A program made the position numbers and the translations under genes. DNA of 33,268 nt, from positions 1 through 33,268 of IMG/VR virus record IMGVR_UViG_3300031857_018284, one strand, 5' to 3'. The stretch is from a virus. Below the pieces are notes generated by a model, which saw nothing but the letters and a program-made list of their open reading frames with translations, was not told the origin of the DNA and searched no databases. This document shows positions 1 through 33,268 of the stretch, one piece after another (within the stretch, counting starts at the first letter, position 1; each line of letters starts with the position of its first letter).

Positions 1-1589
1 AAGCCAATCGCTCCCTGCGGTCCTGTAGGTCCTTGAGCACCAGTCGGACCCTGAGCACCCGTAGCACCCTGCACACCTTGAGGACCTATAGCACCCTGTG
101 GACCGGTTGCTCCTTGTGTACCTGTAGGACCTTGTGCACCTTTAACGTTCTGAAGCTCGATAGCATTTAACGTAGGACCAGATGTTTCACCAAAATGCGT
201 ATTGCCACCCTGAGTAACTGTGCAATAGAGATAATAAGTATACGTTCCAGCTGCAGGGTTGTCGATGTGTGTAAATGCAAATGGACTGTTTTCACTGCCG
301 GCAGATCCTTCATAGTGAACGTTGCCACTAATAGGTGTTGACCCACGCCAAAGTTGCAACTTACCCCAAGACCCAACTGCTTTATTTTCTGCATCACCGT
401 ATGCACCAATCTGTACAGGTGAACCACTAGTTGTGATAGTTACCGATGCTATTGCTTTAGGGACCGAATCGCTTGTAGTTACAAAAATCTGCGGAGCAGT
501 ATTCTGAACCCAGTTGATTGCTCCCATAAGAGCAGAACCAGTGAAACCAATAACGCCCTGAGGTCCTTGTGGTCCAGTTGCACCTTGTGGGCCAGTAGCA
601 CCCTGTGGACCTGTTGGACCAGCGACTGTAGAAGCAGAACCAGTAAAACCTATAGCACCTTGTGCACCCTGAGCGCCTTGTGCTCCAGTAGGACCTTGTG
701 TGCCGGTTGGTCCTTGAGCTCCTGCTGGTCCTTGTGCACCCTGAGCACCTTGTGCTCCAGTAGCTCCTGTCGAACCAGTATAACCTGGATTGTTTGACCA
801 GTATACTGAAGTTCCGTCTGAAACAAGCGCTTGGCCTGCAGTACCTAGAGATCCATTGGCATAGATTGAATTTGCATAAAGAGTATTTGCTTGGAAGTCA
901 GCAATCTTAAAGCTGGCATTTGCTGTATCAATAAACGGTGAAGTGTCTGGCTCTGGAAGATAACTATCAAAGACTTTATATCGACCATCAGTCGCATCAC
1001 GAAAGAAGCCAGTGTGATGATACGTTCCGTCGTTATATCCTGCCGAGAAACCAATATCAGGATTCGAGTCGGTCTTACCACGAGCAGTACCACCAGAGCT
1101 ATATGAATCTACATTGGTATTTGAAACAGTAAAGTGAGTAGCATTGGCAAATAGAATGTTGTTATAAGTTCCGTTGAAAGAACTTGGCGAAATGCCGGCA
1201 ACAAATACATCCCATCCAGCAGAGAAGTTGTTGTTTGCAACAAACGTAACAGTAGAGCCATTACCAGTAGCATTCGTAACCGTAGCAAGAATACCTTGGT
1301 TCATATAAAGCATGTTATCAGTAATAGACAGGTTATTGCCTGAGATACTGATAGTTGTACCAGTTACACTGAGGTTACCACCAATTGTAACATTACCACC
1401 AACATTCAACGAGGCTAGATTTGCACCGACTTCAAATGCAACAGATCCGTTTGAGGAGTAGACTTTATGGTCAGTAAGATTAACTGCAAACTCGCCAGCA
1501 TCAATATAAGATGTGTTGCCAGAGTTTGTGGTGTTTGGTGTACGGCCAGAAATAGTCGTACGTTTGAATTGAATCTTATTGTTTGCCAT
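1..1589 (-). CDS. Collagen-like tail fibre protein, partial (C-terminus beyond window)
   Basis: Likely a virion fibre or appendage. The frame is open from ATG at 1589 to the left edge (529 codons, no stop), preceded by GGGGAG. The N-terminus (MANNKIQFKR) resembles the start of the fibre at 4479-5900 and is probably a shared attachment domain. A beta-rich region follows, then a module with DIGF and RDATDGRYKVF (about 950-1060) that is also found in the 4479-5900 protein, then GQALVSDGTSVYWSN. Gly-X-Y collagen triplets cover about 555-785. A beta-rich domain of about 130 residues (about 150-555) interrupts them, and triplets resume from about 150 to the edge. Collagen-type triplets in phage fibres usually form trimeric shafts. 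The C-terminal receptor-binding tip is outside the window. The gene is transcribed away from the glycosyltransferase island, under the late promoter at 1654-1661. The fibre role is confident; the target is unknown. Confidence 0.85.
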   Translation of the reverse strand, partial: MANNKIQFKRTTISGRTPNTTNSGNTSYIDAGEFAVNLTDHKVYSSNGSVAFEVGANLASLNVGGNVTIGGNLSVTGTTISISGNNLSITDNMLYMNQGILATVTNATGNGSTVTFVANNNFSAGWDVFVAGISPSSFNGTYNNILFANATHFTVSNTNVDSYSSGGTARGKTDSNPDIGFSAGYNDGTYHHTGFFRDATDGRYKVFDSYLPEPDTSPFIDTANASFKIADFQANTLYANSIYANGSLGTAGQALVSDGTSVYWSNNPGYTGSTGATGAQGAQGAQGPAGAQGPTGTQGPTGAQGAQGAQGAIGFTGSASTVAGPTGPQGATGPQGATGPQGPQGVIGFTGSALMGAINWVQNTAPQIFVTTSDSVPKAIASVTITTSGSPVQIGAYGDAENKAVGSWGKLQLWRGSTPISGNVHYEGSAGSENSPFAFTHIDNPAAGTYTYYLYCTVTQGGNTHFGETSGPTLNAIELQNVKGAQGPTGTQGATGPQGAIGPQGVQGATGAQGPTGAQGPTGPQGAIG

Positions 1590-1623
1590 ATGGCTCCCCA
1601 AAGCAGATATATATCTTGTAAGC

Positions 1624-1637
1624 CAACTATTTAGTTG
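1624..1637. repeat. Perfect 6-bp inverted repeat overlapping the -35 box
   Basis: CAACTA-TT-TAGTTG is a perfect dyad in the divergent intergenic region. Its right arm contains the first three bases of the TTGACA box at 1635-1640. It is placed where an operator could control the plus-strand promoter, and it lies downstream of the minus-strand late promoter, within its expected leader. No regulator is known, and a short dyad can arise by chance. Confidence 0.45.
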
Positions 1638-1663
1638 ACAGTATTATTGTTTTTATTTATAAT
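1635..1663 (+). promoter_or_regulatory. Sigma70-type promoter for the glycosyltransferase pair
   Basis: TTGACA at 1635-1640 and TATAAT at 1658-1663 are both perfect consensus boxes, separated by 17 bp. This is the optimal arrangement for unmodified host sigma70 polymerase. The expected start is near 1670, at or within a base or two of the first ATG of the downstream gene, so the transcript may be leaderless. The -10 overlaps the opposite-strand late promoter at 1654-1661. Confidence 0.75.
1654..1661 (-). promoter_or_regulatory. T4-type late promoter for the leftward fibre gene
   Basis: The minus strand reads TATAAATA, the T4 late-promoter octamer, 65 bases upstream of the fibre ATG at 1589. 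It lies in one of the few true gaps and points at a structural gene, which supports it. It shares bases 1658-1661 with the -10 of the rightward promoter. Confidence 0.7.
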
Positions 1664-1669
1664 GGAACT

Positions 1670-3703
1670 ATGATGAAGATTGCTTTTATAGATACACTCG
1701 GCTTGACCTATGACGGATCCACTCTTGAAAAAAGAGGACTTGGAGGATCTGAATCGGCCGTAATTCGCATGTCCGAAGAACTTGCCAAGATAGGCTTTGA
1801 TGTTACCGTTTATAACGACTGCATGTCAGACGACTCTAAACCTGGTATTTACAATGATGTAAAATACTCACCAGTCGAAAACGCCAAAATCCAGTGTTTA
1901 AAATATGATGTGGTTGTTGTTTCTCGTTCAATTAAACCAATTGCAGAAGACTGGGGAACTGTACTAGAAGCAAAACATGTCGCTCTCTGGATGCATGATA
2001 CCTTCTGTGAAGGCGATGATCAGATCGAATATCTAGTTAATGTCGGCAAGCTCCAAGAGATCTTTACACTCTCAGACTGGCATACAGGTTATGTCACTCA
2101 TTGCGATCATGGATTCCGTCGTAACTATGATGTTCTGAAAAATCATATTTTTCTGACACGCAATGGTATAGGTAATATGAATCCAGGTTGGATTGATATT
2201 CGTGACAAGGATCCGAACCTCTTTGTATTCAATGCATCTGTGACCAAGGGAATGGTTCCTCTTGTCAAACAGATCTGGCCAGAGGTGAAGCGCCGTATTC
2301 CAGATGCAAAACTTAAGATCGTCGGTGGCTACTATAAGTTCCGTGAAGCGGCAGAACCAGACCAGCAGCAGAAGGACTGGACTGAACTTATGCTGCATCA
2401 TGGGCACAGCATTGAGTTCACCGGAGTAATTACTCAGCAAGAGATCTCGGATATCCTACGCAAAGCTTCCTACATGATATATCCTGTAGGTTTTCCAGAG
2501 ACGTTTGGCATCTCTACACTTGAAGCACTGGCTCATAATGTGCCACTCATTACATGTCAGTTTGGTGCCCTCGAAGAGACGGCAATCGATCTAGCATCGT
2601 GGAAGATTAAATATCCTGTTGAACCAAACTGGGCAATGCACTGGCTGAACCAAGAACACCAGGTGAATTTATTTGTTGACAAGGTCGTAGAAGCATATAA
2701 TAATCCTTATCTGCGCCAGCAGAAGATGTATGCTTGTAACCAGGTGAAAGATATTTGTACTTGGGATACGGTTGCTCTTCAATGGAAGCAACATCTGTAT
2801 AAGAAACTTGGTGAATACTTACCTGTTGATGAGTATCGTAAGGTTACAAAGATTAACCATAAGGTTCGTAAAGTATTCAACCGTCGGTTCTTGAATGCAG
2901 AGGAACTCCAACCAGTTAAGATCTCAGATGAAAAATCTATAGCTATTATTACACCTGTATATAATGCTGAAGCATACATCGAAAGGTGTATTCGATCTGT
3001 AGCCGCACAAGATTATACTGACTATCACATGTATATTATTGATGATTACTCAACAGATAATACAGTGAAGGTCGCCAAGGAAACCATCAACTCGCTTCCA
3101 CAATGGCAACGTTGGCACTTTACTCTTCTACAAAACGAAGAGAATCTTGGCGCTGTTGCAAATCACTACGATACGATCAAGCAATTGATAACAGAACAGT
3201 ATATCATGCTTCTTGATGGTGATGATTCACTTGTCAACGATCCGACTATCTTTCACATGTACAATAACCTCTATCATGAAGGTGCAGAGTTTACATACGG
3301 ATCATGTTGGTCTATGGCCGATAACATTCCATTGATTGCTCAGGAATATCCACCTGAAATTAAGGCAAACAAATTCTATCGTTCGTACAGATTTAATTGG
3401 AACATGCCGTACACGCATCTGCGTACGTTTAAATCTTCGCTAGTTAAAAACTTGACAAAAGAAGATTTACAGATTGATGGAAAATGGCCAAGAGCAGGTG
3501 GTGATACTTCATTGTTCTATTATCTAATTGAACGAGCAGATCAGAACAAGGTTGTATGCGTAACAGATATTGTAGTTAACTATAATGATTTGAATCCAAT
3601 CAACGACTACAAAGTACATGCAGAAGAACAGAACAAGACCGCTGCAAAAGTATTGAACACTTCGCCATTCTTTCCAGGACAGATCGATCTCAGACCGTTA
3701 TGA
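1670..3703 (+). CDS. Two-domain glycosyltransferase (GT4-like plus GT2-like fusion)
   Basis: Predicted bifunctional sugar transferase of 677 residues. The N-terminal half looks like a GT-B fold, GT4-type enzyme: it starts with a Rossmann-like strand and a GLGGSES loop, carries a GGYYKF segment, and has the EX7E signature in PETFGISTLEALA near residue 275, which usually binds the sugar-nucleotide donor. From about residue 420 a GT2-type GT-A domain begins, with ITPVYNAEAYIERCIRS, the IDDYSTDNT loop and a DGDD metal-binding motif near residue 515. Two transferases in one chain could add consecutive sugars. Donor and acceptor cannot be inferred. ATG at 1670 and 1673 are both possible starts; the conserved N-terminal strand begins at once, so no later start is likely. 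It is on the opposite strand to its neighbours, has its own promoter, and overlaps the next gene by ATGA. Confidence 0.9.
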   Translation: MMKIAFIDTLGLTYDGSTLEKRGLGGSESAVIRMSEELAKIGFDVTVYNDCMSDDSKPGIYNDVKYSPVENAKIQCLKYDVVVVSRSIKPIAEDWGTVLEAKHVALWMHDTFCEGDDQIEYLVNVGKLQEIFTLSDWHTGYVTHCDHGFRRNYDVLKNHIFLTRNGIGNMNPGWIDIRDKDPNLFVFNASVTKGMVPLVKQIWPEVKRRIPDAKLKIVGGYYKFREAAEPDQQQKDWTELMLHHGHSIEFTGVITQQEISDILRKASYMIYPVGFPETFGISTLEALAHNVPLITCQFGALEETAIDLASWKIKYPVEPNWAMHWLNQEHQVNLFVDKVVEAYNNPYLRQQKMYACNQVKDICTWDTVALQWKQHLYKKLGEYLPVDEYRKVTKINHKVRKVFNRRFLNAEELQPVKISDEKSIAIITPVYNAEAYIERCIRSVAAQDYTDYHMYIIDDYSTDNTVKVAKETINSLPQWQRWHFTLLQNEENLGAVANHYDTIKQLITEQYIMLLDGDDSLVNDPTIFHMYNNLYHEGAEFTYGSCWSMADNIPLIAQEYPPEIKANKFYRSYRFNWNMPYTHLRTFKSSLVKNLTKEDLQIDGKWPRAGGDTSLFYYLIERADQNKVVCVTDIVVNYNDLNPINDYKVHAEEQNKTAAKVLNTSPFFPGQIDLRPL

Positions 3704-4299
3704 AAAAAATCTTAATTGCCATACCAACTGCTCGTTATATCGAAGCAGATACATTCAAATCGATCTATGATCTGGAAGTTCCTGAAGGATATGAAACAAC
3801 CTTTCAATACTTCTATGGATACAGAGTAGATCAGGTTCGTAACCTGATTGCCGACTGGGTTGTACGTGGATTTGATTATTTGTTTTCAGTCGATCATGAC
3901 ATTACGTTTCCACCAGATACATTAAAGAAGCTTCTTGCTCACGATAAAGATCTGGTTTCTGGTGTGTATCGCCAGAGACTTGAACCACAGATGCTTGAAA
4001 TCTACGAACCGTTTGGTACACGTATGACAACTGAAGACCTCTATGCAAAGGACTGGAATCTAGTTGGCATTGGTGGTTGTGGCTTTGGCTGTGTGCTTGT
4101 CAAGAAAGAAGTATTAGCAGGTGTAGGCTATCCACAGTTTGAATATCATCCTGCTCTCGATCACAGCAATACGATCAGCGAAGACACTGATTTTTGCAAA
4201 AAGGCAATTACTAAAGGCTTTAGGTTGTGGTGTGACCCATCAATTCGTTGTGGTCACATTGGTTCTACAACTATGGTTGTAGAGATTCCGAAGATTTAG
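3700..4299 (+). CDS. Small GT-A-type glycosyltransferase
   Basis: A 199-residue protein that reads as a compact GT-A fold sugar transferase. It begins with a short strand (KKILIAIPTARY). YRVDQVRNLIADW is followed by FDYLFSVDHDITFPP, where DHD (residues 65-67) is the likely metal-binding DXD motif. GIGGCGFGCVLVKKEV, SEDTDFCKKA and IRCGHIGS follow, a pattern common in small phage-encoded GT2-like proteins. Its ATG overlaps the stop of the larger glycosyltransferase (ATGA), so the two are almost certainly co-translated and act in one pathway. The acceptor is unknown. The last 29 bases run antisense to the 3' end of the converging 67-residue gene. The transferase fold is confident; the exact family is not. 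Confidence 0.8.
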   Translation: MKKILIAIPTARYIEADTFKSIYDLEVPEGYETTFQYFYGYRVDQVRNLIADWVVRGFDYLFSVDHDITFPPDTLKKLLAHDKDLVSGVYRQRLEPQMLEIYEPFGTRMTTEDLYAKDWNLVGIGGCGFGCVLVKKEVLAGVGYPQFEYHPALDHSNTISEDTDFCKKAITKGFRLWCDPSIRCGHIGSTTMVVEIPKI

Positions 4300-4474
4300 T
4301 TTTCTTTTTTAACTTCTCGAGTTCGAGAAGAGCCTGTTGATGTTCTACTTGAAGGCTGGCGTAACTCTTTTCGAGTAGCGCCAGCCTTGCTTCATGTAGA
4401 ACGTTTTTACTTACGGATTCATGTAAATTCGCAGTCAGGCGATTGATATACTCATTAACAAATTCAGCTTCCAT
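4271..4474 (-). CDS. Small coiled-coil protein, unknown function
   Basis: A 67-residue protein starting MEAEFVNEYINRL, highly charged and helical, with a heptad-like C-terminal half (LLEKSYASLQVEHQ, LLELEKLKKK) that suggests a coiled coil. ATG at 4474 follows the fibre stop at 4479 by 4 bases and has GGAGG about 14 bases upstream. An ATG at 4495 in the same frame would add seven residues and overlap the fibre gene. It is the last gene of the leftward fibre operon and overlaps the end of the converging glycosyltransferase by 29 bases. Its place directly behind a fibre gene suggests a fibre assembly or attachment factor, but this is inference. Two hairpins lie inside or beside its coding sequence. 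Confidence 0.65.
   Translation of the reverse strand: MEAEFVNEYINRLTANLHESVSKNVLHEARLALLEKSYASLQVEHQQALLELEKLKKKTKSSESLQP
4313..4330. repeat. Inverted repeat near convergent gene ends
   Basis: CTTCTCGA-GT-TCGAGAAG is a perfect palindromic arm pair just past the stop of the plus-strand gene at 4299. As RNA it folds as a 7-bp stem with a 4-base loop. A T-rich run at 4300-4310 lies on the wrong side for a rho-independent terminator on the plus strand. It is also coding sequence for the Leu/Glu/Lys tail of the minus-strand small gene, which limits the inference. Confidence 0.4.
4352..4388. terminator. Strong hairpin between converging operons (possible bidirectional stop)
   Basis: AAGGCTGGCG at 4352-4361 pairs perfectly with CGCCAGCCTT at 4379-4388. 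Inside, ACTC (4364-4367) pairs with GAGT (4373-4376) around a five-base loop. In plus-strand RNA a U-G wobble continues the stem, leaving one mismatch in about 16 pairs. No T-run follows directly in either direction; TTTTT at 4404-4408 is 15 bases further on the plus side. The position, where rightward and leftward transcription meet, favours a stop or pause site. It lies within the 67-residue gene. Confidence 0.4.
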
Positions 4475-4478
4475 AATA

Positions 4479-5900
4479 TTAGAACGTGCCTCCATCAAGT
4501 GTTCCGTAAACAACAGATGTGCCATTTGACTGCAGCACATATCCGTCTGTACCAACTGCAAGGTTAGTCATACCATTTGTTGAGTTACCAACAAGGATGC
4601 CACCGGATGTAAGTGTTGATAGCTTGAGTGTGTTAGCAGAAATATGTACTGGGATAGTACTATTTGCAGTGATGCTAAAGGTATTGCCAAGTGATAAAAG
4701 AGCGCCGGAATAAAGATAAGTTTCCAGTGCTGCAAGACCATAGCCAACACCCGCCGTATTAACAGTTGTTGTTGGTTCAGATTCAAGACCGGTAAAGAGC
4801 TTATAAACACCGTCTGTTGCATCACGAACAAGACCGGTATAACGGGTTCCGCCATTTGTGAACATACCATAGAAACCAACGTCGACGGTATCTGTACCGT
4901 TACCGTTAGCAACCTTAATCATAGGATCTTCAATTGTAAGGTTGTTTGTATCAATCGTGGTAAGCGTACCGGAAACTGTTAGGTTGCCAGAAAGAACAAG
5001 ATCTGAAATCGACAGAGCATTATTAACATGCACACCAGTCGAGTTGACTGTAAGTGTAGAACCAGTTGGAACACTGATCGAGTCAGCAGCAACGCTAATG
5101 CTGTTTGAACCAACAACGTTTAGAGTAACGTCGCCAGTTGTTCCACCACCAGTAAGACCATCACCTGCGGTTACTGCAGTAATATCTGCTACTGTGTTTG
5201 ACCAGTATACAGAAGAACCATTAGAGTGAAGAACCTGTCCAGCCGAGCCTATTCCACCGTTGGCAGAGATGCCTACGCCGCCAGCAAGCGTTATTTGACT
5301 TGCATTGGCAATAAAAGCACCACTGCCGGCAGAAATGACTGCGGCATTGACTGCAAAAGACGCAGAAACGTTTGCAACAGTAAGTGTTGTAGCACTCAGA
5401 CTAGAATTAACTGTAGAGTTACCAACAGAAAATTCATTTGTATGGATTTTGCCACCAACACCTAAACCGCCAGTAATTACAACTGCACCGGTTGTTGTGT
5501 TTGAGCTCGATGTACCAATAGAGAATGTATGTGTATTTGTCCACGCATACACTGCAGCAACGTTAATTGAAACTGCACCCTGATCTAGCCAGTAGGTATT
5601 ACCACCGGAATCTACAGAGAGAAGATATCCAGTACCAGGAGTTGATGTACCATTTGCGGTAATCGACTGTACAGTAAGGTTGGCAGTCTTAACCGAATCA
5701 AGATATCCAGTGCCATTGGCAACAAGAGCTTGATTTGCGGTGAGAACACCAGGATTAAATTTACCACCAATGGTGATAGACGCGCCGTTCGACCCGATAA
5801 AGAGATGATCGCCGTTTGCAGTAAAAGCCAGTTCACCATTAGCTAATGACGGAGGAGTGGCAGTATTTAAAGATCGTTTGATCTGAATTTGGTTAGCCAT
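4479..5900 (-). CDS. Tail fibre-like structural protein
   Basis: A 473-residue beta-rich protein dominated by Gly, Ser, Thr, Asn and Val. ATG at 5900 is preceded by GAGGAAC. The N-terminus (MANQIQIKRS, then SLANGELAF and LFIGSNGA) matches the start of the fibre at 1-1589 and probably attaches it to the baseplate or another fibre. The middle holds a DGLTGGGTTGDVTLNV segment typical of phage fibre stalks. It is followed by a module with LTIEDPMIKVANGNG, DVGFYGMF and GLVRDATDGVYKLFTG, the counterpart of the RDATDG module in the left fibre. The chain ends with LQSNGTSVVYG and LDGGTF, and the neighbouring 86-residue protein ends in IDGGTF. No collagen triplets are present. A GATAAATA motif 77 bases upstream could be a late promoter. 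Confidence 0.8.
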   Translation of the reverse strand: MANQIQIKRSLNTATPPSLANGELAFTANGDHLFIGSNGASITIGGKFNPGVLTANQALVANGTGYLDSVKTANLTVQSITANGTSTPGTGYLLSVDSGGNTYWLDQGAVSINVAAVYAWTNTHTFSIGTSSSNTTTGAVVITGGLGVGGKIHTNEFSVGNSTVNSSLSATTLTVANVSASFAVNAAVISAGSGAFIANASQITLAGGVGISANGGIGSAGQVLHSNGSSVYWSNTVADITAVTAGDGLTGGGTTGDVTLNVVGSNSISVAADSISVPTGSTLTVNSTGVHVNNALSISDLVLSGNLTVSGTLTTIDTNNLTIEDPMIKVANGNGTDTVDVGFYGMFTNGGTRYTGLVRDATDGVYKLFTGLESEPTTTVNTAGVGYGLAALETYLYSGALLSLGNTFSITANSTIPVHISANTLKLSTLTSGGILVGNSTNGMTNLAVGTDGYVLQSNGTSVVYGTLDGGTF

Positions 5901-5918
5901 TATTGTTCCTCAACAAGT

Positions 5919-6179
5919 TTAAAATGTGCCTCCGTCGATATTACCGAGGTCTCCGATTTCGAGCGGTCTTACTTCATATTTATCACTTGTGGAATTATAC
6001 ACTAAAGTAGCACCGGATGTTACATTCACCTCGTCAACATCGCCAAAATCTTCAATGCTACGAATTTCGTTAATTTGATTCTTAAGAGTTACTGGTTTAG
6101 ATGATGCAAGAGAGTCACCTGATGTGGTAACTCTTGCAACCATCTGAGAATTCTGTACAATTCTAGCTTTGAGAGCCAT
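5919..6179 (-). CDS. Small structural protein ending in DGGTF, unknown function
   Basis: An 86-residue protein starting MALKARIVQNSQMVARV, with SIEDFGDVDEVNVTSGATLVYN and the C-terminus GNIDGGTF. GAGG lies 7 bases before ATG at 6179, and the preceding stop at 6182 is two bases away, so it is probably translated with its upstream neighbour. The C-terminal five residues equal those of the 473-residue fibre just downstream, which suggests a shared contact or capping element. I do not recognise a family with certainty; proteins of this kind are found beside fibre genes in marine T4-like phages. A small virion or fibre accessory protein is the likely role. Confidence 0.7.
   Translation of the reverse strand: MALKARIVQNSQMVARVTTSGDSLASSKPVTLKNQINEIRSIEDFGDVDEVNVTSGATLVYNSTSDKYEVRPLEIGDLGNIDGGTF
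5977..5984 (-). promoter_or_regulatory. Candidate late promoter inside the 86-residue gene
   Basis: The minus strand reads GATAAATA, 77 bases upstream of the fibre ATG at 5900. It fits the NATAAATA form reported for marine T4-like phages, but ATAAATA is expected several times by chance in AT-rich DNA of this length. Confidence 0.3.
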
Positions 6180-6181
6180 GA

Positions 6182-6511
6182 TTACCTCGTAACTTGAGGA
6201 GTAACTGTTACAATACCTTCAACCAGACGAGAGACTGTATTGCCAGAACTTGTCAGTTCACAGTCATAAACATATCTACCAGCTGTTACGTTAGCAGATG
6301 TTGCAGCATTCATTGATAACGTAACACTGCCACCAGAAGCATTAATGGCAACATTAAATGCAGTAGCCGTAGAAGAAGTATAGTGCTTGCGCATTTGTGC
6401 GGCACCAGAATAACCAGTTAGATCTACTACTTCGCCGGCATCATCAAGCACGTCGATTTCTGTACTGAAATCAGCGCCTTGGTCGATTTGTAAGTTTGCT
6501 TTAATTGCCAT
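6182..6511 (-). CDS. Small beta-sandwich-like appendage protein
   Basis: A 109-residue protein starting MAIKANLQIDQGADFSTEI. It goes on with DDAGEVVDLTGYSGAAQMRK, SGGSVTLSMNAATSANVTAG, RYVYDCELTSSG and EGIVTVTPQVTR. This pattern of a polar linear term, DLTGY, a strand, GRYVYD and a final VTVTP is common in small phage proteins with an immunoglobulin-like or BppU-like N-terminal fold, encoded beside fibres and baseplate parts. It probably decorates or connects an appendage. The start at 6511 has AAGAGAAGAG upstream. Its stop is two bases before the next ATG. Family level is moderately confident; role is inferred. Confidence 0.75.
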   Translation of the reverse strand: MAIKANLQIDQGADFSTEIDVLDDAGEVVDLTGYSGAAQMRKHYTSSTATAFNVAINASGGSVTLSMNAATSANVTAGRYVYDCELTSSGNTVSRLVEGIVTVTPQVTR

Positions 6512-6525
6512 TTACTCTTCTCTTA

Positions 6526-7077
6526 TTAAATAGGCGATGGTATACCAGATGTATCTGCGTCTAAAACAAAATAATTGCTTGCAACTGTTACCTGAGTTAT
6601 TTTATGACGAATGTAGCCTCGCATAAATGCTGTCGATCTTGAATTAAACTCGTTTGCAAAAACTCTCCAAACATAACTGCTAGAAAGATCCAACCATGTA
6701 TCAAGAGGAGAACTTGTATCTAACGGATCGCCACTTACTCTTTCCACTAAAATTTGGTATTGACCAGAATTAGCAGAATTTACAATCCATGGATAACTTC
6801 CGCCTGGCCAATATTCTACATTTCCAGAAGAGTATATAGCCCATTCTGCCGTTGATCCTCCAAAACCATCTCCAGGGTTTTGAACAATATCATCGCTCAA
6901 TTGAACTTGGTCTACGAACCCCTTCCAAGTACTTCCATTATAAACTTTAGCGTTGGTTGTATATAACCATTCTGAACCATTCCAAATACGAAAAACTGCG
7001 CCACCATCATCATATTGAAAATCAAAAGTGTTATTAACTATTGCCCATGATGATCCGTTCCAATAGTGCATTGCCAT
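6526..7077 (-). CDS. Fibre-tip-like protein, possibly the detached C-terminus of the collagen fibre
   Basis: A 183-residue protein from ATG at 7077, whose first base is the last base of the upstream stop (TAATG). No good ribosome site is seen, so translation would depend on reinitiation or frameshifting. It starts [11 protein letters not shown] and then shows FRIWNGSEWLYTTNAK and VYNGSTWKGF, three related W/Y-NGS-W strands typical of phage fibre or baseplate appendage ends. FGGSTAEWAIYSSG and a compact C-terminal half ending DTSGIPSPI follow. The upstream gene ends in TGDIWIQI; a GDIW segment followed by a YWNGSSW segment in one chain is usual in such proteins. The two frames may therefore be one gene broken by a -1 shift or an indel. 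Reading the frame further upstream only gives a shadow of the collagen repeats. Confidence 0.7.
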   Translation of the reverse strand: MAMHYWNGSSWAIVNNTFDFQYDDGGAVFRIWNGSEWLYTTNAKVYNGSTWKGFVDQVQLSDDIVQNPGDGFGGSTAEWAIYSSGNVEYWPGGSYPWIVNSANSGQYQILVERVSGDPLDTSSPLDTWLDLSSSYVWRVFANEFNSRSTAFMRGYIRHKITQVTVASNYFVLDADTSGIPSPI

Positions 7078-8381
7078 TAGATTTGAATCCAAATATCGCC
7101 AGTTGCTGATGCTGATGGTTGTGGACCCTGCACAAACACCTGTCCACCGCCAGTATAACCTGATGTTACGTGACGTAGAATTGGAGCTGCTGCTGATGCT
7201 GCACTTCCTGGAGGTCCTTGTGGACCGACTGCGCCTTGTGGACCAGTAGGTCCTTGAACTGTAGCACCAGCAGGTCCTTGTGGGCCTGTTGGACCTTGTA
7301 CAGTTGCTCCAGCTGGACCTTGCGGACCAACTGGTCCTTGTACAGTTGCTCCAGCTGGACCTTGCGGACCAACTGGTCCTTGTACAGTTGCTCCAGCTGG
7401 ACCTTGCGGACCAACTGGTCCTTGAACCGTAGCACCAGGAGGACCTTGAACTGTAGCACCTGCTGGACCTTGCGGACCTGTTGGACCCATAGGACCTATT
7501 GCACCTTGAGGACCTGTTGGTCCCATTGGTCCGATTGGACCCATTGGTCCTGTAGAGCCTTGAGGACCTGTTGGTCCCATTGGACCCATTGGTCCGGTAG
7601 ATCCGACAAATCCTACTGGACCCTGAACAGTAACACCGGGAGGACCTTGTACAGTAGCCCCAGAAGGTCCTTGTGCTCCAGTGATACCTTGTGATCCTGT
7701 AAATCCTACTGGACCCTGAACAGTAGCGCCAGCCGGACCTTGAACTGTAGCGCCAGATGGTCCCTGAGCTCCTTGAGCTCCAGTAGCACCTTGTGATCCT
7801 GTAAAGCCAATTGGTCCCTGTGCGCCAACCGGTCCTTGGGCGCCAGTCGGACCTTGAGCCCCAGTAGCACCCTGTGGTCCAATACCACTTATCCATGATA
7901 CGTTGGTACCATCTGTTCTTAGGAAGAACCCGGTTGCACTGCCTTGAGCTGGAAGAAGATTGTTTATAGCAGCGGCACGTGTTGATGCATTTGTGCCACC
8001 TTGACCAATGTTTAGAATGCCATTGGAGATAGAAGAAGCGTTTACAATCAAGCCTGTTGCGTTTGCAATAATACCATCGCCGGCACGAATATTAATTGTT
8101 GTTCCGTTGGCATTAATAATAGAGTTTGAAAGACTTAGATTGTCGGCAGATACCGTGAATGTTCTCGTTGTATTACCAAGTAGGACACCATTTGCATTCG
8201 GGATCAACTCACCGCTGATCTCCGTATTACTAAATGTAAGGTTTCCTACAACCTCTAGCGAACCGTTGACTGCGAGAGTCTGACGAATTCTCATGTGTTG
8301 TGTAATTTCTACATTTGAAGTAAATGTAGAATCACCGTTTACTAATAATCCATTATCTACTTTAAAATTAGTGTTTGCCAT
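7077..8381 (-). CDS. Collagen-like tail fibre protein
   Basis: A 434-residue fibre. The N-terminal 165 residues are beta-rich ([20 protein letters not shown], then repeated short strands) and differ from the other two fibres. A Gly-X-Y collagen region of over 200 residues runs from about 7880 to 7215, broken repeatedly by GATVQGP, which offsets the triplet register. Such shafts normally form trimers. Near the C-terminus are [15 protein letters not shown] and TGDIWIQI, after which the frame stops at 7077-7079. AAGG lies 7-8 bases before ATG at 8381, and the preceding stop is 7 bases away. Near-perfect 42-bp tandem repeats encode part of the shaft. The ending at GDIWIQI looks premature (see the 183-residue frame downstream). 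Confidence 0.85.
7291..7416 (-). repeat. Three near-identical 42-bp tandem repeats in the collagen shaft
   Basis: Units at 7291-7332, 7333-7374 and 7375-7416 are the same except for one base near the start of the first (GGACC against GGTCC). Each encodes 14 residues of the [14 protein letters not shown] type. More diverged units flank both sides. Near-identity at synonymous sites points to recent duplication by slippage or recombination. Confidence 0.9.
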
Positions 8382-8388
8382 GTCAACC

Positions 8389-10704
8389 TTACTTAATTAG
8401 ATGAGCTATAACTTTAACCGCGGAATTTGCAACGGTTTGTTGAAGATATAAATTCACATTGTTATCTAAAGTACCAGTATTTGCTGTAAACGTTCCAAGA
8501 GGAGATGCAGCGCCATTTGAAGCAACTGTACCATAAACTGTTACAAACGCATCGGTTGTACCATTGTGAGCAAGTACAAGTTCAGAAAGCTGTGTGTTAC
8601 TACCTTTCTTTACTTGAACTTCAAACTTGGCCGATGAATATGTTGCTTTAGGGAATGTGTAGATTAGCACAGGTCCAATTACGTTTCCAATATCACCATT
8701 TGCAGATACATCAACTACATAATCTGTTTTGAATGTAGTAGTTCCACCAATTGTAACAGTGTTTGATAGTGTTGTCGCGCCAAGAACACCAAGGGTTCCA
8801 TCAGTTTCAATTGCAGTGGATGTAATGAATGTATTAACACTGCCGGTACCTACTGTAATTCTTGTTAATGTAAGATTAACATTGGCACCAACATTCATTG
8901 CAACTGATGCATTTGCTGTCGTAGTATTCATGCCACCAGAAAGAGTACTTAATCCAGCTACACCCAGTGTATTTGATAGTGTAGCAGAATTAGTTACAGC
9001 AATTGTGTTTCCAAAGCTGGCTGCGCCGGTAACCGTAATCGTATTTGAGAACGTAGCGGTATTTGTTACACCAATAGTGTTTGAGAATGTAGCTGCACCA
9101 GTTACACTCAACGTATTTGATAGTGTTGTAGTATTAGCAACCGATAGAGTACCATCAGTTTCAATACCAGTAGCTGTAATGAACGTATTCTCAGAACTAG
9201 TACCGACTGTAATTCTTGTATTTGAAAGATTTACGTTAGCACCAACATTGATTCCAACCGAAGCATTTGCTGTTGTAGTGTTTAGGTTACCAGAAAGAGT
9301 GGTTAGACCGGTTACACCAAGCGTGTTAGATAATGCAGTAGCACCAAAAACGGTAAGTGTGCCGTCTGTCTCGATCGCAGTGGCTGTAATGAATGTATTA
9401 ACACTATTATTGCCAACATTAAATCTATCTAATGTAAGATTAACATTGGCGCCAACATTTACAGCAACAGAAGCATTTGCCGTTGTGGTATTCAATGCAG
9501 CATTTAGTGATGCAAGGCCGGCAACAGTTAGTGTATTTGATAGTGTTGTAGTATTAGTAACCGCCAATGTATTAGATAATGTAGCAGCATCAGCAACTGT
9601 TAATGTACCATCGGTTTCGATTGCAGTGGCTGTAATGAATGTATTAACACTACCGGTACCTACCGTAATTCTTGTATTTGAAAGATTTACGTTAGCGCCG
9701 ACATTCATCGAAACGTTTGCATTCACTGTTGTTGTATTTACATTGCCAGAAGCATTTGCTAGACCAACTACTGTTAGTGTGTTGGATAATGTGGCATTGC
9801 CAGTAACAGCAATTGTGTTTGAGAATGTAGCATTACCTGTGATAGCAACGGCATTTGAGAATGTAGCATTACCTGTCACAGCAATAGTGTTTGACAAAGT
9901 AGCATTGCCAGTTATGGCTAGAGTGTTCGATAATGTAACGTTGCCTGTTACAGCTAGTGTATTGGATAATGTAGCATTACCAGTTACAACAATCGTATTT
10001 GCAAAGTTAGCATTTGATGTTACATTAGCAGCACCAGAAATTGTCAGGTAGTTGGTTGGTGTAATTACTAGATTAGCAATACCAGACCAAGAACCGTTAC
10101 CAAACTTACTGTCGAATGAACTGTTGGCAACAACTATCGTTGTAGCATTTGCAAAGACATTTGCACCAATGGCTACCATAGTAGTATTGGCAACAAACAG
10201 ACCAGTACTAAAAGCGTTCGCAGTCATGTTTGCTGTGGTTGTAGCATCTGCAACTTGAATGCGTGTTGGTGTAATATTCGTGTTGACAGTACTGCTAGAT
10301 TGTGTTATAATCAGACTACTGTTTACAAAGGAATTAGCAGATCCTAAGCCAAGGTAAACACCAACTGGATTCAGGTAGCTGTTCGAGGTGCTGTTTCCGG
10401 CAAGAACACGAATACCAGCGTCTGCTGCAACATAAGCTGTAGCATTTGATGTAATGACTAGATTTGCAGAGTTGCCAGTTTGAACGTTACCACCACGAAG
10501 AGCAGTTCCAACTGCAATAGTGTTTGCACCAAACGTACCCCAAAGCTGAGCGGTACGAGCAATAGTATTATTGCCGGTGTTAGCAACAGTAGTATTTGCA
10601 GTAATAATTTCAGTCGAAAAAGCGTTCAGCAGCTCGTTAGTCTGGAGCAACCAAACTTCAAAGCTATCAGTAATGATATCAACGTTAGCTACTTGTCTTG
10701 ACAT
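8389..10704 (-). CDS. Long Asn/Thr/Ser-rich repetitive fibre protein
   Basis: A 771-residue protein. The N-terminal 35 residues ([33 protein letters not shown]) are non-repetitive and probably attach it to the baseplate. The body is built from short beta repeats: about six 12-residue units of the [12 protein letters not shown] type (9771-10002), and four larger modules around NVGANVNL and [15 protein letters not shown] (near 9600-9735, 9357-9485, 9148-9275 and 8785-8920). These suggest a beta-helix or stacked-strand shaft. The C-terminal part from about 8720 is non-repetitive ([38 protein letters not shown]) and resembles a globular beta domain. AGGAA precedes ATG at 10704, which shares a base with the previous stop. 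The unusually high Asn, Thr and Ser content offers many possible glycan sites, although none is proven. Confidence 0.8.
9771..10002 (-). repeat. 36-bp tandem repeats (12-residue fibre repeat)
   Basis: About six units encode [12 protein letters not shown]-like blocks with conservative changes (TL/TI, AV/AI, NA/NV, LS/FS). Bases differ between units more than in the collagen repeats, so these are older. They are in frame and without spacers, so they are protein repeats and not a CRISPR array. Confidence 0.85.
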
Positions 10705-10913
10705 TAATTATTCCTGTGTACTAACTGCACGAGCAAAGACTTGATATCACGTAATTCATTTTCAACATCAGTCATTCTCTTGCACAAACTGTTGTTTCTT
10801 TTGCTTGCTTCTCTTGCAGCTAAGAACTTCTTATATTCTTCTTCATTGTTATTTATGATAACGCCAGAGTCAGTATCTTTTACATACCCTGGATGATTTG
10901 TATCAACTAACAT
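10704..10913 (-). CDS. Small coiled-coil protein, unknown function
   Basis: A 69-residue protein starting MLVDTNHPGYVKDTDSGVII, followed by NNNEEEYKKFLAAREASKRN and a heptad-like tail (CKRMTDVENELRDIKSLLVQ). Its ATG shares a base with the stop of the 702-residue gene, and its stop shares a base with the ATG of the 771-residue fibre (TAATG at both ends), so all three are coupled. The first half with TNHPGYVKD is a pattern I associate with short genes in tail regions of marine T4-like phages, but no function is established. A role in oligomerising or attaching a baseplate or fibre component fits the context. A second small coiled-coil gene at 4271-4474 sits beside another fibre gene. Confidence 0.75.
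   Translation of the reverse strand: MLVDTNHPGYVKDTDSGVIINNNEEEYKKFLAAREASKRNNSLCKRMTDVENELRDIKSLLVQLVHRNN
10850..10857 (-). promoter_or_regulatory. Weak candidate late promoter
   Basis: The minus strand reads CATAAATA inside the 69-residue gene, 146 bases upstream of the 771-residue fibre ATG. It matches only the degenerate NATAAATA form and may be chance. Confidence 0.2.
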
Positions 10914-13021
10914 TATGCAGAGACTCCAATCACTTGGATTTGCTCTACCTTCGGAACAACGTGAGTGTTCTCAGAAAGAAGAACAATCTTAATCTGCATT
11001 GTGTTATACGTATCAAACTCTGTATAAGAAGAAGTTACATAGCGAGCAACGTTATCATTGGCAATATTATTCCAAGCAACGTTCTTGTATTTTAGCTTCT
11101 CAATACCAACATCACCTACAATATTAGCATTTGTAATTGGTTTAAAGACGGTGATGGAGCCGGTTGCACCTGGAGATGCCGGTGCAGTTACAGTAGCTAC
11201 TGGAAACACTTCATGATTCTGTGGAGTAAGAATACTGTATATTCTAATCAGATCGCCAGTTGCAAGAGTTGAAGATACATCAGCTGTCGTAACAATATTG
11301 TTACTGCTGCTTGTTGTCAAGAAGTTGCCAGATAAACTAGCATGAACTTCAGGATATTGTGGAAGACCATAAGTGTATTCCCAGATATCCTTTGGATCTT
11401 CTGTGCTGTATCTGTCAGTGTTATTCTTTAGCTCTAGTGGAGTCCATGCTTTGTCATCAAATGCATCTTTATCAGCAGAATTATGCAACTTGGCATAAGC
11501 TTTAATCTGAGTACCAGATGGACGATAACCAGCCAGATAGACTACAACGTCTTCAGCATACTTACCTTCACCAAATGAGATCTTCTTAGAGATGTACTTG
11601 GTTTTAGCAAGACCGTTGCGATCAACTTCTGTATCATAATTCGTAATACTGCCACGTGTTGCAGTAATGGTATTATTGATATCATTTTGATAGAAGAAGA
11701 AATCAAGCTCGTTCGTCTTTAGATAAGGAACAGAGAATCTATTTGCTTCAGCAACTGCAACATTAAAGCTTACGTTGACAACTGCTGACTTTCTTTCGGT
11801 GCCGAACAGATTCGAGTTGATTACTTCAAGTGATCGTGAAAGAATGTATGATTCTCTTGGAGGATTATTAAACTTCAGAAGCTCAAGATTATCTGTTGTT
11901 GCAGGTATGTAATCTGTAGAGTTAGCAATTGCATACACCATCGAATAGTCAGATGTTGTAGGATTACCAATCAGGAACTTTGGCTGAAAGTTATCAACTT
12001 TGAATTTATCAATTGAAGCTACGTTTGCCGAAGCACCAGATCTTTCTGCAATAATTCTCGTGCCAGTGACAAACTTAAAATCACTATTTGCGGCATTAGA
12101 ATCAACAAGATAAATCTTATTCTTGGTATAGTCGACATAATATGCAACACCGACTGGTGGAACTTTAAGTCCAATTCCAGTAGCAGTAAAGCTTGGGAAT
12201 TTATCAACAGTCATAGTAGTAGCATCAATAACGTTTGTAATTGTAAGAACATTTCTTACTGAACCGTTAGTAACTACAATTTTATCATTGATGCTATAGT
12301 TGGAGAATACTCCAGTTCCAGATGCTCTTACAATTGTATTGCTTGTTGAAGAAACGTTAACTGTAATATCAGCAGCATCTGCAATGTTTTGATAAACATA
12401 TTCGCCGCTTGCAATAGCTCCAACTGTTGTTCGATCAATTGTAAAGAACTCATAGTCTTTATTCACAAGTGGAATAGTAATATTATCAGAATTAAATTGT
12501 GCAACCTTTACACTGAACTTAAGATCTTTATTACTAAACTTGTCATAGCTACTTGAATTAGTTGCCTTATAAAGGAAACCATCAAAGCGTGACTGCGAAC
12601 CTGGTGAAGCAGTATTAGTTACACCACCTGCTCCTACCAGTCTATCTCCCTGAACATTGGTCCAGATGTCATATGCTGGATCGTTATACTTAATAACAAT
12701 GCCATAGAACCGTGCAGATTTAATTAAAACCGGATTTGAAAATCCAACAACCGTTGGTGTCTGTGCATCATTACTAATGTTGACAGAATCATAGTCGATT
12801 GATTTTACCGAATTCACAAGCACGCGATTCGGATTAGGATCTCCGTTTTCTACTTCGCAAATCCAAACGTTGATGCCCGGTTTAAAGGCACCACTCACGT
12901 TTGCATTTTGCGCAGGCTTAGCCTTAAAGAATAGATCTACGGAAGTCAACATGATTTCAGAAGCGCTAGCAACCGTATCAGGATTTACATAGAATGTTTG
13001 GATGTAGTCAAATGTCGACAT
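10913..13021 (-). CDS. Virion structural protein in the gp9/gp10 position (baseplate periphery)
   Basis: A 702-residue protein starting MSTFDYIQTFYVNPDTVASA. RBS AGAGGAA precedes ATG at 13021, with a late promoter 23 bases upstream. The protein is beta-rich, with segments such as LTSVDLFFKAKPAQN, GINVWICEVENGDPNPN, SQSRFDGFLYKAT and KFSVKVAQFN, and a C-terminal beta domain with YNTMQIKIVLLSENT and VVPKVEQIQVIG. It follows the wedge proteins gp6-gp7-gp8 and the DUF4815-type gene and precedes fibres. In T4 this slot holds gp9-gp12, which link fibres to the baseplate. I cannot match it to one T4 protein with confidence; a baseplate outer wedge or fibre-connecting role is inferred from position. 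Confidence 0.65.
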   Translation of the reverse strand: MSTFDYIQTFYVNPDTVASASEIMLTSVDLFFKAKPAQNANVSGAFKPGINVWICEVENGDPNPNRVLVNSVKSIDYDSVNISNDAQTPTVVGFSNPVLIKSARFYGIVIKYNDPAYDIWTNVQGDRLVGAGGVTNTASPGSQSRFDGFLYKATNSSSYDKFSNKDLKFSVKVAQFNSDNITIPLVNKDYEFFTIDRTTVGAIASGEYVYQNIADAADITVNVSSTSNTIVRASGTGVFSNYSINDKIVVTNGSVRNVLTITNVIDATTMTVDKFPSFTATGIGLKVPPVGVAYYVDYTKNKIYLVDSNAANSDFKFVTGTRIIAERSGASANVASIDKFKVDNFQPKFLIGNPTTSDYSMVYAIANSTDYIPATTDNLELLKFNNPPRESYILSRSLEVINSNLFGTERKSAVVNVSFNVAVAEANRFSVPYLKTNELDFFFYQNDINNTITATRGSITNYDTEVDRNGLAKTKYISKKISFGEGKYAEDVVVYLAGYRPSGTQIKAYAKLHNSADKDAFDDKAWTPLELKNNTDRYSTEDPKDIWEYTYGLPQYPEVHASLSGNFLTTSSSNNIVTTADVSSTLATGDLIRIYSILTPQNHEVFPVATVTAPASPGATGSITVFKPITNANIVGDVGIEKLKYKNVAWNNIANDNVARYVTSSYTEFDTYNTMQIKIVLLSENTHVVPKVEQIQVIGVSA

Positions 13022-13043
13022 TAATTCCTCTTAATCTTTTCTT

Positions 13044-13051
13044 TATTTATT
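13044..13051 (-). promoter_or_regulatory. Late promoter for the 702-residue gene and fibres
   Basis: The minus strand reads AATAAATA in the 31-base gap after the DUF4815-type gene, 23 bases upstream of the next ATG. It matches the NATAAATA late-promoter form, and the intergenic position supports it. Confidence 0.55.
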
Positions 13052-13052
13052 C

Positions 13053-16000
13053 TTAGCGAAGACGCTCATTCACGTTATCCCAATCAAAAATACGAACGTT
13101 ATTATTATCAATAGCGTCATGAATTGATTGTGAACTAAATCCAGCAGGAATTGCTGATGTAGTTGCTCTATCTGATGTAGCAGCCTGTGTAGCAGTTTGT
13201 GATGTATTCAGTGTGATTGGTTGATCGAATCCAAATGGTAGGCCTGTGTAGTATTTAACACCAATAGATCCTGTTGTCTTCGAGTTACCATCGTACGACT
13301 GAACTGTAAACACCTTCACACCAGCTTTCGATGCTGCAAGCTTATTCTGTTGCTCAAGATCAGTAGTAGCTTCATTGATTCCTGCATCATAGTAGAAATC
13401 AAAGTTTAGAGTACCATTCATGTCTGCCAGAAGACCAGTTGTATTTGTGGTCGACGTTCTTGATTGTGCGCACTTCGATGTCTGATCTTCGCCTTCAAAC
13501 ATAAACTTGTGATATGTATTTGGCTTCAGACCAGTAATAGAAATTGAGAATTTCTGTGCATCAGAGATAAACTCACCAATTGCAACCGAGCCAAATATAT
13601 CATTCATATAGTTTGTTGACAGAGTGATTGTGAATTCAGCTGGTGAAATTGTATGAACAACACCAGTGTAATCAAAGTTCGCAGGATTTGGAACGATACG
13701 TGTTTCAGTGGTTACCACATCCGACGGATAATAAAGCTTAAATCCATAAGTTCCAGATTTTCCTTGTCCGCCATGGTTCTTACCCTTGTAAACACGAAGC
13801 TTGTAGTAAATACCATCGTTTGGATTGTGCGTCCAAAGAAGCTTAAACTTATCTTCAACGAAACCACCAACTGGTCCATAAGACTTACGTGTTATAGAAC
13901 CTGGGTTTTCGATCTTTTTGCCATCGTTTAGAATGCTAAGACCCTTGGTAGAAATATCAGCATTTGTAATTGTTTCAGCAGCTGCTGATGTATATGTTGT
14001 AACATAAGTACCACCAGAAGTTGTTGACTGGAATACTTCAAGAGCTATGTTATTATCACGGCTATTAATATAGAATTCAACAGGTCCTGTTAGACTGCTG
14101 AATGTATAGAAGAATTCTTCATATACCGAGCCGTTGTCGCTGCGAGCTGTACTACGCTGAGACTGAATAGCAACTTCAGTTTTCTGAGTAACTACTAGAA
14201 CTTCAACTGGTCCAGATGTAATCACAGCACCGTCGGTAGCATCATTTTGAGCTACGATTGTGAATTCATTATATGGAAGAGTTACAATACCAGTTGAATT
14301 GTCTTCTGGTTTGAATTCAAGATTCAGTTCGGTTAACTTAGGACCAAGTTGATCTTCCTTAATTGTACCATAGTACTCAGGATTTCCAAGATCAGAATAG
14401 TTATAATCTGTAAATGGATCTACAAAGAAACCAAAGCGGAAGCGATCGTTTAGTGAGTCAAGTGACGAAGGAATATATCTTGCTTTTGCAAGAGCTTCAG
14501 CCAGCGTAAATGATACGTAGTATTCAAGAGTTTTGATACGATTCTCAAGAGAAGCGATATCAGTCATCTTGTATCCCTTGACTTGGATACGTGAACGATC
14601 AGTTGCACTAATAAGTTGAGTTACGGTATAGTTCTTAACTCTTCTTCCAAATGATTCGTTAGCAACTTTAGTATCAATAATCTTAGCCATGTCTGCAGAT
14701 TTTGATTCTGGCAGAGAAGGATAAGGTGGAATCTTAAGAATTTGTAGTGTAATGCTGTTTTGTGGCTCTGGTGGAATTTCATCCTGTGCGCCATTCTTAC
14801 CAGCACGAACAACAAAGTCTCCGTTGCTATCTACAACAACACGATCTGATCTGCCTAGACAATATACAATGTTAGCAGTTAGATCTGTATCTGGCACAGG
14901 GAAATATTTTTCACCTGCTATGAATCGATTTGAAGAACTTGGTTCAGACGGATTAATAATAGATAGAGCATTTGCTCCAGCTGGCACATTAGAAATGTCT
15001 GTAACCAGTTTAATTGTATTTGCAGAGCGTGGACGGAAGTCATACTGATCACGCAGATCATAGTACTTGCCGCTGGTTCCCAGAACTTCTGGGATTTCCA
15101 TTGTGTGCACACTTTCAGAAGCAGATAGCGCTGCAAAGTCTAATGAGTCATCGACTGTATAAGAACTGATAGTTTTAACACCTGCCTCACCGCCGGTAAA
15201 CACGTCATACTGTACAAGTAGAATATCATTCGATACAAGTTCAGCTGCACGAGGTTTTCTATACAGATAAGAAGTATCTAGATAGTCTTCCTTTTGATTA
15301 ATATCAATGTAGAAGTCGTTCGTAACATCAGATACACCATAGGTATTTCCAGTAAAGAATACTGGTTGGCCTGTGAGTGTGTGGTTTTCTGATGTTGTAG
15401 TTGCTCCTAGTTGGATATTTGCTCCACCACGAGCAGAAGCAAGAGCCATACCGCTGGTGTTAGCGTATACGGCATAGTATGTTCCAGCATCTGTAAGGTT
15501 GGTAACCGTTGTTGTACTATCAGCGTAGACTACCGAATCACCATTTGCAAATGGGTTGTTGGATATCTGAATAAACGCAGTTTGAGTACCAGAGTTTATG
15601 ATGCCAGTATTAGCATTGAAGTTCAGAGCTCTTGATTGGCCATTTGCTACATATACTTTTCTTAGACGGAAAGCATCAGAAACACCAAGTGCCCAAGGGC
15701 CACGAGTACCACCAGCATTATTTGAACAAACAGCACGTGTATAAATTGAGCGAGTTACGCTTTTTACTGCTGATGCAATATTATTTCTAGTTGCATTATA
15801 GACAACCATCATGTCAGCAGATGTAGAACTTCCGGTACTCGCATTAGCAATGGTATTTGCTAGAGCAATAACCATAGTGCCTGGCGATGTAACAGTTGCT
15901 GTGCGAGTTGTTTTGCTAGTTAGCGAAATTGGAACATTGGCTGGATAGTAAAGCTTTACTGAACCGCCAGAGTATGTTTGACCAGGACCCGAAGTAAGAA

Positions 16001-18374
16001 TCATTGAAGACGCGCCAGTTACCTGAGCAACCTGACTAATAACTTCATTACCACCCGAGCTGTTTAAGAACTTAACAAAGTCACCGGCACTAAATACATT
16101 TAAGAAGTTAGTACCACCGGCACCAGCAACCTGAAGATTTGAAGTAGAGCTTGCGCCAATAGAAATTGTTCCTGATGCGTTTGCTTGTGCCTGATAGTTT
16201 CCTTTAGGAATAACTAGCAGTTCTTTCTTTGCTGAATCGCCAAGAACTCCAGTATACGGGAAAGTTTCACCCGACCCAAGATTTAATGTGATTTCGCCGT
16301 TTGTAAGTGCTTCTTCACTGCTATTAATAGTTCTATATGTGTATGTAATTCTTTCTGCTGTTTGCATAGCAGGAACAGAACTATATAGTAGAGAAGTACC
16401 AGCCGAATCTTCTAGAATAGCTGCACCGCTATCACTTAGTACTACGTCGGCAATACCCTTATTTGTTCCGCCATAATATATTGAGCGAACAAGACCGAAG
16501 TTTTTGCCGGCTTCCATGACAACATCGAAAAGATAGAGTCTGTATACAGCATTCGGCGATCCAACTTCACCTGTTTCAAGTGTGATAGAACGAATTCTTG
16601 CTTCTCCAAGCTTTGTTCCTGGAGCAGCAATTGCACTACCGGCTGGTACACCGGTTGTGATGTACGTAGCAGCAGATCCTTGAAGATCAACCTTGGCACC
16701 TTCATTGAAAGAAAAGTTTCCGCCAAGTTCTTTTACACGAACATAGTTGCCGTATCCAAGACGAATTCTTGCAGCAGGATTGTTTGATGTTGCAACACCC
16801 TTAGCAATGCTTGTGCTATATTCACCTGTTTCAACTCTGAAACCATTGATATAAGCTTTACCCGGATCAACTGTCATTTTAAATACAGTTTCTGTTTCAG
16901 AGAAAGTCTTAGAATCGCTTACATTTACAATGAACTGATCTAGAACATAGTTACCAGATTCTTCATATGTTCTTTTAGCAATCTCGTTGCCAATTACATT
17001 ATATACAGTTGTTAGGTTCTTCTTATATGGACGACCATCAGCAAACTCGATAATTGGAAGGAAGTCAGTATTTGCATCTGCAACTTCCTTATCAAGAACG
17101 CGAAGTTCTGGAGTTAGCTTAAGACGATCAGCACCAGGAGCTGCGTAGTTATAAGTGCCAGTAGCGTTATCAAGAAGTGATGTATCTTCATTGCTATCAA
17201 TAATATCCTCTGCAGTATAGAATCCAACTGACTTATCAAAGTTTGTGTTGGAATACTTACTTACAACTGCTAGTTGTGGAGATACTCTTGAGAAAAATCC
17301 CTTCTGGTAAATAGTACCTTCATCAACAGTAACACCGTAACCAGTACCAATTGGAATTTGTGCTGTGTTTGCAACAGTAATTGTTGCCATGTAGTTAAGA
17401 GCTTCAACATCTAGATCACCAATTTCTGTCGCAGACAGAGCTGATGTAGATTGCTTCATTACTGTTACGTGTGGTGGTACATAATATCCTGTACCCTGAC
17501 TAGTAACAGAGATCGAAGTGATTTTACGTGAAGCATCTGTTACTAGAGATCCAGCTGCGCCTGTACCAATTAGTGCTACAACGTTTGCAGTAGCAAATGG
17601 CGCAGTTGTGTTGCGAATTGTTTCACCAACACCAACACGCCACAATGTAGTATTAGCAGTACCGTCAGCAAGATTGTTTGCATACGGTCTAACTTTTAGA
17701 ATAAGAGCTTCTGTATTTGTAGTAGCATCTGTTGATATAATAACAAGATTGGCTACACCGTTTTGAATTGTATGGCCTGCTGAAAATGAACCAGGTGCGA
17801 ATGTTTTACCACCGGTTGAGTTCTGTACAGCGAGAGCTGAAACAACTACTACTCCATCAGTATTACTAAACAACGATGAACCGTTATTTACTCGTGCCTT
17901 AAAGATTGGATAGAGTGGACTGTATACAGTAAGAGTTTGACCTGCAGCAAATGTAAATGTATTCGAATCTGAACCAGATGAATTGTATTTTACATAAAGA
18001 GTATTTAGATCTGGAGAACGTGATTCGAATCCAGCAACTGTCTTCACAATATGACCAGCTACGTTTGAACTGTTACGTACAGACATGCCTTCGAAAGCAG
18101 TAACAGAAATTGGTGTTCCATCTGCTTCTGTGTCTTTAATCTTTACATAAGGAAGAACATCGTGGCGAATAATGTTACAACCTTCAATGATTGTACCACG
18201 CTTAAAGATGTTATCGCCAAACTTCTCAACTTGGTTTTGCAGAATACTCTGGAGTTGATTCAGCTCACGTGCCTGAACAGCTACGCCTGGACGGAAAAGA
18301 ACACGATAAAAGTTCTTTGTCGGATCGTAGTCGTCGTAATATGGAAATACGTTTAGGTCTGTTTGCAGAGCCAT
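13053..18374 (-). CDS. Giant baseplate-associated structural protein (DUF4815-like)
   Basis: A 1773-residue protein, the largest in the window. The N-terminus (ALQTDLNVFPYYDDYDPTKN, then YRVLFRPGVAVQARELNQLQ and GDNIFKRGTIIEGCN) matches what I know of the DUF4815 family of marine T4-like phages, whose members are virion structural proteins beside gp8. The body is a mosaic of beta modules, one of which (15408-15552; FANGDSVVYA through GGANIQL) is shared with gp7. A helical stretch near 14480-14640 (MTDIASLENRIKTLEYYVSF) could be a coiled-coil dimer or trimer contact. GGAG precedes ATG at 18374. A peripheral baseplate or fibre-docking role is likely; T4 has no obvious counterpart of this size, although gp10 is a positional candidate. 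Confidence 0.75.
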   Translation of the reverse strand: MALQTDLNVFPYYDDYDPTKNFYRVLFRPGVAVQARELNQLQSILQNQVEKFGDNIFKRGTIIEGCNIIRHDVLPYVKIKDTEADGTPISVTAFEGMSVRNSSNVAGHIVKTVAGFESRSPDLNTLYVKYNSSGSDSNTFTFAAGQTLTVYSPLYPIFKARVNNGSSLFSNTDGVVVVSALAVQNSTGGKTFAPGSFSAGHTIQNGVANLVIISTDATTNTEALILKVRPYANNLADGTANTTLWRVGVGETIRNTTAPFATANVVALIGTGAAGSLVTDASRKITSISVTSQGTGYYVPPHVTVMKQSTSALSATEIGDLDVEALNYMATITVANTAQIPIGTGYGVTVDEGTIYQKGFFSRVSPQLAVVSKYSNTNFDKSVGFYTAEDIIDSNEDTSLLDNATGTYNYAAPGADRLKLTPELRVLDKEVADANTDFLPIIEFADGRPYKKNLTTVYNVIGNEIAKRTYEESGNYVLDQFIVNVSDSKTFSETETVFKMTVDPGKAYINGFRVETGEYSTSIAKGVATSNNPAARIRLGYGNYVRVKELGGNFSFNEGAKVDLQGSAATYITTGVPAGSAIAAPGTKLGEARIRSITLETGEVGSPNAVYRLYLFDVVMEAGKNFGLVRSIYYGGTNKGIADVVLSDSGAAILEDSAGTSLLYSSVPAMQTAERITYTYRTINSSEEALTNGEITLNLGSGETFPYTGVLGDSAKKELLVIPKGNYQAQANASGTISIGASSTSNLQVAGAGGTNFLNVFSAGDFVKFLNSSGGNEVISQVAQVTGASSMILTSGPGQTYSGGSVKLYYPANVPISLTSKTTRTATVTSPGTMVIALANTIANASTGSSTSADMMVVYNATRNNIASAVKSVTRSIYTRAVCSNNAGGTRGPWALGVSDAFRLRKVYVANGQSRALNFNANTGIINSGTQTAFIQISNNPFANGDSVVYADSTTTVTNLTDAGTYYAVYANTSGMALASARGGANIQLGATTTSENHTLTGQPVFFTGNTYGVSDVTNDFYIDINQKEDYLDTSYLYRKPRAAELVSNDILLVQYDVFTGGEAGVKTISSYTVDDSLDFAALSASESVHTMEIPEVLGTSGKYYDLRDQYDFRPRSANTIKLVTDISNVPAGANALSIINPSEPSSSNRFIAGEKYFPVPDTDLTANIVYCLGRSDRVVVDSNGDFVVRAGKNGAQDEIPPEPQNSITLQILKIPPYPSLPESKSADMAKIIDTKVANESFGRRVKNYTVTQLISATDRSRIQVKGYKMTDIASLENRIKTLEYYVSFTLAEALAKARYIPSSLDSLNDRFRFGFFVDPFTDYNYSDLGNPEYYGTIKEDQLGPKLTELNLEFKPEDNSTGIVTLPYNEFTIVAQNDATDGAVITSGPVEVLVVTQKTEVAIQSQRSTARSDNGSVYEEFFYTFSSLTGPVEFYINSRDNNIALEVFQSTTSGGTYVTTYTSAAAETITNADISTKGLSILNDGKKIENPGSITRKSYGPVGGFVEDKFKLLWTHNPNDGIYYKLRVYKGKNHGGQGKSGTYGFKLYYPSDVVTTETRIVPNPANFDYTGVVHTISPAEFTITLSTNYMNDIFGSVAIGEFISDAQKFSISITGLKPNTYHKFMFEGEDQTSKCAQSRTSTTNTTGLLADMNGTLNFDFYYDAGINEATTDLEQQNKLAASKAGVKVFTVQSYDGNSKTTGSIGVKYYTGLPFGFDQPITLNTSQTATQAATSDRATTSAIPAGFSSQSIHDAIDNNNVRIFDWDNVNERLR

Positions 18375-18378
18375 TTAA

Positions 18379-20784
18379 TTAAAACTCCAAGATTATCTTT
18401 ATAATTTCTGATTTGTTGCCGCTTCGAGTAATCGGATCTAGATTTTCAAGATATAGAACCTGGCCACTGCCGACAACAAAGTCTCCAGGATATTTATTAG
18501 TCAGATTATTGAGCGAAGCAAGAGAAGTTACGCCTCTAATAGGTCTTACGCCACCTGGATCTAAATTGTAAATACCAAACTTATTACTGATGTACATATG
18601 ATCGTTATCAGATCCGTCTGTAAGTTCGATATGGTGGAAAGCACCACGTGGTTTAGCATATGGTATTAAGCTAGTTTGTTCAATAACTTCATCTTCAAGG
18701 AAACTTGTTCCACCGGTCGGGAAGGTGCCAGTTAGTCTTGTAAGTTGAACAGCAGTATTAAATCCTCCGGCCGCTTTATCATTTACTTCAATTGGAAGAG
18801 ATGGAGAGGCGCCAGCAGTTGTTTGAATAACGCTAGTCGTATTAGAAGTAAGACCAATAACTCTAGAATTTTCTGTGAATACACCCGCAACATTTGAAAG
18901 AGTAATTCTTCCAGCACTTACAGATGAAACTTTTCCAGACGCTTGAAGAACAAGTGCTGAAACTTCACAGTTATCTCCCGTGAATGTCGAATTTGTTGTT
19001 GTAGTAATTTGGTAATCCTGAGGAACACCTGCCACCTTTGAAAGAAAAAGATTGGTTCCACTTGTAACTAGAACATAATCACCAGCAACAAAGTTATCTT
19101 TAAACGTAGGTGTCTGTGGATTGGCAAATGCTACAGCCAACTGGCCGTTAGTTCCAGAGGTAGCAGTTACTTGCAAAGTAGGCAATTCAATATAGTTATT
19201 ACCTTGATTAGATACAGTAACGCCAGTAATAACATTTGATGTTAAGGTAACAGATACGGCAAGACCATCTCCACCAGAAAGAGGATTAGTTACAGTCACG
19301 GCTACGTCTGACGAATAGCTTTCGCCGCCATTAATAATACTAACAACAGAAGAAATACGACCTTGATTTGTTTTCTTAATCGTAGTACTGCCGGATGTAA
19401 CTGAAACGTTTCCATGAAGCTTAAATTGCTTAAATTGGTGAACTGTTTCACCAATGCTAAATCCAGTGCCAAGTGTATTTGCAGTTTTAAGAATAATATC
19501 TACGTTTGTATATAAAGGATTCTTAATAATACCTACTTGACGGAAATCATTCTCGACTGGAATAGTCGAACCTTCGCTATTTGTAAACTTAGTACTAATG
19601 CAAACTCTTTTGCCACCCAGCTCGGTAGTTGGATCTGATCCATGACCATTTATAGGCGAAATAATTGGCTGCAATGTTGCCGCAGTAAAGCCAGCGCTAC
19701 CTGATACAGAAGCTGGAAGATCAATAAACACGCTATCAACTGTAACTGGAATACTGTTTGTAGTTTTTCCTGCATATGCTTCGCCATAGCGATAGCCTGC
19801 GCCAACGGCAAGCATTTCAATTTCTACAATTGAATTAGAACTTGCGCTGTCAATAATAGCTCTACCTTCGGCAGCTGTTGTTTCACTTCCATCTCCCCAT
19901 ATGTAAACATACGGATAAACTTCATATTCATCGCCGGCTGCAGGAGCAGGATTAAATGGTGAATCTAGAATAAAGATTTTTTGGCCACCTTGGCCACGAT
20001 AATCTACAATACGACGATATTGATTTGCAGCACCGGCTGAAGACTCAGTAATCTTAATTACACAACCTGCGTAATAATCATCTTCTGCTTCAGCAGTATC
20101 TGGTGCACCGTAGATTTCATCATTACCACCAACACTGATGTCAGTAGTTCTAAAAATGCCATTATTAATGTAGTTATCATAACCTTTGCCGCGTGTAATA
20201 ATATCAACTACTTCAATAGTGCCTGGAATGGCCGCAGCTTCTACTGTTGTATTTGCAACGACTGGAATATAGTTTGTTGTAGCAAACTTTTCATACTCTG
20301 CTTTGGTAATACTATACATGTACTTCCAAATATATTCATCACCAGTAGGATATGGTTCTAATGATTTTACAGATGGAGCGTCAGTAGAACTTACTTGTAC
20401 TGTACTATTACTAGCATTGAATAAACATTTGAAAACATTAAATTCTGTACCGGCATCTACAACCGTATAGAATTTCTTGGTATCTAAATTGCCATCAGTA
20501 TGATCGTACTTATCGTAGTAAGTACCAGAAGACCAAAGATACTTAGGAATAACATGAGCTACATCGCTAGAAGTAATCCTCTTAGCAAAGATCATATCGT
20601 TATAAACATCAATGTTTGTAGACTTGATGCTATTGTTTGGCGTGGTTAGAACAGCATCACTTCCAGGATACGGAGTATGCTTGCCGGCAAAAACAAAGTA
20701 ATCATTGTTTGCAAAAGAACTCACAAAACTTGCGGCACTTTCTACATTAAAATTTGTTGTTACAAGTTTTTGAGTAACTGACAT
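18379..20784 (-). CDS. 8: Baseplate wedge protein gp8
   Basis: An 801-residue protein whose first 200 residues read as gp8: QKLVTTNFNVESAASFV, FAGKHTPYPGSDA, IYNDMIFAKRI-like YNDMIFAKRITSSD, IPKYLWSSGTYYDKYDH, then EPYPTGDEYIWKYMYSIT. T4 gp8 is 334 residues and dimeric, and links gp10 and gp7 in the wedge; this one is more than twice that long. The extra length is C-terminal beta-rich sequence, including FTENSRVIGLTSNTTS, and it ends with HHIELTDGSDNDHMYISN and a final PGDFVVGSGQVLYLENLDP strand. ATG at 20784 follows the gp7 stop directly, with GAGG just before. A TATAAATA motif inside gp7 lies 69 bases upstream. Identification is confident; the role of the extension is unknown. Confidence 0.85.
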   Translation of the reverse strand: MSVTQKLVTTNFNVESAASFVSSFANNDYFVFAGKHTPYPGSDAVLTTPNNSIKSTNIDVYNDMIFAKRITSSDVAHVIPKYLWSSGTYYDKYDHTDGNLDTKKFYTVVDAGTEFNVFKCLFNASNSTVQVSSTDAPSVKSLEPYPTGDEYIWKYMYSITKAEYEKFATTNYIPVVANTTVEAAAIPGTIEVVDIITRGKGYDNYINNGIFRTTDISVGGNDEIYGAPDTAEAEDDYYAGCVIKITESSAGAANQYRRIVDYRGQGGQKIFILDSPFNPAPAAGDEYEVYPYVYIWGDGSETTAAEGRAIIDSASSNSIVEIEMLAVGAGYRYGEAYAGKTTNSIPVTVDSVFIDLPASVSGSAGFTAATLQPIISPINGHGSDPTTELGGKRVCISTKFTNSEGSTIPVENDFRQVGIIKNPLYTNVDIILKTANTLGTGFSIGETVHQFKQFKLHGNVSVTSGSTTIKKTNQGRISSVVSIINGGESYSSDVAVTVTNPLSGGDGLAVSVTLTSNVITGVTVSNQGNNYIELPTLQVTATSGTNGQLAVAFANPQTPTFKDNFVAGDYVLVTSGTNLFLSKVAGVPQDYQITTTTNSTFTGDNCEVSALVLQASGKVSSVSAGRITLSNVAGVFTENSRVIGLTSNTTSVIQTTAGASPSLPIEVNDKAAGGFNTAVQLTRLTGTFPTGGTSFLEDEVIEQTSLIPYAKPRGAFHHIELTDGSDNDHMYISNKFGIYNLDPGGVRPIRGVTSLASLNNLTNKYPGDFVVGSGQVLYLENLDPITRSGNKSEIIKIILEF
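18491..18498 (-). promoter_or_regulatory. Candidate late promoter inside gp8
   Basis: The minus strand reads AATAAATA, 117 bases upstream of the DUF4815-type ATG at 18374. It lies within the coding region and could be chance. Confidence 0.3.
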
Positions 20785-23700
20785 TTATTCCTCGATCGTC
20801 TTTGTCAAGTAATGGCCGGATGTATCTACATCAGGTGTTGTATTAGCTATTATATTTATAGGAGTTCCACCGGCAGATGTTGCAAGTTTAACAGTAGATC
20901 CGGATGTTTGTACAATATAATAGTTGGTATTATTGGCTAATGGCGAAACAGCAACATTTGCGGTTGCGGTTGTGTATCTTACAATATCACCATTTGCAAA
21001 TGGATTTGATGTAATGTCCGTATCGATTGTTTTATTTGCCGTGCTTACATCACCGGCTGAGTTGAACTTCACTTCTTGACCAGTTGCAATTTCAGAAAGT
21101 TCAACTGTAATAGAATCTTCCTCGACAACCAGTGCCGAACCAAAGAACTTAGTACCAGCAGTATGCATAACCTTCTTGAACATGTCTGCATAACGATCAA
21201 CAGAGATCTTCGACAGAATCTCGTACGAGTATTCTTGATAGTAGTCACCGTCATGAATGTACATGTCTTCAGATAGGAAGCCCTTTGAACTTCTATAATA
21301 TCCTTCACCAATGCCGTGTCCATCAACAACAATTTTAATAGACCCTGAACGCGCGCCGTCTGCTGAAGTGTATTGTAGAACATCACTATTCGAATAACCA
21401 ACACCAGAGTCTACAACCTGTAGAGATGTAATTTGGCCATTTGCTGTAATAACGTTAGCTTCAATCTGAGCATTTAAACCAATCGGATAGATAAGGTCTA
21501 AATCTTCAGTAACTCCTGTGATTTGAGCTTCTGCACCAGAAAATTCACCGAGCAGAAGTGAAACACTTGGAGGCGAACCCGGTCTAAATGTATTTTCAAA
21601 ACTAAGTCTCTTTACGCGAACTGCAGTGGTATTGGCTGACTTGACAATACCCTTTGCAGTAGATGTAATTTGATACAAGCTTGCAGTAGATACATTTGCA
21701 CTAACATACGGATTTGAATATGAAAGCAGTGTATTTGATGATGTTACATTGATTGTGGATGTATTACCAGATACACGAACATAATCGCCAGTTGTATTTG
21801 AGAAGATTGATTGTACACTGGCATTCATTACTGGAGTTGTGCTTTGATACACGCGATCACCAGGTAGGAATCCAGGAATTGTAGAGAATGTATGTGATTC
21901 CAGTGAGGCCGCAGCTGCATTAATTGCTTTTACTGTTCCACCGCGTGCATCCGACAGTTTGAATCCAACCGTGTTTGCATTGACAATATAGTATGCAGTA
22001 TTATTTGCCAGACCATCGATAACCGTGTTTGCCGCCGGCGTACGATATATTACTCTTTGATTGTTTGCAAACTCATTTGCATACTTGACAATGTTATGTC
22101 CATTTGCAGCTGGATTATAATATCTCAGGAAGTGACCGCCGCCACCTGGATCCAAAGCAGTAATATTTACGTTCGCACCGCCAGCAGTCTCAGACAGAGC
22201 AAGACCAGTTGTGTTTGCGTATCTTACATAATACAGTGCGTTGTTTGTTAGACCGGTCACAGCAGTATTGCCGGCACCGGTAATGTATCTTACCTGTTGA
22301 CCATTTGCAAACAGTGTATTTGCAGTTGCAATAGTAATAAAATCATTGCTATTTTGAACGTTTGTGTTTGAGTTGAATGTCGCAACATTCGAAGCCTGAG
22401 TCAGGTTAATATTTGCACCACCCTGACTAGTCGCTAGCGTAATGCCAGACGAGTTAGACATTGCAACATAATAGAATGCATTGTTAGCAAGAGAAGATAA
22501 TGCCGTGTTTCCATTATTAGTATAATAGCGAACATATGTATTTACTGGATATATACCATTTGCATTTGTAATAGAAATAAAATCTGTATTGGAATTTACA
22601 TCATCTGTTGTATTGAATGTAGAAGAATTTGAAACATACAGAATGAAATCATTTCCACTCTGGATTTCGTCGTCAACATTTACTGTTACAAGCTTTTCAT
22701 CAAACGTATCACTATAAGCACCATTATCTACTTTTAGATCGTAGTACCTTAAATCTGCAAGAGTTTGATTTACTCTTTCTCCAACTGCATATACACCAGT
22801 TGCACCGGAAATATTAATAATAAAATCTCTACGACCAAATGCTGAAATATATGGTTGATAAGCAAGAACATATGGATCGACGTTGTAACCAGCTCCAGGG
22901 TCGATGCCTGAAAGTGCTCCAATAGAACCGAGTGTGAATTTATCAAACGTTAGACATGTAAAGATCTTATTCTTAGAATCACCTTGAGGATTCTTTGGAA
23001 ATCCGAATGCAGCACCAGCAATTGGTAAAGCAGAATATACTTGATTTGCTTGATTAAGTGTAGTGTAAACTGCTACAGCATCAATAGTAGTATTTGTGGA
23101 TGTTGCACCGTACTTAATAATATTACTATTTGCAAATGTGCTTACATCTGCAGTTCCGCCAGTAACAGAAAAGTAATTGTGGTTATCTTTAGTTCTTAAT
23201 ACGCCTGTTGATTTTTCAAAAACAGTTCCGTGTGCTAACTTATATAAGTAATGTCCCGCTTCATCCACTTTGTTATTAGCAAATGTAGAGAAGTTTGTGG
23301 AATTAATTTGATCAAACTTACGATATGGATGAGAAAGAATTACGTCTGTTGCCGTAGTAGCTGCAACATAGTAGTAATCACCATTATATAAACCATTTAG
23401 TGCAGTATTTCCAGCAGCAACTTGATATCGTACAATATCGCCAATGTTGAATAGTGTGCTAGCACTTGGAAGAGTAATTTTTCCAGTTGTAGCATTTACA
23501 GAACTGCTTGCATTAAAAGCAATTTTGTTTACTTCTTGATAAACACGATCACCAACAGCAAATGCAGAACTTGATCCGACTGTTAGAGTAACACGGTCGT
23601 AATCAAGTGTTCCTACACCGTTTGCCGAAATTAGATCTGTGCCAATGAAGATGTCTTCTGTATCACCAAGAGTTCCAACATTAAACTGTGCACCGGAACC

Positions 23701-25590
23701 AAAACTTGTTGTAAGTGGAATCGCTGTGGTATTGGTTGTTTGTGTAAAGAGTCTTGCATGCTCAGAAGCAATATAGTCACCACCGGCATTTGCTACCGTG
23801 TATGTAACAACAGTAGCACGACCTGTGTTTGCACCAGTATAGAATGTATCAGTTTCAGTAAAGTAACCTTTGATTGGAACAAAGGTAAGATTACCAGATG
23901 AAGTACCAGCATCGTGAGAGACAGTAAGAAGAAGACCCTCAGCGATCTTCTTTCCGGCACTGTCATAGCGATAGATTCTATTGCTATGTAAAAGTTCACT
24001 ATTATTCGCTGTAGAATATTTTAGTGTACTAATGAACTTTCTAATATCATATACACCAACAGTAAGACTTACTGCAGTCACATTAGCAGAGATAGAAGAA
24101 TCCGTAGATACTTCTAATCTTTCTCCAATTGGAAATGCGCCGCGTGTATTATTGATTACAACGGTATTACCAGTACCGTCTGCAGTAATACTCTGAATAG
24201 TTCCTCTGCCTACAATAGCAGAAGTATTTTTATATAGAACAGATTGATTTACAGCAAGCGTACCATTTTGATTTCTTAGAGTTAATGTGTACACTTGTGG
24301 TATACCCATTACCTTACCACCAATTGTTCTATCTTCAACGGTGTTGGCATGGAATGAAATGACATTGCCAGGTGTAAAGTATGTTGCTGTATTTGTAAAC
24401 ACGCCATTGACGTGTGAAATCATGATCGTGCCATTTGAACCGGTCTGATCAATATCGACAATCTTACCAGCCCCGGACACCTGACCATTTGATGCATAAC
24501 GAGATAATGTTTGACCAATCGTTAGATTTGCAGTCGCACTCGTAAATGTGGCATTCACAATTGGTTCAACTGCCTGTTCGAACAGACGGAAGTATTGGTC
24601 GCTGTTTGTATTTGCTACAACGCTATCAAGTGTGATTACTTTTTCAGAAATAATTGATTCTGAATTGAGTGTGTATCCATATCCACCATCGATAAAGATA
24701 AAGTCTACGATACCAGTTGCTTCACTGACAGACTCAACTCGAGCTAAACCACCGAGACCGTTTGAAGTTCCGGTGAATGTAACAATATCACCAACTCTAA
24801 AATCGCGGCTACGATCTTGTAGAATTACACGCTTAACAGAACCAATGAGCTTAGCTCTTTTTGTTCTGTCATAAACTGGATTGTTATTGACATTCAGACC
24901 AAGCAATTCACCATTGGTAAACTCGCCTTGGCGTCCAGAGATATAAAGAATATCTACGTATCCAACCGAGGTACGACGACGAATGAACTTTTCTACGAAT
25001 GCTTTGGCACCAGAAATAGCACCGATGATTTGCTTACCAACATAGTCAACGTTAAAGCGCTTGTGTGTAACTTCTAGATATTCTGGTCTTTCCCAGATAC
25101 CATCAGAAACACGAAGAATGTTATCGGCTGGATAACGTACTTCAGCAGCTGTACCATATACCAATTTGAAGAACAAGTCAATAGAACGCTCAGTACCCTT
25201 TGAACGATACAGGTCGAGCGAGTTCTTAATTAGAAGTTCTTTGTTTGTGGCAGTATCAAACTGAATGTTTTTGAGATACTTTTCTTTGAACTGTAGAATA
25301 AACTCATCTACAGTCGTATCAATATCACGATAGTCTGGAAGCTTGCGAGCTTGGTAGAGAGCAGCAGGACCTATTGCTTTATTTGAGCTATTAGATGTAT
25401 AACTAATGTTTGCAGATGAATCAATATAAGGGGTTACAATATCACCGTTGGCCGCCGTATAAGAACCGCTATTCTCCATCCATTCAAAATATGCTTTGGC
25501 AAAAGCAATGAACTGTGGACCCTCTTCCTGATAGAAAGAAGGAAACTGGTTCTCAACAAATGGAGAAATTATTGCTTCTATTTTCTTCAT
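20785..25590 (-). CDS. 7: Baseplate wedge protein gp7 (expanded)
   Basis: A 1601-residue protein. The N-terminal 180 residues match marine T4-like gp7: ISPFVENQFPSFYQEEGPQF, FAKAYFEWMENSG, RDIDTTVDEFILQFKEKYLK, then LYRSKGTERSIDLFFKLVYG and ISDGIWERPEYLEV-like SDGIWERPEYLEVTH. gp7 nucleates the wedge and contacts gp6, gp8 and gp10. T4 gp7 is about 1032 residues. The extra sequence here is a chain of beta modules: five copies of a FANGD/Y-Y-V/GGANI module (nt 20850-23453) and several modules ending in a TG-F or RG-F turn (about 24050-24560). A gp7-like segment, EGYYRSSKGFLSEDMYIHDG with YSYEILSKISVDRYADMFKK, sits near the C-terminus (about 21170-21320). The start at 25590 shares a base with the gp6 stop. 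Confidence 0.85.
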   Translation of the reverse strand: MKKIEAIISPFVENQFPSFYQEEGPQFIAFAKAYFEWMENSGSYTAANGDIVTPYIDSSANISYTSNSSNKAIGPAALYQARKLPDYRDIDTTVDEFILQFKEKYLKNIQFDTATNKELLIKNSLDLYRSKGTERSIDLFFKLVYGTAAEVRYPADNILRVSDGIWERPEYLEVTHKRFNVDYVGKQIIGAISGAKAFVEKFIRRRTSVGYVDILYISGRQGEFTNGELLGLNVNNNPVYDRTKRAKLIGSVKRVILQDRSRDFRVGDIVTFTGTSNGLGGLARVESVSEATGIVDFIFIDGGYGYTLNSESIISEKVITLDSVVANTNSDQYFRLFEQAVEPIVNATFTSATANLTIGQTLSRYASNGQVSGAGKIVDIDQTGSNGTIMISHVNGVFTNTATYFTPGNVISFHANTVEDRTIGGKVMGIPQVYTLTLRNQNGTLAVNQSVLYKNTSAIVGRGTIQSITADGTGNTVVINNTRGAFPIGERLEVSTDSSISANVTAVSLTVGVYDIRKFISTLKYSTANNSELLHSNRIYRYDSAGKKIAEGLLLTVSHDAGTSSGNLTFVPIKGYFTETDTFYTGANTGRATVVTYTVANAGGDYIASEHARLFTQTTNTTAIPLTTSFGSGAQFNVGTLGDTEDIFIGTDLISANGVGTLDYDRVTLTVGSSSAFAVGDRVYQEVNKIAFNASSSVNATTGKITLPSASTLFNIGDIVRYQVAAGNTALNGLYNGDYYYVAATTATDVILSHPYRKFDQINSTNFSTFANNKVDEAGHYLYKLAHGTVFEKSTGVLRTKDNHNYFSVTGGTADVSTFANSNIIKYGATSTNTTIDAVAVYTTLNQANQVYSALPIAGAAFGFPKNPQGDSKNKIFTCLTFDKFTLGSIGALSGIDPGAGYNVDPYVLAYQPYISAFGRRDFIINISGATGVYAVGERVNQTLADLRYYDLKVDNGAYSDTFDEKLVTVNVDDEIQSGNDFILYVSNSSTFNTTDDVNSNTDFISITNANGIYPVNTYVRYYTNNGNTALSSLANNAFYYVAMSNSSGITLATSQGGANINLTQASNVATFNSNTNVQNSNDFITIATANTLFANGQQVRYITGAGNTAVTGLTNNALYYVRYANTTGLALSETAGGANVNITALDPGGGGHFLRYYNPAANGHNIVKYANEFANNQRVIYRTPAANTVIDGLANNTAYYIVNANTVGFKLSDARGGTVKAINAAAASLESHTFSTIPGFLPGDRVYQSTTPVMNASVQSIFSNTTGDYVRVSGNTSTINVTSSNTLLSYSNPYVSANVSTASLYQITSTAKGIVKSANTTAVRVKRLSFENTFRPGSPPSVSLLLGEFSGAEAQITGVTEDLDLIYPIGLNAQIEANVITANGQITSLQVVDSGVGYSNSDVLQYTSADGARSGSIKIVVDGHGIGEGYYRSSKGFLSEDMYIHDGDYYQEYSYEILSKISVDRYADMFKKVMHTAGTKFFGSALVVEEDSITVELSEIATGQEVKFNSAGDVSTANKTIDTDITSNPFANGDIVRYTTATANVAVSPLANNTNYYIVQTSGSTVKLATSAGGTPINIIANTTPDVDTSGHYLTKTIEE
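20850..23453 (-). repeat. Five copies of a beta module within gp7
   Basis: Protein-level repeats at about 23316-23453, 22402-22552, 22162-22313, 21922-22076 and 20850-21003. The pattern is F-[AN/NIG]-D/Q-x-VRY-x4-GNTA-x2-L-NN-x-YYV-x5-G-x2-LA-x3-GGA-x-I. DNA identity is low, so the duplication is old or the modules were acquired separately. A sixth copy is in the DUF4815-type gene at 15408-15552. Confidence 0.85.
20853..20860 (-). promoter_or_regulatory. Candidate late promoter for gp8, inside gp7
   Basis: The minus strand reads TATAAATA, the exact T4 late octamer, 69 bases upstream of the gp8 ATG at 20784. An internal promoter would allow more gp8 than gp7. The location in coding sequence lowers confidence. 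Confidence 0.4.
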
Positions 25591-27383
25591 TATTCTCTAA
25601 TCTGTTCGATTGTGATGTTCACGTCTGATTCAATGATATTTAATATCACATTCTGGATGGCAGTAATATCGCGTGATCTTGGCTCAGCATAGATCTTCAG
25701 TGATGTACCTACATAGTTTTGAATATTAAAGTTATTCAGTCTTACTACGCCTGTGTCGTAATCAACAGTTCCAATATCAATAATCTTCTTATGGTTTGCT
25801 CCAGTAGGAGTTACAATTCTCATAACACCATCACCGTTATCTTCTAGAACACAGTTCTGGATTCCATTATATGTAAACGCGGTTGATGTTACACCATGTA
25901 CGTCAATAATAGGATGCTCATCACCTAATAGAGGAATTTCATAAGTCAGCGGACACTTAAAATCTATTGTTAAGTTTAAAGCAGTGCCGATTTGTGGAGT
26001 AAGATATTTTACTAGATTGATATCTGTTTCATTACTAATAATGCTGGCATCTGTTGCATCGACTGCTTGAACAAGCTTAGAGTATCTAAATGTTTTTGCA
26101 AAGCTATTTAGATTTGTTGATGCATAGTTTAGAATAGCATCAATAACATAAGCGCGAAGATCTTCAGGATTTAGACCTGTTCTGTTAATGTTATAACGAA
26201 CAGTACTATCAACTTTAAGATAGGTATAATCTGGAGTAATGAAAAGTGGTTCCATTGCAACCGAAGAGCGTGAACGAAGGAATCTTTTGTATTCGTCTTC
26301 TTTAATCTTTGGTAGACCATCAACATCTGTCAGATCAACAGAAACAAAGATACGACCATATTGTGGAGGAGTTGCATCCTCACCACCGTATGCTATGACA
26401 GCATTAATTTCTGGATAGTTGGCCTTCAATAGATTCTCATAATCTTCAGCCGTGACTGCACGTTCTTGAGTTGTGAAAGCTCTTGGAGCATTGAACTTGA
26501 TTGAGTTCAGATCTTCTGCAACGGTTCCATCTGCGGCTGCTGATAATGTTGTAATAGCTACATTGGCTTCATTATCAATACGAGCAGCATTAATAAATCT
26601 AAATGCGCCGTTCGGAAGTTCACCATTTGATGTTCTGTATTCGATTACTACAATCGAGTTATTCTTTGGCTTGCGTCCAACAACACCATCGCCAAATACT
26701 ACTTCATATGTATCACCGACTGCTGGCTGTAAGAAGAATACTTTAGCATTTTCATCATGACCGAATAGCGAAGTAGCACGTGAATATTCTAGTGTTGTAG
26801 ATCCATTGTCTTCAAGTACAGTAACAGTAACGCTGGAAATGTCAACGGTTTTGTTGTTAATCTTATAAATTAATGGATTGCCATAATCTACGGCATATGT
26901 GTCTGTAAGATAAACACCTTCATAGATATCAATAGATTCACTTACAAAAGAACTATTTGTTTTTGTAGTAAGTACTACGTTTTCATTTGTAGTAAACGTA
27001 TAAGAAAAATCATTCACTCTTGAAATAAAGGTCGTGCCTTTAGGAACTACAATTGAGTTCTTTGTAGTATCCGTTGGAGTAATTCTTAGTTGAACTTTTG
27101 CTTTAGATGATGTAAACGAACGAGGAAGATAGTTCAATTCTTTTGCGTGTGAAACTACGCTATCACGAAGTCTTGCACTATCAAGAAACATCTCATTACC
27201 AACCATGTTCATATAGAAAGCATTTTGGTATGTATTATAAGCAAGCAGGTCCATAAGCACTGACATGTTACTAGAATCAAAATCATAATCCTTGAACTCA
27301 GTCTGTTCTTGGAGATATGCTTTTAATGATGTCTTGTAAGACGCAAAGTCTAACTGTGTTAGTATGATACTTGAATTAGCCAT
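25590..27383 (-). CDS. 6: Baseplate wedge protein gp6
   Basis: A 597-residue protein that reads as gp6, the wedge protein that forms the inner dimer ring of the baseplate and belongs to the Baseplate_J-related family. The N-terminal helical part (TQLDFASYKTSLKAYLQEQ, FKDYDFDSSNMSVLMDLLAY, NTYQNAFYMNMVGNEMFLD, then LNYLPRS) is highly typical. A J-like core follows, with FGDGVVGRKPKN, FTTQERAVTAEDYENLLKAN and YGGEDATPPQYGRIFVSV. The C-terminal half ends in DITAIQNVILNIIESDVNIT. T4 gp6 is about 660 residues, so the size is normal. The start at 27383 shares a base with the gp25 stop, and the stop shares a base with the gp7 ATG. Confidence 0.93.
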   Translation of the reverse strand: MANSSIILTQLDFASYKTSLKAYLQEQTEFKDYDFDSSNMSVLMDLLAYNTYQNAFYMNMVGNEMFLDSARLRDSVVSHAKELNYLPRSFTSSKAKVQLRITPTDTTKNSIVVPKGTTFISRVNDFSYTFTTNENVVLTTKTNSSFVSESIDIYEGVYLTDTYAVDYGNPLIYKINNKTVDISSVTVTVLEDNGSTTLEYSRATSLFGHDENAKVFFLQPAVGDTYEVVFGDGVVGRKPKNNSIVVIEYRTSNGELPNGAFRFINAARIDNEANVAITTLSAAADGTVAEDLNSIKFNAPRAFTTQERAVTAEDYENLLKANYPEINAVIAYGGEDATPPQYGRIFVSVDLTDVDGLPKIKEDEYKRFLRSRSSVAMEPLFITPDYTYLKVDSTVRYNINRTGLNPEDLRAYVIDAILNYASTNLNSFAKTFRYSKLVQAVDATDASIISNETDINLVKYLTPQIGTALNLTIDFKCPLTYEIPLLGDEHPIIDVHGVTSTAFTYNGIQNCVLEDNGDGVMRIVTPTGANHKKIIDIGTVDYDTGVVRLNNFNIQNYVGTSLKIYAEPRSRDITAIQNVILNIIESDVNITIEQIRE

Positions 27384-27814
27384 TATCTCGCTCTGTACAG
27401 TGTGAGGTTAAGAGTTACCGGATTAACATTATTTATTACTTCAAAAACGATGAATACATCATATGCTTGGCGAGCTTCAAATGGATAAATCTCAACGCTA
27501 AGAACTCGTGCTCTTTTTTCAAATTTAGAAATAGTATCTTCAATCATGTCTTTCATGCGAATGGAAGTTGTTTCCACCATTGGCTCGAAAAGCAATGATC
27601 GAATGTTGCATCCAACTTCAGGCTGAAAAAAGCGTTCGCCTTTATCAGTTTGAATAAGATTTCGAATTGATCTCTTGACAGACTCTTCGTTTACGTATTT
27701 TACTAAACGCTTGGTTTGAGGATGCGCGTTGAAGTTATTATAGAAGTCACTATAATAAGGTTCGCCGGTCTTCTCGGTCCTAGTAATCCTATCAATTCTA
27801 GAAATGTCTGCCAT
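27383..27814 (-). CDS. 25: Baseplate wedge protein gp25
   Basis: A 143-residue protein of the gp25/TssE lysozyme-like family that joins the wedge to the sheath and hub. It starts MADISRIDRITRTEKTGEPY. Typical segments are YSDFYNNFNAHPQTKRLVKY, VKRSIRNLIQTDKGERFF, then PEVGCNIRSLLFEPM, which is the family core. SVEIYPFEARQAYDVFIVFE and LNLTLYRAR close the fold. T4 gp25 is 132 residues, so length is normal. AAAGAGA precedes ATG at 27814. It has a late promoter just upstream and is coupled to gp6 by a one-base overlap. Confidence 0.93.
   Translation of the reverse strand: MADISRIDRITRTEKTGEPYYSDFYNNFNAHPQTKRLVKYVNEESVKRSIRNLIQTDKGERFFQPEVGCNIRSLLFEPMVETTSIRMKDMIEDTISKFEKRARVLSVEIYPFEARQAYDVFIVFEVINNVNPVTLNLTLYRAR
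27430..27437 (-). promoter_or_regulatory. Candidate late promoter for gp6, inside gp25
   Basis: The minus strand reads AATAAATA, 47 bases upstream of the gp6 ATG. It overlaps the end of the gp25 coding sequence and could be chance. Confidence 0.3.
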
Positions 27815-27831
27815 CTAATTCTCTTTATTTT

Positions 27832-27839
27832 TATTTATT
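27832..27839 (-). promoter_or_regulatory. Late promoter for gp25
   Basis: The minus strand reads AATAAATA, overlapping the stop of the 421-residue gene and 18 bases upstream of the gp25 ATG, with AAAGAGA between. It is one of four such octamers in gaps between genes. Confidence 0.5.
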
Positions 27840-29100
27840 CTACGTAAATGACTTCTACACAATCTGGAAGTAAGTTCTCAATTAAACTGCCAAAACTAAA
27901 GATTGGTGGTAAGAGTATGCTCAGTACTTCACATTCAGTCAGTGGATTCTTACCTGAAAGAATATCTGCTACTCTTTTAATAATCTTAAAGATCTTACCA
28001 ACAATAGGAAACTGCTCTAAGATATAACCAGGAGCTTTGGTAATAATTTCATTAATCTTGACAATCAATCCACCCTTGAAGAACCTACGAGCTTTCTGGA
28101 TAAACTCTTTGAAGGCATCTTCCAACTCATGAAAGATATCTTCTTTCATGACGATATCTCTCTTGTTTGTATCGACATCGATCAGATCGCCGAGCGTTCC
28201 GATCAGTGGAATCTGAATCGCCAGGATCTTTTCAATCACTTCATCTAATATCTTTTGGCCAAGATCCTCAACTGCTTTACCAGATAAGACATCTTCCTTG
28301 GCCTTCTTAATCTTGGCCTTGTACTCAGCAACCATCTTATCAAAAGCTTGTTCAACCGTAATGGTAGGATCCACTGCAGCAGTAACCAGATCATAGATTG
28401 GTTTACCAATAATCGGAATAGCCTTTACTGCTTTTGCAATAGCATTAGCCACAGATCCAATAAAGTCATTGATAAGTTCGTTAAACCAGTTCTTTACCTT
28501 ATGCCATACTTCTTCTGCTTCAAGATCCGGTGCCTTAATTCCTAGACTTCCATCATACTTAGAATCAATACCAAGGAACTTTTTTACCTCTTCAAGATCT
28601 TCTTTAAGGGCTGCCTTTATCTTTTTTTGGCCGGCCTTTGTGAACATATCAATAATCAAAGGATCGTACTTGTATGGATTGCCTTTGTCATCTACTAGCG
28701 TTGCTGTTCCAATAAAAGGAATCGGAACGATAAAAGGATTAGGAACGCCAAGAAGCTTGGCAACGTCTAGAAGGATCTCTACGATACTTTTCTTAAAGTA
28801 TTCTTCAATGTCTTTACCAAGTTCCCGTGCACGGTATCGAAACTCGAGCTCTTTTGATTTCAGTCTATCAAATGGCTTTGTTGTTATAGCGTCAACTGGT
28901 TGCAATATCTCTTCGATAGCAAGCACGGCAGCAATAACAGCCAACGAACACCCATCATCGACATCAGATGCAGACGCATTAAGTCTGCCCATTGTTCTAC
29001 CAATGTTCTTAAAGTACGCGTTTAGTTCTTTCTTTCCAATTTTGCCGTCTGGTGGGCATTCCAACTTTGGAATCTTTGGAAGCTCAATAGTGATCGTCAT
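27835..29100 (-). CDS. Helical protein of unknown function between gp5 and gp25
   Basis: A 421-residue protein, unlike its beta-rich neighbours: Lys/Glu-rich amphipathic helices alternate with hydrophobic stretches. It starts MTITIELPKIPKLECPPDGK. Four similar turns, IPFIG (127-131), IPIIG (228-232), IPLIG (297-301) and FPIVG (364-368), break the helices. Long charged helices such as YKAKIKKAKEDVLSG separate them. The C-terminus (LTECEVLSILLPPIFSFG, then ENLLPDCVEVIYVE) is hydrophobic. The start overlaps the gp5 stop by ATGA, so it is made with the hub and spike. I do not recognise the family. Hub-internal, chaperone or tape-measure-related roles are all possible; the T4 tape measure gp29 is longer (about 590) and belongs to the same hub set. 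No signal peptide is clear. Confidence 0.7.
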   Translation of the reverse strand: MTITIELPKIPKLECPPDGKIGKKELNAYFKNIGRTMGRLNASASDVDDGCSLAVIAAVLAIEEILQPVDAITTKPFDRLKSKELEFRYRARELGKDIEEYFKKSIVEILLDVAKLLGVPNPFIVPIPFIGTATLVDDKGNPYKYDPLIIDMFTKAGQKKIKAALKEDLEEVKKFLGIDSKYDGSLGIKAPDLEAEEVWHKVKNWFNELINDFIGSVANAIAKAVKAIPIIGKPIYDLVTAAVDPTITVEQAFDKMVAEYKAKIKKAKEDVLSGKAVEDLGQKILDEVIEKILAIQIPLIGTLGDLIDVDTNKRDIVMKEDIFHELEDAFKEFIQKARRFFKGGLIVKINEIITKAPGYILEQFPIVGKIFKIIKRVADILSGKNPLTECEVLSILLPPIFSFGSLIENLLPDCVEVIYVE

Positions 29101-29801
29101 CCATTAAGTCCGATTATGGTGCCTTGAATATTAACAACGCCGTTTGCCGATTTTATATTGATATCTTTATCAGCTACAATCTCAATCTTGCCATCAGCAG
29201 CTATAATCTGTAAACCGCCTTTAACAACAGAAATTTTATGGTCCTCCATTGTGACACTTACAGAATCTTTCATAGACTTTGTAATGATAGTGCCATCTGG
29301 AAAGATCTCAACATAAGATCCGGACTTATGATATACATGAATACGTTCTGCTTTTGGTGTATCGTCTAACTCTAGAACATGACCGCTCTCAGTTGTAATA
29401 GTTTTATTGTGCGGATATTTTGCAGCGTATTTGGTCTCTTCTTCGTGCAATCCGGTAACGTAATCCTTCTGTACAGGACCGACGCCTCGAGCATAACTGG
29501 AAATCGAATGGTTGTTATCATCCTGTGCATAAGCAATTGTACCAACTACATATGACAAAGCATCATTGATTTTGAATCCCAACACCTTTGAATCTACTGT
29601 AAGTCCATGTGGACTCATTCCCACGCCTTTTGCATTTGCACTGGCTGGAGACATAAGAACATGAGACCAGAATAGATTGTCTGGATTTTCACGATATTTA
29701 CCTACAGAGTGGCCAAGCACTTCTTCAACCTGAACTCTACCAAGCTTTTCAGGATCGTCGATGCTATGAATCTTTCCTTCAAACCACTTTTGGATATCCA
29801 T
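29097..29801 (-). CDS. 5: Baseplate hub spike protein gp5, no lysozyme domain
   Basis: A 234-residue protein that combines the gp5 OB-fold and C-terminal spike. It begins MDIQKWFEGKIHSIDDPEKL with GRVQVEEVLG, the typical OB-fold start. GVGMSPHGLTVDSKVLGFK and VVGTIAYAQDD complete it by about residue 95. From about residue 150 the chain is short-period beta repeats (YVEIFPDGTIITKS, SVTMEDHKISVV, IEIVADKDINIKSANG and VVNIQGTIIGLNG), as in gp5 and VgrG needle helices. T4 gp5 is 575 residues and carries a lysozyme domain between these parts; none is present here. AAGGAAG lies before ATG at 29801, 10 bases after the gp27 stop. Confidence 0.9.
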   Translation of the reverse strand: MDIQKWFEGKIHSIDDPEKLGRVQVEEVLGHSVGKYRENPDNLFWSHVLMSPASANAKGVGMSPHGLTVDSKVLGFKINDALSYVVGTIAYAQDDNNHSISSYARGVGPVQKDYVTGLHEEETKYAAKYPHNKTITTESGHVLELDDTPKAERIHVYHKSGSYVEIFPDGTIITKSMKDSVSVTMEDHKISVVKGGLQIIAADGKIEIVADKDINIKSANGVVNIQGTIIGLNG

Positions 29802-29811
29802 TATATCTTCC

Positions 29812-31089
29812 TTATATTAACTTAGCTGTTGGCAATTCGCCATAGATACCATCTTTTACAATTTCAAGTGCTTGTAAATACTGAGCGTTTTCATTGAAGT
29901 TTAGAATGTGGCGACATGACGTTACTAGATAATTACCAGCCAGAGTCTTACTTGATTCTCTGTAAGCGTTGTTTTCACCTGTAGTCAAACCATCATGAAT
30001 TGGAATGTCTGCAGTAATTACATCACCAACAGTAATTGTTGAATCTCCGTAAATTGTAATATGAGCAATAGTATTTAAAAGATGCGCCATATAATATAGT
30101 CTAACAGCTTCAGCATTTCCACTGTCAGATTCTTCTACGGTAGGATCGTAGTATGTTAACTTACATGTGGTTTCATTTTCAGATAAATCGTTCTGTGTTT
30201 TGGCAGAAAGATTAATCGAACCTTCGTTTAAGTTTACAAAGTCCAGCTTTGTAGAATCAACTTCGATGTCTTCAACTTCACCTGTAATGATATTCTTTCT
30301 TTTAATAAGAACTTTACCAGCACCAATTGCACGGGCCGCAGCTTGACCACCGGTTTGAACTACTTTACAAGCAAGAATGTTTCTCCACTTTGAAGCAGTG
30401 ATATCTGCTTCTCCAACTGGCATCTGAACAAAGTACTTATCACCAATCTTGTCTTTGCCTTCTTTAATCAAAGCTTCAAAAGACTTGAAGTGATATCCCT
30501 TACTGTTTTCAAAGAAAGTAAAGCAATGGCCTTTATAAGTACTCGACATTGCTTTCAAACGAATCTTATCAATTGCCACAAATGGATTCAGTCCGGTAAA
30601 ATTAAAAGCTTGAAGTCCTTGGGTTTTCTCGAAGAATAGTGGTTTACTACTATCTAAGATACTTAGATGTTCTCGAATTGCTGTTTCACATTCGATTTTG
30701 GATTTCACATAAGGAGCATTCTTGATTTGTGTTGATTTAATAGCTTCTTTTGAAACACAAACCAAGGTGAACACAACACCCTTATCGTCTGGTAAAACAG
30801 TGCTCGGGTTTTGTTCTACGGGATAGAATTCATACTTGACAGAAGCTTCTGCATTGTCTTCATATGTAGTATAATTGATACTAATCTTTTGATCTAAAAA
30901 GTTAAAGTGACCGAACAATCCTATACGATCAACAATAATAAATTCAGCAATAGTTGTAGACTCTAGAACATTTTCATAGATGTCGGCTCGAGAACAATAT
31001 GGTCCCAAGTGAATAATTCTACCAGTAGAAGTGGTGAGCTCAAACGTGTTTAGTTTGAACTGGCCTTCCCGCATAGAAACAGTCGTCAT
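29812..31089 (-). CDS. 27: Baseplate hub protein gp27-like
   Basis: A 425-residue protein. Position (between gp53 and gp5) and size (T4 gp27 is 391) fit the hub ring that carries the gp5 spike. It starts MTTVSMREGQFKLNTFELTT, and early segments are VLESTTIAEFIIVDRIGLFG and HFNFLDQKISINYTT. A middle region with NPFVAIDKIRLKAMSSTYKG and FTFFENSKGYHFKSFEAL is typical of gp27-like hub domains. The C-terminal half has ITVGDVITADIPIHDG and ESSKTLAGNYLVTSCRH, a pattern of tail hub proteins. The start overlaps the gp53 stop by 4 bases. Identification rests on context and these segments. Confidence 0.8.
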   Translation of the reverse strand: MTTVSMREGQFKLNTFELTTSTGRIIHLGPYCSRADIYENVLESTTIAEFIIVDRIGLFGHFNFLDQKISINYTTYEDNAEASVKYEFYPVEQNPSTVLPDDKGVVFTLVCVSKEAIKSTQIKNAPYVKSKIECETAIREHLSILDSSKPLFFEKTQGLQAFNFTGLNPFVAIDKIRLKAMSSTYKGHCFTFFENSKGYHFKSFEALIKEGKDKIGDKYFVQMPVGEADITASKWRNILACKVVQTGGQAAARAIGAGKVLIKRKNIITGEVEDIEVDSTKLDFVNLNEGSINLSAKTQNDLSENETTCKLTYYDPTVEESDSGNAEAVRLYYMAHLLNTIAHITIYGDSTITVGDVITADIPIHDGLTTGENNAYRESSKTLAGNYLVTSCRHILNFNENAQYLQALEIVKDGIYGELPTAKLI

Positions 31090-31907
31090 TTCTTAATTAA
31101 CTCAACAAATTGCTTTTCAATGTCTGGCAAATAACTTGCTTTAATAATATTCACATATCTCTTTAGTTCGTTTTGCTCTTCTTCATAATCATATGCTGTT
31201 ACAGGCGACCAGAAAGAAGCTTCTAAATCCGAAATATTTTTATTAAGAATTGTAGCAGAAGTAATACCATCTGCAGTGTTAGCAACAAACGCTCCAGTAA
31301 TATGCTGAAGTGTGATTGAATTATCATCAGCATTCTTTAGAATGACAGTTCCTTCAGCATCGTCTTGCTCGATAACGTCTCCAACATTGAAGTTATCAAG
31401 ATTGCTGGTAATCACTAACTTTACAATCTGGTTTGTTGAAACTGTCCAATCTTCTTTTACTCTTTCGTAACCGACAATCTGGCTGGTATTGTTTAGTTTA
31501 GGCTTCCAGTATTTTTTAATTACTGGTTGAAGATTATCATATACTGATTCGTTAATTAAACTCTCGTCTGACGACCAATCGTTTCTATAGAAAAGTATAT
31601 TTCTTCTAGCAATAGTAGTTGATCCGTATTTTGCAGTAATGTAACTTTGAAAGTCTTCTGCCGATCTGTAATAATCGTGATACGGATCTATTACTCCATT
31701 CGACAAATAAATCAACCAGTCATAATATGGCGAGTTATAGTAGTTGTTTGAAATAATATCCGGTCTAGAAGAACCTTCTTCTAGAACATAGTCAAAATTC
31801 GAGTAAATGTCTCTCTTTGAAGAATCAATAAAATCAACTCGTGCTAAAATATTCTTAGCAACCTTACCATCATATTCTACAACTGGAAATCTGTTAAAGT
31901 ATTTCAT
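31086..31907 (-). CDS. 53: Baseplate wedge protein gp53 with an inserted module
   Basis: A 273-residue protein. The N-terminal part matches gp53: MKYFNRFPVVEYDGKVAKNI, FIDSSKRDIYSNFDYVLEEG, RPDIISNNYYNSPYYDWLIY and DPYHDYYRSAEDF. gp53 clamps wedges together in the baseplate. T4 gp53 is 196 residues. The extra length is a beta module of about 60 residues (about 31225-31410) with NFNVGDVIEQDDAEGTVIL, NSITLQHITGAFV and GITSATI, which resembles modules inside gp7. The C-terminus resumes with FWSPVTAYDYEEEQNELKRY and IKASYLPDIEKQFVELI, typical of gp53. It overlaps gp48 and gp27 by 4 bases on each side. Confidence 0.88.
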   Translation of the reverse strand: MKYFNRFPVVEYDGKVAKNILARVDFIDSSKRDIYSNFDYVLEEGSSRPDIISNNYYNSPYYDWLIYLSNGVIDPYHDYYRSAEDFQSYITAKYGSTTIARRNILFYRNDWSSDESLINESVYDNLQPVIKKYWKPKLNNTSQIVGYERVKEDWTVSTNQIVKLVITSNLDNFNVGDVIEQDDAEGTVILKNADDNSITLQHITGAFVANTADGITSATILNKNISDLEASFWSPVTAYDYEEEQNELKRYVNIIKASYLPDIEKQFVELIKK

Positions 31908-33157
31908 CGATTATTTGCTCCTGCAGCACCTTCGGCAAATGCACTCATTACTCCACTTACACCAGTTTCAACCAAGCGTTTTGCTTCTGCTACACCAGGA
32001 AGACGATCTGATCCACTGTCAGCCATTTTAACAATCTTAGTAGCACCATCTTCTCTTTCAGGAGTTCCAGCTCCAACACCATATTTGTTGGCTGTCTGGA
32101 TTTCAGTTTCAATGAGCTCAATAGATAGTTGAATCATTGTTGGTTGCTTTGTGCCATGGAAAAATGATGGCAAACCTTGTGGAGCATAATTGATACTCAC
32201 ATCCTTTACCATACACGTATTAAATTTAATAAGGTCGCTGATCTCTGATGGAACAAATTTAATGTCAACCAGTGGAGGATATTGAAGAACAGGTGTACCA
32301 AGTTTACTAAATGCAGGTAAGCAATTCTGCTTGAAAAGATCAATCATAGCTCTTAATGATCTACTTTCATCTGCATTTCTTGGTGTGAATGTCCATTGGA
32401 AACTATGGTTTCTTAATTCAACACCTTCAAAGATTGCTTGCATGTGAGGGTTAGGAATAGCACCGGCCAGTTGTCCAAGAATTTCTCCACCTTGAGCAGA
32501 GAGTTCGCCAATTTTAGTAACAGCAGCATTGTACAATAGAGCATCTAACTGTGAGTTTGCTCTTGCACCATTTCCACCAGCAGCTGTAAATCCAACATCG
32601 GCCAAACCACCAGCAAATCCTTGTGCACTTGACTTTACATTAATTCCAAACTGCTCTTTAATTTCTCTTGGAATAGGAACCGCAAAGGTATCATATGGTA
32701 CCAGTTCTGCGTTATAATGAGGATTTGGTCTTTTATATTGCTTAAATCGCATAAGCATATAGTACTCGCCAAGTCTCTCTGGGAACTGATAAAACTTTTC
32801 TCTGTTTGCTGCACCACCAGTGGAAATGTTTTTAGTAGCGTCTGATGCGCTTTCACCACCAGTTTTAGCGGTCATATTCTCGACAATATATCGAGGAGCC
32901 AAACGATTCTGTTCCGCTTTTGAATCTCTAAAGAAATCATCTTCAGCACCATTGGCCTTGGCATCACCAAAGCGAGATACGAAGTTAGATACGCCAGAAG
33001 AAGACAAACCTATTTTGCTTAGGCCTTTACCAATTAGATCTTCTACTGTGTTTTCTAGTTTTTGTTCAAGCTTATTCACGGCTTTATCAAGCAGGCGATT
33101 AGCAATTCCGCCACCATTCTTTTTAAAGCTTTTGATATTAAGATTGATAAGTGCCAT
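31904..33157 (-). CDS. 48: Baseplate tail-tube cap protein gp48-like
   Basis: A 417-residue protein starting MALINLNIKSFKKNGGGIAN. AAGAGAAG lies 5 bases before ATG at 33157. The frame stays open upstream to the window edge, but the late promoter and ribosome site lie in that extension, so 33157 is the better start. Segments YIVENMTAKTGGESASDATK, YYMLMRFKQYKRPNPHYNAE, FQWTFTPRNADESRSLRAMI and FKQNCLPAFS fit the gp48/gp54 family that caps the hub and starts the tail tube. VLQYPPLVDIKFVP and QPTMIQLSIELIETEIQT continue the beta barrel. T4 gp48 is 364 residues. gp54 is the alternative assignment. The stop overlaps the gp53 start by 4 bases. Confidence 0.78.
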   Translation of the reverse strand: MALINLNIKSFKKNGGGIANRLLDKAVNKLEQKLENTVEDLIGKGLSKIGLSSSGVSNFVSRFGDAKANGAEDDFFRDSKAEQNRLAPRYIVENMTAKTGGESASDATKNISTGGAANREKFYQFPERLGEYYMLMRFKQYKRPNPHYNAELVPYDTFAVPIPREIKEQFGINVKSSAQGFAGGLADVGFTAAGGNGARANSQLDALLYNAAVTKIGELSAQGGEILGQLAGAIPNPHMQAIFEGVELRNHSFQWTFTPRNADESRSLRAMIDLFKQNCLPAFSKLGTPVLQYPPLVDIKFVPSEISDLIKFNTCMVKDVSINYAPQGLPSFFHGTKQPTMIQLSIELIETEIQTANKYGVGAGTPEREDGATKIVKMADSGSDRLPGVAEAKRLVETGVSGVMSAFAEGAAGANNR

Positions 33158-33185
33158 TGGCTTCTCTTCTTTGAAAGTTCTCCTC

Positions 33186-33268
33186 TTATTTATAAATAGC
33201 TCTATGGCGTACAAAGGCTTTTTCAAACCACTTAACCCTTCGAAATACAGAGGTGATCCCACGAACAT
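33186..33268 (-). CDS. Possible 3' end of an upstream gene (partial)
   Basis: In this frame the minus strand reads VRGITSVFRRVKWFEK then AFVRHRAIYK and a TAA at 33188-33186 that is embedded in the late promoter (TAT AAA TAA). Basic and aromatic composition is plausible for a protein end, and T4-like late promoters often overlap a stop in this way. Only 27 codons are visible, so the identity is open and the frame may be non-coding. Confidence 0.4.
   Translation of the reverse strand, partial: VRGITSVFRRVKWFEKAFVRHRAIYK
33187..33194 (-). promoter_or_regulatory. Late promoter for gp48 and the hub genes
   Basis: The minus strand reads TATAAATA, 30 bases upstream of the gp48 ATG. The 12 bases 33187-33198 (TATTTATAAATA) form a perfect palindrome, so the octamer also occurs on the plus strand at 33191-33198, facing the opposite way. 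Confidence 0.65.

Follow-up and report, generated by a model that had tools for sequence, protein, structure and literature searches.

How can two divergent gene groups be transcribed when only 80 bp lie between them? This question is raised by a 33,268-base IMG/VR virus fragment (the whole stretch analysed here, hereafter the window) from a T4-like bacteriophage known from environmental DNA alone. Its minus strand carries T4-type baseplate genes whose best matches (36-38%) are in T4-type phages of Sinorhizobium and Caulobacter. No annotated phage was seen among its close relatives, and the glycosyltransferase discussed below has only distant matches among phage records (16 records, none covering 80%). 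The 80-bp gap parts a minus-strand collagen-repeat tail fibre gene (3-1589, start codon at 1589; 529 aa of its 5' part, running off the window; Pfam PF01391 Collagen and PHROG tail fibre families) from a two-gene glycosyltransferase operon on the plus strand. The first operon gene (1670-3703) encodes a fused glycosyltransferase of 677 aa (group 1 plus family 2; Pfam PF00535, PF13692 and PF00534), and the second (3700-4299) a glycosyltransferase-like product with a weak match to phrog_12406, a match to phrog_1574 (unknown function) and no match in a Pfam search. The plus strand of the window has no open reading frame of at least 80 aa upstream of the operon; hence, the operon promoter should lie in or near the gap. 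A terminator search of positions 1500-1750 found none, and Rfam gave no match across 1400-1900 at E values up to 1.

The gap holds two candidate promoters that share bases. On the plus strand, a sigma70-type promoter for the operon (1635-1663) has a -35 TTGACA at 1635-1640 and a -10 TATAAT at 1658-1663, separated by 17 nt. On the minus strand, the T4-type late box TATAAATA occupies 1654-1661 upstream of the fibre gene, and the two boxes have four bases in common (1658-1661). A preliminary description of this DNA had reported both boxes, their shared bases and a dyad, CAACTATTTAGTTG at 1624-1637, overlapping the -35. We confirmed each of these: the plus-strand hexamers match the consensus at all 12 positions, and the last three bases of the dyad are the first three of the -35. 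The dyad is the core of an inverted repeat (1622-1639) that also falls in the predicted fibre mRNA leader, where it reads GUCAACU-AAAU-AGUUGGC on the minus strand. Also in that leader, a second palindrome, AGATATATATCT (1605-1616), which the preliminary description does not mention, adjoins the fibre ribosome-binding site. PMC1524935 places the late box at -13 to -6 relative to the start. By this rule, the predicted minus-strand start is an A at 1648. If the -10 T is put at -7, plus-strand transcription is predicted to start at 1670, on the first base of the glycosyltransferase ATG, and the glycosyltransferase mRNA is therefore predicted to be leaderless, a feature absent from the preliminary description. 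Predicted from box positions in this way, the divergent starts are 22 bp apart.

We compared the frequency of these motifs in the window with chance. Perfect matches to TTGACA-N15-19-TATAAT occur twice, against 0.05 expected. The late box TATAAATA is unremarkable in number (4 copies in the window versus 2.35 expected; 18 of 100 shuffles reach 4), and copies with one mismatch are at chance (63 versus 61.5). The same is true of TATTTATAAT, the ten-base union of the late box and the rest of the -10 (1 versus 0.31 expected; 25 of 100 shuffles reach 1). Since late-box counts in the window alone are unremarkable, we used conservation instead, and the case for a candidate promoter pair is built on position and conservation. 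The second TTGACA-17-TATAAT (10283-10311) is antisense inside a minus-strand gene (8389-10704); it is identical in two related contigs (G002, 52308-52336; G011, 45774-45802), has one hexamer mismatch in a third (G008, 10249-10277), and could reflect either an antisense promoter or coding constraint. A minus-strand TATAAATA at 20853-20860, in the last part of gene 20785-25590 and some 69 nt ahead of where the next gene begins (20784), is a possible internal late promoter.

Relatives of the glycosyltransferase are encoded by 290 stretches, the best 80 of which we kept. Leaving out two whose contigs begin inside the gene (L039 and L041), 78 of these and the window gave 79 loci, all with upstream DNA, which reduce to 41 distinct 78-nt haplotypes. 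For a test independent of the boxes, we used 40 rows of the glycosyltransferase tree, consisting of the window's clade (21) and the rest (19), and ranked the words of the window's gap by their presence upstream of the glycosyltransferase. The late-box word TATTTATA ranks first of all 73 eight-base words: it is found in 21 of 21 clade rows and 17 of 19 others (38/40), where the median word is found in 4 and 0. Among 71 ten-base words, TATTTATAAT ranks second (19 of 21 rows in the clade, 6 of 19 outside it), with GATATATATC, a part of the AGATATATATCT palindrome, just ahead of it (20 of 21 and 7 of 19). Comparison of the gap in related phages had been set beforehand as a check on the preliminary description, and it finds the boxes kept. 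The AGATATATATCT palindrome is present, as a single copy each, in five of eight contigs; in some distant relatives it is swapped for other palindromes with an ATAT centre, CGATATATATCG, GTGTATATACAC and GGAATTATATAATTCC.

Divergence around the gap gives a second measure. All 80 positions of the gap are identical in the window and two relatives (L011 and L012), whereas the four-fold sites of their glycosyltransferase genes differ by 0.385-0.391. The adjacent 80-bp coding windows in these relatives carry 3-6 differences; thus, the gap is a local minimum of divergence, for which recombination of the gap is a possible alternative explanation. Across 15 haplotypes, invariant columns make up 8/8 of the late box, 2/2 of the extra -10 bases, 0/13 of the spacer and 0/6 of the stretch between the palindromes, counts that are partly circular since these haplotypes were picked for having both exact boxes. 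For that reason, we put weight on the word test, whose rows were chosen by the glycosyltransferase tree.

Is the minus-strand box a member of a promoter class? We surveyed the window along with seven related contigs (eight in total, some nearly identical to one another), with genes called by a simple ATG-ORF rule. Among 72 copies of TATAAATA, 49 are intergenic and 51 have an ATG on the same strand no more than 120 nt downstream. The corresponding numbers for a permuted control, TATTAATA, a palindrome counted on both strands, are 4/78 and 5/78. Other controls are intergenic in 9/39 (TAAATATA), 22/55 (AATAAATA), 6/29 (TATATAAA), 1/29 (TATAAATT) and 2/8 (TATATATA) copies, and ATAAATAT, which partly contains the motif, in 15/45. 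The late sigma factor gp55 is encoded by 2 of 30 related virus contigs (G011 and G013) and its partner gp33 by 5 of 30 (G002, G008, G013, G023 and G024), all of the contigs being fragments; G013 carries gp55, gp33 and the overlapping promoter module together. Both proteins are encoded by the reference phages Cr30 and phiM12. The box precedes a virion gene, with a predicted 59-nt leader to the fibre ATG, it belongs to a class concentrated upstream of genes in this lineage, and late machinery is encoded by relatives.

On the plus strand, hexamers spaced as for sigma70 (16-18 nt) match the consensus at 9-12 of 12 positions in all 15 overlapping haplotypes with a predicted leaderless mRNA, at spacings of 16-17 nt. 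Seven of these 15 have TGTACA or TGTACT as the -35, only 4 or 3 matches of 6. In three loci (L025, L032 and L040), the best sigma70-like score does not stand out from mononucleotide shuffles (0.125-0.16). Moreover, when up to two mismatches are allowed, six contigs contain 180 sigma70-like sites, 159 of them inside genes, so such a match alone means little; sites of this kind also precede other genes of the relatives, for example at 9696-9735 and 15716-15950 of G002, in front of two genes that have no assigned function. The -10 ends 6-9 nt before the ATG in 15 of the 17 haplotypes whose predicted starts are 22 bp apart. By a simple motif list applied to the last 22 nt, a ribosome-binding motif precedes the gene in none of the 15 leaderless haplotypes, versus 22 of the other 26. 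Many outer relatives begin Met-Lys-Ile, like the window's clade, and others Met-Lys-Leu or Met-Arg-Leu; this common N-terminal start supports the choice of start codon. Judged from sequence comparison, both promoters are probably real.

The preliminary description went further and proposed that the overlap makes a self-contained switch, with the glycosyltransferases expressed early and the fibre late. The comparison backs a sigma70-type promoter for the operon and a T4-type late promoter for the fibre within one gap, but it does not support the overlap as the switch. We scored the relation of the late box to the best sigma70-like site of each haplotype, a site that is weak in some. A 4-bp overlap is found in 22 of 41 haplotypes, 17 with predicted starts 22 bp apart and five in another register, with starts 16 bp apart; two more overlap by 2 bp. 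The late box lies downstream of the -10 in nine haplotypes and upstream of the -35 in four, and four have no exact late box. An overlap that made the switch would be expected wherever the gene pair is conserved, and 24 of 41 haplotypes have one; the 13 haplotypes with the late box apart from the best sigma70-like site indicate that the pair persists without overlap. On the glycosyltransferase tree, the leaderless overlap requires four changes. One locus (L045) has an enzyme nearly that of L033 with a different promoter type, and another (L050) combines an outer enzyme with the promoter type of the window; from these mismatches, the gap and the glycosyltransferase gene appear to recombine. It seems that both promoters are wanted and that their exact overlap is optional.

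The explanation we favour, and hold to be likely as a whole, is that the gap is a compact bidirectional promoter for two different sigma factors. A host-type sigma70 polymerase would initiate on the plus strand near 1670, at the A of the first glycosyltransferase ATG, and its mRNA would be leaderless or nearly so. The late sigma factor gp55, with gp33 and the gp45 clamp, would direct minus-strand transcription from about 1648; the resulting fibre mRNA would have a leader of 59 nt in which the dyad hairpin and a second small hairpin could form. Given the size of RNA polymerase, starts 22 bp apart are expected to exclude one another, and there would be no room for two polymerases at once. Timing is more likely to be set by genome-wide sigma exchange, as gp55 replaces sigma70, with the overlap adding local exclusion at most, together with compactness.

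A close relative of this explanation is that compactness is all there is: both promoters would be real and merged because the gap is short, sigma exchange would set all timing, and the overlap would have no regulatory role. We consider the chances of this about even. It agrees with the 13 haplotypes in which the late box lies downstream or upstream of the best sigma70-like site, and with the late/late overlapping pairs found between gp48 and gp4 here and between genes 26 and 51 in T4, where an early/late switch is not expected. Against it, the 22-bp register in 17 of 41 haplotypes and the 16-bp register in five are above obvious drift, although shared ancestry weakens this point.

The dyad adds a further element to the gap. 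We took 58 of the 79 loci, of which three (L046, L055 and L056) have no centre; the other 55 reduce to 21 distinct 24-mers. With the centre picked per locus for best pairing, which somewhat favours structure, pairing at the seven stem positions holds in 95.2% of cells versus 76.9% in shuffles. Six of the seven pairs are changed on both sides, in 23 cells versus 9.0 in shuffles, so that the arms described previously also covary; further pair types are not exceptional (9 versus 7.5; 46 of 500 shuffles). Pairing falls to 18-41% when the partner is slid out of place. Swaps between CAAC...GTTG and ACAC...GTGT are the main way in which the symmetry is preserved. They require five changes on the glycosyltransferase tree and include three independent pairs on well-supported branches; the gap and the gene appear to recombine, however. 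By this covariation, the dyad is judged to be real and its symmetry itself to be kept.

In the fibre mRNA, nine unpaired bases would be followed by the dyad hairpin, a 7-bp stem capped by a tetraloop. Pairs are formed in 140 of 147 cells in the fibre sense and 133 of 147 in the opposite sense, and wobble pairs number 12 versus 5 cells, the cells not being independent. These counts lean slightly towards a hairpin in the fibre leader over one in the other sense. We discarded folding energy as proof of such a hairpin: for 36 distinct leaders from 73 of 74 loci (L047, which has no start, was left out), it hardly beats shuffles (mean z -0.55 in the fibre sense and -0.41 in the opposite sense).

A dyad on a -35 could instead be a DNA operator, with a regulator bound at about -40 controlling the sigma70 promoter and setting glycosyltransferase timing in place of promoter competition. 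Symmetry kept through changes of the arms is consistent with this, and in L073, L075, L076 and L077, four loci with a displaced late box, the dyad stays on the -35. Nevertheless, we find an operator doubtful. The 14-bp dyad core is found once in each of seven of the eight contigs, always in this gap, and is absent from G024; the looser 10-12-bp forms give two further matches, both inside genes. A regulon-wide operator and repressor is rejected for now because of this confinement. The centre of the dyad is also asymmetric, with T on the left in 20 of 21 and any of the four bases on the right, and the excess of wobble pairs in the fibre sense, subject to their non-independence, points away from DNA.

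The most elaborate reading gives some 40 bp three roles at once: a leaderless early sigma70 promoter, a gp55 fibre promoter, and a late-RNA hairpin one arm of which is the opposite promoter's -35. A late complex occupying the site would then shut the glycosyltransferase promoter in cis, and sigma exchange would be sensed locally. We think this unlikely. Less probable still is that the sigma70 -10 is a by-product, with the late box alone selected, AT often preceding TATAAATA and TTGACA supplied by the dyad. The bases before intergenic copies of TATAAATA are indeed AT-rich (T in 32/49 at -1 and A in 16/49 at -2), far more rows retain the late box than the full TATTTATAAT (38 versus 25 of 40), and the -35 lies partly in the dyad; in the haplotypes with TGTACA, the dyad is changed and the -35 match is lower. 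However, outer relatives with a moved late box have a separate promoter (TTGACT or TGTACA, 17 nt, and a -10 of TATACT, TATTCT, TAGACT or TATATT), and the operon would otherwise lack an evident promoter. Least probable of all is a plain bidirectional sigma70 promoter, with host polymerase using TATAAT on the plus strand and TATAAA on the minus strand independently of gp55: in bacteria, near-symmetric -10 elements commonly give divergent starts 7-25 bp apart (PMC10268837 and PMC12825309), but the minus-strand box is the full 8-bp TATAAATA, kept in nearly all rows, belonging to a class found upstream of genes and placed before a virion gene.

If the favoured explanation holds, the gap is a natural, sequence-defined site at which two sigma factors facing opposite ways would be in competition, and a single small piece of DNA could report on sigma exchange in an infecting phage. 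It also suggests that this lineage has promoters, for sigma70 as well as for gp55, whose predicted start falls on the start codon, which makes a testable prediction about leaderless translation in T4-type phages. Even if the overlap reflects compaction only, the gap is a clean example of promoter merging. We saw no divergent overlapping sigma70/gp55 pair described in the open-access literature searched.

Several known systems resemble parts of this arrangement. The late promoter of T4, served by gp55, gp33 and gp45, has the same TATAAATA box, and homologues of gp55 and gp33 are present in contigs related to the window; here, the promoter is predicted from sequence. Bacterial bidirectional promoters, in which start spacings of 18, 10 and 23 bp are common according to PMC12825309 and PMC10268837, share a -10 and are alike in having divergent starts, here predicted to be 22 bp apart, such that one binding event is expected to exclude the other. 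They are served by one holoenzyme through the symmetry of the -10, whereas two different sigma factors, acting at different times, are predicted here. RB49 is reported to have overlapping early and late promoters, and the same has been proposed for the cyanomyoviruses S-PM2 and Syn9; PMC2984593 gives these promoters as the basis of middle expression. These are likewise T4-type phages in which sigma70-like early and TATAAATA-like late promoters occur together, but as described there both promoters serve the same middle genes, whereas those in the window face opposite directions and serve two gene groups. A related contig (G011, locus L125) has an early/late overlap in tandem, resembling the one in RB49: TTGACA-16-TATAAT at 6033-6060, upstream of a minus-strand gene (5493-6008), has a TATAAATA late box in its spacer on the same strand.

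A similar geometry is found within T4 itself, where genes 26 and 51 are separated by a divergent pair of late boxes, TATTTATAAATA, which may well be known already. The same sequence is found in the window at 33187-33198, as opposite-strand late boxes sharing four bases between gp48 (tail tube cap, minus strand) and gp4 (head closure, plus strand). The gp4 ATG at 33204 lies exactly at the predicted late start, which predicts a leaderless late mRNA. At the gp48/gp4 boundary the pair recurs in G002, G011 and G024 and, one base shorter, in G008, and in G023 it separates other genes; the TATTTATAAATA 12-mer is present in five of nine virus contigs searched and absent from Cr30 and phiM12. As in the 80-bp gap, the boxes between T4 genes 26 and 51 overlap by four bases on opposite strands, and the -13 to -6 rule puts their starts 23 bp apart; unlike that pair, in which both boxes are late, one of the two promoters in the gap is of the sigma70 type.

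What the first reader, a model, noticed from the sequence alone, without database searches (positions are those of the whole stretch)
1670..4299. Inverted glycosyltransferase island inside the fibre cluster
Two coupled sugar transferases (a GT4-GT2 fusion and a small GT-A) lie on the opposite strand between fibre genes, with their own host-type promoter. The fibres nearby are unusually rich in Asn, Ser and Thr. One explanation is glycosylation of the fibres or baseplate in the infected cell; another is modification of host surface sugars to block superinfection. Both enzymes in one operon suggest a short glycan built stepwise.
Basis: partly seen in the sequence, partly recalled or inferred. 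Interest (0 to 1): 0.75.

Follow-up and report, generated by a model that had tools for sequence, protein, structure and literature searches.

The report
Sugar-transferase cassette between phage tail fibres
An uncultivated T4-like phage carries, inserted backwards between its tail-fibre genes, a small self-contained pair of sugar-attaching enzymes with its own early-type promoter; it belongs to a large, virus-only, domain-shuffling enzyme family that probably decorates either the phage's own fibres or the surface of its host.

Summary
1670-3703(+) is a GT4-GT2 fusion and 3700-4299(+) a small GT-A enzyme; both are intact and sit inverted in the fibre cluster of a T4-like phage. New here: (1) the pair belongs to a large viral family (>200 contigs) in which the small enzyme usually carries a C-terminal FkbM methyltransferase, lost in this clade, and in which all domains are often fused into one 1,100-1,580-residue protein; (2) a sister clade has the same gene order with an empty site, so this is an insertable cassette; (3) the perfect sigma-70 promoter lies 6 nt before the ATG (leaderless), and its -10 is the complement of the fibre gene's T4-type late box. 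The Asn/Ser/Thr argument fails: cassette-less relatives have the same composition. DNA modification is poorly supported. The choice between virion (fibre) glycosylation and host-glycan modification stays open; recurrent fibre linkage, solubility and multi-domain fusion favour virion proteins slightly, early-type promoter and slow evolution favour the host surface. Glycosyltransferases among T4-like fibre genes are known from pelagimyophages, so this is a new variant of a known kind.

The parts
1670..3703 (+). GT677: two-domain glycosyltransferase, GT4 (GT-B fold, retaining) + GT2 (GT-A fold, inverting)
   Evidence: Pfam, invariant EX7E (E277/E285), DGDD (516-519), GGD (610-612) in 44 relatives, AF2 pLDDT 88.7 and Foldseek to GT4 enzymes
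3700..4299 (+). GT199: small soluble GT-A enzyme (PHROG_1574); short form that lacks the C-terminal FkbM methyltransferase of most relatives
   Evidence: no FkbM in same-clade records
1635..1663 (+). perfect sigma-70 promoter TTGACA-N17-TATAAT; -10 ends 6 nt before ATG 1670, so the mRNA is predicted leaderless
   Evidence: leaderless layout anticorrelates with Shine-Dalgarno across relatives
1654..1661 (-). T4-type late promoter box TATAAATA for the divergent fibre gene; its complement supplies most of the -10 of the GT promoter
   Evidence: also present at the empty site in GT-less relatives
1605..1637 (-). two covarying palindromes (CAACTAAATAGTTG 1637-1624, AGATATATATCT 1616-1605) in the leader of the fibre gene; one arm overlaps the GT -35
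1..1589 (-). fib1: N-terminal part of a collagen-like long fibre (2504 aa in near-identical L002, with C-terminal Peptidase_S74 chaperone)
4271..4474 (-). s4271: conserved ~67-aa coiled-coil-like protein; one border of the insertion, overlaps the 3' end of GT199 antisense by 29 nt
4479..5900 (-). fib2: S/T-rich fibre protein
6182..6511 (-). s109: fibre-assembly-like protein (phrog_1084/phrog_3304)

Best explanation
A moron-like glycan-assembly cassette. SHOWN: a GT4-GT2 protein and a GT-A protein, both with intact catalytic motifs and no predicted membrane segment, are inserted divergently between s4271 and fib1 in the host-recognition cluster of a T4-like phage; relatives without the cassette have an empty site; a consensus sigma-70 promoter precedes it. 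INFERRED: host RNA polymerase transcribes it early as a leaderless mRNA; the enzymes add two or three sugars in sequence, one per GT domain, in the cytoplasm; in relatives FkbM caps the product by O-methylation. Most likely acceptor (weakly preferred): phage virion proteins encoded next door, that is the fibres, decorated before assembly. This would change fibre stability, protease resistance or receptor/decoy binding.
For: Domain and motif evidence. Purifying selection. Empty site with the same gene order, and no close homologue elsewhere in those records, up to 128 kb. Promoter and leaderless layout. Fibre linkage: 28 of 36 non-redundant cassette loci have a fibre-like gene within two genes, against 67 of 756 background positions; it recurs in jumbo-phage contigs with an unrelated layout. 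No TM segment in the window proteins (KD19 maxima 1.05 and 1.43). Fusion into single polypeptides fits sequential sugar transfer. The nearest solved folds of GT199 after STIV A197 are protein-modifying collagen GTs COLGALT1/LH3 and mimivirus R699, and the flanking fibres carry collagen repeats; this is only suggestive, because GT-A folds resemble one another.
Against: Cassette-less relatives keep the same collagen-like, N/S/T-rich fibres, so the fibres do not need it. The GT genes change more slowly than the fibres, as if the acceptor were conserved. An early-type promoter is not what a late virion-modifying enzyme needs. The collagen repeats of the window have no Lys, so hydroxylysine chemistry as in COLGALT1 is unlikely. 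In L048 the cassette neighbours capsid-type genes and a 2OG oxygenase rather than a long fibre. Linkage counts are not phylogenetically independent. No mass-spectrometry data exist.
Confidence: 0.45

Rival explanations
1. Host-surface modification: the early-expressed GTs change the host's LPS core, O-antigen or capsule in the cytoplasm, so that related phages (or progeny on debris) no longer bind. Linkage to fibres keeps receptor-binding and receptor-masking genes together.
For: Early-type sigma-70 promoter and moron-like insertion; slow, fibre-independent evolution; FkbM and heptose-type precursor genes typical of surface glycan loci; the pelagimyophage study reads fibre-cluster GTs this way (PMC7029224).
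Against: No GtrA flippase in 20 cassette records and no membrane segment in the window proteins; recurrence next to fibres in unrelated layouts is not required by this model; the precursor genes also occur in cassette-less relatives.
Confidence: 0.37
2. DNA hypermodification: the GTs glycosylate a modified base in phage DNA, as T4 alpha/beta-GT or TET-linked GTs do.
For: Virus-encoded GTs that hypermodify DNA are known (Pyle et al. 2024, cited in PMC12619734). A TET-like gene is in one cassette record (G057) and a thymidylate-synthase-family gene in another (G011).
Against: No TET-like gene in 22 of 23 records and no thymidylate-synthase-family gene in 19 of 20 (fragments, so weak); the cassette sits in the late structural cluster, not the replication cluster; three GTs plus an O-methyltransferase exceed the usual needs of DNA glycosylation.
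Confidence: 0.06
3. The cassette makes a free or lipid-linked glycan, or modifies a non-fibre virion protein (capsid, decoration or baseplate).
For: The L048 cassette lies beside capsid-type genes and a 2OG oxygenase; mycobacteriophages glycosylate capsid and tail tube (cited in PMC12363180).
Against: Most cassettes lie beside fibres.
Confidence: 0.12

Closest known systems
Pelagimyophage / T4-like host recognition cluster with glycosyltransferases (PMC7029224)
   Same: Variable island after VrlC in a T4-like genome, holding fibres and several GTs
   Different: That study stresses GT8 and LPS genes; here one defined GT4-GT2-GT-A(-FkbM) cassette with an empty site in relatives, early-type promoter and domain fusion
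Mycobacteriophage virion glycosylation (Che8, Corndog, Myrna; Freeman et al. 2023, seen only as cited in PMC12363180 and PMC12619734)
   Same: Phage-encoded GTs acting on virion proteins is the preferred model here too
   Different: No experimental glycan here; homology between the enzymes was not tested; capsid/tail tube there, fibres proposed here
Gtr O-antigen conversion cassettes (GtrA/GtrB/Gtr-type)
   Same: Phage GTs that could alter host surface glycans; the GT2 domain weakly matches GtrB-like PHROGs
   Different: No GtrA found, no membrane GtrB; soluble multi-domain enzymes
Stepwise cytosolic glycosylation of Ser-rich adhesins (Streptococcus GtfA/B, dGT1; from general knowledge)
   Same: Cytosolic GTs building an oligosaccharide on a repetitive fibrous protein
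   Different: Only general GT4/GT2 similarity; no close sequence kinship
Collagen glycosyltransferases COLGALT1 / LH3, mimivirus R699
   Same: Best PDB fold matches of GT199 after STIV A197; the target class (collagen-like) is next door
   Different: 10-13% identity, generic GT-A fold; no Lys in the window's phage collagen repeats

Membership tests
CAZy GT4 (first half of GT677) | Pfam GT1/GT4 profile, GT-B fold, EX7E motif | tested here: met
   (E277/E285 invariant)
CAZy GT2 (second half of GT677) | PF00535 profile, GT-A fold, DxD metal motif | tested here: met
   (D516-G-D518-D519 invariant)
GT-A fold enzyme (GT199) | GT-A fold with DxD and acidic base | tested here: met
   (D65/D67, S160-E161-D162 invariant)
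GT199 in a named curated GT family | significant match to a curated GT family | tested here: not met
   PF13506 E 0.01, below the curated cut-off
FkbM methyltransferase module | PF05050 domain | tested here: not met
   present in most relatives, absent from the window protein and from same-clade records
Moron (phage cassette) | absent at the same site in relatives | tested here: met
   empty site in L160-L188
Moron (phage cassette) | own promoter | tested here: met
   consensus only; transcription not shown
Moron (phage cassette) | own terminator | tested here: not met
   no + strand terminator-like site found
Gtr O-antigen conversion | GtrA flippase and membrane-anchored GtrB | tested here: not met
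   records are fragments
T4-type DNA glucosylation | base hydroxymethylase or TET partner | tested here: inconclusive
   fragments, 1 of 20 and 1 of 23 positive
Virion protein glycosylation system | glycan on virion peptide that depends on the GTs | not testable with these tools
   needs mass spectrometry
T4-like host recognition cluster | fibres between VrlC and gp13/gp14 | tested here: inconclusive
   baseplate-gp8-VrlC order matches phiM12; the gp13/gp14 side lies outside the window

The most novel reading that the evidence does not exclude
A virus-specific, domain-shuffling glycan assembly line (GT4-GT2-(GT2)-GT-A-FkbM, split or fused in one protein) that O-glycosylates and methyl-caps collagen-like tail fibres in aquatic T4-like and jumbo phages, expressed early from a leaderless promoter that reads the fibre late promoter backwards.
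Probability: 0.3. Interest if true: 0.78.

Novelty: new variant of a known kind. Interest (0 to 1): 0.52.

Why it matters
Phage fibres decide host range, yet I found no description of fibre glycosylation in T4-like phages in the papers searched. A cleanly insertable cassette with natural cassette-plus and cassette-minus relatives makes the question testable: does a phage glycosylate its own fibres or mask its host's receptor? The family is widespread in IMG/VR, and the large enzyme has no relative in the 84,980 reference prokaryote genomes by the pattern scan used.

Tried and rejected
(1) Fibre N/S/T richness as evidence: rejected, equal with and without the cassette. (2) Collagen repeats as the reason for the cassette: rejected as a requirement, cassette-less relatives also have them; the higher Ser/Thr in GT+ triplets (31/37% against 11/28% at X/Y) comes from a broader set of phages, and the window's own repeats resemble the GT-less ones. 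(3) Palindrome over the -35 as a GT operator: rejected, it covaries and palindromes are present in the fibre leader of cassette-less relatives too. (4) Suspected frameshift in the fibre at 6526-8381: rejected, the close relative L007 shows two ordinary genes of 433 and 188 aa. (5) Cellular origin: GT677 not found in GTDB genomes; GT199 only as distant or probably phage-derived matches. (6) Donor sugar from neighbours: HldE/epimerase-like genes follow the cassette in L059/L066, and GmhA/GHMP-kinase-like genes occur elsewhere in same-species records, but the latter also in cassette-less phages, so the donor stays unknown. (7) Freeman et al. 2023 is not held. Searches were input errors; one search was a report formatted wrongly. 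In alignment A3 the L010 row was given wrong coordinates and contributes almost nothing.

Full report
WHAT IS THERE. The window (33,268 bases, an IMG/VR fragment) is the structural module of a T4-like phage. From the right end it reads gp48, gp53, gp27-like, gp5, gp25, gp6, gp7-like, gp8-like, a VrlC-like protein and its companion, then fibre genes, all on the minus strand. The order matches Sinorhizobium phage phiM12 (gp48-gp53-gp27-gp5-gp25-gp6-gp7-gp8-vrlC-fibre), and gp6 is closest to phiM12/phiN3 and Caulobacter phage Cr30 at 37-38% identity. The two plus-strand ORFs lie in the fibre part, between fib1 (collagen-like; the near-identical contig L002 shows 2504 aa ending in a Peptidase_S74 chaperone) and a small conserved gene s4271 followed by fib2.

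THE ENZYMES. GT677 has a GT4 and a GT2 domain. In 44 relatives (47-95% identity) the GT4 EX7E glutamates, the GT2 DGDD and a GGD motif are invariant. GT199 has no curated Pfam family but belongs to PHROG_1574; its DxD, SED and a late His are invariant in 38 relatives. AlphaFold2 models are good (pLDDT 94.5 and 88.7). GT677 matches retaining GT4 enzymes; GT199 matches STIV A197 first, then COLGALT1, LH3 and mimivirus R699, followed by other GT-A enzymes. The last point is suggestive only: identities are 10-13% and all are GT-A folds. Neither window protein has a predicted membrane segment (KD19 maxima 1.05 and 1.43; family maximum 1.81). dN/dS is 0.06-0.15 for GT677 and 0.02-0.05 for GT199 where dS could be estimated, against 0.16-0.38 for fib2.

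THE FAMILY. Scans of IMG/VR returned at least 200 and 290 relatives. In most relatives GT199 carries a C-terminal FkbM methyltransferase (PF05050); L041 has one at each end; L101 is a single 1571-aa protein with GT4-GT2-FkbM-(GT2-like)-GT199-FkbM; L059 is GT4-GT2-(GT2)-GT199-FkbM. The window's clade has the short, FkbM-less form, and no FkbM was found in its longer records G001 and G021. Most simply, these are modular enzymes that add sugars one after another and, in most relatives, finish with an O-methyl cap. GT677 has no relative in the GTDB collection by this scan.

AN INSERTABLE CASSETTE. A scan with the VrlC companion protein gave a natural control: 14 contigs (about 53% identical there) with the same run of genes, of which those that reach the site read s4271-fib1 directly, with about 50 nt between them and no GT genes. 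Neither GT677 nor GT199 has a close homologue elsewhere in those records, one of them 128 kb (only a distant 23% GT4). Between the window and L010 the GT genes are 92-93% identical while fib1, fib2 and w771 are 67-72%, consistent with exchange by recombination.

PROMOTERS. TTGACA-17-TATAAT ends 6 nt before ATG 1670, so the mRNA is predicted to start at or next to the start codon. Of 28 relatives with a TATAAT-like -10 placed 4-10 nt before the ATG, 26 lack a Shine-Dalgarno; of 31 others, 15 lack one (Fisher p = 2e-4; not phylogenetically corrected). On the other strand the same bases read TATAAATA, the T4 late consensus, upstream of fib1. This box is native to the fibre gene, since it is also at the empty site, overlapping the s4271 stop codon. 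The cassette thus appears to read the fibre late promoter backwards for its own -10; the two promoters overlap and should exclude each other (inference). Downstream of the late box the fibre leader has two short palindromes that covary across cassette-plus and cassette-minus phages (96% of cells paired, 41 double changes against 13 in shuffles). They belong to the fibre leader, probably as RNA hairpins, not to the GT genes.

WHAT IT MODIFIES. For virion proteins: 28 of 36 non-redundant cassette loci have a fibre-like gene within two genes, against 9% of background positions (the background leaves out the fibre clusters themselves and the loci share ancestry, so the contrast is overstated). The linkage also holds in jumbo-phage contigs with a different layout. 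The enzymes look soluble. For the host surface: early-type promoter, slow evolution, heptose-type precursor genes, and the published reading of fibre-cluster GTs in pelagimyophages (PMC7029224). Against a GtrABC-type mechanism: no GtrA in 20 records. Against DNA: a TET-like gene in only 1 of 23 records and a thymidylate-synthase-family gene in only 1 of 20; these records are fragments. I weight these 0.45 / 0.37 / 0.06, the rest being other acceptors.

NOVELTY. Glycosyltransferases inside T4-like fibre clusters are known, and phage virion glycosylation is known in mycobacteriophages (cited). What I did not find described is this defined viral enzyme family with its domain shuffling and FkbM cap, the clean empty site, and the leaderless promoter built on the complement of a late promoter. 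Hence a new variant of a known kind.

Noticed in passing
window 1605-1637 (minus), and the same position in L010-L188: Two short palindromes in the fib1 leader, between the late box and the Shine-Dalgarno, covary strongly across relatives with and without the GT genes; probable paired hairpins in a T4-like late mRNA leader.
   Followed up: partly
L225:8920-11471, L228:6889-9699 (same species as the window); L229, L230: A cluster of GmhA-like SIS protein, GHMP (HddA-like) kinase, a second GT4 and a HAD-like protein lies away from the fibre cluster in cassette-plus and cassette-minus phages: possible phage-encoded heptose precursor pathway.
   Followed up: partly
L059:12284-14055, L066:11278-13597: In jumbo-phage contigs the fused GT-FkbM gene is followed by cytidylyltransferase-like, PfkB kinase, cupin and (L066) epimerase genes, resembling HldE/HldD-type NDP-heptose synthesis.
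   Followed up: partly
L121:304-1524, L048:11286-11852: 2OG-Fe(II) oxygenases (PF13640) lie in the same fibre or capsid cluster as the GT genes; possible hydroxylation of virion proteins before glycosylation.
   Followed up: no
window 20853-20860 (minus): A second TATAAATA late box 69 nt upstream of the gp8-like gene (starts 20784), inside the end of the gp7-like gene.
   Followed up: no
window 10283-10311 (+): A second perfect TTGACA-17-TATAAT on the plus strand inside the w771 gene, with no obvious plus-strand gene downstream.
   Followed up: no
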